Part shown: one piece after another, positions 1 to 64,000 of the stretch
Position numbering within the stretch: position 1 is the first letter of the stretch
How the letters are laid out: each line of letters opens with the position of its first letter
Assembly: GCA_031763025.1 (NCBI GenBank)
Contig: JASSKH010000030.1
Location: 6,563,495-6,627,494 of the forward strand
Source of the DNA: Macrocystis pyrifera
Taxonomy: Eukaryota; Sar; Phaeophyceae; Laminariales; Laminariaceae
Length of the DNA: 64,000 nt
Direction of reading: 5' to 3'
The notes under the pieces: generated by a model
What the model saw: only the letters and a program-made list of their open reading frames with translations
Databases searched by the model: none
What the model was told of the DNA's origin: nothing
Position numbers and translations under genes: made by a program

Positions 1-1779
1 TGGCACGCCCCGCCTCGCTTGCACAGCTTGGCCGTTGGTGGAGTGGTCCTGGTCTTGAGTCCTGTGGGTACGTACCTATTTATGGCCGGGTTCTTTGTTC
101 GATGTGAATTCTCCGCTGTTTTTGGTGGTGGTGGTGTTGTTGGCGTTTTTTTTTGTTGTTTTTTTATCGTATGTTCGCTTTTTGTCGTTTTCTTGCCTGT
201 GTGATACAAAGGTGTCGTATGTGTACACTCGTGTTCAAGTGTTGGGTGCAGATAGACACGACGATAGATTTGAGAGCGGAGAGAGAGAACGAAAGCGAGA
301 GTCAGGAGAGAGAGCGTTTTGATGGTGGCGGCTGTGTGCTGCCCTGGCGGTCGTAGATGTGAATGAAGGCGGTAATTATAGATCGACGATCGGATGGCAC
401 TGTGTTGAACCTCGCGTGCATGACATCGTGCCATGTTTAATACCTACCTACGGCACTATTGATAGTATGTAGCCTATATAGTCTGCTTCCTTTCTATCTG
501 GTATGATGTTTTTTTTGGGGTGTGACACGCTCCTGTTATGAGGTGTTGGATGTGGCCACTCGTAAAGCCTGACTTCAACCTATCTTATTAATAATGGTAG
601 CTGTTGGCTTCCACAGACACACCAACACACGCGATGGTCGTATGCCGACGACAGTTCCACCACTTTCACTGATGCCCGGCATTCTACGTGTCGACAAGGT
701 ACAACTACAGTACTGCTGTACAATGCCTGCATATTATACACGAACTTCTTGTAATGCCTTATGTTAAGCTACATGGCAGGTATCAATGTCAGTACTGCTA
801 TGAAGTCGCTTCACCTGCGGCAAATTGGCATTTATTTGTCGTTCCTCTGTTTAATTTTGTTTTGTCTTTTTCTCTTGTCTCTTTTTGTCTCACTCCGTTT
901 CCTTGAGGTTGCTTAGAGTTACGGTTCGCCTCGCCCGCTCCCAATTTACAGGCGCGTTTGCGGGCGTTCAGTTTCAGTTTCTCCGATGCTGAATTGATTC
1001 GTGAGCGTTCAGCTAGCAGTATGTGATAAACGCAATCGGGTATCCTGTAAGAAACACGAAGAAAGCAGTACAGCAGTATATACTCGTATTATATGATACC
1101 CGCTGGTATCTCATTGTACCCGTATTGTATGATACGATAAACGATACCAGTAACTTTTATACGAACTTGCTCCAAGCTTTTGTTTCAACTTCGCAAATAC
1201 TGCCGCACGTTTCTCGTGCTCTGCGTGGAAGACAGGATGTTGCGTTATTACACCATACTTACTCGTCCAGTTGTGTGTTGATGGTAGAGAGCACGTCGAA
1301 AAAGTTCGATCAGGTATTTCCCGCGAGTTTATTCGTCGCGTTTGATGTGTCAAATGGTTTGTGCTTGCACCGAAGTGTCGATGTATCTACAGCAGCAACA
1401 GTGCAGCAGTTTACAGTATAAATCGTATTTTTAGTCTACTGCTGCTGTAATGGTGCTATAATGAATGGTGTATCACCGATCCCTTCCAAAGGGCACGGGT
1501 TCCGTTTGCGCGAGTGTGGTATATGGTACCTGGTATGTATATACCCGCCTGTTGCTATGATATTCTATGTTGCAAGCAATAGACTTTACCGTGCTATTAG
1601 CCGACTATACACCGCTCCTACTTTTTTCCCCGCCGGCCTTTTTTTTTTGTTGCCAACCCTTGAAATAGTGCGGGGCTCCCTTTAGTGCCGGTTGAATAGT
1701 GACTATTGCCGGTATACTGACCTTCAAATCGCTTGGCACAATTGGAACCCGCTGTGATTGTATGTACCAGGTACTAATA
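1..1779. other. gene-free stretch
   Basis: No exon, RNA gene or known domain could be recognised. The DNA is AT-neutral with GT-rich and GA-rich low-complexity patches around 110-320, several CAGCAG/CTGCTG words flanked by TA, and copies of the TACCWGGTA palindrome at 1527 and 1765. Confidence 0.5.
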
Positions 1780-2002
1780 TTACGGGGGGCCATAGTAAAT
1801 AGGACCTACGGTACACACCACGGTACACACCAAAACGTGGTATATATTTCCTTTTTTTCACTATTACGGGGGACCATAGTACACAGGACCAAATATTGTT
1901 AAAATAGGGAAATATATAAGTTTTTATGTATACCGTAGGTCCTATTTACTATGGCCCCCCGTAATAACAATATGTGGTCCTATTTGCTATGGTCCCCCGT
2001 AA
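1780..2002. mobile_element. TA-MITE, outer copy of a nested pair
   Basis: Begins TTACGGGGG and ends CCCCCGTAA with TA on both sides. It is interrupted by a second copy of the same family. Removing the inner copy and one TA restores the family sequence ACTAACAATAT, which fixes both the element ends and the TA target duplication. TA duplication suggests the Tc1/mariner superfamily. Confidence 0.85.
1864..1964. mobile_element. TA-MITE, inner nested copy
   Basis: A 101-bp copy with terminal inverted repeats of about 23 bp (GGGGGACCATAGT at left, matching inverse at right). It is inserted at a TA inside the outer copy. Confidence 0.88.
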
Positions 2003-2017
2003 TAGTGTTCATGCGTA

Positions 2018-2122
2018 TTACGGGGGTCCGTAGTTAATAGGACCTATGGTATACATAATAACCTATACGTTTACCTATTTTTACTAACAATATTTGGTCC
2101 TATTTACTATGGTCCCACGTAA
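2018..2122. mobile_element. TA-MITE copy
   Basis: Same family. The left TIR is intact after TA; the right TIR has decayed to CCCACGTAA. Confidence 0.8.
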
Positions 2123-2601
2123 AAGCTGTATCTCAATAGTGCCGGCTTACGGTGTAGTACAGGTAGTAGTGGCTGTCATAGGCCGACACCATTAGGGAGC
2201 CCCCCCATTACCAAAGATGTCAGGAGACAAGACAGTTGCCTTGACATGCCTTTAATGACACCAGACTACTAGGCTCTAGTGTGTGACGCTCTGCCCTACA
2301 CCCTTGACGGCGCCGCACGTTTTGCCTTGCTTGACATGTCTCCTGACATGTTTGCCCATTACTGCTGTATGCGATACGGAAAGGCTAGAAGCATGTATGG
2401 GAACAGATTGTTGTCGAGGGCTCCAAGGGCAGGGTTTGCAATGTATTTTCTGGATGTACATACGTGCGTGCGCGCGGGCATCTTTCTGAGTATGACCGAA
2501 CATAGCTTGTATGTACGTACAGCAGTAGTAGGTGTATTCTCGGCTATAGGACGAACATATCCCTGGAGGTTTTATGTACCCGAGGATACCCCAGAGTAAA
2601 T

Positions 2602-2690
2602 ACCGCTATGGTCTGAAATATAAGCTCTGTTTGATGTACGTATCAGAAACCAAACGGAGACTATATTCCCGGCCAGAGTAGTACCCTACT
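2602..2690. mobile_element. palindromic element, family 3
   Basis: Short element whose ends pair: left end close to GGTCTGAAATATAA and right end TATATTCCCGGCCAGAG. The core carries inverted TTTG/CAAACGG words. It belongs to the family whose clearest form is CTGACCGGAAATATAA ... TTATATTTCCGGTCAG. Confidence 0.55.
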
Positions 2691-2782
2691 AAACACACCG
2701 TTGAAGGTTCACATGGTTATCCTTCGGTTGCTTCGCTTGTGCGTGCACATACGGTAGTGTGATCGGCATCCCTGGAGGAAGA

Positions 2783-2890
2783 GGGGGGTACTCATTGCGG
2801 TACATGATCGTAGCCATATGACCTTAAGACCCTCCCATCCCTACATTGCCGGGACGGAGCACGTCGGGTATTCACCGACCAGGCAGACTG
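2783..2890 (-). mobile_element. poly(C)-tailed SINE, 5'-truncated
   Basis: On the - strand this is the 3' part of the SINE (CGACGTGCTCCGTCCCGGCA, then the ATGAGTAC end, then C6). The next LINE copy lies directly beside it in the same orientation. Confidence 0.75.
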
Positions 2891-2892
2891 GG

Positions 2893-3125
2893 AGGGGGCG
2901 GGGGGGGGGGGGGGGCCGTGCTCATTTGTTGCTCGTCTTAAGTCATTTGACCGTTGACCACACATCCCTTTCGAGACGGAGCACCGTTCCTGCTCCCAAT
3001 AGAGACACCTCCAACAGTTTGGGCGCTCATTGCGTGGTTTTCCATATGTTGCATGGAAACGTTTTGCGAATCAAATCCCCTTATGTTTCGCCGCCTGTGG
3101 CCACTATTTATCTCCTAGGGTGGGA
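2893..3125 (-). mobile_element. LINE 3' end with poly(C) tail
   Basis: About 230 bp matching the 3' end of the LINE seen at 54441-55206, including the end of its ORF and the 3' untranslated tip. On the sense strand it ends in ATGAGCACGG followed by a C-rich run. It is 5'-truncated. Confidence 0.75.
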
Positions 3126-3143
3126 CTGGACGGGGGGGAGTTA

Positions 3144-3146
<3 letters not shown>

Positions 3147-3186
<40 letters not shown>
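3147..3186. repeat. poly-G tract without recognisable element
   Basis: An uninterrupted run of 40 G. No SINE or LINE end lies beside it, so it may be an orphan retroposon tail or a slippage product. Confidence 0.8.
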
Positions 3187-3188
<2 letters not shown>

Positions 3189-3358
3189 AGAGCAGGATTC
3201 GTCGGTACTGATGTCCCTATGTATATATGCGTGCTGATGATGTTTATGACTAAGTGCCTCCGTTGATGTCGCCTCTTCCTGCTCGCTTCGTTCCGGAATA
3301 TGTCGTGCATATTTGCAACATTTTTCAGCATTCTATTTTACTGTTATGTTCACTATAC

Positions 3359-3474
3359 TAATACGGGGGTCCATAGTAAATAGGAAAAAATATTGTCAGT
3401 AAAAATAGGTAAATATATAGTTTTTTATGTATACCATTAGGTCCTACCTGGTATTAACTATGGACCCCCTGTAA
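3359..3474. mobile_element. TA-MITE copy with internal 7-bp insert
   Basis: The right arm reads GGTCCTACCTGGTATTAACT where other copies have GGTCCTATTAACT. CCTGGTA has therefore been added at an internal TA (3445-3453). Confidence 0.82.
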
Positions 3475-3924
3475 TAATCAGGGCCAGTATATGGTGCGTG
3501 AACAAAGGGGGATGGATACCTGTTTAGTGGCTCCATGTTGTTGTTGTTGTTGTTGTTTTCTTCACGTTAAACCGTTCTTTCTACCCGTCGACACCCGTAC
3601 AAGTATTGGGTTCTGATTATTAATAACAGCAGCTGTACTATGTACTAGTGCCAGGTATTGTGCCAAGTGCCAAGCAATAGGCTTTGACGCTTGATATTTT
3701 ACCGGGTATGTATGTTCATACGATACACCGATATGAACGGCAGCACGGCGAGTACATGTCATATAGATCATATTTATATTCATGAAATTAAAAACAAAAA
3801 CAAAAGCTGTGAGATTACTATGTAGTAGAACTTTCATTGAATGCGTTGCATTGCGTATGCTACCTATTTTCGATACGAACTCAACCCAGAATGCTAAAAA
3901 TGTGTGTTAATAGCACAGGGAAGC

Positions 3925-4013
3925 ATGGTAATCAGGACCGAATATGCTTGCTAAAAATACCGAAATGTATGTGTGTATGATGGGTTCTCTGACTACTATG
4001 GTCCCCGGTAATA
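3925..4013. mobile_element. TA-MITE, decayed copy
   Basis: The left TIR is lost. The core (GGACC, AAATAT, tract of A) and the right TIR CTATGGTCCCCGGTAA remain. Confidence 0.6.
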
Positions 4014-4540
4014 CCAGTAGTAGTACTGAGCAATGCCAGACACTTCCGTATCATACAATTCGATGCTGCCAATGGTCGACGAGGGAAAAAAGGGGCTGAG
4101 GTTTTCTCGCGATAAAAAATGCAAGGCACAAAAATGGGGGAGAAAAGGGGGAGAAGAGTCTGCTGTCTTCGGTCACCCCGAATCTGAGTTGCGACGTGTT
4201 CGAGGAGGGAGAGAGAAAAGAAGGGTCGAGAATGAATAAAAATAGGAAGATAAATGCTTCGACAAAAGATCAAACCAAGATGAGGAATATTAGTCCTTTT
4301 GCCACGCTGTATACGAGGAGGTCACGTCACCCCCCCCTTGCATTTTTTGTCGTGGGTTTTTGGCAGGTCTTAAGTTCGACATGAAAGCTATCGTCCTCGT
4401 ATCCCCTAGGTTGTACCTGACACCTATTAATATTGATAGTACCAGTGTATTGTACCAGAGATATGTGCCTAAAACAGCTCGCGCTCCTTCGTGTGGGGTC
4501 GATACTCTGTGGTCTTTTTTTGTTTCGCCAGTCCACATTA

Positions 4541-4644
4541 TTACGGGGGTCCATAGTTGATAGGACCTACGGTATACATAAAACCTATATATTTAACTAT
4601 TTTTAGCGACAATATTTGGTTCTATTTACCATGAACCCCCGTAA
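4541..4644. mobile_element. TA-MITE copy
   Basis: Complete 104-bp copy, TA at 4539-4540 and 4645-4646. Confidence 0.85.
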
Positions 4645-5086
4645 TACTGTGTTTCAGTTGTTGAGAGTTTTGTTAACAGAACAAAAGAACAGGACTCAGA
4701 ATGCAAGAGTTTTAATATCAGAACAAACACAAGACACAAAACAACCAATGTGCCAGCCTTCGTGTGCGAAGAAGTTGTGGCCGGCGACGACAATTTTCAT
4801 GTTTTTTTGTTTTTGTTTTGGAATGTACTTTCGTATCTGGCAGGTAGATGCTGCTGTAGATGCTTGACGCACGGAAGGAAGGGAGAACATGAGTCATAAA
4901 AGACACAAAAGTTTCCCGGGGGCACAGACAGAACGGTTTCATGTGACGAACGCACACACAAGCGTAAACATGGTAAAAAAACACCGACTATTAGCAGCAG
5001 ACAGGACAACAACACAACATATTCATACCCTGGGATGACCTTTTCCGTGCCGGTTTGTTCTCTATTAATAAATAGTATATCAGGCG

Positions 5087-5087
<1 letters not shown>

Positions 5088-5125
<38 letters not shown>

Positions 5126-5571
5126 ACTCGATAGGAGAGATGTACTCGCTCTCATGCATGGCCGTAGTCGTATGACCATAGACCATCGCACCCCTACAAT
5201 GCCGGGACGGAGCACGTCGGGTTTTCACCGACCAGGCAGACATTGCTTGCACCAAGCGCGAAGCGCCGTGAGGTATCCGGCGAGTCGCATGAAGGGTGAG
5301 CTGCATCCTACTAAGAACCGCTTGTGAGGCGGACTTGCATATGGATGACAGCTTCAATGAGTTAGTTTAATTTCCGATGTAGCCACTTCCAGAGACAGCA
5401 TTGGGAGTACTATGTAACTGCCTCTTGGGTGCCTTACCTTGAACACTACGTGATACGATCAATTCCCTTGTGCAGAGTAAAGGTCTTTACCTCGCACAAA
5501 TGATCTAACTCGACGACCAGCTGTGGGCGACCGCCAAAAAAAAAAAAAAAAAACGGTACCCTGGATGTCTA
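5088..5571 (-). mobile_element. poly(C)-tailed SINE, long copy 1
   Basis: One of two long copies. On the - strand it starts near AGACATCCAGGGTACCG followed by a T run, then GGCGGTCGCCC, runs about 430 bp and ends in a 37-base C tract. It resembles the copy at 13290-13771 base for base over most of its length, including the first bases and the T run, which argues that this is the natural 5' end. The unit contains a roughly 80-codon open frame on the - strand (5357 downward) that is largely open in both long copies. I see no protein family in it, and it may be chance. Confidence 0.8.
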
Positions 5572-5782
5572 GCTCACGTAGTGAGCGGCATGTTTTACAG
5601 TGTCGTTGCCAACCGACGCCAACCCTGGGGGGGGGGGAACTGACGACGAAAAGATTAGTGTTTCCTTTTCGCAAGCTCCCTCCGACGGTTCGACTAAATC
5701 AGCCTTGGAAAAAACTACTATTAATAATAATCGTTTTACGAGGACGGGATGGAGAAAAATCGGCTGTCTGAAATTTCGCCCT

Positions 5783-5992
5783 TAACCCTTTCATTGCCGC
5801 AGTCCCAATTTTGGGGACAAGCCAGTCAAATTCTATGTAGTTTGTTCTCAAAACGGGACTGCGGCCTTAATAGAAGGGTTGACCCCCTTATAGGACTTCA
5901 TTCAGTCTCCCGTTTTCGTCACAAACCACTTCAAAAATTTTAAGTGTTTGTCCCTAAAATGGGGATATGCCGTCTTAGGTGAATGAAAGGGT
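5783..5992. mobile_element. two palindromic elements, family 2
   Basis: Two adjacent copies (5783-5882, 5884-5992) of a roughly 90-bp foldback element. Each arm is close to CCGCAGTCCCGTTTTGGGGA, with TTTGTCCCCAAAACGGGACT at the other end, flanked by CCCTTTYA/TRAAAGGG. The second copy is more decayed. Confidence 0.65.
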
Positions 5993-6394
5993 GTGTTACG
6001 TTGTCACATGTGTGGCACGGTACAAAACCGGCAGCCGTCCCCGGTGGGTGGTTCTGTACTCCAGTCCAGCTTATGATGATGATGACAATGATGTTCTCAC
6101 GTCAAGCTCACTTCCCTGAAATGCCGCCAGGTGTTGATGCTCGTACCGCATGATGGAACGCGAAAGGCAACACACCGCCTGTTGAGACAATTTCACGCAC
6201 GAATTCACACCTCCGAAACGGATGATCTGTATCCCGCTTCGTGGTCTACGTTTGTAGTAGATTCTTCGGGGAGATAGATCTATATATTCCCGTTTTTTTT
6301 TCAACTTTTTGCCGTGTACGATCTGCAAGTATACAGGTAGCTCATTTTTGCCGGGTGGGACCCGGGTAGTCTTGTGCAAGATCTAATGATAGTA

Positions 6395-6500
6395 TTACGG
6401 GGGTCCATAGTTAATAGGACCTATGGTATACACAAAAACCTATATATTTACCTATTTTTTTCTAACAATGTCTGGTCCTATTAATCATGGACCCCCGTAA
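6395..6500. mobile_element. TA-MITE copy
   Basis: Complete copy with TA on both sides, both TIRs intact. Confidence 0.85.
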
Positions 6501-6604
6501 TACCAGCACTTTTTTTTCCTGTATTGGGATTCTGTGCTGAGCAGATGCTACACACACGTTTCGCAGCGCGACGGGCGAGCAACTATTATCAAACAGGAAC
6601 ACGG

Positions 6605-6706
6605 CAGTACTCACGACCAAATATGATCGGTAAAAAAATTTTTCGATATACCAGGTACAGGTTTTCGTGCGTATGATGGAACCTGTTTACTGTGGTCCTC
6701 CGTGAT
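6605..6706. mobile_element. TA-MITE, decayed copy with 7-bp insert
   Basis: The left TIR has been lost. TACCAGGTA at 6649-6657 interrupts the usual AAATATATAGG core. Confidence 0.6.
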
Positions 6707-6728
6707 AGATGGTCTAGATCATGATCTG

Positions 6729-6821
6729 TTAACCCTTTTAGTGCCGCAGCCCCGTTTTGGGGAAAAATCACTTGGAATTAGACTGATTTGTCCCCAAATC
6801 GGGACTGCGGTACTAAAGGGC
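6729..6821. mobile_element. palindromic element, family 2
   Basis: Near-complete copy: CCTTTTAGTGCCGCAGCCCC at left, inverse GGGACTGCGGTACTAAAGGG at right. Confidence 0.75.
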
Positions 6822-7447
6822 TTACTAGCCGATATACCCGAAAACATGGGGGCACGCACTACACACGATAGCGGTGGGAGCGTCGCTCGACGTTCACTCT
6901 GTCTCCCCTTTTTCGTGGAGAAAAATCGGCTCTTGGTTTTCGTGGGAGGGGATGGGGGGGGGGGGGGGGGGGCGGGTTGGCGTGGTTGTACGTTATACCC
7001 GATGTCAACTTACACGTACTTGCTCGTTTCAGTATGTACGTTCGTATGAATAGAGTCGTTTGTTCCACCAGGTATTGTGATGCTGCTCGCTACGTGGTAT
7101 GTCTTATCAGTAGACGACCAGGTACTTGAGTCGACCACGTACTTGTTTAGACAGTAGTTCCCTGCTCGTACCTGCGCGAAATATTGGGTATTACACAGTG
7201 CAGTACATTAGCATACTGATGGTTGACTTTCCCACTACAATGTTAGTACCAGGTATTGGTATTAACATTACGTCGTTGATGGTGTCCACGGTGCAACCCT
7301 TCGTTCGTCAATGACTCTTCCTTGTCTTCCTTTTTTATCGCGTTGTGCTCACCCCCGCCCCTCCTCCCCTTCTTCCCTTTCTGAACCCCCGCCCCCCCCC
7401 CTCCCTCCCCCCCCCCCCTCCCCCTCCTTCCCCTCCTCCGAGCCCAG

Positions 7448-7746
7448 ATGTACGACAGCCTCACGGGCGGGTTCAGCGGGAGCGCGGCCCAGAGCAGCGC
7501 CGGGGGCGTTGCCGGCAGCAGCGGCGGCGGTGGCGGTGTAGGCGGTGGCCCGGCAGGGGGCGGGGGGCGGGGGGCGGCGGCGGCACTTCCTCCGGGAGGA
7601 CCGGTAGGAGGATGACCGGGAGAAACCATGTGGTGACATCTGTGACGTCGAGGGACGTTCGCGAGAAGTACGAGATCGAGCGATCGCAGCTGGGCCATGG
7701 ACACTACGGAGTGGTGCGGAGATGCTGGGATAAAGAGACGCGCGAG
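7448..7746 (+). CDS. CDPK exon 1
   Basis: Carries the N-terminus and the glycine-rich loop; donor GAG|GTGGGT. The start is uncertain. The safe in-frame ATG is at 7612. An ATG at 7448, just after a pyrimidine tract ending CCCAG, opens a Gly/Ser/Ala-rich reading (starting MYDSLTGGFSGSAAQSS) in another frame. One missing base in the G runs at 7554-7580 would join that reading to the kinase frame, giving about 100 residues. If 7448 follows a 3' splice site, a 5' untranslated exon lies upstream. Confidence 0.75.
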
Positions 7747-7902
7747 GTGGGTGTAGGGATGGGGGGTCGGGTGGGTCTTTTTTTGTGTGTGTTTCGGTTT
7801 GTGTATTGAATCGTATGTGTGTCTGTCCGTCTGCGTTTTGGGTGTGCATCTGACTGTCCCTCTGTCTGTGCCTGTGTGAGTATGTGTATTGAATCGTATG
7901 TG

Positions 7903-7945
<43 letters not shown>

Positions 7946-10900
7946 GTGTGGACACGTCTCTGGGTGTCTTGCGTCTGTCTGTGTCCGTCCATGTGAGTCG
8001 GTATGTGCCGTGTGTGTAGACCTACAAACTACTACAGTACGAAGTATTATTACTTACCTGGTACAGCAGCAGTACCCACACTTGCTGGGGTCCCTTCGAT
8101 ACGATACATTATCATACCAGGCACATGTACCGGTAAGTGCCGAGGCGAATGATTTCGTAGGTTTTGATAGACTCGACCTTTGTGCAGGAGCGGCCTGCAC
8201 AACACTCTGTGAGATGCGGGTCTCATTAGTCAAGCAAGGCGGGTTTTCCGGCCGCCCGGCGTTTTTTTGGGAAAACGCCACCAAAACACGCGCCGCGTGA
8301 CTGCCCCTGGCGACCTCGAGCCCCCCACTAACTGGTTACGGTTAGGGTTAGGGTTGGTTTGGGCCGCGACGCGCAAGGTTGAAGTTGACGTCACACGCCC
8401 TGCACAATTTTGTGTGCAGGCCGCTCCTGCACATAGCGGGGGGCCGTTGCTCGAGGGGTGTTCCGGGCCGTTTTGAGAGGGTGTTTCGAGAATATGTACG
8501 GAGGCGGATGTGCAAAAAGTGCTTTCCGAAACGTCTATGTAGGCATTTGTGTATTTTGTGCAGGCCGGTAGAGCGAGCGATGTTGAAGGGGTAGGTATCA
8601 TGGTTGGTGAATGCGTAGGCGAGTACTTAACATACTACGGGTGTGCCCGTACGTTGACCCTTTTGGAACTGCAGTCCATTAACTCTTTTAGTACCGCAGT
8701 CCTTTTTTGGGGGACAAATCACTTGGAATTAGACTAGTTTGTCCCCAAATCGGGACTGCGGTACTAAAAGGGGTCAATATTTGTGGGGATAAAACCGCTG
8801 ACAAAATTGGATAGTGTGTCCCCATAATGGGACTGATGAATGCCACGGAATTTCGAGTTTCTAATACGTCAACGTCGTACGAGGTAAAAAATAAATTTAA
8901 AAAAAAAAAACATTTTTCTTGAACTGCAATACTTATGTAAACAAACATAGTAACAAATGTAATTTCCAGTAATATGTCACCAAAACCCGCGTCCGTTCCT
9001 AGAGGGGCCAAATATTACGGGGGGGCCATAGTTAACAGGACCTACGGTGCACACAAACACCCATATATTCCCATATTTTTACTAACACCGTACCAGTATA
9101 TTTCCATATTTTTACTAACTGTGTTTGGTCCTATTTACTACGGCCCCCCGTAGTAGTAGTCCTGTATGAATGCATGGTGCACGTGCCACATGGTACACCT
9201 ACCTGCACCATGCCTCAAAGGTAAAATGTTGATGTGCGTCATGTGATGTATATACCCTATTAATAGTAATTTGTAGACAACCGTAGCCGTAGAAGGTGCG
9301 ATCGAGTCATCACACCAAACTAAACTTGCGTCTATGAGTTTTGAGTACGTTGATGATCTTACAGCTTCGTTGTTTTTTTTTTTTTCGTCATGTGCTTGGT
9401 TCTCGGAAAAATAAGTGTTATGTACAAAAAAATCGCTTGCGTATCATCAACATCGTACACAGTACACAGACTACATACAGCAGTAGTAGTACCCAAGGGT
9501 ACCATATCATGCTCTCGAATCTGTTCTAAATTTGCCAGTTGTTTCACAATTCTTATTGGTGGATAGCTTAGTTATCTTGTTGTTGCTCCTGTACCACGTT
9601 TTCGCTTCAGGTGTGTATTATGTCATGTACTAACTGTGTGGTATGCCTGGTATATCAGGAGTGTACTCGTGCGTCTCCTCTCATCGTTTCCGCGTGGAGA
9701 CGACGACCGCGTCAGCCGATTTTAGCCCGCGCGTCGGATCCAGCGCAAGAAAGCATGTCTACCATGACTTGATACCTCTTTTGCTCTTCTTGCTCGCTTT
9801 TGGTAGTATTTTGCTTGTTTGGCCTTTTCCCCCCTACTTTTTTGTTTGTTCGATCCAACGGCACTATGCTCGAACCAACGGCACTATGTACGTATCTGTT
9901 GACATGACACGTGACGTTGATATTATAACAAAAGTATGTTGTATTTATCATGCGTTCATAGCTGTTGTTGTAGTAGGTACTGTCGGGAATGGGCGGGGGG
10001 GGGGGGGGTGGAACAGAAGGACAGCACACGCGATTGTTGTTGTTGTGTTGTTGGTGATGTTTTTATCGTTCGTCGTTGTGCGTGTTGTTGTTGTGTTGTT
10101 GGTGACTTTTTTTTTCTTGTTGTCCGTCGTTGTGGGTGTTGCTTGGTTTTTCGTTGTCGCCGTCGTCTATGTCTGCTGTTTACCCCGAGCGGGTGGATTC
10201 GCGCTTAGTTTTGTAGGATCGGGCCTTCAATCAGGTGAAGTCGCCTCATGTTCTCTTTTTTTTGTTTCGCTTTTTCTCCGAGAGGGAGCAGCGGACGTTA
10301 CCCGACCTGGGACATAAATAATGTCCCTGTGTGCTTGAAACTACCTTTGTGCAGGACATCCATCGATAGACTTCCGCGTATGGGTGACCCGACTGACTGC
10401 GCTGATCTCAAAGTGGCCTACAGCGATATTGTTATGTATGCAGCAGCAGTGCCAGGTATCATACGCAACAGATGAGTCGTCTGCTGCTGCTGCTGCTGTA
10501 CGAGCAGAATAGGTGAAGACGGTTCGTCTACTCCACAAAGAACAGCCTCACGAATAGTCACGATTTCTTATTCCCAACGTTCTTGAGCGTCCCCCCAAAA
10601 TTCTCGCTGTTAGGGTCGTTGCGTATTCTTGGGCCCCCCTTGTATTCTGCTGTGGGAGTGCTGTACCTTGCTGTAAATTGGTGATTCATTTATTTTTTGT
10701 CGAACCAGTTGCGAACGAGCACGGACATGCACTTCGATCCCCCATGGTAACTTTTCATCGGTGTTACCTGTTACAGCAGTCACTACTATTTCGGGGGCCA
10801 TAGTAAATAGGACCAAATTACTGTAGTAAAAATAGGGAAATATATAGGTTTTTGTGTCTGCCGTAGGTCCTATTTACTATGGTCCCCCGTAGATTGTTAC

Positions 10901-11482
10901 GGGGAACCATAGTTAATAGGACCAAATATTGTTGGTATAAGTAGGGAAATATCTAGGTTTTTGTGTACCGTAGGTCCTATTTACTGTGGACCCCCGTAAT
11001 ACTAATACAGTTTAGTATTGATATAGGGCTATTTATGGATGGGCACGGGCCAATACATGGTATGGCTATAGATCAGCACGTATTTGGTTCCTGATACACA
11101 GAGTTTTGTGAGACCAAAACGCAGCGGTTTATGACACCTGTACATGATACCCGTATGTTACATCAGTAGTGGATGTATTGGCACGGGGGATTGTCGTTTC
11201 TGGGAAAAGGCAACACAAGACGAGACGAGTTTGTGGCAGCTCGCTGGCGGCGCAGTTGTACATAGCTTCGGTGTTCCGGGTGCAGGGAAAGTCGCAGCGA
11301 GCTTGTATGGTAGCGGTATCCCTCGTACGTTGCTGTCTTTGTTGTGGTAGTTGTGCATCATGCGGTGGTACTCGCACACGCAGCAACGGGGTGTGAACGT
11401 CGAACTTACTTCATACATACCTGTACTGCTGCTGTACCAGGTATGTTTCACGAACATAATGTTGCCGTCAAAAAACAAGAAC

Positions 11483-11513
<31 letters not shown>

Positions 11514-13041
11514 AAAACAGGCACGCATTGTGTATGTACGATGTTAAAAAAAGAAGGCCAGCTTTACCGCTCCTGCCTCTTCAAAAAAGTGTGGTGTGCT
11601 CTTGTGGCGCCGCTGTCACGCAAGAGAAGCAGCGGCAAGCAGCACCAGCACCAGCAGTCGCGTGCTCTCCGGCCGCTTGTTTGTGGGAGGAGGGAGAGAG
11701 GGCGAGAGAGCGAGAGAGAGCGTTCATTTTGTAGCTGTGATACTAGAACACTCCGAAGTGACAAGAGAGCGTTCGTTTTGTACCTGTGGTGCTACAACAC
11801 CCCGAGGGGTGACTGCAGCAGTACGTACCGTTGTCTGTTGTTTTGTGGTGTTGCTGTTATTGGCCTTCCTGTATGGCGCTCTGGGTCGGAATGTGAGGGC
11901 AGCGCCTAGACATTTATGTTACTTAGTACTATTACGGGGGACCATAGTAAATGGGACCCCCGGTACACACAATAATCTATATGTTCACCTTTTTTTACTA
12001 ACAATATTTGGTCCTATTTACTATGGACCCCCGTAACAAGCGGTCCTTCCGTTAACGTCCGGAGTGTTACATGCACAACAGTGAAACACGCGAGATAACA
12101 CCCCCCCCCACCTTAAGAAGAGTTTTGGCGAGAGAGGATTTCCTCCTATTTACGGGGGAGCATAGTAAATAGGACCAAATATTGTTGGTAGAAATAGCGA
12201 ACTATATATATGGTTTTTTGTGTGTACCGTAGGCCCTACTGGTATTTATTATGGTCCCCCGTAATAGAGTTATTTTCTCCAAAGTGAAAACCCGTTTGGG
12301 ACTGCAGCTCCGTTTTGGGGACGAAACACTTGTGATTAGAGTGATTTGTGCCCGCAAAAGGACTGCAGTACTACTGTAAACGGTTTTAAAGGGGGGGGGG
12401 GGGGGGTGGGGTGTACGTACATATTTATGGTTCTTCACCGTAATCTGTTCGGGGCTCCGAGCTTTTGGCGACCCAAACAAGAATAATAACGTTTGGTGCT
12501 ATCAATCGTCTACGAGCGGCCATGTCCCCAGCCAGCAGGCAGTACAGGTGAGTATCATGTGGCGGCCTTAGCGTACGATCCCCTGCATTGTAACTCGGGC
12601 ATTAATTTTCTATTTTCCTCCATTCACTCCCGTGGCCGTAGCTGTGGCCGGCCGTCACGTTTTTACGAGTCAAAATTTTCCCTCTTGGACCCTTTTTGAA
12701 ACTGCAGTCAGTCCCGTTTTGGGGACAGACCAGTCAAATTCTAAGTAATTTCTCCCCCGAACGGGACTGCAGTCCTAGAAGGGTCTAACCCTCCCGAGAA
12801 GGTTAATTCAAATCGTTCTTTCTGTGCGTCGACATCCATCATCCAGCACACCCATGCAAGCGTCCGTGCCGAATCTTCAACCCCATGGAGGGAGAGACAC
12901 AAGCCCTGTGTTTACAAAACTACGGCCGAAGGGGGGTGGGGGAGGGAGGGGGGTGTACTCATTTATCGTGCTTGGCCATAGTCATATGACCGTAGACCCT
13001 CGCATCCCTGCAATGCCGGGACGGAGCACGTCGGGTTTTGG

Positions 13042-13075
<34 letters not shown>

Positions 13076-13710
13076 GTACTCATTTGTTGCTTGCCTTAGT
13101 CATTTGACCATTGACCACGCATCCCTTTCGAGACGGAGCACCGTTCCTACTCCTAATAGAGACACCTCCAACAATTGGGCGCTCATTACGTTGTTTCCAT
13201 AAATTACATGGAAACTGTTTGCTATTCTTATCCCCTTCCTGTTTGGCCTCCTGTGGCCACCATCTATAGCGATCGTTTTTTTTTTTTTTGGGGGGGGTGT
13301 ACTCGATAGGAGAGATGTACTCGATCTCATGCATGGCCGTAGTCGTATGACCATAGACCCTCGCATCCCTACAATGCCCGGACGGAGCACGTCGAGTTTT
13401 GACCGACCAGGCAGACATTGCTTGCACCAAGCGCGAAGCGCCGTGAGGTGTCCGGCGAGTCGCATGAAGGGTGAGCTGCATCCTACTAAGAACCGCTTGT
13501 GAGGCGGACTTGCATATGGATGACAGCTTCAATGAGTTAGTTTAATTTCCGGTGTGGCCACTTCCAGAGACAGCAATGGGAGTACTATGTAACTGCCTCT
13601 TGGGTGCCCTACCTTGAACACTACGTGATACGATCAATTCCCTTGTGCAGAGTAAAGGTTCTTTACTTCGCACAAATGATCTAACTAGACGACCAGCTGT
13701 GGGCGACCGC

Positions 13711-13757
<47 letters not shown>

Positions 13758-13778
13758 GGTACCCTGGATGTCTTTTTT

Positions 13779-13825
<47 letters not shown>

Positions 13826-14942
13826 GTTAGGGGTGTAGGGGGGGGGGGGTGTGGGGGGGGGGGGGGTAAAACGCGCACACACACGACGTTCAATTGGTGG
13901 CTTTGAAAAGATCGCGCGTTGAGATCTGTCTCTCCCTGTGCGTGGGCACGCATTCGCTCGGCTTCTGCACTCTCTCCATGGTCGGGACGGTTCAGCTCGG
14001 AAATTCATTCAAGAAGGGGGGTGCGGTACTATTAGCATTACGGAGGACCATAGTAAACAAGACCAGATATTGTTGGTAGAAAATAGGGAAATATATAGGT
14101 TTTTATGTATACGATAGGTCCTATTAACTATGGTCCCCCGTAATGGTGTACATGGGGTGTCGCGTGTTGCTTCTACTGAATGTACACGGAAAATAGCGTC
14201 AAAGTCGCGCAAGGGTGGGATCGTTTTCCAGCGCCCGATTTTTATTTTTTGCGCCAGAACGGAAAAAGAAGGTTCTCCCTGTTTTGCCAAAAAAAAAACA
14301 CCGAACAGCGACGTACGTGTTTTCGCGGACAGGATGCTTGCCGGTCGAGAAGGCCTTCTGGTAACGTGGCGTTCGACTTTTTCAGCGAGCACCCCTTTTG
14401 CCGACGTGGAGAATAAATGAGAGCTGAAAAACGACCGCACTCCTGCGCAAAGGTCGACGCGCGTACGCGCTGTTTACCCTGTGTGCCGGGCCATGTCGTT
14501 CCTGCGGTTGCTTCCAGGAGAATACACCGCTTCTTCTTTTTTTTTTCACTATTTTTTCGGCAGAACCCACTGACTGGTTGATTGTGAAGCAGAAGAAAAA
14601 AATGCCGAGATTTTTTTTCGGGATGCTTCATTTGGTCGGCACACGCACAAGCACATGTGATAATGTTTTGCTCCCTGCTGCCCCCTTTGCCACGCTGATC
14701 CTGAGTCCCATCCAGACCTGTTGCCCACTCGGACCCTGGGCCTCTCCAAGCTGGCCCCGGCCCTGAGGATACATGTAGAGCCACCGGCAGGATTCCCCCC
14801 GACAAAAGCGCCCTGATCCCACACAACGGGCAAAACATCGAGATTCGAGGCCGGCCACCCACCGCCAGCCAGCAAACAATTTTGTCCAACGAACATTTGG
14901 TTTGCTACTGTTGCTCTCGTACACTCTCTCCGTTTCCCCCTC

Positions 14943-15011
<69 letters not shown>

Positions 15012-15311
15012 ATTTTTTTACCTTCTTACCCTCACTCCTTCGCCTGGAGAAGCGCCCTGCCTTGGCTCCTCCTTCGGGGGGGGGGGGAAAATAGTATGAT
15101 ACCTGGTATAAATGTTGGTAGTGTGAAGATGTATGCACACATTCCATTGTACCCATATCAGATCGAATAGAGCCGCCTCTTGCGTGATCTACCTGCGTAT
15201 AACTCCTGTACCACTCTTGCCCCTAAATATAATGACCTTTTTTTACTTGAATATTGAATACAAAAGGTCCTTATATTTACGGACATATTGGTACATACGT
15301 ACGTAAGGGGC

Positions 15312-15350
<39 letters not shown>

Positions 15351-15918
15351 AGGTATATTATACGTATACTGCTGCTGTAGATTCCCTTTGCATTATCTGC
15401 TGCAGATGTTCAGGAGCAGATAAGGTAGATCCCCTTCAGATCCCCTTTTGCGCGCTCTGCTGTGCAGATATTCTGGGGTAGGCTAGCTACCCAGTAGATA
15501 GACCCCCTTCCCGTTTTTGTATGATCGAGATCCTTCCGGGAGGCAGATGTGAACGTAACTCTTCTAGAACCACGGTTTCATTTCGGGGACAAACTATTAA
15601 TAGTTGGGATTTGATTGATTTGTCCCCGTAACGGGACTACTACCAGCAGTTGTACCGCTGTAAAATCATTTTTGTAGTATACCTGGGTGTTATGATCTAT
15701 GCGAGCCGGACGGTGTTTTCGGGCGGCGTGGGATCTGTGTTCGTGTCGCGGCTGTTGCGCTCGTTGCTGGTGAGTGCGCCGGGTGGGGGGTCTGTATGAT
15801 GTGGATGGATATAAATCGAACCTGGTGCCAGGTATGTACGCAAGCAACACCGTCGCACAGCCGTGACGGCAGATCTAGTTTTAAATGGTTCAGATCGTGA
15901 TCTGCTCGCTGTGGTCTT

Positions 15919-15967
<49 letters not shown>

Positions 15968-16966
15968 GTAGTTTGGCACCCTGTCGGCGGCAGAGAGCCC
16001 CCGCTCCTTTCTCGTGATTTTCCCGCTAGAATGTCGCCGACTTTTCGAGAGGATTTTTTTTTTTCTGTGCGTATGTATATCCAACACTATTTTATGTGAT
16101 ACATGGTAACATGGTACCCTGCCCCGCCCCCGCCACTCCTCCCCTTGTGTAATATGAGATTCAGACGGCAGCGGTACGTTTTTTTTTTTCCCCTGTATAT
16201 ATACCTGGAACCAGGTATGTATTTATACCCTCGGGGTTATTTTCCTGAGGCAAAAAAATAATCTTTCCGTGATTATTTTGTTACTCCCCGATATCGCGGA
16301 GGGGGGGGAAGAGACGATACGGGGGGGTGTTTCGGATTCTAAGGGGTACTTGCGTTGCTGCCGAACGAAAGGCTGAAAAATCTTGACCTCGTAGCCAGCA
16401 GAAGGATTGACCTCAGGTCGTAGACTTCGCCTCTGCTAGGGTTTTTTTTAACCCCCGCCCCCCCACTCGACGAAAATCCGACGTGCTCCCGTCCGTCCCG
16501 GCATTGTAAGGATGCGGGGGTCTATGGTCTTACGACCACGGCCATGCATGTTAAATGAGCACACACACACACACCCTCCCAGTCTACCTGGTCGGCGAAA
16601 ACCCGACGTGCTCCGTCCCGGCATTGCCGGGATGCGAGGGTCTATGGTCAAACGACTACGACCATGCATGACAACGAGTACATCCCCTCCCTGCCAGAAG
16701 TGGCCGCACCAGAAGACCGGTGAATTCATTCGAAGCTGTCACTCATTGTGAGTCCGCCTCGCAAGCGGTTCTTACGTGGTAGGAAGCAGCTCAACCCCCT
16801 TCATGCGACCGCGCCCAACGTCTCACTTTTCGCTTCGCAAAGCTTTGTGCGGGCATTGTTTACCTGCTCTGTGAATATAGCCGAACGACGTGCTCCGCCC
16901 CGGCATCGTAGGCATGCGAGGGTCTATGGTCATGCAACGACGACTATGCATGACATGAACATGTGT

Positions 16967-17032
<66 letters not shown>

Positions 17033-18682
17033 TGCCCCCCCCCCCCCCCCCCCCACCCCCCCCCCCCCCCCCCCCCCCCTCCTGCTGTCTTGCGCGTCTC
17101 CTGATTAATTTCTCGCGGGAGCTCGGGATGTAGAATTCCGTGTACAGTTGTGGTTTGATACACAACCGCGGTACGTAAGTTTCCCGGTTGAGTCTGGATT
17201 GTTTGCCGAGGTGCGGATGTAAACTCTTGCCGTTTTGGTGGTGGTTGTTGTTGTTGTTGTTGTTGTTGTTGCTTTGCCACACATGGAGGGGTACTTTGGT
17301 TTGCTGGCGAACGGCTGACAGTATTAGGTAGGTTTCGTTGGTTGATAAGATGACCAAGAACGAGGTGCTTTGGTATACAACTCTAGCGGTAGATATAATA
17401 ACCTCATGGTGTTCATGTTGATGTCTAAACGACCCTTATATTTCCGTCCATAGTGGTGATGCTTCGAGAATGATGCCCCACATCGGGTACCTGGTATTGA
17501 TGTATCAGAGTACCAGTGGTAATTGTATGCTCTGGGGTAGCTTGGAGGTCCATATCACCAGGTATCACTCAAGTGGTATTAATAGTATTACGGGGGTCCA
17601 TAGTTAATAGGACCTATGGTATACATAAAAACCTATACCAGGTATAATTTTACCTATTTTAACTTAACATGATTTGGTCCTATTTACTATGGTCCCCCGT
17701 AATACTACGTGTTTACTCGTATGTACTTCGTGTGGGGTCACACGGTGTATTCACGTGAGCTCTACGTAGAGCAAGAGTACCGTATTACATTATCACACCG
17801 GGTGATAAGAACATTATCACACCGGATGATGAGAACATTATCACACCGGGCGATAAGAACATTATCACACCGGGTGATAAGACGCTATCGACACCGGGTG
17901 ATAGGATAACACACCTCCTGCATCGAATTTTCAGAGCCGATTTCCTCCGAACCATAGGGGGGTGGGTACACACACATACACACATACATACATACATACA
18001 TACATACATACCTGTACACAAAACGACGAGAACGACGGCTGAAGTATCTCGTCGGGGTCTTTTCCGTAGCCGCATGTGGCCGCTCTCGGTGTTTTCGCTC
18101 CAGTCCCCATAGCCGTTGCCGAGAAAGAAAAAAAAAAACCAGCTCGGACAGTCGTTCGGGGGGATGTGTTTTTGATTCGTCTTGTGCGTTTCTTCATCAT
18201 TCATGGCAACGACGCAGTATCTACCTATTACGGGGGTCCATAGTTAAGAGGACCAAGGGTATACATAAAAACCTATATATTTGCCTATTTTTACTAACAA
18301 TATTTGGTCCTATTTACTATGGTCCCCCCGTATTACTAATCTGTACCTACGATCGTAGCAGTGGTGGGCGGAAATATAAGAATCGTTTAGGCCTTGATGT
18401 TGAGGGTAAACGGGCCTTTTTCCTTTTCGGTACAGGGTGGTGTTAAAAAATTCACGGTGATATAGGGTGTGTGATCGATAGGGCGGCTTATTTATTTGTT
18501 TTTTTCATTTTTCATTTTTTTTCATTGATGAAACAAAAAAACGTGATACCAGGTTATTAATAGTAATCAGTTTTTTTTTCCCGGACGTGAGAGTCCCACC
18601 GCCGGTTGTGTTCTGGGAAACGTTACGAAATCAAAACTTGAACTTCGTTTTTGCCTCGGTATTTTTAGTTTTGTGGAAAGTT

Positions 18683-18724
<42 letters not shown>

Positions 18725-19705
18725 TCTGCCCGTCCGTCCGTCCGTCCGTGGCCTATTTACAGCGAGCAAGCAGAAAGCAGCGGTAAGTGTAATCGTACTG
18801 GTAAGCCAGTGTCGTTGTTCTTCCGCATCAAACCGTTCCTTCTATGTATATACCCGTCGACATTTGGCACGCCCATCTTCTGTCCGTCCGTGCGTGGTGA
18901 TTCTTCATCCTGTTACATTGTCTTCATCCTGTTACATTGTACCTATTACGGAAGTCCATAGTTAACAGGACCTATGGTGTACATGAAAAAGTATATATTT
19001 ACGTATTTTTACTAGCACAATTTGGTCCCATTAACTATGGACCCCCCCGTAACAGAGAGAGGCACAGACAAGCTCTTGCGATCACAAAACCCCAAACTAC
19101 TGATGGTACGAAGCGTAGATTACGATTGATAATAGTAGTATACGTTTGTACTGCACCAAGGGGAGGTAGGCAAATAGACGAGGTGCCGGGCAGCTGTAGC
19201 AGTAAGTACCCCGTGTATTCGACACGACCTGAACAGCAGGCACCTAACTACCTCTGCCTTCGTGTCTAAATAGGAACCATCAACCCCACTCGGCACTGCT
19301 GCTGTACTCCCGGTGTTTTGTTGTCAAAAGTAGTCAAATTCTTACGCAAGTTTGTCCCGAAAACGGGACGGTGATCCTGAAGAGGATTATAACCCCCTCA
19401 TACCTGGTATATAGCTAGAGGACTGGATGCTCTCCCGTTTTCGAGACGAACTACTTGGAATTAGAGTGGTGTGCATGTTTCTGTACAGAAAGTAGTCGAG
19501 TACAAGTCAGTGTTGCGGGGGTACATAGTTAATAGGACCTATGGTATACATGAAAACCTACATATTTGCCTGTTTTTACTAACAAAATTTGGTCCCGTTA
19601 ACTATGGACCCCCGTAAAAGTAATCAGGACCAAATATTGGTAAAAATAGGTAAATATATAGGTTTTGTGTGTACCGTAGGTCCTATTTACTAATGTCCCC
19701 CGTAA

Positions 19706-19741
<36 letters not shown>

Positions 19742-19757
19742 CAGGGAGCAGTAGTAC

Positions 19758-19806
<49 letters not shown>

Positions 19807-22800
19807 GGAGAGAGTTTTTAGAGATAGCGGCCACTTCAACAAAAAAAAATTGTTTTGTAACCCGCCTCTATATAGTGTGTCTTGTCAACTTGAATAAAAA
19901 AAAAAAAACGCCAGCTGTGAGATCAAGAATTTCGTGGAAACTGTTTTTTAACTCGGCCTCTATGTATTGTGCCAGGTATGGTGTGGATGCTGAGAGCGTG
20001 AGCGCGCAGGCAGCAATGCAAGCATAGCAGCAGTGGGTACCCCCGATTTAGGAGCACCCCGTGACAAGCCGAAATAAGCGGTCTCAACCAAATACCGGTA
20101 GTACACATCGCTCTTGGCTGTAGTGGGCATTGACCCTTCTAGGACAAAAGGGTCAAGTAGCTTTTTGGTGTATGTAGGCCGGACAGGCTTCCCTATCTCT
20201 TATGTACAACAACAAAATAACAGATTTGTTCTCGGAATGGTCCCCCCGATCTCTTGCGAATTTATAATAATCTTCTCCTTTTGGTACACGGACAGGACAT
20301 GCCGATTTGACCGCTCTTTTTTTACCCTAGCACATACTCTTGCCACTGCAAGAATTATTCCCCACACCACACGAAATTCAAGCAGTTTTTATTTTTATGC
20401 CCCCCCACGCCAACCGTGTACGTTCAGGCAGCTCATAGGGTAGTAGGTTTTATATCCCGATTTTGTCTTATCTTTGGTGCTCTTATAAATTCGGGGGACC
20501 AGCTTCTGCTGCCGTCGTACGTACAGCAGTGGTCAGCTCTCACAGGTTACAAGTCCCGAATGGGCTCATCTTTCGGTGCTACCTGGTATCCTTTAGTGGT
20601 GCAGTCCCGAATTGGGGGCAAACCTCTCTAATCCCAAGTGCTTTGTCCCCCCAAACGGGACTGCAGTACTTGCAGGGTTTATTCGGGGTACGTACCAGCT
20701 TCTACCGTGGTTGTAGTCAGCTGTTTCGGGTTTTTCAAGTCCCGAACTTTCTTATCCTGAGTGCCCTTAAGGACCACCTGGTATTAATAGTATAATACTG
20801 CACTCCCGCTTTGGGGACAAACCAGTCAAATCCTACGTACATCCAAGTAGTTTGTACCCACTATTAGTAGTATTAACAAGAGGGTTACCGCGGGGGTACC
20901 AGCTTCTGCTGCAGGTGTCAAATCAAGTGCTGTGCTGTACTGTACTGCTGTACTGTTGTAAGTCATACGACGCACTTGTCGTCAGTGCTTGGGTTTTATT
21001 ATCAACCCTTCTAAAAACTGCTGTAGTCTCGTTGTGGCGAGGAAACACTCGAAGTTAGACTCAGACGTAGGTTTAGGTCTCTGACGAGTGCACTGTTAAC
21101 CTCTTTAGTACTGGAGTTCCGTTTTGGGGACAAACCAGTCATATTCCGAGTAGTTTGTCCCCAAAACGGGACTGCAGCACTAAAAGGGTTATAACCTTTT
21201 TGGTAACACTGGAGTCCCGTTTTGAGGACAAACCACTCAAATTATTTCTAAGTAGTTTTGCCCCCTAAGCGGGACTCTAGCTGTACGAGTAGGCCTGCTA
21301 TTAAATAGTGAAAGGGTTGGGAGTGAGTCGGTTCAAACGCATCGCCCCCCCCCCCAACCAAAGGCGGTGGGTGGGTCGATGCCGAAAGTAGTCACTTACG
21401 TACTCTTGTCTTCTTTTTTTTTTTTCCTTTTTGAGGTCAAGGGTACGGCTATGGGCTGTGAGTAGAAGGCATATTAATGCCTTAGCCGACTTGACGGGTA
21501 TGTACACCATTCCGCCCCAAAAAACGAGTGTACCGGTTGTATATACGTTTATGTTTCATCCAAACGGTCTCTTAAGGTTTGGGTACTACCAATTGGCAGT
21601 TTTTGTATGTTAGTTGGGTGTGCGAAGCATGTAACGGTCTGGCCGTGAATAAAAGCCCTGTTAGATTTTCGTATCGGTGTTCGAGCAGGGATTATGTTCT
21701 CGACCAGAGTTGGTAATACCTACCTGACCACATCAAGTGTCGATAATGTACCAGGTGTGTATGATATGTACGTATATATGAAATATATACTGGTACCTGG
21801 TACCTGGTGTATGATAATAATGTGATACGAATATTTATATACTGCTGTATAATACACGAATATTTCTTCGGCGCTGTGGAAAATCGGAAGGCCTCGTTCA
21901 CCTCTTCGATGCCACTGCTGCTGCTGCTGCAACTGCTGCTGCTGCTGCTGCTGCTGCAGCCGTACTTGATTGTATATGTGCAGTATTTTGTGTTTGACGG
22001 CAGTACGTCTCCGCACCGGGTACCAGGTATTCTCCGTATTATACGTATACCGGGTGTATATATACAGCAATCGTCGCGGCAGGAAAGTGGGCGCAACACA
22101 GCAGCAGTAGTCGCGGCAGTTCGGCGGTCCGAGGTAGATGGTTGAGAAACCCTGGCCGCTTCTATTACGGGGGACCATAGTTAATAGGACCTACGGTACA
22201 GATAAAAAGCTATATATTTACCTATTTTTACTAGCAATATTTGGTCCTGTTTACTATGCCCCCCCCCCCGTAATAAGGCAAACTGCAGTCAATCCCGTTT
22301 TGGGGAGAAAACCGCTCTAATTCCAAGTAGTTTGTCCTCAAAACGGGACTGCAGTCAGTCCTATGAGGGTTAATTGTTTGACACGACTACATACGGCCAT
22401 GCATGATAATGATCACCCCCCCCCCCCCCCCGTCACCCTCACCCCACCCAGTCAAGACTTGCATTCGTGGTGGAAACCCATCCGTTGTTTCTGCGTTGTC
22501 CTTTTCTTGTTAGTTGGAAAGAGGTGGTGTTTAGTTTACGATATATTTCGTGGCTGCCGCGCCCGTTTTTTTTTTTTTTTTTTTTTTTTTTTTCTTCTTT
22601 CTTCCTTTTCGGACTTGGTCGGGGGGGGCAAAAGGTGTTTTGTGTTGTGTTTTGTGTTTTCGTATGGTGTTGGGTGTTTGGTGTCGGTGCTGTTGTTTGG
22701 TGTTGTGGTTGCTATTGCTGTCGTTTTTTTGCTGTTGTTGTTGTTGTTGTTGCTGTGGCTGTTTGGTGTTGTCGCTCGTGTTGCTAATGTTGCTGGTGCT

Positions 22801-25800
22801 ATCGACGCTGTTGCTGACGTTGTCGTCGTTGTGTTGTCGCCGTTGCTGTCGCAAGTGTTGGTCTTGCTGTCGTCAGTGTTGGTCTTGCTGTTGTTGTTGA
22901 TGTTGTAGTTTGTAGTTGCTTTTGGTGGTGGTGTGGTGGTGTGGTGGCGGTCGTGGACGGCTCGCGACCTGTGTCTGGCGCGGATTTTTTGAGGCGAGCC
23001 GAGGTTTTTGCGTGAAGCGTGAGATCTGCGGTGCTTCGCGTGGTCGGTGCATGGGTGGTGGTGTACGACCCCGCCGGTACTGCGGAGCTGCTGCCGCCGC
23101 CGCCGCCACCATCGTTTTTCGGTGGAGTTGCTTGGCTCGCGCAGGGGGGCAGGGCGATGGTGGCGTTTTCCTACCGAGCCCGACTTAAGCCACCGAGTCG
23201 AAGCGAACCGAACCGAACTGACCCGAACCCAAGAAGCCAACCCAACCTAACCTAGCCCACCGGATCGAACTGAACCAAACCAAGAAAATAAACCTATATT
23301 TTTCACTGACTGTTTTCACTAAACGGCCAGCACGGTGGGGCCCTACTGTAGTTGCACTTTAACAACGATGACCATCCGATATACTTACTGCGGTCCTCTT
23401 ACCGACTGACCGACCGACTGACCGACCGACCGGCCGACCGACCAATCAACCTACCTACCTACCTGGCTGTACAGTAGGTAGGTAGGTAGGTGAACTTGAC
23501 TGGTGGGTCGATCGATTCATCGATTGATTGGTCGGTCGGTAGGTAGGGGACTACCTTCCTTCCAACATGACGACCAACAGACCGACCGACCGACGTACGC
23601 GTCCCAACCGTGGGTTGGTCTTTCTGTTGGTCGATAGGTAGGAAAGAAGGTAGTCCCCTACCTACCCTACCAACCGACCGACCGACTGATCTATCGACGG
23701 ACCGACCAACCAATTGACCTACCTATCTATCTACCTACGTGGCCACCAGTTTGATTGGTGGGTCGGTCGATCGACTGAATGACCGACCGACCAACTGACC
23801 GACCCACGCAACCGGACCAATCCAATCCAATCCAATCTAATCGAACGCTATCACCCGACTTGCAGGGCTACGCGATCAAGACGATCAAGAAGAGCAAGGT
23901 TAGCCGCATCGAGAGCCTCAGGCGCGAGATCGAGATCCTCCGATGCGTGGACCACCCCTGCATCATCAAGCTGTACGACGTCTATGAGGACGACCGTTTA
24001 TCCACCTTGTCACGGAGCTGTGCACTGGCGGCGAGCTGTTCGACCGCATCATACAAAAGACGGAGTCGGAGGAGGGCCGCTACAGCGAGAAGGATGCCAA
24101 GGTGTGTGGCGGTGATTTGGGGGGGAGGGTTGGTGGGTGAGGAGGGGGGGGGGGGGGGGGGGGGTGGTACTCGATCTCATGCATGGCCGTGGTCGTATGG
24201 ACATGGACCCTCGCATCCCTAAAATGCTGGGACGGAGCACGTCGGGTTTTCGCCGACCAGGCAGACATTTGCTTGCACCAAGCGCGAAACGCCCTGAGGT
24301 GTCCCACGTGTCGAGCATGAAGGGTGAGCTGGATCCTACAAAGAACCGCTTGTGGGGCGGACATGCCCATGGATGACAGCTGGGGGGGGGGGGGGGGGGG
24401 GGGGGTGAAAACTCCTGTGTGGTGGAAGTTACTCACGGTCCCGTCCAAGTCCACCCCATCCCGTATCATCCAATGCTAACATATCCTATCCCATCCTATA
24501 TCATATCATCCCATGCCGACCTATCCCATCCCATATCATCACACCCCATCCCATCCCGTCCCGTGTTAAACAGGTGGTCGTTGCGAGCATCCTGAGCGGG
24601 ATCGAGTACTGCCATAACGAGCACAACATCTGTCACCGCGACCTCAAGCCGGAGAACTTCCTGTTCAAGAGGCCCGACTCCGACACGGAGATCAAGGTGA
24701 CTATAAATTGGACTGCCCCGACGCGACCGCCTTTTGGTCGTCACCGTAGATCAGTCCGCCCGTGGGTTCTATAGCGTCGGTCCCGCGCTTTTTTTCCGTC
24801 GGTTGGTTCTTTCGTCCGTCTGTCCGACTGGTCCTGTTTTTGTTTTTCTCCTTGTTGTAGAAGTCCATCCCTGCCACGTTTTTTTTTTTTTTTTTTGGGG
24901 GGGGGGGGACGATTAGCTTATAAATTTGGAGTAGTTTTTTTTTTGTTTTTCTGTAGTTATAGGGGTAAGGCGACTAGATCGACGCGCGGTGACTGCCGTG
25001 GACGTCGGCGATCCGTCCGTTTCGTCAGTGCGTCGGTCGGTCGGTTCATCGATCCGTTTTGTCGGTCGGTTTGTCCGTCGGTCGGTCTTGTTGTGCCTCC
25101 CTTTTCTCGTGATCGTTTACAGACTGACGGGCGGGGACGGGCGGACGGATGGATTGTCCGTCGGTCGGTCCGTTGGTTCGTTCGTGCGCCGCCTGTTCCT
25201 GTCCCTGTTCTCATCGCGGTTCCTCGTTTTTTATGAAAGAATCATATACCACCAGTCGTACAGTCAACAAACTGAGAGGGTCTATTTCCGGATAGTCCGC
25301 AATAGTGTTACCATGGGCTGATATTTCGGCGAGAGTGGAGCTGTCAATATCAGAGTCCGAATGGGGATTATGTTTCCGGCCTGGGTGGCATTTTTTGTTG
25401 TTGGAACTCCTCTCGGCCTAGCAAACTCTTCCCGTAATGTGTCTGCAGTGGCTCGAACCGATCTCCCTCCCTATGATCCTACGACTACGGCCATGCATGA
25501 TATTGAGTACATCCCCGCCCACCCCCGGCGTTGTAGGGATGCGAGGGTATATTTGGTCATACGACTACGGCCATGCATGATAATGAGTATACCCCCCCTC
25601 GCCTCCCCCGCTTTTTGCACTCCCTCCCCCCACCCGCCTCCTTATTTTTGCACTCCCTCCTTCCCTTCCCCCCCCCTCCCCCCCCCCCCCCCCCCCCCCC
25701 CCCCACACACAAACACCTTTTTAGATCATCGACTTTGGCCTCTCGCGGTTCGAGGACATGCAAACCGCGATGACGACCCGCGTGGGCACTCCCTACTACA

Positions 25801-28800
25801 TCGCTCCCGAGGTTCTCTCTCGCAAGTATGACAAGGCCTGCGACCTCTGGTCCATCGGGGTCATCACCTACATCCTTCTGGCGGGCTACCCCCCCTTCTA
25901 CGGGGAGTCCGACCAGGAAATTTTCGCGTCGGTGCGGCACGGGTACTTCGACTTCCCTCCCCCGAATGGGACAGCATCTCCACCGAGGCCAAGGACTTCA
26001 TCACGCAGCTCCTCCAGAAGGACCCTTCCGCGAGGATGTCGGCGTCGCAGTCCATCCAGCACCGGTGGTTCGACACGCCTCCCGGAGGGCCGCTCGCGAC
26101 CGCGAACGCTGGCGCCGGGGGGGGCGCGGAGGCTGGGGGGAATGGGTCGGGGGACAAGCGGGATAAGGTTTGTACCTAGGGGTGTCGGATCTTGGGGTTT
26201 GGGGGGGGGGGGGGGGGGGGGGGAAGAGGGGAAGGGGGGGGGGCGGAGGGAGGGGGCAGGGGGAGGGAGGGAGAGAGGAGGGGAGGCTGTTTTGTCGGCG
26301 AACGCTCTCGAAGCCCGCGACTGCTTACACTTTTTTTTGTTTGCGTCTCTTCTCATTAGTCCAGGCATCCGCTCCATCAATCGATCAAATCCTAATCCAT
26401 CTTTGAGTCGGTTACCGTCCATGTCACAGCCTTGTTTTTTTTTTTTTGCTTAACGTATTCGTAGGGTGATCGGGTGAGACCTGACTCTTGTCCCCTTTTC
26501 TTTGCCCTCGCTTCTGGTGCTTTCGTTTTCCCGCTCTTCCCTCCATCCCTCCCTCCCACTTCCCTCCCTCTCCCCCCGCCCCTGTCCGCTTCCCCACCTA
26601 TCCCACCCCTGTCCCCGTCCTCGTCTCGCCTCCTTTCCGTTTCCACCGCCGCTCTGCTCTCCTTCCTGCCTGAAGGTGAGCATGCAGCGCATCAACCACA
26701 GGCTGCGAAGATTCGTGGGCATGAGCAAGCTGAAGAAGGTCGCCCTTAATGTCATCGCGCAGCAGCTGACTGAGGCGGAGATAGGGCACCTGCGTGGGGT
26801 GAGTTGGGTTGTTCCTGGGGGGCGGGGGAGGTGTACGTGGGGACAAGGTGGGGGGGGGGAGGGGGCGTACTCATTCGCTGCTTGCCTTAGTCGTTTGACC
26901 ATTGACCACGCATCCCTTTCGAGACGGAGCGCTGTTCCTACTCCTAACAGAGGCACCTCCAACAATTGGGCGGTCACTGTTTTAGGGGGGGGGGCGGGGC
27001 GGGGGGGGGTGTACTCGATAGGAGAGATGTACTCGATCTCATGCATGGCCGTAGTCGGGTGGCTGTAGGGCAAGAGGAAGGAAATTGTTGTGGTCATCGC
27101 GTCTTCTCTCTATCTTCTCCCCGGTTTATTCGTCTCGACCGTGTTCGGTTCGTCAGCTTTTATCCAGCTTTTCACAACGTTTATCAAACACAAATCTGCC
27201 CTAAAAAAACGTACGGTATATGAAGAAGAATATCTCATGGGGTATGCTCGATGTATGTAGGGCGTATATAGCACTCTGGTCGGAAATATGAGGACCGCTT
27301 ATACATTATTATGAATACCAAGCAGCCCTTGTATATGCGGCCAGAGTGGTATATCGGTACCCGGAGATATTTTTTTGGTGGGCGTACCGGCAGTTAAAAC
27401 ACCCGGCGTGTCGGGTGTGCGTACCGATATCGAGTTCGTGCGCGTGCACCGAATCTTCCTCGAAGACTCCGGTAGGGAATTGAGGCTGTGTACCGAACCA
27501 ACCTCACACGAAGGCTTTCGGCAAAGGGAACTACTAATGTTTAGTTCACCGAGCAATTAAATACCTTCGGTGTACTTTTGGTGCGTGCCCTTAATGATGG
27601 ACACACACCAGTTTTGAGGCCACGCGGGGTTTTTTTTCTTATCTCGCCGCGTTTTTTTTCTTATCTCGCCACGTTTTTTTTTTTTTTTTTTTTCACCGTC
27701 GAGGGGCGCCGTACAAAAAAGAGAAGGAAGTAGTTTGATGACCCGTCTTTTTTTTTTTTTTTTTCCCCCAACTTTTCTACTTTCTTTTTTCTTTCAAGAG
27801 CCATACGAAGGAGAGAAGGAAGTGTTTTGTATGGCGCGTTTTTTTTTTTTTTTTTTACTTCAATACTACAATAATTTTATTTTTTACACGCCAAATGTGA
27901 AAAGGGAAGGAAGTTGTGGTGACGCTTTTTTTTATCGCTTTTATTACCATTTTCATTTTTTTTACCGGTGAGGACGAATTGATGAAGGAGAAAAGGAGAA
28001 AAAGGAAGCCCTGAAGCCCCATTTTTCTTTCTCTTTTTTTTTTCTCTTGCATATATCTGGTGTGTTTTTTGTTTAAAAAAAGGTAGTCGGACGACTTTTT
28101 TTTTGCTTTTCGAGGGTGTGTATCATAACGATCGTGGTGTAATAGCGGCAGGCGTTCTCACCTGCAATTGTGTGCCTTTTGTAATTTTGTATTCGCTTTT
28201 GCGTTCACTTTTTTTTTTTGCGTACGCAGTTGGATGTGCATTTGCATGTGCAGGTGCTTTTTGTTTTCTCACGTTTGCTCCCGTTCCCTTCCCTTCCCTA
28301 CCCTACCCTACCCTTCCCTCACTGCGATGTTGCATGTTTATGTTGTGTTTTTTTTTGTATACAGCAGTAGTAGGGATTTTTTTCGTTGGTGTTTGTTATC
28401 AATTGCGTTTCGTGGCGATGTCTGACTCCCCCCCTCCCCTCCCCTCTCCTCCCCCCCCCCCCCCCCTGTTCCCCTTCCCAGGTGTTCGAACGCCTCGACG
28501 CGGAAGGAAACGGTGTGATCTCGGTGAACGAGCTAGAACAGGTGGTGCAGCATGACGGTTTCGAAAACCTCCAGGAGGACGTGGTGCGATTGCTGCAGGG
28601 CATAGATATCGACGGTAGCAATTCCCTCAACTACAGGGAGTTCCTGGCGGCCACGATGGAGGTACGCTGTCACTGGGATAGGGGACAGGGCGGGGATTCA
28701 GGGGATAGGGGGCAGGGGGCAGGGTGAATATCAGAGGGTAGAGGACAGGGGGAGATTCACGGGATAAGGGACACGGCGGGGATCAGGGGATAGGGGACAG

Positions 28801-29411
28801 GGAAGGGATTCAGGGGATAGGGGATTGGGCGGGGATTCAGGTCATAGGGGACAGGGTGAATATCCGAGGATAGAGGACGGGGCGGGGATTCACGGGATAG
28901 GGGACAGGGCGGGGACCAGGGGATAGGGGACAGGGAAGGGATTCAGGGGATAGGGGACAGGGCAGGGATTCAGGGGATAGGGGACAGGGCGGGGATTCAG
29001 GGGATAGGGGACAGGGCGGGTATCAGGGAATAGAGGACAAGAGGGGGAGGGGGGGGTGGGAGAAAGCCCGCCCTAGGTTGCTGGTCGAGGGCAGAGTTGT
29101 GTAGCATGCAATATTTAGGCGCGCAGGGGGGAGTGGGGGGGGAAATGATTCAGGAGGGACGGGAGAGTGGGGGGGGAAATGATTCAGGAGGGACGAGGGA
29201 GTGGGGGGTGTACTCACATCACGCATGGCCGTAGTGGTATGACCATCACCCTGGCATCCCTTCAATGCCGCGGCGGAGCGGGGGCGGGGAAGGAAGAGAG
29301 GGGAGGGGGAGGGGGGCGGGGTCGTCTTTTCCACCAGCGGCGCTTGCCCGCAGAGGTTGTGGTTGAGGACGGAGTTCACACGCGATTAGGAGAGGCGTGG
29401 AGGGGGGGGAA

Positions 29412-29444
<33 letters not shown>

Positions 29445-32400
29445 GCCTTGTTCGGGCAGCGCTATGTCTGCCGATGCGGGGGATGCGAAGTTTGTACGTG
29501 GGGTCGGGGTGGTTTGTGTGTGTGTGTGTGTGTGTTTTTTTTTATGTGTGTAATGTTTGAATGTAAAATATGTGTACCATAGGTATGAGAAGTATGTCTG
29601 TACTCTGACGCATGTTTGGATGTACTGGTGTACCTGGTGTACCTGATATACGAGTGAGTTACCAGGTGTATGTCTTTTGTCTTATGTTGTATGTCTTTTG
29701 TCTGCGTCTCGTTACGCATGCGCGTCGTGTGTTCCTTAATGATAGTGCCCGCGTCATCTCACCCAGTCACGAAAGAGCAGTAATTACTGATGATTTGATT
29801 TTAAGCACCGCCGACAACGACCCCCCCCTCCCCCCCCCCGCGCTCCCCTCCCCCCCCCCCCCCCCCCTCTTACTCCCTTCTACACGCTGTCGTGTTATCC
29901 GAAACCGCAGCGAAATATTTTCATCCGCGAAGAGAACATCCGCTGCGCGTTCGACTACTTCGATTTGGACGGCAACTCGGAGGTGAGAAAAAAAAAAATA
30001 CCCTCCCTCCCTTCCTCCCTCCCTCCCTTCCCTTCCCTTCCCTTCCCAAGCGGATATCACGTAGTATCGGTCTGATCGAAAATTTAAGGCACTTTCTGTG
30101 TTTTTTTTTGGCCATCGAAATGTACCTCATGATTTCGATCATACTATTAATAGTACGATGCAGCTCACCCTTTGTACGACCCGCCGAACACCTCACGTTC
30201 CGCTTCGCAAAGCTTGGCGGTGGTAGGTTAGGTAGGACCTGTGGCAGGTGCGGACCTCTTGCCCGGAGATGATTGATGTACGTAGATAGATCTTGCAACA
30301 AAAAAAAAAAAAAAAAACACCAAATACAGAACTAACCGCCCGCGTGCAGTAAACAAACTCGTTTGGGCCGTGGTCGGTGTTTTTGCTCGCCCGGTGGCTT
30401 ACTATTTGTTTCTTTTTTTACGGGGGACCATAGTAAAAACAGGACCAAATGTTGCTATTTAGTAACATACCTGGTAGGGAATTATAGAAGTTTTGCTGTG
30501 TGTACCGTAGGTCCTATTTACTATGGTCCCCCGTAGCAGCTTTCTCTTGAGTTTTTTTTTTTGAGGTGTGTTGAACATTCTTGCCCGGTGGCTACGCACG
30601 AGTAGCTGGGGTATGGCGTGTACGAGGAACGAACGCCTCGTGTCTTGCTCCCTTTTTTCAGGTTTCGAGACGCCCCCGTAAAGTTTCGAGTCAACCGTAG
30701 TCCCGAAGGGAAAAATTCGTACGTATATATACGTATATATATGCACATGCGGTATTAATAATTGCAGGGCGGGGAGTTCCTTGACGTTATAGCGGCTGTC
30801 CATCGAAAGGGGAAAAGGGTGTATCGTCAGCAGTGTGTGTTTTGTCTCTGTGACAGCCGCCACTTAGTTGCCCCGCCTTTTGAGCCACTCGCGTCGTTTT
30901 TTACTGCATCGATTTTTGTCAAACGTTGCTATGAATAAGCGACAGTGGACTCGTGGAGAGGGGGGGACGTGATTTGACCCCCCTTGAGTTGCATATGCGG
31001 GGGGGGCGAGCGATGGCTGGGTGGGGGGGGGGGGCTGTGGACAACTGCGCGATAGTAGCGTTGAACTCTCGGAAAGGAAGGACCAAACACACTTTAGCAG
31101 CACCAGCGACGACAACAACAACAATAGCGACAAGAACATGTCGATGCAGTCATGATCGTCATCTTTTTTGGTGTGTTGCGTTAAGTTCAGGTTTTGTGAT
31201 GTTGCTTGTTTTTTTTTTTTTTTTTTTCTATGTGTGTGTGCCAGTTGGTGCGTCAACCCTTTCGGCGCGGGACTGTACATGAACCTAAGTTTTGCCGTAA
31301 TTCACGAGGGTTATGTTCCCACATGGCGAGTGCTGTGAGTGCTGTCCTCAGGGTGTTGACGGGCGTTGGTTTGTGTGTATTGACAGGCTCTGCGCATGAA
31401 CATAACGAAAGTGCCCCGTGTTCACCCCCCCCCCCTCCTATACCCTTCTCTCACCCTTTGTTTTCCGTGTTTTGTTCGTTTTGTTCGTTTTTTATGTGTT
31501 TCCCTACTCCCTCCCTCCCTCCCTTATCTGGCGTGTCTTGTCTCGCTTTCTTATTCTTATTCGTCTCTCATTTTCCAATACACTCCCGCGGCAACAATAA
31601 AACTTGATTTGAAAAAAAAAACAAACTTTAGATCACCCTGTTGAACCTGGTAAAGATCTTCGGAGCGGAGGAGCACGCGCGCGAGATCATGGGCGACGTC
31701 AACCTGTCGGGGGAAGGAGTAATCAACTACAACGAGTTCAAGAGCATGATGATGGACATGCCCCTTGACGGGAGGGACCCGACCACTCCTCGCACGCCCC
31801 GCACTCCGCGCTTCACGGTACGCATGTGATTGATGATCTTGGAGGGGGCCTAACGAGGGGGGGAGGGGGAAGGGGGAAGAAGAAGGGTCTACTCATGCTA
31901 TCGATGATCGTAGGGGGCGGCGGGGATAGGGGACGGAGGGGAAGGGGGGGGGGGGAGAGGATGATGGAGAGAAGGGAGCGGGGAGGGGGGGTGTACTCAT
32001 TATCGTGCATGGCCGTTGCAAGGGAAGGGGGTGTACTCATTATCATGCATGGCCGTAGTCGTATGACCATAGGGGGGGTGGGGGGGTGACAAGTCGAACA
32101 CGGCGTAATTCGGCGCGGTGGCATGGCAGGGGAGGGGGGGGGGGGGGGGCTACACCCTGGGGTTTCCGCGGGGCGTTTTTCGTCGCGGCGATTGGTTGGT
32201 TGGTGGGTTGGTTTGAGCAGGCCGCCTTTTTGTTGGCTCCCCGCCCGATCCTGTTGATTTCGTTGCTGGTGGATCCGGCTTTTTTCGGCGGGTTTGTGTC
32301 GCACATGGATTGACGGAGGAGGCCGATTGCCTACTCCTCTGCGGTACCAGGCATATAGTAATAATCAGAAGCCATGACGGATTCTAAACCCATGTATTCC

Positions 32401-33017
32401 CGTGTGTTTTACCCCGTTCTGATTTCTGTGTCCCCCGGCAATTGTAGTTTTGTGCGTTTTTTGTCGCTCAGGGACGAAAAAGGTCGATTGTCTCTCTTAA
32501 CTCTTACGTATATAGGTGTAGACCGTACCTACCTACACACAGCAGTAGCTCGTGCGTTTGTGTTTCGTCGGTTGTCCGCTACGGTTGCAGTCGTGGCAGT
32601 CCCTCTGGTGTTGCCGGTCGGTGTGTGCGCCAGCGAGCGAACATCGCCGGCACTGCTGTTGTGCCGGCGGCCGGCACTGCGATAATTCTGCCTCTCCCCA
32701 CACTGCCCGCAATGGTTGATGCCATCTGTGCCAAGCGATATCAAGGGGGGCTGTTACGCGTGGCGGGAAGCCGACCCTTCTCAGCCGTCTCTTGACAGAG
32801 GGAACACTAACTGTACTGCTGCTGACTACAGCTTGTGCGCTGTGTTTTTCTTTGTTCGCTCTCCTCTACCCTTGACCTCCACCCCTTCCTCTACCGCTGC
32901 CCCCTCTTCCGTACCGCCACCTTGTGTTCCCCCCTCGTCTACCCTGTGTTTCGCCGCGCTGTTTCTCAGGTGGCGCAAGCGGGGAAGTTTGGTGTGGAGA
33001 ACGGGCCAAAACGCTAG
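7448..33017 (+). CDS. calcium-dependent protein kinase (CDPK), nine exons
   Basis: Ser/Thr kinase activated directly by calcium. The exons join as 7448 (or 7612)-7746, 23866-24101, 24574-24696, 25725-26167, 26676-26798, 28482-28661, 29911-29982, 31632-31817 and 32970-33017; every intron is GT-AG and phase 0. Numbered from the ATG at 7612 (515 residues): glycine loop GHGHYG 28-33, ATP lysine K50 (YAIK), helix-C E66, HRDLKPEN 145-152, DFG 168-170, APE 192-194, autoinhibitory junction about 314-350, EF loops 360-371, 396-407, 432-443 and 462-473, and a TPRTPRTPR tail. Loop 3 ends in Asn and loop 4 starts with Asn, so calcium affinity may differ among the hands. Exons 2 and 4 each lack one base in a homopolymer, after which the CDPK reading resumes at once. 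Either these are assembly errors or the gene is newly damaged. The family call is secure; whether this copy is intact is not. Confidence 0.9.
7902..7945. repeat. (GTCT)n microsatellite
   Basis: About eleven GTCT units within a GTGT-rich stretch of CDPK intron 1. Confidence 0.9.
8181..8433. mobile_element. hairpin-ended element with TTAGGG core
   Basis: Two inverted 21-base ends, TGTGCAGG-AGCGG-CCTGCACA at 8181-8201 and TGTGCAGG-CCGCT-CCTGCACA at 8413-8433. Each end can itself fold into a hairpin. The 210 bp between them include GGTTAGGGTTAGGGTTGG at about 8338-8355. The family is unknown; a non-autonomous DNA element is the likeliest reading. Confidence 0.5.
8678..8776. mobile_element. palindromic element, family 2
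   Basis: Near-complete copy (TTTTAGTACCGCAGTCC and inverse). A further half copy (TGTGTCCCCATAATGGGACT) follows at about 8813-8835. Confidence 0.72.
9015..9152. mobile_element. TA-MITE copy with internal duplication
   Basis: Both TIRs present. The core word CCATATTTTTACTAAC occurs twice, about 45 bp apart, making this copy longer than usual. Confidence 0.78.
9982..10010. repeat. short poly-G tract
   Basis: About 14 G within intron 1, with no retroposon end beside it. Confidence 0.6.
10789..10891. mobile_element. TA-MITE copy
   Basis: Left end altered to TTTCGGGGGCC, right end CCCCCGTA. It lies five bases from the next copy. Confidence 0.8.
10897..10999. mobile_element. TA-MITE copy
   Basis: Complete copy in tandem with the preceding one. 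Confidence 0.8.
11485..11514. repeat. (AAC)n microsatellite
   Basis: About ten ACA/AAC units in intron 1. Confidence 0.85.
11932..12036. mobile_element. TA-MITE copy
   Basis: Complete 105-bp copy, TA on the left side. Confidence 0.83.
12150..12264. mobile_element. TA-MITE copy with insert
   Basis: The right arm reads CCCTACTGGTATTTATTATGG, a variant of the CCTGGTA insertion seen in other copies. Confidence 0.78.
12290..12391. mobile_element. palindromic element, family 2
   Basis: Arms GGGACTGCAGCTCCGTTTTG and inverse; a run of 17 G follows directly at 12391. Confidence 0.6.
12688..12788. mobile_element. palindromic element, family 2
   Basis: Complete copy with CAGTCCCGTTTTGGGGACA and CCCCCGAACGGGACTGCAG arms. 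Confidence 0.72.
12931..13041 (-). mobile_element. poly(C)-tailed SINE, 5'-truncated
   Basis: The 3' 90 bp of the SINE in minus orientation. It is the first member of a head-to-tail row of three retroposons that runs to 13771. Confidence 0.75.
13043..13275 (-). mobile_element. LINE 3' end with poly(C) tail
   Basis: The sense (-) strand ends in AATGAGTACG-type sequence and a tract of about 31 C. It matches the LINE 3' end at 54441 onward, including the last codons of the ORF (...GQMTKASNK, stop). It is interrupted at its upstream side, in the LINE word GCGATCGTTTT, by the next SINE. Confidence 0.8.
13290..13771 (-). mobile_element. poly(C)-tailed SINE, long copy 2
   Basis: Nearly identical to the copy at 5088-5571, with the same 5' end and a longer internal T run (A on + strand, 13712-13756). 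The tail is C8, followed on the sense strand by A14 that belongs to the LINE sequence in which it sits. Confidence 0.82.
13781..13866. repeat. poly-G tracts
   Basis: G44 (13781-13824), then two shorter G runs split by TGTTAGGGGTGTA and TGT. It directly follows a T8 run and the SINE 5' end. No element is seen beyond it. Confidence 0.85.
14038..14143. mobile_element. TA-MITE copy
   Basis: Complete copy; left TIR ATTACGGAGGACC has one change. Confidence 0.8.
14144..14943. other. intron 1 segment without recognised feature
   Basis: About 800 bp of GC-balanced sequence with open frames on both strands, none showing a family I know. It is unlike the repeats on either side. It could be an old insertion or unrecognised exonic sequence. 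Confidence 0.4.
14944..15011. repeat. poly-C tract, 68 bases
   Basis: Uninterrupted C run in CDPK intron 1. It lies after TCTCCGTTTCCCCCTCA, with no SINE or LINE end. Confidence 0.9.
15210..15294. mobile_element. palindromic element, family 3
   Basis: CCCCTAAATATAATGACC at left pairs with GGTCCTTATATTTACGGA at right. Confidence 0.6.
15313..15348. repeat. (TA)n microsatellite
   Basis: About 17 TA units ending in TACCAGGTA. Confidence 0.9.
15555..15641. mobile_element. palindromic element, family 2
   Basis: Copy with arms TTTCATTTCGGGGACAAA and TTTGTCCCCGTAACGGGACT. Confidence 0.6.
15921..15965. repeat. (CTG)n microsatellite
   Basis: Fifteen CTG units in CDPK intron 1. Confidence 0.92.
16470..16575 (+). 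mobile_element. poly(C)-family SINE, 3' piece
   Basis: Plus-oriented 3' end (CGACGTGCTC ... CATGCATGTTAAATGAGC) whose tail is (AC)n, not poly(C). Confidence 0.7.
16580..16695 (+). mobile_element. poly(C)-tailed SINE, 3' piece
   Basis: Second plus-oriented copy in tandem; the tail is short and mixed (CATCCCCTCCC). Confidence 0.7.
16723..17094 (+). mobile_element. poly(C)-tailed SINE with long tail
   Basis: About 245 bp of SINE body from the GAAGCTGTCA region to the 3' end, then C65 (16968-17032), TG and further C-rich tract. The end ACATGAACATGTGTAC is altered from the family form AATGAGTAC. Confidence 0.75.
17384..17458. mobile_element. palindromic element, family 3
   Basis: AGCGGTAGATATAATAACC at left and CTTATATTTCCGTCCATAG at right. 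Confidence 0.4.
17588..17702. mobile_element. TA-MITE copy with 7-bp insert
   Basis: The core reads ACCTATACCAGGTATAAT where other copies have ACCTATATAT. CCAGGTA has been inserted at a TA (17636-17644). Confidence 0.83.
17784..17915. repeat. tandem array of a palindromic 28-bp unit
   Basis: About five units of ATTATCACACCGGGTGATAA plus GAAC. Each unit can form a hairpin (TTATCAC-CGGG-GTGATAA). Confidence 0.85.
17977..18012. repeat. (CATA)n microsatellite
   Basis: About eight ACAT units. Confidence 0.85.
18228..18334. mobile_element. TA-MITE copy
   Basis: Complete copy; right end CCCCCCGTATTA. Confidence 0.83.
18689..18720. repeat. (TC)n microsatellite
   Basis: Sixteen CT units followed by (GTCC)n. 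Confidence 0.9.
18946..19052. mobile_element. TA-MITE copy
   Basis: Complete copy; left TIR altered to TTACGGAAGTCC. Confidence 0.8.
19330..19475. mobile_element. palindromic element family 2, two decayed halves
   Basis: Right half TTTGTCCCGAAAACGGGAC at 19350-19370 and a left half CTCCCGTTTTCGAGACGAAC at about 19430-19450. Confidence 0.45.
19512..19617. mobile_element. TA-MITE copy
   Basis: Left end altered to GTTGCGGGGGTAC; right end CCCCCGTAA. Confidence 0.78.
19621..19704. mobile_element. TA-MITE, left-truncated copy
   Basis: Begins inside the family at TCAGGACCAAATATTGG; the right TIR runs directly into the (TAG)n array. Confidence 0.75.
19705..19798. repeat. (TAG)n microsatellite
   Basis: Two blocks of TAG units split by CAGGGAGCAG, at the very end of a MITE copy. 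Confidence 0.9.
20589..20680. mobile_element. palindromic element, family 2
   Basis: Arms TTTAGTGGTGCAGTCCCGAA and GGGACTGCAGTACTTG; a TACCTGGTA word abuts its left end. Confidence 0.65.
20796..20840. mobile_element. palindromic element family 2, left half
   Basis: ACTGCACTCCCGCTTTGGGG and following bases only. Confidence 0.45.
21095..21281. mobile_element. two adjacent palindromic elements, family 2
   Basis: Copies at 21095-21191 and 21194-21281, head to tail, both with good arms (TTTAGTACTGGAGTTCCG; GGGACTGCAGCACTAAAAGG). Confidence 0.72.
21919..21958. repeat. (CTG)n microsatellite
   Basis: Interrupted CTG array (one CAA), intron 1. Confidence 0.85.
22165..22273. mobile_element. TA-MITE copy
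   Basis: Complete copy with TA on both sides; a C10 run has expanded in the right TIR. Confidence 0.83.
22276..22373. mobile_element. palindromic element, family 2
   Basis: Copy with ACTGCAGTCAATCCCGTTTT and inverse; three bases from the preceding MITE. Confidence 0.7.
22374..22440 (+). mobile_element. poly(C)-tailed SINE, last 50 bp
   Basis: ACGACTACATACGGCCATGC, then ATAATGATCA and C18: only the 3' tip was inserted. Confidence 0.7.
23400..23815. repeat. (GACC)n/(GGTC)n foldback region before CDPK exon 2
   Basis: Degenerate 4-bp repeats (CGAC, CTAC, GGTC) that form a large inverted repeat. GGTAGGGGACTACCTTCC at about 23550 pairs with GAAGGTAGTCCCCTACC at about 23647. It ends about 50 bp before the exon 2 acceptor. 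Confidence 0.7.
23866..24101 (+). CDS. CDPK exon 2
   Basis: Codes for kinase lobe N: YAIK lysine, REIEIL helix C, and the hinge region (TELCTGGELFDRI). One base is missing in the T run at about 23997-23999; restoring length there makes the two halves a single reading of 79 codons. Acceptor TTGCAG, donor AAG|GTGTGT. Confidence 0.88.
24143..24380 (-). mobile_element. poly(C)-tailed SINE in CDPK intron 2
   Basis: About 215 bp of SINE with its tail of about 20 C on the - strand. A second G tract (24382-24405) abuts its 5' side. It fills much of the 472-bp intron. Confidence 0.78.
24574..24696 (+). CDS. CDPK exon 3
   Basis: Forty-one codons carrying the catalytic loop HRDLKPEN (Asp147, Lys149, Asn152). 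Acceptor AAACAG, donor AAG|GTGACT. Confidence 0.92.
24879..24909. repeat. T-run joined to G-run in intron 3
   Basis: T18 followed by G13, the composition expected for a minus-oriented C-then-A tail, but no SINE body follows. Confidence 0.6.
25476..25615 (+). mobile_element. two poly(C)-tailed SINE 3' ends
   Basis: GACTACGGCCATGCATGATA occurs twice: first with GAGTACATCCCC, then, about 70 bp later, with GAGTATACCCCCCC. Confidence 0.72.
25725..26167 (+). CDS. CDPK exon 4
   Basis: Codes for the activation segment and lobe C: DFG, APE, WSIGVITYILLAGYPPF, and after the kinase fold a Gly/Ala-rich linker. One C is missing from the run at 25959-25963; past it the CDPK reading (EWDSISTEAKDFITQLL) resumes. 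Acceptor TTTTAG, donor AAG|GTTTGT. Confidence 0.88.
26676..26798 (+). CDS. CDPK exon 5 (autoinhibitory junction)
   Basis: Forty-one codons, with FVGMSKLKKVALNVIAQQL matching the basic pseudosubstrate/calmodulin-like binding junction of CDPKs. Acceptor CTGAAG, donor GGG|GTGAGT. Confidence 0.88.
26850..26985 (-). mobile_element. LINE 3' end with poly(C)-family tail
   Basis: About 120 bp of the LINE 3' end (CGTACTCATTCGCTGCTTGC on the + strand), starting 50 bp past exon 5. Confidence 0.75.
27001..27057 (-). mobile_element. poly(C)-tailed SINE, last 50 bp
   Basis: Very short copy: GTACTCGATAGGAGAGATG plus CATGCATGGCCGTAGTCG on the + strand. Confidence 0.7.
27265..27353. mobile_element. palindromic element, family 3
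   Basis: CACTCTGGTCGGAAATATG at left pairs with GTATATGCGGCCAGAGTGG at right; flanked by TATA. Confidence 0.65.
28482..28661 (+). CDS. CDPK exon 6 (EF hands 1 and 2)
   Basis: Sixty codons. Loops DAEGNGVISVNE and DIDGSNSLNYRE both keep acidic ligands at positions 1, 3 and 12. Acceptor after a C17 tract (CCCAG), donor GAG|GTACGC. Confidence 0.92.
28664..29040. repeat. G-rich minisatellite in intron 6
   Basis: About fourteen degenerate units near 27 bp (GGGATAGGGGACAGGGCGGG, then GATTCA), running directly from the exon 6 donor. Confidence 0.88.
29190..29280 (-). mobile_element. poly(C)-family SINE 3' end
   Basis: GTACTCACATCACGCATGGC and following 70 bp; the tail is short (CCCCCC with one A). 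Confidence 0.65.
29911..29982 (+). CDS. CDPK exon 7 (first half of EF hand 3)
   Basis: Only 24 codons, ending inside the EF3 loop (DLDGNSE|). Acceptor ACCGCAG, donor GAG|GTGAGA. Confidence 0.88.
30158..30220 (+). mobile_element. SINE internal fragment
   Basis: GCAGCTCACCCTTTGTACGA and CGCTTCGCAAAGCTTGG match the middle of the poly(C)-tailed SINE; no tail. Confidence 0.55.
30418..30535. mobile_element. TA-MITE copy with insert
   Basis: TIRs intact at left. The core carries ACATACCTGGTAGGG, another instance of the 9-bp palindrome. Confidence 0.78.
31632..31817 (+). CDS. CDPK exon 8 (EF hands 3-4, TP-rich tail)
   Basis: Sixty-two codons. It completes EF3 with ITLLN (Asn at position 12), then EF4 loop NLSGEGVINYNE, then RDPTTPRTPRTPRF. 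Read through, the frame would stop at 31829, but ACG|GTACGC is a good donor and resembles that of exon 6. Confidence 0.85.
31872..32078 (-). mobile_element. three clipped SINE 3' ends
   Basis: Repeated GTACTCATTATCRTGCATGG after G runs at about 31888, 31992 and 32030 (+ strand view). Each keeps 30-50 bp only. They are stacked in one orientation. Confidence 0.65.
32970..33017 (+). CDS. CDPK exon 9 (C-terminus)
   Basis: Acceptor TTTCTCAG, then VAQAGKFGVENGPKR and TAG. It keeps phase 0 and follows a pyrimidine-rich tract. This is less certain than the others because no family signature falls here. Confidence 0.6.
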   Translation: MAQAGKFGVENGPKR

Positions 33018-36000
33018 AACTGGGTAGACGATCTCGTTGAATCAGCAGCATCAACGGCAGCGGCAGCAGTAGTAGGCGTTTGATGTGTGCAGCAGGCGTT
33101 TTTGTCTAATGGGGGTTAGGGGACGCTCGGTTTATTTTCTCTGTGGTTCGTTTTTTTTTTGTCCGCGTGCTGTGACCGGGGGGAGGGGGAGGACGGGGGG
33201 GATATAGGGGAGATGAGGATGTACAACTCGGGAGCTAAAAACCCTTTGCGCAAATGACGAGGAAGAAAGGGAGAGAAGACGCGAGGGGAGGGAGGGAGGG
33301 AGGGAGGAGGAAGACGGCGAGACGGCGAGAGGGTTGGCGCTCGAATCGTTTGAGCTTCGAAAGACGCGGGGTGGAGTCGGGGAACAAGGGCGCTGGCGTC
33401 CTCTTTCTTTCCAGCTGAAGCCGAAAAGAGAGCTGTGTGTTGGGAACAGCTCGGGAGACCGAAATGACCCCAACTAAACGCGACCTCCTCCTTTATGGAT
33501 GCACCGCACGAATGCGGAATATGCACCGCACGAAGGCAAAGAGAAATCGGACAATCGCTCCGTACTTGGCGCGCTCCGTGGGGGGGAGAGGGGGAGGGAG
33601 GCAGGGGAAGGAAAGGGAGGGGGAATATGCCCCGCGCGAGAAACTGGGGGGGGGGGGGGAAGGGAGAGTGTGCCGAGTGCTGGGGCCGGCCCCCATGCTC
33701 TTCGTGTATTTCTGCAAGGTAAACGAAGGGCAGGCTCGGGTTCTCCGGCATGATTTATAGGATCAGGGCGTTTTACAGGTGGGGGGGGGGGGGCAGGGGA
33801 GGGGGGGGGGGGGGGGGGGGGATGGGCAAGCATTCACAGTTGCTGTGCTATACGGGCGCGAAAAAGAAGTCCGAGGAAATATGGAGGCCGCTGGAGGGGG
33901 GGTACGGGGGAGGGGGGGGGGGGGGGAGGCAGGGGATAGGCGGCTGAAAGCCCCCTGCCGAGCTTTCAAGGTCGATGGTTTGGTCGCCGCAGGGGTCGAG
34001 TCTCGTGCTTCGCGTCGCGAAACGGGATGGAGGGCGGTCGGGACGGGGGGATAGGGATCGAGGGGGGCGGGGGGGGGGGGAGGGAGGGGGGACTTGTCGG
34101 GTGCATGAAGCCGGTCGGGTCCGGCGTGTCGAGGAGTCGTCGGCGTGTGCTGGCGATGGGAGTGCAGATAATCTGCGAGGCGTGTTCATCGTACGCGGGT
34201 GGGTGGCTTAGGGAGGGAGAGGGAGGGAGAGGGGGGGGGGCGAGGTGTAACTCATGTCAGGAGGGGGATAGGAGAGGCAGCCGTCGTGTCGTGCGGCCTT
34301 CGATGCCCACGAAAAATTTCTGTTGAACAGGAAATGTTGCCGCCGGGGGGGGTGGGTGGGTTTGAGAGAGAATTGGGAGGGAGGCGGATCGGGGCGGGAC
34401 GGGACGGGACGGGACGGGAGTTGTTGTAGAGGTGAGCGACCACGAAATTTGGAGCGGAGAGGATTTTCGTCGTAGATAAGGGGAAACGGTGGTTTTTTTT
34501 AAGCCGATTGGATGATTTGACTTGAAAGTGAAAATGTACAGTAGTGTCTCTGTTCGTTTCGTTTCTCGCCTGTGGCGTTTGCCGGCAGGAGTTGTCTTTT
34601 TTCTTTCTTCTGTTTTTTTTTTCTTTCTTCTCATGTTTTTTTTTTCTTTCTTCCTTCCTTTCTTCCTTTCTTTCTTTTTTTCTTTTTTTTTTTTTTCTTT
34701 TTCTGTTTTTTCCCTTTCGATTTGTTTTATGTTCACCCCCCCCCCCTCCCCGCCTCTTCTACGTACGTCTGTTTCTATTCAACGTCAATTCGATTTGGTT
34801 TGATTTGATTTTGAGTGCTTGGTATTTTCTCATCCATTTTTGTGTTTTTTCGTTTTTCTCTTCTCGTTTTTTAACCACCGCCGGCTAGGCCCTGAGGTAA
34901 AAAATACCCGTTATCGCCGAGGATCGTTCTTTTTTTCTCATTTTAGGTCGCGGTGTTTGGTCGGATCCCCGATCGTACAAGACTCAAACGAACGTCCCAC
35001 AAGAAACTGAGCGCGGGAGGAGGGGGGGGGGGGGGGGGGGGGAGGGGGGGGTGGATGCGAAAGGGGTCTGGGGAATTGATTTCTTCGATGGCTATGGATG
35101 AATGGGCGGGTGGATTTTGGCTGGAGGTTGTGGGGGATTATGTAATAGGGTGCCGCAGATGTCTTTTTTTCTCTTTTCTTTTCTTCTCTTGGATGGCTTC
35201 GCAGGTCATCATCGTCGTTTCTGTTTTTTTGAAACGATGAGGGTGAGAAGGATAAGGGAGTTCCGAAAAAGAAAGGGAAAGGTGGTCGGGGTAGGGGGGG
35301 GTGGGGGGGGGGGGGGGGGGAGAGTGAAAGCCAAGAGAAGAGGCAAGAAGAGAGACAAGAGAGAAACGTCGGCCAATCGCGGGCACAAGTGGTGTTCTGT
35401 TTCTTTATTTCTTGTTAAAGGGCGAAGCGCTTCAACATCACCGACTGCTGTCTCGTTTTTTTGAGCGAATCACAGAACTTTCTGAAGTTAGGCGTGCTAG
35501 TGGTGGCGGTAAGTGTCGCTCGCCCCCGAGTAACAGTAGCAGTAACTGAGTATATATATACGTTGGTGAAATATTTTTAAGCGTTGACGAAAGACAACAT
35601 ACATGCACAGGCGTCCAGCTTGCTGACTGGTGGTGGTGGTGGTGATTGTTCTGAGTTTTTTTTTGTTTTTTTTTCTTTCTTCTTTTTTTCTTTTATCTTT
35701 TCCCCCAAATATATATGCATCGTTGGAGCTGTTTTCCTCTTGAGTTCCTCGATGGTGGTGATCACGGCGAAAGATAGTAGCGGCGGCGGCAGGAAGGGGT
35801 TGTTGTTGTTGTTGTTGAGGTTGTCAGGGAGGCCGAAAGGGGGGGGGGGTAGCGGAGAGGGGGATAGGGCGAGGCGGAAAACGTGGGAGAGAGAGAGAGG
35901 AGACGGGAGTACAGTACAGTATAAGGGTAAAGTAGGTGATCATGCCATTTGCGATTTTTTCTTGTTTTTTATTTCTCTGTTCCTTTTTTTGTTTTGTGCC

Positions 36001-36077
36001 GTGCGTCTCTCGCTCGAAATAGCTGAAATACAAGAAGAAATTCCGTCACGTACCGTACGTACCCTACTACTGCTGCT

Positions 36078-36123
36078 GATGGTGATGATGATGGTGATGA
36101 TGATGATGATGATGATGATGATG
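36078..36123. repeat. (GAT)n microsatellite
   Basis: About fifteen GAT/GGT units. Confidence 0.88.
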
Positions 36124-36284
36124 GTGCTTACTGCTTGCTGCTGTTAGGCGAGGGGCTGAGGCCTGGTGCCACCGCCGCCGCTGCCGCTGCCGACCTCTAG
36201 GGACGACGCTCTCCGCATCCCCCTTGTTTATTGTTGGGGGTGAGAAGGCGCATGCATGTGGCACACGTATTATGTATGTGGCCC

Positions 36285-36288
<4 letters not shown>

Positions 36289-36317
<29 letters not shown>
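36289..36317. repeat. (GA)n microsatellite
   Basis: Thirteen or more GA units. Confidence 0.88.
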
Positions 36318-36323
<6 letters not shown>

Positions 36324-36582
36324 GCGGCGTTTTTTTTTTCCGTACCATTGCGTCCTAACCGGATGGCTTGAAGGGGGAAATAAAAAGACGGGATGGAGAA
36401 GAAGTAAGTGGGGCTATCCTAGCCGCCCCCGCCCCCCCCCCCAGCGTGCAGATAGTTTATGGTTCGTTGTATGTGGAGTACTTACATGCTTACCTCCTGG
36501 TGGTGTTGTATTTGTTTTTTCCCTCCTTTTCTCCCACTTTTCGCTTTTTTTAACTCGGGGCATGCGCGGCGGGCGGCGGCGG

Positions 36583-36583
<1 letters not shown>

Positions 36584-36637
<54 letters not shown>
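36584..36637. repeat. poly-G tract
   Basis: About 54 G between GGCGGC repeats; no element end is visible. Confidence 0.85.
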
Positions 36638-36638
<1 letters not shown>

Positions 36639-37077
36639 GGCGGCGGTGGCGGCGGCCGCAGCAGCATGCAGCGTTGTTGTTGTCGACGATAGCCCAATGT
36701 GGTGACCGTAGGCCACACGACGAAAGGAGATTAAAAACGTCCACGTTCTTTTTCACCTACCTGGTATATTTTTTTTTAGTTTTTTCTTCCTTGTGTTGTT
36801 GTCGTACCTGGTACGAAGGATACAGCACTTGGAGTATCATACATGAGGTATGAGGTATCACAGGTAAAAGCTTTTGAACGAGGTGCATACGATATTGCAT
36901 GATACCTGGTAGTGTTTACTCATTTTTCTCATTTTGTTAAGGACGTTTTGTTTTGTTTTTCTACCTTTTTTTTCTTTTTTTTTCATATACTTCTACGTAT
37001 CAATAGTTTTCTTGTTTTTCTCTTCGCTCCTTTTTTTTCAAAGTTTTTCTTGTTCTTCTTCACTTCACATTTTCCGT

Positions 37078-37125
37078 CCCCCCCATGCATGACCATGAGC
37101 ACACCCCCCCCCCCCCACCCCCCTC
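37078..37125 (+). mobile_element. SINE 3' tip with C-rich tail
   Basis: CATGCATGACCATGAGCACA followed by C14; preceded by C7. Confidence 0.5.
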
Positions 37126-37559
37126 CCATTTTGTTGCCCCCCCCCCCACACTGTCTCCTTGCCTCCTTGATTTAATTGAACATGCATCAATAATCTGTTC
37201 GTCGTGTTGTGCATACGTACCAGGTAGGAATTCTCCATTCGTTTTTTACCGTGTACTCCGTCGCAGGCTGGGGGAGAAAGAGATACAACAGGAAGTACTT
37301 CTGTAGTATGGTACGTAGCAGAGATGGCAAGACAGGAAGGAGTGAGTGGTCTGTTTTTTACACACCTGAATATCAAGAGAAAAGAAACGAAGGCTTGTGA
37401 GATGGAAAATTTACTCTATAATAAGCCATCGTTGTTGCACAAGCTTGGTGCGATACTGCGACCGGGTGTGTACTCGTAGGTTTTCAGGGTTCTCTACAAA
37501 TCATGACAGGCTTGAAAGCAACGAAATCACTTGCCAGGTACACCTGTACCAAGCACCTG

Positions 37560-37664
37560 TTACGGGGGACCATAGTAAATAGGACCAAATATTGTCAGTC
37601 AAAATAGGTAAATATAAAGGTTTTAATGTATGCGATAGGTCCTATTAACTATGGACCCCCGTAA
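37560..37664. mobile_element. TA-MITE copy
   Basis: Complete copy. Confidence 0.83.
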
Positions 37665-37731
37665 TACTATTAATACCACCGTCGACGTCGTCCTACCTGA
37701 TTTGCCGTCTTCCTAGTCGTGGCCTTCCCTG

Positions 37732-37837
37732 TTACGGAGGACCATAGTTAATAGGACCTACGGTACACACAAACGCCCATATATTTCCATGTTTTTTTTT
37801 AACAATATTTGGTCCTATTTACTCTGGCCCCCCGTAA
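37732..37837. mobile_element. TA-MITE copy
   Basis: Complete copy; left TIR TTACGGAGGACC. Confidence 0.82.
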
Positions 37838-38169
37838 TAGTAGATACTCTACTGCAGGGCGCACGGCTGTTCCCTAATGTACTAGTACTACTGCGACTGT
37901 AGGTTGGACGGTCATCTCGGAGAGGTTGCAAATTTGAGCCGCAGGGGGCCCCAGCAGTCTGGATAATTCACTCCCCCTTTTCCTTAAAGCACACGTACGT
38001 GATGATGCACTGCCCGTGGTACTTCGTACCAAGTACGTAGTCTATGTAGCATACCAGGTATAGTATTAGCTCGTCGGAGCCCGGAAATAAGAGAAAGAAA
38101 AAAAAGCCGATGTGGTGCTGGAAACCCCCAGTGTTTGTCTGCAGACCTTTTTATCAACCGGGAAAATTA

Positions 38170-38394
38170 TTACGGGAGACCGCAGTAAATAGGACCAAAT
38201 CTTGCTACTATTACGGGGGTCCATAGTTAACAGGACCTATGGTATACATAAAAAACTATATATTTACCCATTTTTACTAACAATATTTGGTCCCGTTAAC
38301 TATGGTCCCCCCGTAATAGTATTAATAGTAAAGATAGGGAAATATATAGGTTTTGGTATTTACCGTAGAACCTATTTACTATGGTCCTCCGTAA
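38170..38394. mobile_element. TA-MITE, outer copy of second nested pair
   Basis: TTACGGGAGACC at left, CCTCCGTAA at right, interrupted at a TA by the next copy. Confidence 0.82.
38211..38316. mobile_element. TA-MITE, inner nested copy
   Basis: Complete copy with TA at 38209-38210 and 38317-38318, inserted in the left third of the outer element. Confidence 0.85.
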
Positions 38395-39089
38395 TAGTTG
38401 TCTGTGATATCCATCACCAATTTACTTCTCTTCTGCTGGTGCCGCTATTCCCTCATCTGAGGAGGTGGCTTCGTAATTGCCCGAACAAGGTGGCTAACAG
38501 CCGAATAATAACAACAAACAAATGTGCGGCGCGTGGCGCGTGTCAAATCACAGAAGAAGCTCCAAACCTCCAAACCTCCGCATTTATTATCCCCCTTAAA
38601 TGATCCCTGACGATACAGTAGCCCTCCTACAGCGACGGATGTCTGCAGCGCGCGCGCACACACACACCCGCGGCCCGCTCCAGCTCTGGGCTACTCGGGC
38701 GCCGTGCACTGTGTACGCGCTGAGCTTCGTCTTAGAACTCACCGGTGCATACACGTTCTGCCGATGATTGACTCCCTCGACGATACCGGGTATGTATGTC
38801 AAGAATATGTAAGGAAAACTTGCACAGGTCATCAACCAACCAAAGCAAGTGCGGGTTCTACGAGCAGCGCCGCGCTCAATTATTTGCAGTGCTTCGCTTC
38901 TTCTACGTACGTAACAGGTATTTATTCCTCAAGCACGTACCTGGTAGCTTTTTCTTCGATAGCTTCCCTTCGCGTTTCTTTCCGTCTGTTTTGCGTTAAC
39001 GTCAATACACCTATATCATCGTTTTTTTTTATTTGTTTGTTCGTTTACCCTTGTTGCCCTGTGCATTTCGCATCGCATCACCTTTACGT

Positions 39090-39116
39090 CTGTCTGTCTG
39101 TCTGTCTGTCTGTCGT
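39090..39116. repeat. (GTCT)n microsatellite
   Basis: Six to seven CTGT units. Confidence 0.85.
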
Positions 39117-39291
39117 CGACCGCCACAACAAAAATTCGACCGTCTAAAAAACGACAAGTACGGTGACTGAACTAGTCGCCGTGCAATAGAAATTAATACC
39201 AGGTAGTACTTGAGGAGATTGCGTGTGGGTAGTTCTCAACCGTATAAGTGCATGCTCATTCGTCCGTTTTTTTATGGGATGGAGGAAGGGA

Positions 39292-39560
39292 CGGGGTACT
39301 CGAAATCAAGCATGGCCGTAGTTGTACGACCACAGATCCTCGCATCCCTGCAATGCCGGGACGGAGCACGCCGGGGTATCACCGACCAGGTAGGCATTGC
39401 TTGCACCAAGAATGAAGCGCCGTGAGGTGTTCAGCGAGTTGCGTGAAGGGAAAGCTGCATCTTACGAAGAACCGCTCGCGTGTGAGGCGGATTTTCTTGC
39501 ATGGATGACCGCGACGAAATAATTGATTTTTGTTTTCTGGTGAGGACACTTCCAGCGGGG
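39292..39560 (-). mobile_element. poly(C)-family SINE, 270 bp
   Basis: Extends from the 3' end (tail reduced to CCCC) to the GGAAGTGTCCTCACCAG region. It is flanked by a further SINE end, so two copies stand in the same orientation. Confidence 0.75.
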
Positions 39561-39562
<2 letters not shown>

Positions 39563-39603
<41 letters not shown>

Positions 39604-39765
39604 GTACTCATTATCATGCATGGCCGTAGTCGGGGGGGGATGTACTCGACATCATGCTTGACCCTAGCCGTGTCGTATGTTCATACCCTCGCATCACTAC
39701 AATACCGTGACGAAACACGTCGGGTATTCATCGGCTAGGCAGACATTGCTTGTACCATGCGGGGA
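39563..39765 (-). mobile_element. two SINE copies with poly(C) tails
   Basis: G39 (39563-39601) leads into a 35-bp SINE tip, then a G8 tract leads into a second, more diverged copy (39640-39765). Confidence 0.72.
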
Positions 39766-40499
39766 GAGCGGGGGGGAGGTATCTATATACTTCACGTCGA
39801 CGAGATTGTTCCGCACGATTTCGTCGCGTTTTTGTTTTCGAATCTAAACGGAACAGGCGTACATACTACTGTACTACGTTTCCACTGTGAGCAAAAGTAC
39901 ATGTTAAAAAAGCTGATGTATGCGAAAAACGACGCAGAGGCTTGAAAGGCAGAGAAGTTGCTGGTAAAAGCCAGGAGACATAATTAGCGGTCTGTCTGGT
40001 GAAGGGGCTTGAGAGGCAGAGCGAGAAGGCACAAGGTCAGAGACCAGTTTTCTCGTCGCCATCCTGCGTGTTATATATGTGTGTAGTCTTTGGATAGAGA
40101 GTCCAGCTGGAGTTTCTCAAGGTCGAAAAAACATGAACAAATCAACTCTTCCTCCGTTGATACGGGAACAGGTGGAGGTCTAGGTTTCCTTCCCTTCCAG
40201 ACATGCAGTGTGCTAAAAAATGGACACCGCCGTCGCCGCAGCAGTAGTAGCAGCAGCAGTAGCAGCAGCAGCTAGTTTTTCAAAGCATTGATGCATTAAT
40301 AGCCCCCCCCCCCTCCCTTCCTGACAACCACATCGCACATCATCGAAATATATACAAAAACACCTAACTGATTGATGAATCACAAATCATACTGCTGCGT
40401 CATACCTGGTGGGATTTTTTCCTCAACGGCAAAATCTTGGACTGCGAGGAAGTACCCCCCCCACCCCCTATGCTGCTTGGCCTGCACACACAGCTCCTG

Positions 40500-40725
<226 letters not shown>

Positions 40726-40959
40726 GAGTCACAAGAAACAAAAATGTCCAGTCCCCTCCATCCCCCCCATTACCTCCCTGATGCCCCCCTTCTCCCTCGT
40801 CTACTCAAGCGGGTGACACGGGATCGCCTCCAAAAAAATAAATACAAACACAAAAAAAAAACACAGGTCCGGGAACAAGAGGCCCCAGAAAATGTAAAAC
40901 ATTTCCCGTGCCGAACAGATCGTTTCGCGCCGAACCGATGGTCCCGCAACTAGCAGATT

Positions 40960-41395
40960 ATCGCCGTAACGGATCGATAGTCCCGTGCCGGATCAATGGT
41001 CCCGTAACCGAACGGTGACCCCTTAAATAAACCATGGTCCTCATAGTCCCGTATTGATCCCGTAACCGAACGGTGGTTCCCGTAAAGGAACGGTGGTCCC
41101 ACATAACGGATCTATGGTCCGGTATCGGATCGATGCTTCCGCAACAGACATATGTTCCCGTAACTGACATAAGGAGACAGAGTCCAGTAACTGCCAGATG
41201 GTTCCGTAACGGATAGATGGCCTGTCTATAACGGACAAAGGGTCCATAACGGACAAATGGTCCACCCGACTCCGTCCGATAGTCCCACAACGGACGTAGG
41301 GTTCCGTAACGGACATATGGTCCCGTAATCGACATACGGTTCCGTAACGGAACGGAACGATGGTCCCGTAACGGAACGATGGTTCTGCTTCGAGT
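40960..41395. repeat. CCGTAACGG minisatellite
   Basis: About 20 degenerate units of roughly 20 bp, close to ATGGTCCCGTAACGGAYMGA, with the 9-base palindrome CCGTAACGG at the core of most units. Confidence 0.88.
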
Positions 41396-41820
41396 GGCAT
41401 GCTCCCTCCGTCACGGAAGAGCGTAGGTGGCGTTTCCCGAGAAGAGAAAAAAAAAAAAGTTGAGTCGGTACATATCATGCAGCATGCAGCGGCGGTATAT
41501 ACCCTCTCCATTCTCCCACAGGCGCGACGAGCGACGGCGAGCGTTTTCACGTCACGGACAGACCATCTGTCATTCCTACTTCACGATCTACCGTAGTACA
41601 CTACCCGGAGGAGATGACTCTCCCGGGTGGCTATCTCCACTGCACCTACCCCTCTCGGGAGTCAGGTCAGGTCGGGTCAACGTGCCCAAGCGCCAGTGGT
41701 ATCAGCAGCCTGTTCTGATGTTGCGACGGGAACCAGGGGTAAAATTGACACGCGACACGAACTTTGAACGTGGAAGTGTGGTGACCTTAAGCTTTGTTTT
41801 TACCAATCCGCTGGAGGATA

Positions 41821-41852
41821 AAATATATATATATATTTATATATATATATGT
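41821..41852. repeat. (TA)n microsatellite
   Basis: AT run split by TTT. Confidence 0.85.
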
Positions 41853-42269
41853 AGATCCAGATACTTCCAAGGGCAGATCTACTCTCGATCTTGCACATAT
41901 CGTATGTACTGCTTCTCTGTCCCTAATAAATGTCACGATCGTTTCCGCATCAAATATTTCAATGAAACCCGGTTCGGATATTTATTAGAGACAGAGTGGG
42001 TAATATGATCTACAGTACAGCAGTATAGCTCCTGTTGCCGGGTGGGACCCGTGTACAATCTGCATCATCTACTTATACGTAGCACATTCATATGCGTACG
42101 CATATGCTTCCTGGGTTGGATACGTACTGCGGTGTGCAGATCCTTCGCAACCTCTCACAACGAACGGCGGGTGGGGAACTAAATGATCTACAGCAGATAT
42201 AGATAGATCATGATCTGTTCCGAGGTGGGGACACGTTTTGCGGGCGGCGGTGGCGGCGACAGCGTCGCA

Positions 42270-43203
42270 TCAGAGCTTTGACGTGACGGTGCACGCCATA
42301 CGCAGGGCCGACTTGAGCGTCCCTGTGACGGCCATGGATGGCACGTCGCTAGCATTGTTACTTCTGTTAGTGCCTGCCGTCGGCGCGTCGCTGCCGCCGC
42401 CACCACCGCCACCGCCGGCGGCCGCGTCGGCGATGCCTGGCACGAAGGCAGCTCGAGAAGGTTCGTCTCTCTGGGCCTTGAACAGCTCTTTCACCTTGTA
42501 GGAAGGAGAAAGAGAGATCGAGAGAGAGAAAGAGAGAAAGGGAGACCAGCCCGTTGCGTGGTTAGCTGGTTGGTTGGTTGATTGGTTGCATGGTTAGTTG
42601 GTGAATTGGATGGTTGGTTGGTGTGTTGTATGGTTGGTTCGGTTACTCGTCCCAACAGGGTAGGGGCTGAGAAGAGTGCTTTTAACAGGCCACCACCCAA
42701 TCACACGAACGCAAAAAGGCGAGAGTCAAAATGCCCGATAATATACCGCACCCCATATTTTGCCGATAGCCCGAACCGGCACATTAGTAACTGTCACTTT
42801 GTCATATTGTAGAAGAGTCGAAACCGACAAGTCGGTTGGTTTGTGCGTTGGTTGATTGGGTTGGTTTGTTGGTTGGTTGAGTTGGTTGGCTGGATGATTG
42901 GTTGGTTGTTCGGAATAACAACAACAACAACAACAACAACACATCCTCTCTCTCCCCCCCCCCTCCCCTCTCCTCCTCTACGCACACCTCGATCTCCTCT
43001 TCCGCTATCTTAGCGTCGTACAAGCTGCGGATATTGGCGTCGTACTGCTCCGTGACGGCGCGAGCGATGGACGCTCCTACCTTCGCCGATTGCTCGGGGG
43101 GGAGCAGGGTTGCGGTCCCCGTTCCCACAGCGAAACCGATCGCGCGCCAGGCGGGGAGGAGAAGGCTCGGTCGCGCTCGTCGGTGCGCCATCGCGTCCTC
43201 CAG
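42270..43203 (-). CDS. COQ7-like protein, last two exons
   Basis: Exons 43203-42988 and 42494-42270, phase-0 intron with GT-AG ends. COQ7 is the mitochondrial di-iron hydroxylase of ubiquinone synthesis. The first exon carries RRARPSLLLPAWRAIGFAVG, close to the COQ7 segment around its conserved RPT-LLP-W--GFA-GAGTA. The second ends with LKSALRMACTVTSKL, placed like the COQ7 C-terminus. The family's metal-binding VEE..I..HY and DEELEH motifs are replaced (ARAVTEQY; QRDEPSRAAF), and a Gly/Asn-rich insert precedes the end. No upstream exon with the first ligand (DHAGE) was found before 47000. It may be a decayed copy, a catalytically dead paralogue, or misassembled. The family call rests on the first exon. 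Confidence 0.55.
42555..42925. repeat. (GGTT)n degenerate repeat in COQ7-like intron
   Basis: TTGGTTGGTTGATTGG-type units in two blocks (42562-42640, 42830-42910). Confidence 0.8.
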
Positions 43204-43798
43204 CTGGCGGGAGAGCAGGCGGCAGGGCAGCATAGGATAGGGGATTGGGAGTGCGTGGGTGGGTGGACGGGAAGGGACGGGAGGGAGAGACGGATGGGGG
43301 GGGGGGGGGGGGGGGGGGGGGGAGGGAGGGGTTGGGGGGGGGGGGGGGGTAGGGAGGAAGGGAGGGAGAGTGTGTTGTTGTTGCTGTTGTTGTTGCTTGA
43401 AGAAACCTCTGCTCGTTCTCGTACATAAAATATGCTCGTCATACTGCTGTGTGTGCGTAAAAGCGTGGGTGTGTACGTACTCCAACTTCTGCCACACATA
43501 TCAGACTCTCTATCAGCACTATGCCTCGATTGCCTCTACAGCAGTACAAGTGAGACACTCACTTACGTCGCATTGCGTGGAGAGCAGAGTCAGCCTAATG
43601 CCAACGACGACGAGCAAAATACGACTGCAGCATAGGCCCAAGGCTATGCGAAGGCTTGCCCTAGTTTTAGTTTCTTGCGTATTGTATCGTATGTATCGTG
43701 TTGTTGCTCGGTAGAAGCAGGAACAGCCAGCAGTATCGTGTGTACGCGCCTTGTCGTGGCAGCGACGGAGGTTTGGCCTTGGATTACCACTAATACTA

Positions 43799-43910
43799 TC
43801 ACGGGGGACCATAGTAAACAGGACCAAATATTGTTATTAAAAATAGGCAAATGTATAGTTTTTGATGTATACCAAAGGTCCTACCTGGTATTAACTATGG
43901 ACTCCCGTGA
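43799..43910. mobile_element. TA-MITE copy with 7-bp insert
   Basis: The right arm reads GGTCCTACCTGGTATTAACT, identical in site and sequence to the insert at 3445. Confidence 0.82.
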
Positions 43911-44133
43911 TACTTCGGACCCAAACTAATGTAGCGATGTATGGCAATGTTTGTGTACTTGTTTTTACTCGCAGCTTGGGGTGTGGGACAGCAGTGTGTT
44001 GTCACCGCTGTGCAGCAGTTCATATTAATAGCAGCAGCACGTACGGTACTGCTCACAGCAGTACTGCTGTATACGGTGCGCTCTCCCTATACGAACGCAT
44101 GTACCCGTCGCCGCGAGGCAAAACGTAAAACCA

Positions 44134-44211
44134 ACTATGTCCGTAAATATAATAACCGTCTAATGTTGACGTCAAACACCAAACGGGTGTTATATTTATG
44201 GTTAAAGTAGT
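44134..44211. mobile_element. palindromic element, family 3
   Basis: GTCCGTAAATATAATAACCG at left, GGTGTTATATTTATGG at right. Confidence 0.55.
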
Positions 44212-44981
44212 ATTGTAGCATTGTGCGCTCGTTGTGCTCGCAGCTTGGCTTGGGGTGCGTGACAGCAACGACGTTGCTGCTGCCGATCAAGTACAGCAGC
44301 AGCAATACTACTGTGTGGAGCAGCATTGACTGGTGCGGACGGTAACAGAGTAGTAGTCAGTATTGCGCTGACAGCATGTTTTCAGATGTTTCTGTTGCTC
44401 TTGTTGCTGCCCTTCTTTCACATATACTTGCATAACGAGAGCACAATACAGCAGCAGCACAACCATCTATTAATACATTAATACCCGTGTTGAAGAGCAA
44501 AGAAAGATAGCAATCGGAGATTTTGCTTTAAAGCTGTGAATATGACCGTCACTTCAAGGCCGCACAACAGCGAGAGCATTGGCGGCTCCACCATGCACGT
44601 ACCGGCAAAAGAAGCTCGCTCGGCGTACTTGCTGTCCCCGCGGCTCTGTCCCCGACCCCTCCCCCCGCGCTCCGCTCGCTCAAGGACACAGCGTGCTCTC
44701 TCGACACACCAGGCAGCTTCTGACTGCAGCAGCTTGTCCGCTGTTAAACCCTGCCAGCAGAGTCTCGCACGCCTGGGCCACGCGCAGCAGCGAGTTTCCA
44801 GTGGACCTACGGGCAGCGCTCGCCATGGCAGCGGCAATGGGGAGAAGAGAGAGAGAGGGAGAAGGGGGGTAGATGTTATGGTTGCTCCTGGGCTGCTTGC
44901 TGCAACCCGAGGCTTACCTGGTACAGATCAGCAGTCAGTGCTCGTGCCGAGCAGAGGGTTGCTCCAACGCTCCAACTCCCA

Positions 44982-45062
44982 CCTAATATATTCGAAAATG
45001 TAATAATCGTTTAATATTCAAATTAATATTTATATGTTTCTTATATTTCCGGTCATATTGAT
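44982..45062. mobile_element. palindromic element, family 3
   Basis: TTCGAAAATGTAATAATCG at left, CTTATATTTCCGGTCATA at right. Confidence 0.5.
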
Positions 45063-45964
45063 TGAATCGTAGATCTAGACCGTAGATTTACTCTTGTAGA
45101 TGGAAGATCGGAGAACACGGAGATTGCAAGGTAAAAACCGAAAACCAACAGCTCACCCGTATAGCATAGGGTGAGCCACGGCCACGGGCGACCCCCGAGT
45201 GCGCAGCAGCAGCAGATTTGTAGTAGCAGCGGCAGCTTGGCGTGCATGAATAGTGTGATACATGCGTGTGACTGCATGCTGACCTCGAAAAACTGCGTTT
45301 TGCCGCTCTGTCGGTGGTTGCAGGCAACAACACTTCACGAAAAAAAAGGTTCCCTCTCCTTCTCCTGCTGGCAAAAATGACACAGCTGTTGTAGCAGCAG
45401 TGTTGCAGTATGGACCTCGGAACCGACTACGGTTGTTAGCAGGTGTACCTCTGACTCTGTTCCGGTCACTCTCACAAGCCGCTTGACGATGCTTGGAAGT
45501 TCTAACTTATTTGTGTTGATTGCTTGCTTGCCTCGCCAGATGCCTTCTGACCAAAGAGGCGAGGTACTAACCAGGCAGGCAGGCGATATAAGGGGACACT
45601 TGCTACAAACTAAATCCCCCCAACAGGGGAGAGGGGATACCATATCACTAGCCCACCTTGAAGGGCCGTATATGCATATCCATAGAAAATCAGATGGAAA
45701 CTAAACCCTATCCGGAGACCTCGGAGAATGGATCGAACATGCCGCAATTCAGAACCCGCTCTCATACTTCTTACCTGGTAACTTGCAAGGATGTACCTGG
45801 TAGCTGAATACACGACTGCACGGCGAATCAGAGACTACCTACCCATCACGACCCAGCCGAGCACCCAACGGACCCGATCGTGAAGAGCTTTGGCCGCTGC
45901 GCGCTTGGCGACTTCGAGCTGTTTCTTAAGGTGGGTGACTTGAGCCCGAGGCAGACTTCTCAGC

Positions 45965-46462
45965 CTAGCGGCACTCGTCGTCGGTGGCGGTGATGGCGAC
46001 TTTCACCTGCGCTCGGAATGCTGCGTCCTTGCGGGCCTTGGCGTTCTGGGCGTCGACTGCGTCCGCTTGCTTGCAGGTCCGGCCGATCGATGCCTGGTTC
46101 GCGACGAGCTTCTTGTGTACTCTCGAGCTCAGCTCGGACCATTCCTCCATGGACATGGAGTCCCGATAGATAGAGGGGATTTCTGGCAGACCAGAGTCGT
46201 CCCCCGCCGCTGCCCGAGAGGTGCCACCATCTCCTGTCGTTGCCAGAGAAGAACTGTCGTTCCCCGCCGCTGCCAGAAAAGAGCTGCCGCTCCCCGGCGC
46301 TGCCACAGATGAGCCGAGGAGGTCGCCACTGATTGAGGCCGAATCCGAAGGGATGTCCGTGTCGACGGGCGGTGACTCCTCGTCGGAAGGGTCGAAGTTG
46401 GGCTCTTGGTTTGGCTCTCTAGCGGAATGGTGTTCCCCGCTCATGCCAGAAGATGTGTCTCC
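45965..46462 (-). CDS. unrecognised protein exon
   Basis: After a strong acceptor (TTATTCTTTCCAG) the - strand reads GDTSSGMSGEHHSAREPNQ onward for about 165 codons to TAG. It begins with an acidic Ser/Pro/Gly-rich part with three AAGDDS-like repeats. It ends with a charged helical part (MEEWSELSSRVHKKLVANQA). Past the stop, another frame continues helically (VTHLKKQLEVAKRAAAKALH) to about 45837, so a one-base shift may cut the gene short. An ATG at 46501 would give an unspliced start instead. I know no family for it; a retroelement gag-like protein is possible but unsupported. Confidence 0.4.
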   Translation of the reverse strand, partial: GDTSSGMSGEHHSAREPNQEPNFDPSDEESPPVDTDIPSDSASISGDLLGSSVAAPGSGSSFLAAAGNDSSSLATTGDGGTSRAAAGDDSGLPEIPSIYRDSMSMEEWSELSSRVHKKLVANQASIGRTCKQADAVDAQNAKARKDAAFRAQVKVAITATDDECR

Positions 46463-46827
46463 CTGGAAAGAATAAGGGATGGAGACCAAAGAGGCAGCCA
46501 AGAGAGAAGGGGAATCGTTGTTAGTATGAGTGTGTTGCGTGACGGAACGTGTTGAAGCTCGATCGAAAGCATGACAAAGAAGTCAATACCGGCAATGAGT
46601 GCAGTAGGGGATGCTACAACAACAGAGGGCGAGAAACAATTTTATTATAGCTGCTGTGGCGGAAAGCCTGGCGGGCTTTGCCAGCAGTAAGAGGAGCACA
46701 GCTGCTCTTAGTGTGAGCCGGAAGCCAGGTAAGACGGCGAGACAAGAAGAGGAGGCAGAAGCCGAGGCTCGAGACATGCTGGGGGATATTCGTACTTCAA
46801 TTTACCGATGAAAAACACTGCAGCATG

Positions 46828-47110
46828 ACCGGCGTCCCCGGTGGCTTGGTAGGTGGTCCGCGTGCCTACTAAGATCAATGTCGTGGGTTCAAGTCTCACC
46901 GAGTGCATACTCGCAAGGACTTTTTCTTTCATACAAATTGATTAGCGGAAAGCGCGAAAGGGTGAGTTAGCTACATTCGATGAAAATCGACGACCGTGGG
47001 GGCGAAGGGACAACACCCGTGACCACGGTTTGTCCAGAAGAAGACCGCTGAGGATAAAACCTTCTACGAGTTAAGCTGGAAAGTAAAAGTGATGATTAAA
47101 AAACAAAAAA
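46828..47110 (+). mobile_element. tRNA-headed SINE, copy A
   Basis: The head resembles a tRNA gene: box A-like TGGCTTGGTAGGTGG, an anticodon-arm-like ACTAAGATCA, box B-like GGTTCAAGTCT. A body of about 200 bp and an A-rich end (GATTAAAAAACAAAAAA) follow. Head and body align with copy B at 62805-62481. The anticodon-arm region reads AAG as in Leu tRNAs, but I do not claim a functional tRNA. Confidence 0.75.
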
Positions 47111-47285
47111 GGACGCATGAAACAAGACAAGCTAAAAATATGCATAAGAAGCGGACCAAGAGGGAAAAGTCTGTTATTCGAAAATGTAGCGACTGAGAGA
47201 CGTGAGGGAGGACAGCTCGCCGCGCGAAGCGAGCGACCGCGGAGAAGTCAAAATCTCGGCTATGACAGGTGAGCTCACTAGTGCA

Positions 47286-47490
47286 GAGGGGGGGGGTGTA
47301 CTCATGTCGTGCATGGCCATAGTCGTATGACCATAGACCCTCATCTCCCTGCAATGCCGGTGCGGAGAATGCCGGGACATTGCTTGCACCAAGGACGAAG
47401 CACCGTGAGGTGTTGGGCGAGCCGCATGAAGGGTGAGCTGCATCCTACTCAGCATCGCTTGTCGAGGCGGAATTTCTTTCCTATGGATGC
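47286..47490 (-). mobile_element. poly(C)-tailed SINE
   Basis: About 195 bp from the 3' end; tail C7. It lacks the CGACGTGCTC word, which has been deleted. Confidence 0.72.
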
Positions 47491-47499
47491 ACTCAACTG

Positions 47500-48605
47500 G
47501 TGGGGGGGGGGGGGGAGGGGGCGCCCTCAACGCCCGCACGTTCGTCCGCATCCATCCAACGCCTCAGTCCGCAACAACCATCGGTCACGGCGAGAGGCGA
47601 TGCTTCCGCCTCAGAAGAAGTGCAGCCAGTCGGACAAATTTACGTCCGAGACGTGACACTAATATGTACAACCTCAAAGACACCTGGCGTGGCAGCCAAT
47701 CAACTTCCACCCCCACACTGCAGGATTCACTACGCACGGGACTACAACTGCTGTACAGCAACATCAGAACCGACTAGCCTCGGTATACGAGCAGTGCTGC
47801 TGCCGTGCTTCACATACGCAACGGTAGACGGGATGTGGGCCTAAAGACCATGCGAATTCGGACCGGACCACTATATATCAAAATACGGAGGTGAAATCAT
47901 CGACCATGGGCCGGAGTTGGATACAGCGGTGAAAGGTGCCCGCTTCAAAAGAGGTGCGAATTGCGGTTAGCATGGCGACGAGAAATTTAACGTGTGTGTG
48001 GCTCTTCGCTAAGGTACACACTCTGCAGCAGCCTGAGGACGAGGCCACTATTAATATTTGGAAAAGGTACATCACCCCTCGGGGATAAAGCCTCCAGCCC
48101 GTCGTGCACATACAGAGGCCACGCATGAGAAACATGAATCCCGGCACTATATGGTTAGCCTGGAGGGCGTAACATCTTCGCGGCGAAAACAAGAACATTT
48201 CGCCGTAGGCAATGCAACCATGCGCAAAAAGCGAATACGAGGCATACCTCATTAACGGGGCTCTCACAGCGGCACAGCACCATCAGGTGTTGACAATAGA
48301 GCGGTAGCCGCTTTTTTTTTGCCGTAAAGCATTACCAGGTACCTCTGATATTCACGAAGCACTACTGTACCGCCATGGGCAAAAAGAAGCAGTGCCACTA
48401 CCAGCCACCGTACGGCATCACGAACGTAAGTTATAGCACGTGGAAACTTTTTATTCAAACCATGCATGCATGCATGTGTTCACCGGAGATTTTTTCGTCG
48501 GCAAATATGCACAACCCCGGAGATCAAGCCGCTGAGAGGTGGGTGCTGAGGTCCGGAAGCATATATATATATATCTGTTTTTCATTTTGTTAGTGAGATG
48601 GGATA
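47500..48605. other. gene-free stretch
   Basis: A G15 run at about 47500 and scattered CAGCAG words. Open frames are short and show no family features. Confidence 0.4.
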
Positions 48606-48830
48606 ATGAGTCGGCTCTTCACGGGTCATGACCCCAACCCGCGGGTCGGGTTGGGAAAATTTTCGAAATCTCACGGGTCGGGCCGGGTTGGGTCGGGCCG
48701 GATCGGGTCTGGAGGTGTTTAAACTCTCACGGATCGGGTCGGGTCATCCTTACCCGACCCTTGCCCGACCCGACCTGACCTGACCCGCGAGGTTTGATCC
48801 GACCCATGAATAGCCCTCGTGACCGGCCCT
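48606..48830. mobile_element. foldback element, GGGTCGGG arms
   Basis: The ends GAGTCGGCTCTTCACGGGTC and GACCCATGAATAGCCCTCGT are imperfect inverted repeats. The arms are built of GGGTCGGGT units and their complement ACCCGACCC. The copy at 49733-49862 has the same ends. Confidence 0.6.
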
Positions 48831-49732
48831 GATAACAACCTGTTCGACTACTTGTGAATGGTCACCACGTGGGTCAAGTACCCCAAGAGGCAGTCCTTTC
48901 GACTGAACAGCCCGGTCTCGGTGCTGCTGGGGGAACGGTGGCCGACCCTCAACCCGACGGGCAGGCATTGGACGGAGTGAAATACCGGTATATCGGACAG
49001 TCGCGTACGCTGCGTTTTGCAACAAACACGCTGATTGGCTCGCCGATTGCGCCGAGTGCAAAAATAAATCCCAGAGGAAGCGACGGCAAGAACGAGAACG
49101 CTTGCTTATGCGGCAACACGGCCAGCGGGTTGGCCGTGATTGCAACGTACTCGTCCGTAAGAAGAGGCCGCTGGAATGCTGGTCGTTCAGGCTATAATTC
49201 CATGGGGGCTTTTTGCGTGGTACACATTGCCACGAAAGCCGCACGCCGGCGGTATCGTCGCATTCGTAGCGCTTAATCTCCCCATTCGATTCTTGTTTGT
49301 TCTCTGGCCTCTCTTCGACTCGTATGCTCACAATTTTATACACATTAGGGTGTACCAGGTACCGATTTTCTTTCCCAGACATGTCAACCAAATATAACGT
49401 CCAGGCTCCAGACATCCATTCCACCAGCGGTTCAAGCCGCCTTTCGCGAAGACCGATCGATTAGTCGACAAAACATAACACAAGAAGAGAGGAAGATCGG
49501 AAGCTCAAAGCGCAACCCTTGCGACACATCCATCCACATGAACGCGGCGTCAGAGGGTCCAGGGCGGTCTCTAACGACTACCATCCGCGCAGACCAAAAC
49601 GCTAAAGGCCTACACACGATCGGATTTACTTACATTCATTCCCACACGGAGCCTCTACAATATCAAAATGACAGCCGGACTAATGGTACAGTGGTATCAT
49701 ACCAGGTGTCGATTTTTGTTACACTTCTAGCA

Positions 49733-49862
49733 GGGCTCTTCATGGAAAATCGCAACTCTCACGGGTCGGGTTAGGTCGGGTCGGGTCGGTTCCGGTCACC
49801 GTTACCCGACCCGACTTCACCTGACCCGCGAGGTTTGACCCAACTCGTGAAAGAGCCCTATA
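49733..49862. mobile_element. foldback element, shorter copy
   Basis: AGGGCTCTTCATGG at left, CGTGAAAGAGCCCT at right; arms of TCGGGT and ACCCGA units. Confidence 0.65.
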
Positions 49863-50339
49863 GAAACCCTTTTCTCTCTTGGCGCCGCCCAATTCTATTA
49901 TTAGTCTAGACCCTGAACCGGAATATGTACAAACTACGAGGGGGGGCTCCGGCCGGCTTGAAGCGGGCAAGGAAGAGAGACTTGCTCGCTCGCACGCGAA
50001 GGGTCCAAACGAATGCGTCAGGGGCCGAGAGCACTTGCAAGTGTCGGTATCGCGCTGAAACGTTTCATACCTCGCTTAGATAGATGACGATCTATGAACA
50101 GATCATATAGATCCTAACCAGCCGTTATGAGCTGTTGTGCAGGATGATCTGTGTAGTACAGATCCCACCCAGCAAACGTGTGCTATATATACTGGCGTAG
50201 CTCATACAGGTTATACGGCTCCCACCCAGCAACATGAGCTAGATCATACAGATAATACAGATCAGGAATATACCTGCCCTGAAATATCCAGATATCATGA
50301 GAGGAAATCGATGATCTGTCGGGCGTGATTTTTTTTTTT

Positions 50340-51231
50340 TCAGATGATCCCGCCTATTTCGACACCCCCCCCCCCCCCCCCCCCCCCCACACCACCACCA
50401 CCACCACCGCTCTCGGAACCGCTACCACCGTACTTCGGCAAAAACAACTTCACACGCGTATCGGGCTTGTCGCTCACGCCGCCGCCGCCACCGTCCTTTC
50501 CTGCCGCCGAACCTCTAGCCTTACCCCAATCGAGATTTCGGCGCTTCTTCACAGGAGCCTGTATCGGGCGAGAGGTCTGCCCCTCCGGTGGCCAAACCAT
50601 GCCCGCCTCAAGCCGGCCTCCTTCTACACTCATCCCGGCCGCCTGGTTATCGTTCGCGAGCCCCACACCTACCGTCGCGGTTGCGGCAGCGCTCGCCGCC
50701 GCGGAAGCGGCTATCGCCCCCGGCATTTTCCTCTCATCATCCGCCCTGCGAGTCCTCGAGACGCGCTCAAGCCGCAAGGGGCGGATAGTCCCCGGAGACG
50801 AGTGGGTCACGCGATCTCGTCGGCCACCGCTTTCGTCTCTTCTTTCGCTACCACCACCGCCACCGCCGCTCCGTTTCATTTTTTTTTTTTTTAGCGTCGG
50901 GGACGACGGTATAGTTGGATCCCCGGTTGCGCCTACCGCCGCCGCCGCTGCCGCCGCCGCCGCTGCCGCCGCCGCCGGCGTTGATAGTGCTATTAATAGG
51001 GGTAGTTGGTCCCTTGCCGGAATTTTTCGGGAACGGGTTGCGGTAGTCGGGGGACGGTGAGATAGCAGAGGCAGTGAAGGCTGCAGGGGAGGTGGCGACT
51101 CCACCGCCGTTCGGCATGCGTGCGCGCGGGTTTGTGGTGACGCCGAAGGCGTCTTCTGAGCCGCCGCCGCGAGGGACGGGAAACGGTGGGAGCTCTGGAA
51201 CACCGGGCTCGTCTTCCTCCTCTTCCAGCTC
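50340..51231 (-). CDS. ERCC6L2-like last exon (disordered tail)
   Basis: Starts after GCTCGCAG with [18 protein letters not shown] and runs through Gly/Ser- and Pro-rich sequence. At an A14 run (T14 at 50879-50892 on +) the frame breaks. One base fewer there would continue it to the TGA at 50340 (tail [17 protein letters not shown], poly-Gly). As written, it stops about 30 bases past the run. The exon body is likely real; its end is uncertain. Confidence 0.6.
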
Positions 51232-51872
51232 CTGCGAGCCGACGAGGAGGCGGTGCAGGCGTGCCGGGGGTCAGGTGCGTGTTCCTGCAGAAAAGGTCGA
51301 CGCTCCCAAGGTCTTCCCAAGGTCGCGCATCGCCTCGGGTTTTCACAGCAATCGATCAATTAACGGCACAATTATATATTTCGTGGAGTTTCTTGGAGCT
51401 CTGGAAGCGTTAGGCAACCGATGTGAGCAGTGATCACCACACGTGCGCTTTTTTATTCCTCCCTCCCCCCCCCTTCCGCCCGCCGCCGCCGCGCGTAACG
51501 AGCGCTTGGCATACCTAAAACCAAGCGAGACACATTTCATTCCTCCTCCGCCTGTGCATTGATCAGCGCTCGTCCGATCACACCGATCTCGACACGCCGA
51601 GGGGAACAGAACAACCAAAACTTGCCTTTTCTCCTTCGTCTTTCGCTACGAGCTGGTCGTGGGTGTACGCGTCCAGGCCAAGGACGCCCAAGAGGCCTGC
51701 CAGCTCCGCGTCTTCTGGCGCGTCGTCCCCTGCTGCAAACGTACATAGTTAGAAATATGGCGGAGGCGTCGCCGTCGAGACCACGAGAAGTTGGAAATGA
51801 GGTGTTACACGCGGTGCCGACAAAGAAGACACGCCAGACGGCAAGAAACAAAGTCGTTGCACATCACGTACG

Positions 51873-51924
<52 letters not shown>

Positions 51925-54900
51925 CTGCATACTACCACCGGCAGCGTTTCACCGAGAGCTTACAAGACAGCAAGAATCGAACGGTCACATATCACGTCCC
52001 CCTTCGTACCGGCGGCAGCACATTACCGGGAGCATTTTTTCTGCGCCGACCAACAGGAGCTGTTGAGGTCTCACGCGAACACGGCAATCCTAGGCATACA
52101 TAGAGGATCAACGTCAAGCCAGGGCACGCGCGGAGGTGAACGTGTTGACGAGACATCGGGAGGAGAGACGGATAAGCCTTCGGCGACTGCGCTCGTTCCC
52201 TGCCTCGTGCACCGGGGGCATTCCAGCGCCGCAACATGGGAGCCGCCGTTGACCGTGCGCCGCTCTCACAGAGCGTCATCGGTGCACCCACCAATATTCG
52301 GGGACGGACACGCAAAAACCTGCCGCTCTGCAGGACGCCCGCCGGCGCACACAACCTACGGCCCAACCTACGGTACACGAGCGGCGGCGGCGAAAAAACG
52401 CAGCAACACCTCTACATCCCCCCGACCGGCATCGCAGCCAATGCCGACAACAAACTGTCTTGTTCACGGCCTCTCGAAGACCTATATATATATATAGCCT
52501 CTTGAGAAGAATCGTACCACCCTTATCTCAAAACAAACGGGCGTTTTCAATATGAACCTTCAAACGTTCCTTACATTTCCGGACAGAGCGGTAGTATATA
52601 CTATTACGGGGGGCCGTATTAAATAGGACCAAATTTTGTTAGTAAAAATAGGGAAATATGTAGGTTTTTGTGTGTACCGTAGGTGCTATTTACTATGGTC
52701 CCTCGTAATAGCTGTCACCACGAACTCGAGAAACAGGATGTTCGTAACCGGGATCGTCCATTTGTGCTGCGCTTCGCGGGTTTCGTCGGGAAAAGAAAGA
52801 ATCACCAGTCGTGGTTTACGGGGGACCATAGTTAACAGGACCTACGGTACACGCAAAAACCTATATATTTACCTATTTTTGCTGACAATATTTGGTCCTG
52901 TTCACTATGGACCCCCGTAATTGTAGTAGTAGTAGTAGTCAAGCGTTGAGAGTGACATCTTCCTAAGGTAGCTATTTTAGGCGCTCTGATTGGCTAAGGG
53001 TGTAATATATGCGGCTCAATCTACCAAGAGTTTTCCCAGCCACGGCATCCCGAGCCGGTGCCTAGAGTCTTCCCAAGGACAGCACCCAAGCACAGGCCGA
53101 GTCAACCTTGAGTCTTACCAAGCACAGCATCCAAGCACTGACCACTGGCACAAGCTTCGGGCTATAGTTAGGGTTGGGGTCGGTGGGTCGGTGGGTCGGC
53201 TTTAGGCGCCAAGCACAAAAACACCCGTAAAAATATTCACAATCAAGGCGTGACCACCCCTCGATTATAACGCGGCCATCGGTGGTAGATTCTAATTATA
53301 GGCTCCGGTGATCTCCAAAAGCAGTCTCTCCGATATTTTTTCCTTCGGAATAATAAAAAGACGCCTCAAAAACAAAACTTGCCAGGCTTCGTTCCCTGGT
53401 TCGCCCGCCCTAAGACGCCCTGCATGGCCAGCACCAAGTCCGCTTGGTCCGCCATGTCGACTCCCCCCACACCGAGGTTGTTTCGCGCCTTTTTCTCAGC
53501 TGCAGCCGGTGCCGCCGCTGCCGCGATGCCGTCCGGCCCACCGACATCGTCGCCGCCTCCACCCTCCTCGGCCGTGCTGGCCGCTCGCGAAGCGTCGTGC
53601 TTCATGCGGAGAGCCTTGAGCAGAGAGCCGTCGCTGAACTTGAGCAGGTTTTGGATGCCGAACAGCTCTCCCTCTTGGCCCTTCGCGCCCTGCGTTCATT
53701 TCAGGCCAAATGGCGGGGGGGAAAGGCAAGCGCGCGACGATAATCGCAAGCACCTTCATACAAAAATATTCGTTTTTTTTAAACATCACACTCAGCTGTG
53801 AGCTCGTTCAAACCCGTCGAAAATCGTATTGTGCAAGCTGCGTGCGATATATACTTCGATCGCGCGCGCGCTATTACACGAGGGTGTACGACCAAACGCA
53901 ACATTTTCTTTTTGGTCATCACGCAGAAGGCATCGTAGGGCATCGTATATAGGGCATCCAATCCACCAGCCAGTGGATGGGGTTTTCGCAGAGAGAGAAA
54001 AAAAAAAGGTGCCCCCTCCGCCCCCACCGGCCATAGCGACGCTTCGGCGAAATTCAAGGCCGCAGAGTGCCGCTGAACGATAGACAGGGACTGCTCGCGC
54101 GGGCTCTTCCAGCGGCACGACGCGCAAGGCGAGTTTCGTCGGCACCAAACACACGGCGCAGACGGGAGGAGGACAGACAGCAAGAAGCAAGCACAGCAGC
54201 GAACACAGGGGAGTGCGGCCGCTTCTCGAAGGAGCGGCGCCGTACCACTCCAGGCGGAAATACAAGGACCACTTCGTCTTCATATTAACGTATAAACGAA
54301 CCTTATATTTCCGGCCAGAGAGGTACACGGTAGGGTCTCCTCGAATGAGGAGCCGAGCCCCCAAACATATATACCTGGTATCACGAATAACCTATCGTAC
54401 CGCATTGGACTGTGTAATGGGCCTTTCGTTTTTTTTTTTTGGGGGGGGGGGGGGGGCGTACTCATTTGTTGCTTGCCTTAGTCATTTGACCATTGACCAC
54501 GCATCCCTTTCGAGACGGAGCACCGTTCCTACTCCTAATAGAGACACCTCCAACAATTGGGCGCTCATTACGTTGTTTCCATAAATTACATAGAAACTTT
54601 TTGCTAATCTTATCCCCTTCCTGTTTGGCCTCCTGTGGCCACCATCTATCTCCTAGGATAGCGATCGTTTTCTCGCTGCTATTCATTGTATCAAACTCCT
54701 CCATGTCACATTCGTCTATTTTCCTCATCTCCTCTTCTAACACATCCTGTTCCTCCTTGTATATTTCACATTCTCCTACTATGTGACTTCTACTCTCTAT
54801 TGCTTTGCCACACGGGCACATCTGTGCGTCTACTTCCTCCTCTTCCCGGCTACTGGTGTACCTCTTTCTTCTTTCTGCCAGGTCCCGCCAGGTCCCCTAC

Positions 54901-55352
54901 ACGAAAGCGCAGTTTCAGCGTTTTCGCGAAGTCCATTGGGCCATGCAAATACGTTTTCATTCCTATTCCTTCCCTCAATCCCCCGTATATCTCTAAGTGT
55001 TTTTCCGATTCCACCTTGTTTCTTAGCGCTAGCCTTTCCCTTCTTTCTATCCTTTCTTCTACTTCTGCCTTGTACCTCCCAAACTTCCCGGCGGACATCA
55101 TCTCTACTTGGTTTCCCCTAGATCCTTCCATACTTTCTCAACTTCGCCATCCCACCTTATTCCAGCTCGCCCTTTTGTTACATTTTCCCATACAGCTCTA
55201 TCAACTATGGGGGGGGGGGGGGGGGGGGGGCGAAACCCTTTTAGGACTGCAGTCCCGTTCTGGGGACATACTACTTGAAAATTGAGCGGTTAGTCTCCAA
55301 AACGGGACTGCCTGCAGTACTACAGCAAAACGGTTACAACCCTTTCTTTTAC

Positions 55353-55414
<62 letters not shown>

Positions 55415-58400
55415 CTTTTCTGTCCCCTAACCCTAACCCTAACCCTAAGGGGACCATAGAAAATAGGACCTACGGTACACACTAAAACCTATATATTTGC
55501 CTATTTTTACTAACAATATTTGGTCCTGTTTACTATGGTCCCCCGTAATACAAAGAATATCGTCAGACCACGTGGTGGTCAGGGCATCCAGGCTTGGACT
55601 CTACGAACACACTCTACATCCCCCTCCCTACCCCTACCTCTACCACAGCACGCGTCGAGTAGGGCCGCGCGCGCACCTGGACCGCGTTGAACTGGCGACG
55701 CCCACCCCGAGCCTGGTCGCCCATCGCCGCGCTGGTGATCTGCAGCTTGTAGATCTGACGCATGTAGCACATCTCCTCGATGGTCCCCTTAGACAGGAGC
55801 CGAAACACCGACACCTTTTCGCTCAGGCCAAAACCAGCAACAAAACAAAAACAAAACGAAAAGCGATATATAAAAAAAAAGTCACATCGACCAGAAACGA
55901 GGAAATAAGTATGAACAAAATCAGAAACACAATGAAGAGGGGGAGCGGCCTCCAATTAACCCTTTTGAGACTGCACCACATACCGTCATGAGGACAAACT
56001 ACAAACACTTACGTACAGTAGAATTTGAGTGTTTTTTTTTCCCCAGAACGAGAGTGCAGTCCCGAAAGGGACATGTCGATCCCCAAGCGCTTGGTCACAA
56101 ACCTAAACCTCAGTCAGGACAACCTAACCGTTCTGGAACTCCGCCCACCTTTGCGGGGGCCACAGACTGCTTTGGAGAAGAAGAGGAGGGTTTTACTTTT
56201 ACATCAAGAGAAGGGTTGGGTCAATCTCAAGGGCTTGGTCACAGAGGGTTGCTTACCACTTGCTTACTCGATAAAATGGTTGGCAACACACTTGTGTACG
56301 AGACGAGTACAATTAAGCCTAACCCTGTAAACCTAAGCCGATCAGAGCAACCCTAACCCTGACCCTAGGCCAATCAGACCAAATCTGCCTAGCCCTAAGC
56401 CTAAGCCAATGAGAGCAACCCTAACCCGGACCCTAAGCCAATCAAACCAAATCTGTCTAACTCTTAGCCTAAGCCAATCAGAGCAACCCATAACCCTGAC
56501 CTTAAGCCAATCAGACCAAATAACCCTAAGCCTCAGCAGAGCAACCCAAAACCCTGACCCTAAGCCAATCAGACCAAATATGTCATATAACCCTTAGCCG
56601 GAGCCGATCAGAGCAACCCAAAACCCTGACCCTAAGCCAATCAGACCAAATCTCCCTATAACCCTAACCCTAAGCCAAAGAGAGCAACCTTAACCCTGAC
56701 CCTGAGCCTGAGCCAATCAGACCAAACCTCGAACAAGCTGTGAGCTCTGCTGCTGGTCGCAGCCAATATCAGTCAGGTTCGCCCTCTCGCCTGACGACCG
56801 GCTCGCCACATCTAAACCCTAAACCCTAATTCAAGAGCGCGACGACACTCCGCATGCACTACATACGCATAGGGTGAAAACACAAATCGCGATAATAAGG
56901 GTGGTTCCAGGTCAAAGAGAGAGAGAGAGAGAGATAGAGTCAGTCGCAGTTGCGAACATCTTAGCACCGCCGTGCAATGGCATGAAACGGCGGTACCGCT
57001 TGCCTGTACGCACACATCTTTGAGAGAAGTCTTGCTGCAGCGAAAAAATAAAAGGCAACTCCCAACCGCGGAGCGCGGCACCACACAGCAGATAGACGAC
57101 GACGACGACGACGACTCCGGACACCTCCCTCCTCACCTTATTCCTCTGGCCGATGCGATACGCGCGATCCTGAGCCTGAAGCTCTGTCGCCGGGTTCCAG
57201 TTCACGTCGTACAACACCACCCTCGAGGCCGACACCAGGTTCAAGCCTTGACCACCGGCTGCGTCCGGAAACAGGTAGGTGGCAGCGCCCGGGGAGGGTC
57301 GGGAGGGCAGTAGGGCCGGCGGGCGAGAGGGGGCGTGGGATAGGGTTATATCTACCGTCACCGATGGGGCTGTCGGCATCAAAAGGTGAAAACGGCGGTT
57401 CAAATATGATTGTCCCCCACGCGTTGCTTCTTCCTGGCTCTCCGTACACAAGCCGATCCCGAAGGTGGCTGGGCTCACGACCACCAACCAGTCCTATCTA
57501 CGTACGAGTGGGGAATACGACGCTCCGAGCCTACTCGTAGAGCTCCTGAAGGGGTGCACTCGAAACAGAACAGAATCAACGCCAAGGGTGAAACGCGAAC
57601 ACAAAACACACGCACACACACACATGCCTCGCTCCGCGGAACGTTATCCAAAACAGTTTGCGGAACGTTCTCCAAAATAGTCTGCAGAACGTTCTCCAAA
57701 ATAGCCTGCGGAACGTTCTCCCACTCTCTTTTCGGTGCCGGCTTACCCCGTGTGCTGATCAGGAACACGAACACGGCGTGGCGATCGGAGTTGAACTCCT
57801 TTATCCGCGCCTGACGGTCCTTGTGAGAGGTGCTCCCGTCCAATCGACGGTACACGTACCCCTTGGCACCCACGAAGCTCTACCGACGTGTCCGCGACGC
57901 CGACGGGCGGAAAAATCGAAGACGAGAGGCGAGCGGAGCGGGGTTGGGGGCGGCGTACGATTTTGCTTCAGCTTTTTTTATTACGTTGTACTCGGTGCGC
58001 GTTATTTTCGTTTTTTTTCATTGGTTTTTTTCCCGAGGCGTTCTTTATTCTTCCACTCAGGAGGTGTTAGAGCCCCCCCTCCCGCCCGCCTGGTGCCCCC
58101 ACGGGCTCGAGTTGGAAGACGATTTAATGTGCGAGCAGCGGCATCCCGTGGCACGCGGATAACAATACGTCACCACGTCTCGTGCGTGCAGAAGTTCATG
58201 CTCAACTACCTCTTCGAGAAACGCGTGGCACTTCCCGCCGACAGGGAAAAGCCACGGCAGCAAGACTGTAGGCTGTGCACGTCTTGCGTTGTCTCTTGGC
58301 GTCCCTTCAGGTCGCGCAAAAACCCCCATCAACGAGCGCGAGAGTCGGGGCAAAAGCCGATGAGAATCGACGAGCAGGGAGTAGTATGCGAGCGCTGAAC

Positions 58401-59041
58401 TCCATGCTCGATGAAAATCAAGGCATGCGCCCGGGAGGGAAGAGGAAAGATTTACACCTGTGAACCACGGATGGTCCGTCCACAAGCGTAAATACAACCC
58501 CGTGCGAGTACATATTATGATGTACAGCTGAAAAGTCACGGGGTACGCCCAAAAAAACACAAAATTTCATTGAAAAAAAAAAAAAACACGGCATCCGAAG
58601 GAAAAGGTGTGCGAAGCCCCGCCGGTTCATCCTTGAGGGCGGTTTTTGCTGCTGTCCCATGCACATACGTCTCCCAACCATCGAGGGGGCGAGTTCGGGC
58701 AACACGCGCTGAAACAGATATTTAATGCATACTGGATACCGGTACGAAACTGCTGTCCATCATCCCGGAGTACCGCGTACCACTCTGCCTCTAAAGAGAA
58801 GGATTCGTTTCGACTATTGTGAAAAAAAAAAAACGTCTTGCTCGTTAGGGAGAGGGTTAGGGGGAGGATGCAGCTCTCACCCTTGTCATGCGACTCGCCG
58901 AACACCTCACGGCGCTTCGCAAAAGCTTGGTGCAACCAATCAGTGTCTGTCCGGTCGGTAAAACCCGACGTGTTCCGTCCCGGCATTGTAGGGATGCGAC
59001 GATCCTATGGCCATACGACTACGGCCATGCATAATATGAGT

Positions 59042-59082
<41 letters not shown>

Positions 59083-59445
59083 CCATGCGCGCTACTACTA
59101 ATACTGCATATGCCGCATGAGAACAGCGGAACACGCTTTTCTCGCAGCATGCGTCTCCCTTAACCTCCTTATCGACACGGGTGACCAACAGCCTAATCAT
59201 AACGATGGACCCAAAAAAACAGATATCCCCCCTACCACTCCAACAACAAGGATCGTTTTGATCAGATATTAACATACAAAAGGACCTTGTAATGAGGAAC
59301 AGAGCGGCATACGTTTCACAGACCATATTTGGTTCTCATTATTACAGTACTACCACTATAAGTTCCCGGGTAAATTACTGCAAAAAACATCCTACACTAA
59401 TTCCAAGTGTTTTCGTCCCTGAAAAACGTGGATGCAGTTCCAAAG

Positions 59446-59492
<47 letters not shown>

Positions 59493-61328
59493 GGGGGGGG
59501 GGGGGAAGGCGACCACGACAACGACCAGCTTGAGGGCAGAGGCTGCGCCCTCTCAGGATCAAAACCTAAATTAGCCAGGCTGGTCGAGGAGGACGATCGG
59601 CGCGCCAAGGTCCCCCCCCCCCCCCCCCCCCCCCCCCCGACATGCTCCGTCCCAGCATTTGGGAGGGAGGCGAGGGTCTATGGTCATACGACTACGGCCA
59701 TGCATGAGATAGAGTACACCATTCCCATCGAGTACACACCCACCCTCCCCCCCCCCCCTGCCGGGAAAAGCGTGAAACAAACTCGATGCCACGGTACATA
59801 GCAGGAGTTAAAAAGACGCGCTTGTAACACAAAAAAAAAAAAAAAAAAGTATGGAAGAGTGGTAAAAGCTTAAACCCCTCAACCTTTTTTTGTCAGTACC
59901 GCACTGCTGTGCGGGAAAAACATACTACTCTGTCCCTAAACATAGAGAAAGTCTCGATTGAATATTAGTATACAAAATGTCCTTATTTTCAGGGACAGAG
60001 CGGTATATTCCACTCCGATTCCAAGGAATTTGTCCCCAGAACGGTGTCCCCCCGCTTCCGCGCTAGCTACCTGCGCCGCGTATGAACCAACCCTCTACGA
60101 AGCGCTCCGCCCGCGATGTTGCCTTTCCTTTGCACGACTCGCCGCCCAGAGATGGATCAGAATGTCACGAATACCCGGCCCAGCGAGCGACCGCCGTCCA
60201 GGTGCAAGCCACAGACCTGCCCCGTCTGTTCGCGTGTTCTACCAGTCTGCCAGGGACCGTTCCGTGCGGTTATCCACTCGGCACTCCCGCAAGCGCGATC
60301 AACCAAACAGCGCCATCTGCTGCTGCTGCTGCTGCTACCGTCGAAGTGAGCTACGTACTATTACGGGGGACCATAGTAAATAGGACCAAATGTTGTCAGT
60401 AAACATGGGGACACACATAGGTTTTGGTGCGTACCGTAGGTCCTATTTACTATGGTCCCCCGTAATACCGATACGTATTCTCAGCCAAAGAAATTGAACC
60501 ATAACGCATAATTCTCTCTACAACAACAAACCGCAGATCGTTATCATATCGGTTCCCGAACCCTCTATTATTACGGGGGTCTACAGTTAACAGGGCCTAT
60601 GGCATACATAAAAACCTACATATTAAGGTATTTTTACTAACAATATTTGGTCCTGTTTACTATGGTCCCCCGTAATAACAGCAATATTTTCGTTTTATTT
60701 TTTTCTTTTCTACATACTAATCGGAACTTAGTCGTGTCCGACATTTTTTTTCTTCAGTAGTGAAAGGGTTGAGCTTTGCCGGGAACACAAAACACCGTTC
60801 GGAATCCGACGTTAATATCAAACGGAGCGTATGTTTACGATCAGAGTGGGTATACTGTACCCTTATTTAGCCCGCATCACTCTGACCGTGAATATAAGCG
60901 CGCCATTTGGACTCTGGTGTTAATATTAAACGGAGCTGATATTCCCGATCAGTGGGTATACTACACCCTTACTTAGCCTACATCAATCTGACCGGGAATA
61001 TAATCACCATTTGGACTGCGATATTAATATCAAACGGAACTTATACTCCCGGTCAGAGTGGGTATACTGTACCCTTATTTAGCCTACATCACTCTGACCG
61101 GGAATATAATCACCGTTTGGACTCCGATATTAGTATTAAACGGAGCTTACATTCCCGGTCAGAGTGTTGTGTTTTTCCCACCCGTTGGAGGTGTAACAAA
61201 AAAAAAACAACAAAAAAAAAAACAACAACAACAGCAACAAGCCTCACCTCAAGGACGTCGAGCATGGTGGTGCTCCAGCTAAACACGAGAACTTTGTCAT
61301 GTGTGCTGTAAAACTTCCCCAGCAGAAC
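50340..61328 (-). CDS. ERCC6L2-like SNF2 helicase, C-terminal part (seven exons)
   Basis: Snf2-family DNA translocase; ERCC6L2 acts in DNA-damage response and end-joining repair. Exons on the - strand: 61328-61248, 57879-57747, 57258-57137, 55814-55677, 53689-53383, 51732-51626 and 51231-50340. Joined, they follow the RecA2 lobe of ERCC6L2 almost without gaps: [25 protein letters not shown] (motif IV/IVa region), [11 protein letters not shown] (motif V), [18 protein letters not shown] (motif VI), then the diagnostic [17 protein letters not shown] and [15 protein letters not shown]. About 295 residues are read before a long disordered Gly/Ser/Pro tail. The ATPase lobe 1 exons are not in 61329-64000 as far as I can see, so the gene should continue past the window. 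Two introns seem to use GC donors. Confidence 0.85.
50371..50410. repeat. poly-C and (CAC)n in last exon
   Basis: C22 followed by CACCAC repeats; on the gene strand this would code poly-Gly. Confidence 0.75.
51626..51732 (-). CDS. ERCC6L2-like exon 6 of the visible part
   Basis: Reads [20 protein letters not shown] then [15 protein letters not shown]. Acceptor GTTTGCAG; the donor appears to be AAAAG|GCAAGT. Phase matches both neighbours. Confidence 0.6.
51869..51923. repeat. poly-C tract in helicase intron
   Basis: About 55 C; on the left ACGTACG, not a SINE end. Confidence 0.85.
52535..52598. mobile_element. palindromic element family 3, right half
   Basis: CTTACATTTCCGGACAGAGC at right; the left side is decayed. 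It sits 5 bp from a TA-MITE. Confidence 0.45.
52604..52708. mobile_element. TA-MITE copy
   Basis: Complete copy with TA flanks. Confidence 0.83.
52816..52920. mobile_element. TA-MITE copy
   Basis: Complete copy; a short (GTA)n array follows. Confidence 0.83.
53383..53689 (-). CDS. ERCC6L2-like exon 5 of the visible part
   Basis: Starts [20 protein letters not shown], the ERCC6L2 signature beyond the helicase core, then Ala/Gly-rich sequence. Acceptor GAACGCAG. The end is best read at CCTG|GCAAGT (GC donor, phase 1), which joins the next exon in frame; otherwise it would stop at 53366. Confidence 0.8.
54241..54334. mobile_element. palindromic element, family 3
   Basis: ACCACTCCAGGCGGAAATAC at left, CTTATATTTCCGGCCAGAG at right. 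Confidence 0.55.
54441..55206 (-). mobile_element. LINE, C-terminal ORF and poly(C) tail
   Basis: Longest copy of the LINE, inserted in a helicase intron in the gene's own orientation. The ORF reads [19 protein letters not shown], then, after a frameshift, [17 protein letters not shown] and [17 protein letters not shown], a CxCx8Hx4C knuckle like those at the C-termini of LINE reverse transcriptases. It ends [21 protein letters not shown], stop (54462). The frameshift comes from a 10-bp tandem duplication (GGGACCTGGC, 54877-54897 region). The 3' tip is AATGAGTACG, then C16 and A12. The 5' end is truncated against another G tract (55207-55230). Confidence 0.8.
55231..55346. mobile_element. palindromic element, family 2
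   Basis: TTTTAGGACTGCAGTCCCG at left and AACGGGACTGCCTGCAGTAC at right. Confidence 0.65.
55352..55412. repeat. (TC)n microsatellite
   Basis: About 28 CT units with one TTT break. Confidence 0.9.
55426..55448. repeat. interstitial telomere-like repeat
   Basis: Four CCCTAA units, ending directly in the truncated left end of a MITE. Confidence 0.8.
55448..55548. mobile_element. TA-MITE, left end clipped
   Basis: Starts at GGGGACCATAG, without TTACG; the right end is complete with TA. Confidence 0.8.
55677..55814 (-). CDS. ERCC6L2-like exon 4 of the visible part
   Basis: Forty-six codons: [20 protein letters not shown] and [13 protein letters not shown], ending FNAVQ. This stretch separates ERCC6L2 from RAD54 and CSB relatives. 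Donor CAG|GTGCGC; the acceptor (GAAAAG) is weak in pyrimidines. Confidence 0.85.
55957..56070. mobile_element. palindromic element, family 2
   Basis: Decayed copy: CCCTTTTGAGACTGCA at left, TGCAGTCCCGAAAGGG at right. Confidence 0.5.
56300..56745. repeat. CCAAT-bearing minisatellite
   Basis: Five to six degenerate units of about 70 bp with CCCTAAGCCAATCAGACC and AGCCAATCAGAGCAACCC, also containing CCCTAA words. Confidence 0.85.
57137..57258 (-). CDS. ERCC6L2-like exon 3 of the visible part
   Basis: Codes for motif V and motif [22 protein letters not shown] and [13 protein letters not shown]. The acceptor CGGACGCAG and phase 1 join it to the STR of the preceding exon. Donor AAG|GTGAGG. Confidence 0.93.
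57630..57722. repeat. 22-bp tandem repeat
   Basis: Four units of GGAACGTTCTCCAAAATAG plus TCTGC, ending about 25 bp from the exon 2 donor. Confidence 0.85.
57747..57879 (-). CDS. ERCC6L2-like exon 2 of the visible part
   Basis: [20 protein letters not shown], then [18 protein letters not shown]; helicase C motif with the LDGST signature. Acceptor TCGGTAG, donor G|GTAAGC. Confidence 0.92.
58866..59082 (+). mobile_element. poly(C)-tailed SINE in helicase intron
   Basis: About 175 bp of SINE, 3' end ATAATATGAGTAC followed by C38. Opposite orientation to the host gene. Confidence 0.78.
59228..59312. mobile_element. palindromic element family 3, decayed
   Basis: CTACCACTCCAACAACAAGG and GGACCTTGTAATGAGGAAC-AGAG. 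Confidence 0.35.
59384..59444. mobile_element. palindromic element family 2, right half
   Basis: AATTCCAAGTGTTTTCGTCC and ACGTGGATGCAGTTCC; then a G run from 59448. Confidence 0.4.
59448..59505. repeat. poly-G tract
   Basis: G43, T, G13 with no SINE body beside it. Confidence 0.8.
59613..59760 (+). mobile_element. poly(C)-tailed SINE between C tracts
   Basis: C26 at left, about 90 bp of SINE 3' end, then a doubled GAGTACA end and C-rich tail. Confidence 0.7.
59877..60052. mobile_element. family 3 element nested in family 2 element
   Basis: CAACC...GTACCGCACTGC at left and TTTGTCCCCAGAACGG at right belong to family 2. Between them CTGTCCCTAAACAT ... TTTTCAGGGACAGAGCGG (about 59930-60006) is a family 3 copy. 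Confidence 0.5.
60361..60465. mobile_element. TA-MITE copy
   Basis: Complete copy with TA on both sides. Confidence 0.84.
60571..60675. mobile_element. TA-MITE copy
   Basis: Complete copy with TA on both sides. Confidence 0.84.
60795..61175. repeat. tandem array of family 3 element
   Basis: Three and a half units of about 105 bp, each with AATATCAAACGGAGC, CCGGTCAGAGTGGGTATACT and its inverse CACTCTGACCGGGAATATAA. Confidence 0.82.
61248..61328 (-). CDS. ERCC6L2-like exon 1 of the visible part
   Basis: [20 protein letters not shown] then TMLDVLE; start of helicase lobe 2 (motif IV). Acceptor TCGGCAG, donor GAG|GTGAGG. Confidence 0.88.
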
Positions 61329-61359
61329 CTGCCGATCACAGAGCAGAGCGCGCGTCGTT

Positions 61360-61628
61360 TAAGCATACAAAAAAAAACGGGCAGGCAGTAAAAAAAAAAC
61401 AAAAACAACAAAACAAAACAACAAAACAACAAAACAAACAACAAACACCAAAACACAAAAAAAAACAAAAACAAATAACAAACAAAAAACAAAAAAAAAA
61501 ATAACAAAAAAAAAACAAAAAAAAAATAACAAAACAACAAAACAAAAACAAAAACAACGAAACAAAACAAAAACAAACAAACAAACCAAAAAAACAAACG
61601 AACAAAAAACGAACAAAAAAACACAGAA
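61360..61628. repeat. (AAAC)n-type A-rich tract
   Basis: Degenerate AAAAC/AAC units over 270 bp. It lies just upstream (on the - strand) of the first visible helicase exon, so T-rich on the gene strand. Confidence 0.85.
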
Positions 61629-61887
61629 AAAGTATCTTATCATCCGATTGCCACAGGCAGCGATTGTTTCAAGCAATTCGGTGTCCAAAAAGTCGGCAAA
61701 GGTGTTCACATCTCACGCACTGAGGCACTGCCCCTTCGTTCAGAAAAGAGGCACTGAGCTTCCGAGCGCCGGGTTTGGGTCTGTCCGCGTGCTTCCGATC
61801 GCCTGACGGCAGCAGTATTCACATTTTCATCCGGTAGGATCTTTCCGGGAAGTTCCCGGGATTTTTACAGTCACCAATCGTGCGAGG

Positions 61888-62150
61888 GGGGCGGGGGGGG
61901 GTACTCATTATCACGCATGGCCGTAGTCGTATGACCATAATAGACCCTCGCATCCCTACAATGCCGGGACGGAGCATGTCGGGTTTTCACCGACAAGGCA
62001 GACATTGCTAGCACCAAGCGCGAAGCGCGGTGAGGTGTCGGGCGAGTCGCAAGAGGGGTGAGCTGCATCCTACTAGGAACCGCTTTGGATGCGGATTTTC
62101 TTGCATATGGATGACAGCATCATCAATGAATTGATTTAATTTCTGGCGTG
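61888..62150 (-). mobile_element. poly(C)-tailed SINE
   Basis: About 250 bp; tail CCCCCCCCGCCCCCC. A G25 tract (62152-62176) abuts the 5' side. Confidence 0.75.
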
Positions 62151-62480
62151 GAGGGGGGGGGGGGGGGGGGGGGGGGAATCGTGGTCCTAGCCGCGTTTCT
62201 CGCCCGTTTTCGGACCGTTTCGTGTCCGGCTTGTGGTTGTGGTGAGGTTTGTGGTTAGAGAGCGTTAGAGAAGGTTAGAGGGGTTGGGTTGGGCTCGGTC
62301 CACGGCCGTACCTTGATCTCGCCACGAAATGCCTCCTAAAATAGCCCGCAATCAACGAACAGCCCCTACCCTTTGGAAGATCCTACCGGACACACAACGT
62401 GAATAATCCTCTTTTTCGGAGCTGTATGATATAATACTGATCTACAGTAGCTAATGCTGCCGGTATATATATATATATAT

Positions 62481-62805
62481 ATTTTTTTTTTCATCACTTT
62501 TACTTTCCAGCCCACTCGCAGGAGGTTTTACCCTCGACGATCTTCTGGACAAGCCGTGGTCACAGGTGTCGTCCCTTCTCCCCCCCCGGTACGTGCCTTT
62601 AGTTTTTATCGCGCATAGGGTTCAGCATTCCCACTGCTCGTCGATTTTCATCGAATGTACAGCTAACTCACGCTCTCGCGCTTTCCGCTTATCAATTTTT
62701 TATGCAAGAAAAAGTCCCTACGAGCATGCACTCGGTGAGACTCGAACTCACGAAATTGATCTTGATAGGCTCGCGGACCACCTACCAAGCCACCGGGGAC
62801 GCCGG
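62481..62805 (-). mobile_element. tRNA-headed SINE, copy B
   Basis: Inverse copy: head at 62805, body, and A-rich end meeting (TA)n at 62464-62482. The tRNA-like head differs from copy A at about one base in ten; box B-like GAGTTCGAGTCT. It has a 30-40 bp insertion in the body relative to copy A. Confidence 0.75.
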
Positions 62806-62882
62806 TTGGTATAGTCTGCAGCGGTCTATGATATTAATAGCACATGTTTTCCTGGGTTGGATCCGCACTATGATATGTATTA

Positions 62883-63458
62883 TTTGCGGGGGACCACAGT
62901 ACATAGGACCAAACATTGTTAGTAAACATAGTTAAATATATACCCGAAGCTGATATATCGCGCGCGAGCAGCACGGCGCCCCTCGTTCTTGGGGGGGGTT
63001 TTGGCGAATCGGCCCCTCTGAAGACTACGGCAGGAGCTGCAGCTTGTGCTTTAGCAACTTGTATAGCTGTGATCAAGGCCTGGCGCGCCAGTCGGCGGGC
63101 ACTACGAGCGCTTCGGGAGCGAGGACACCCGAGCCCGCGGGCCCCACGTTTCTGGACGACGCCGCGGACTTCGAGCCCCCGGACTCCGAGGACGAGCGGC
63201 TGGCTACCGGGAAGGCCGCAGCACCGGCGGCCGAGGACCCGGGCAGTGCCCAGGCGCCCCCCCAACTACCTGGGGCGTGGACCTCCCTCTCGCCACAGGA
63301 GCAGGCGGCGGTGATCCAGTGCTGGGCCAACCAGAGAGGGGTCGTGAGCTTCGGGGTCGTCTGCCCGCAAACCGATGCCCCACACGGCGGCATCAAAAGG
63401 GCTGGCTTGGTAGATTTTTGTCTGTTCCGCATGTCCTATTTACTATGGTCCCCCGTAG
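62883..63458. mobile_element. TA-MITE ends enclosing a coding-like segment
   Basis: The left 60 bp (TTTGCGGGGGACCAC ... AAATATATA) and right 46 bp (GATTTTTGTCTGTTCCGCAT ... CCCCCGTA) are those of the TA-MITE. About 470 bp of GC-rich DNA lies exactly between them. The + strand frame of the insert reads PTFLDDAADFEPPDSEDERL and later SLSPQEQAAVIQCWANQRG. It is either the remnant of the autonomous parent's gene or a captured host fragment. Confidence 0.7.
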
Positions 63459-63463
63459 ATTAT

Positions 63464-63567
63464 TACAGGGGACCATAGTAAATAGGACCAAATATTTCTA
63501 GTAAAAGTAGTTAAATATATAGAGTTTTGTCCGTGCCGTAGGTCCTATTTACTATGGTCCTCCGAAA
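63464..63567. mobile_element. TA-MITE copy
   Basis: Near-complete copy six bases after the cargo-bearing one; right TIR altered to CCTCCGAAAA. Confidence 0.8.
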
Positions 63568-63574
63568 ATAGTAT

Positions 63575-63680
63575 ATAGGTCATCACGTTGCCGGTGGGGG
63601 GAGCAGTATAATCTGCATGATCTATTTATACTGTAAGCACATGTTTCCTGGGTTGGATCTGTGCTATGAGCAAATCCTCA
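63575..63680. repeat. dispersed TTGCCGGTGGG ... TTCCTGGGTTGG repeat
   Basis: GCACATGTTTCCTGGGTTGG here recurs at about 62840-62862, and a relative with TTGCCGGGTGGGACC lies at 42036-42130 and 6347-6365. Nature unknown. Confidence 0.5.
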
Positions 63681-63714
63681 ACACAACATACTTCGTGTGG
63701 GCAGGTTCGGGTCT

Positions 63715-64000
63715 GTAGATGATCTATATGTAGATGATCTATCTGTATATGATCTGTCTGTAGATGATCTGTCTGTAGATGATCTATCTGTAGATGATCT
63801 ATCTGTACATGATCTATCTGTAGATAATATATCTGTACATGATATATCTGTAGATGATCTATCTGTAGATGATTTATCTGTAGATGATCTATCTGTAGAT
63901 GATTTATCTGTAGATGATCTAGATGATCTGTAGATGATGGCGATCTATCTGTAGATGGTTTAGAGTATCTATCCGTAGATGATCTAGAGGATCTAGATGA
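63715..64000. repeat. 15-bp minisatellite
   Basis: Units of GTAGATGATCTATCT (reads VDDLS on the + strand), about 15 in a row, then degenerate GATCTAGATGATC, reaching the window end. Confidence 0.9.

Follow-up and report, generated by a model that had tools for sequence, protein, structure and literature searches.

The DNA analysed here, referred to as the window, is a stretch of 64,000 nucleotides from the kelp Macrocystis pyrifera (GenBank assembly GCA_031763025.1, contig JASSKH010000030.1, positions 6,563,495 to 6,627,494 of the forward strand). As the first-pass annotation had proposed, it holds four minus-strand copies of a LINE, at 2918-3119, 13076-13267, 26867-26976 and 54458-55210, and in all four the element ends in GAGYAC and a C tract comes next. 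Identities are given relative to the longest copy read, a near-complete one of 5521 nt (L009:2456-7976). The copy at 54458..55210 is 5'-truncated and 98% identical to positions 4768-5521 of this reference; it ends in a 66-nt 3' domain, GTGCTCC...GAGTAC (54458..54523), homologous to the 3' domain of a non-autonomous partner element, and then, after a single G at 54457, in a C16 tail (54441..54456). This copy had been described as finishing in poly(C), and the C16 is indeed present, but a run of 12 A (54429..54440) comes directly after it. On its 5' side lies a C22 run (55209..55230), presumably the target run. The copy at 13076..13267 is likewise 5'-truncated, with 97% identity and a C31 tail (13043..13073), while the short copy at 26867..26976 (93%) is followed immediately on its 3' side by an interrupted tail, C5 T C10. 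An older copy, at 2918..3119 (86%), has a C16 tail (2900..2915), and a C40 run (3147..3186) is found a short distance upstream of its 5' end. All of these tracts are given as read on the minus strand.

The partner, which is SINE-like, is present in the window five times. Two copies on the minus strand are at 5116..5553, with a C37 tail at 5088-5124, and at 13291..13760, where the LINE copy ending at 13043 lies directly downstream of the partner's C tract. Truncated copies are at 24167..24381 (minus, C21 tail at 24144-24164), 39296..39509 (minus) and 58865..59043 (plus, C39 tail at 59043-59081). C runs are by no means confined to the two elements: only 9 of the 54 runs of at least 12 C in the window come after a LINE or partner 3' domain and 45 do not, so most have another origin. 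Very long C tracts are found at 40558-40709 (152 nt), 14944-15011 (68) and 16968-17032 (65), and satellite-like tandem arrays at 63712-63921, 28675-29039, 56317-56708 and 60793-61166, with units of 15, 27, 68 and 106 bp. Runs of A stand at the 5' junctions of some truncated copies (A14 and A8 at 13276-13289 and 13773-13780 of the window, and about A16 at locus L046); no counterpart of these runs was seen on the 3' side.

The full element is 5,521 nt (about 5.5 kb) long, as judged from L009, a copy in which the reading frames are broken. Walking upstream, we found a shared far 5' end at query 855-859 in 18 of 46 rows; a start at L023:3660 was rejected, the true 5' end lying about 1.1 kb further upstream. 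Tandem repeats of about 127 bp, judged by self-matches, occupy part of the 5' region (L009:2667-3301). The 412-aa ORF of L009 encodes an APE-type endonuclease (PF03372, E 1.3e-11, above the cut-off; PF14529 on the same ORF was just below it at E 4.8e-6), and a PDB sequence search with this ORF returned no endonuclease match. A reverse transcriptase domain (PF00078, E 4e-33) was identified on an ORF at L028 and is also found among the frames of L009; the best PDB sequence matches of the reverse transcriptase ORF were the reverse transcriptase 8c8j, LINE-1 ORF2p (E 6e-21) and R2 (E 9e-20). The C-terminal ORF holds a C-x-C...H-x4-C motif, which is typical of LINEs. That the shared 3' end carries the last codons of a reverse transcriptase, as had been supposed, was borne out: the stop codon, the TGA of AAATGAGTAC, lies 4 nt before the last base of the element. 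Such a very short 3' UTR is a trait of the RTE clade.

Among 18 long copies the 5' starts differ while the 3' end is constant, a pattern of variable 5' truncation without terminal repeats. A DNA search with the 54441 stretch returned 2,726 first-look candidates, the best 40 of which, the window itself aside, match at 97-98%. Two 10-kb loci on different contigs, L018 and L019, are 99.6% identical and both filled, representing either a duplication or an uncollapsed haplotype. Of the features by which LINEs are recognized, the element has a reverse transcriptase, an APE-type endonuclease, variable 5' truncation and target-site duplications; an A tail, the usual tail of LINEs, was seen at none of the 59 sampled 3' ends. 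We regard it as probably a young, high-copy APE-type LINE with a non-autonomous partner, which is one part of an overall explanation to which, taken as a whole, we assign a probability of roughly 0.78.

What replaces the A tail is a tract of C. The exact last 20 nt of the LINE occur 4,400 times in the genome (2,203 and 2,197 on the two strands) and the reversed control pattern not once, so the shared end is not due to chance. The suspicion that most genomic copies might be without a C tract did not hold, as 2,831 of the 4,400 exact ends (1,392 and 1,439 on the two strands) are followed by any one base and C8; the 1,569 outside this pattern are represented only through a sample taken without regard to the tail, in which the pattern matches listed for contigs C125 and C126 gave 40 loci with 41 ends. 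At least 10 C were found in the first 30 nt after all 41 of these ends and after all 18 best-scoring ends, compared with 25% of random 30-mers drawn from the same element-rich loci; at least 15 C were found after 34 of the 41 and all 18, against a background of 4%. The weakest of the 41 sampled tails has a C run of only 4. The longest A run within the first 60 nt was 3 among the 41 ends and 5 among the 18. A run of 10 A within 30 nt of the element end was found at only 14 places genome-wide, every one of them after a C tract, and in seven of these, including the 54441 copy of the window, the A run adjoins the C run directly. Of 20 pairs of flanks, 17 had a recognized start and 3 did not; 12 of the 17 gave a 3' end, and all 12 tails begin with C. 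Thus the expectation that copies elsewhere would also end in C was confirmed, with 59 of 59 sampled 3' ends rich in C and without an A tail, and because copies elsewhere end in C too, our results support the view that the C tail belongs to the element itself.

Two explanations of this tail bear directly on these counts. One is that the C tracts are homopolymer artefacts of assembly or polishing. According to an excerpt of PMC10498591, the assembly was built on PacBio reads. Long homopolymers are error-prone. However, C follows the sense 3' end equally on both strands, A tracts almost never do, and exact short C8 runs recur across independent paralogues, which together make an artefact extremely improbable. 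The other is that poly(C) is added to the RNA without a template, either by a host nucleotidyltransferase or by the LINE reverse transcriptase. In its favour, most tails consist purely of C, no A tails occur, and among the 18 best-scoring copies, which are 97-98% identical, the longest C run within 100 nt ranges widely, from 12 to 57. The same picture would nevertheless result from slippage if the C tract were transcribed, some tails are interrupted close to the element (GTCCC, GCGCC, GCTCC), and a nuclear poly(C) polymerase is not known to us from algae; we therefore consider addition without a template unlikely.

C is also the rule on the 5' side of the copies, a feature that was absent from the first-pass annotation. 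The 5' junction was resolved in 46 copies; in 35 of these the last 30 nt of the 5' flank hold a run of C5 or longer, compared with 5.4% of random windows from the same element-rich loci, and in 25 a run of C8 or longer; runs of five of the other bases in the same 30 nt of the 46 flanks were found in none (G), one (A) and none (T). At 11 of the 46 insertions the C run is the tail of an earlier member of the family, as is the case for the 13043 copy of the window. Moreover, target duplications begin with the C run. A C-anchored duplication, that is, CCCC plus the next 4 nt common to both sides, was found in 15 of 54 pairs, whereas permutations gave a mean of 3.14 and a maximum of 9, and none of 2000 reached 15; this test was framed after seeing the junctions and a weak unanchored test, so that its significance is somewhat optimistic. 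The unanchored test, which counts shared words, separated duplications poorly from permutations, with 22 observed against a permuted mean of 12.7 and a maximum of 21 at threshold 5, and 10 against 6.6 and 14 at threshold 6. Since a C5 run is missing from the last 30 nt of 11 of the 46 flanks and 39 of the 54 pairs have no C-anchored duplication, the C-run target is either a preference or a rule obscured by the alteration of many junctions. Of the 15 full-length 5' junctions, five are paired with a 3' end. Extra C residues stand between the presumed duplication and the first base of the element in full-length copies at L109, L114 and L119; they may stem from template jumps, either to the C tail of another RNA or copy or to the target itself.

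These 5' runs give weight to the idea, raised together with the C tail, that the tracts were there before the element. In its pure form this idea holds that the element has specificity for its target and no tail of its own, inserting into poly(C) so that the 3' C is simply target. Most copies do have C runs on their 5' as well as their 3' side (35 of 46), many tracts in the window are unrelated to the family, with 45 of the 54 runs lacking a 3' domain upstream, and LINEs that target microsatellites are known, for example Togen at (TG)n (excerpt of PMC4640811). The empty sites speak against it. Two insertions lie in multicopy sequence. At L065, the flanks of the insertion, once joined, match all 40 scored places with no gap; nine of the ten empty sites read are AAGT-C8-TTCCA and one is interrupted, while in the filled locus the order is AAGT-C8-TTCCACG, element, C13-TTCCACG. 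At L015, the joined flanks again match at 40 of 40 scored places; the ten empty sites read comprise five of AAAT-C7-GTACCA, one with C6 and four interrupted, while the 3' side of the filled site has C19. This evidence is independent of the C-anchored duplication test. Because the empty sites have C8 and C7 and the filled ones C13 and C19, the target gives C and the element adds more. Hence the claim that the tracts were pre-existing targets stands insofar as C was there before insertion (C5 or longer in 35 of 46 flanks, and C-anchored duplications in 15 of 54 pairs) and fails insofar as insertion adds C beyond the target (C8 to C13, C7 to C19): the run serves as a target already in place and also as a tail, which the element lengthens.

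Other insertions behave alike, with C5 on the 5' side against C34 on the 3' side at L028 and C6 against C15 at L114/L105. Of 17 pairs, 13 were clean and four were dropped as ambiguous; in 11 of the 13 the 3' run exceeds the 5' run in length (Wilcoxon p 0.009, sign test p 0.022), and in the other two it is shorter (19 to 14 and 18 to 10). Pure target specificity is thus very unlikely. It might instead be supposed that the tail is short at insertion and grows later by replication slippage, the excess over the target being secondary. C runs can evidently grow, as long tracts exist apart from the element (C152 at 40558), and some of the difference in length between the 3' and 5' runs may have arisen after insertion, since C runs are unstable. 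However, at the same loci the 5' run stayed short (C5, C6, C7 and C8 against C34, C15, C19 and C13), and nine of the ten empty paralogues of the L065 site keep exactly C8, so that we give later growth as the source of the excess only a small chance.

The partner has in common with the LINE not only the tail. Its 3' domain is homologous to that of the LINE (38 aligned copies), as in LINE/SINE pairs of the stringent type, and its tail is likewise of C: one exact variant of the partner's 3' end, followed by ACn, occurs 794 times genome-wide, and after each of 29 partner 3' ends in the loci read there is C-rich sequence, as judged by eye. About 40 nt of the 5' tip of the LINE were also found with the partner, in seven matches of 86-93%; in the window a 39-nt stretch of this kind lies on the minus strand (5587-5625), beyond the partner copy at 5116..5553, and such matches were also observed at L010, L014, L017, L041 and L044. 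The same RNA fold is predicted for the 3' domains of both elements, with GUGCUC/GAGUAC closing just before the C tail, though the regular expression by which the sequences were chosen fixed this outer stem. The predicted folds are no more stable than those of shuffled sequences (z -0.8 and -0.3), and covariation, scored in 38 of 74 matches, was not significant, 28 of 500 shuffles reaching the same score and 79 of 500 the same percentage paired. A structured 3' RNA domain is therefore best treated as a suggestive lead.

Seven of 28 random copies whose 5' end was resolved (at L037, L041, L042, L044, L047, L055 and L066) measure just 61-66 nt, beginning at the 5' edge of the 3' domain; they might reflect either a preferred truncation point or the smallest unit that can still move. 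When such short copies were sought by pattern behind a C run, 332 matches were obtained on the reverse strand, each listed place appearing once, and a few of them contain more LINE sequence.

Our best reading of these observations, and the core of the explanation rated above, is that the scheme of LINE-1, with its TTTT/A nick and A tail, is mirrored here with C:G in place of A:T. The LINE RNA would end in a structured-looking domain of 66-75 nt with oligo(C) directly after it. The LINE endonuclease would nick the G-bearing strand at or within a stretch of C/G some five or more bases long, as the duplications begin with the C run and the empty sites have C7 and C8; the choice of strand is our deduction. 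The freed ...GGGG-3'OH would then pair with the RNA's C tail, priming reverse transcription, and the observed excess of the tract over its target could come from a transcribed C tract together with slippage on the C:G duplex. Copying would usually stop early, leaving the 5'-truncated copies with target duplications that we observe, and the new C tail could become a target for later copies, as seen at 11 of 46 insertions. The position of the nick within the C run, the 3' end of the RNA and the priming step are put forward as a proposal, drawn from the sequences of the insertions. The first-pass annotation had suspected a priming mode not yet described; the C tail does prove to be the element's own, but its use fits best with target-primed reverse transcription of the ordinary kind, in which C:G replaces A:T. 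It would be tempting to go further and propose a brown-algal LINE lineage with a dedicated poly(C) tail added without a template, which reads C:G complementarity at the nick and renews its own targets by leaving a fresh C run at every insertion; we consider this quite unlikely.

The comparison with mammalian LINE-1 is close. Both have an APE endonuclease and a reverse transcriptase, and both show 5' truncation. In both, duplications begin with the homopolymer of the tail and the target strand is complementary to the tail, and for LINE-1 nicking at a degenerate TTTT/A and priming with as few as four matching terminal bases have been described (excerpts of PMC3649969). They differ in that tail and target are C:G in the kelp and A:T in LINE-1. 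In contrast to the SINEs driven by L1, the kelp partner has a specific 3' domain in common with its LINE, while the repeated 3' tails of the I factor (TAA) and UnaL2 (TGTAA) are lengthened by template slippage, according to the excerpted text of PMC3747384. The kelp element resembles the latter two in having a repeated 3' tail that can lengthen by slippage and a SINE partner with a LINE-derived tail, but its repeat is a C homopolymer that also marks the insertion target. Like Togen at (TG)n, as portrayed in the excerpt of PMC4640811, it inserts at simple repeats; unlike Togen, it makes do with targets of only C5-C8 within ordinary or coding-like sequence, and its 3' tract is lengthened.

Within the brown algae, very abundant RTE-X LINEs and a non-autonomous element of about 600 bp with the same 3' end, RTEX-N1_Ec32, have been reported in Ectocarpus, and for the latter the authors were unable to trace the 5' region (main text of PMC12477816). 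By description, which is the basis of our comparison, this pair looks like the same kind as the kelp pair. In the main-text passages covered there is no statement on C tails, though the terminal motifs drawn in its Fig. 1C, or its supplement, might show one. No C-tailed LINE was found described in the titles and beginnings of abstracts listed from the open-licence literature; as the spelling poly(C) cannot be searched, this argues only weakly that no such description exists.

LINE-1 invariably combines its A tail with a T-rich nick site and the priming duplex, which makes it hard to tell which of the three is the driver. A lineage in which the whole set has been swapped to C:G is a natural test, and the swap suggests that the tail and the preference of the endonuclease evolve together through the pairing of primer and template. 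The LINE would also explain some of the poly(C) load of the kelp genome, although in the window only the 9 of 54 longer runs noted above are tied to it or its partner. For work on brown-algal genomes, the C end provides a simple diagnostic of the 3' ends of LINEs.
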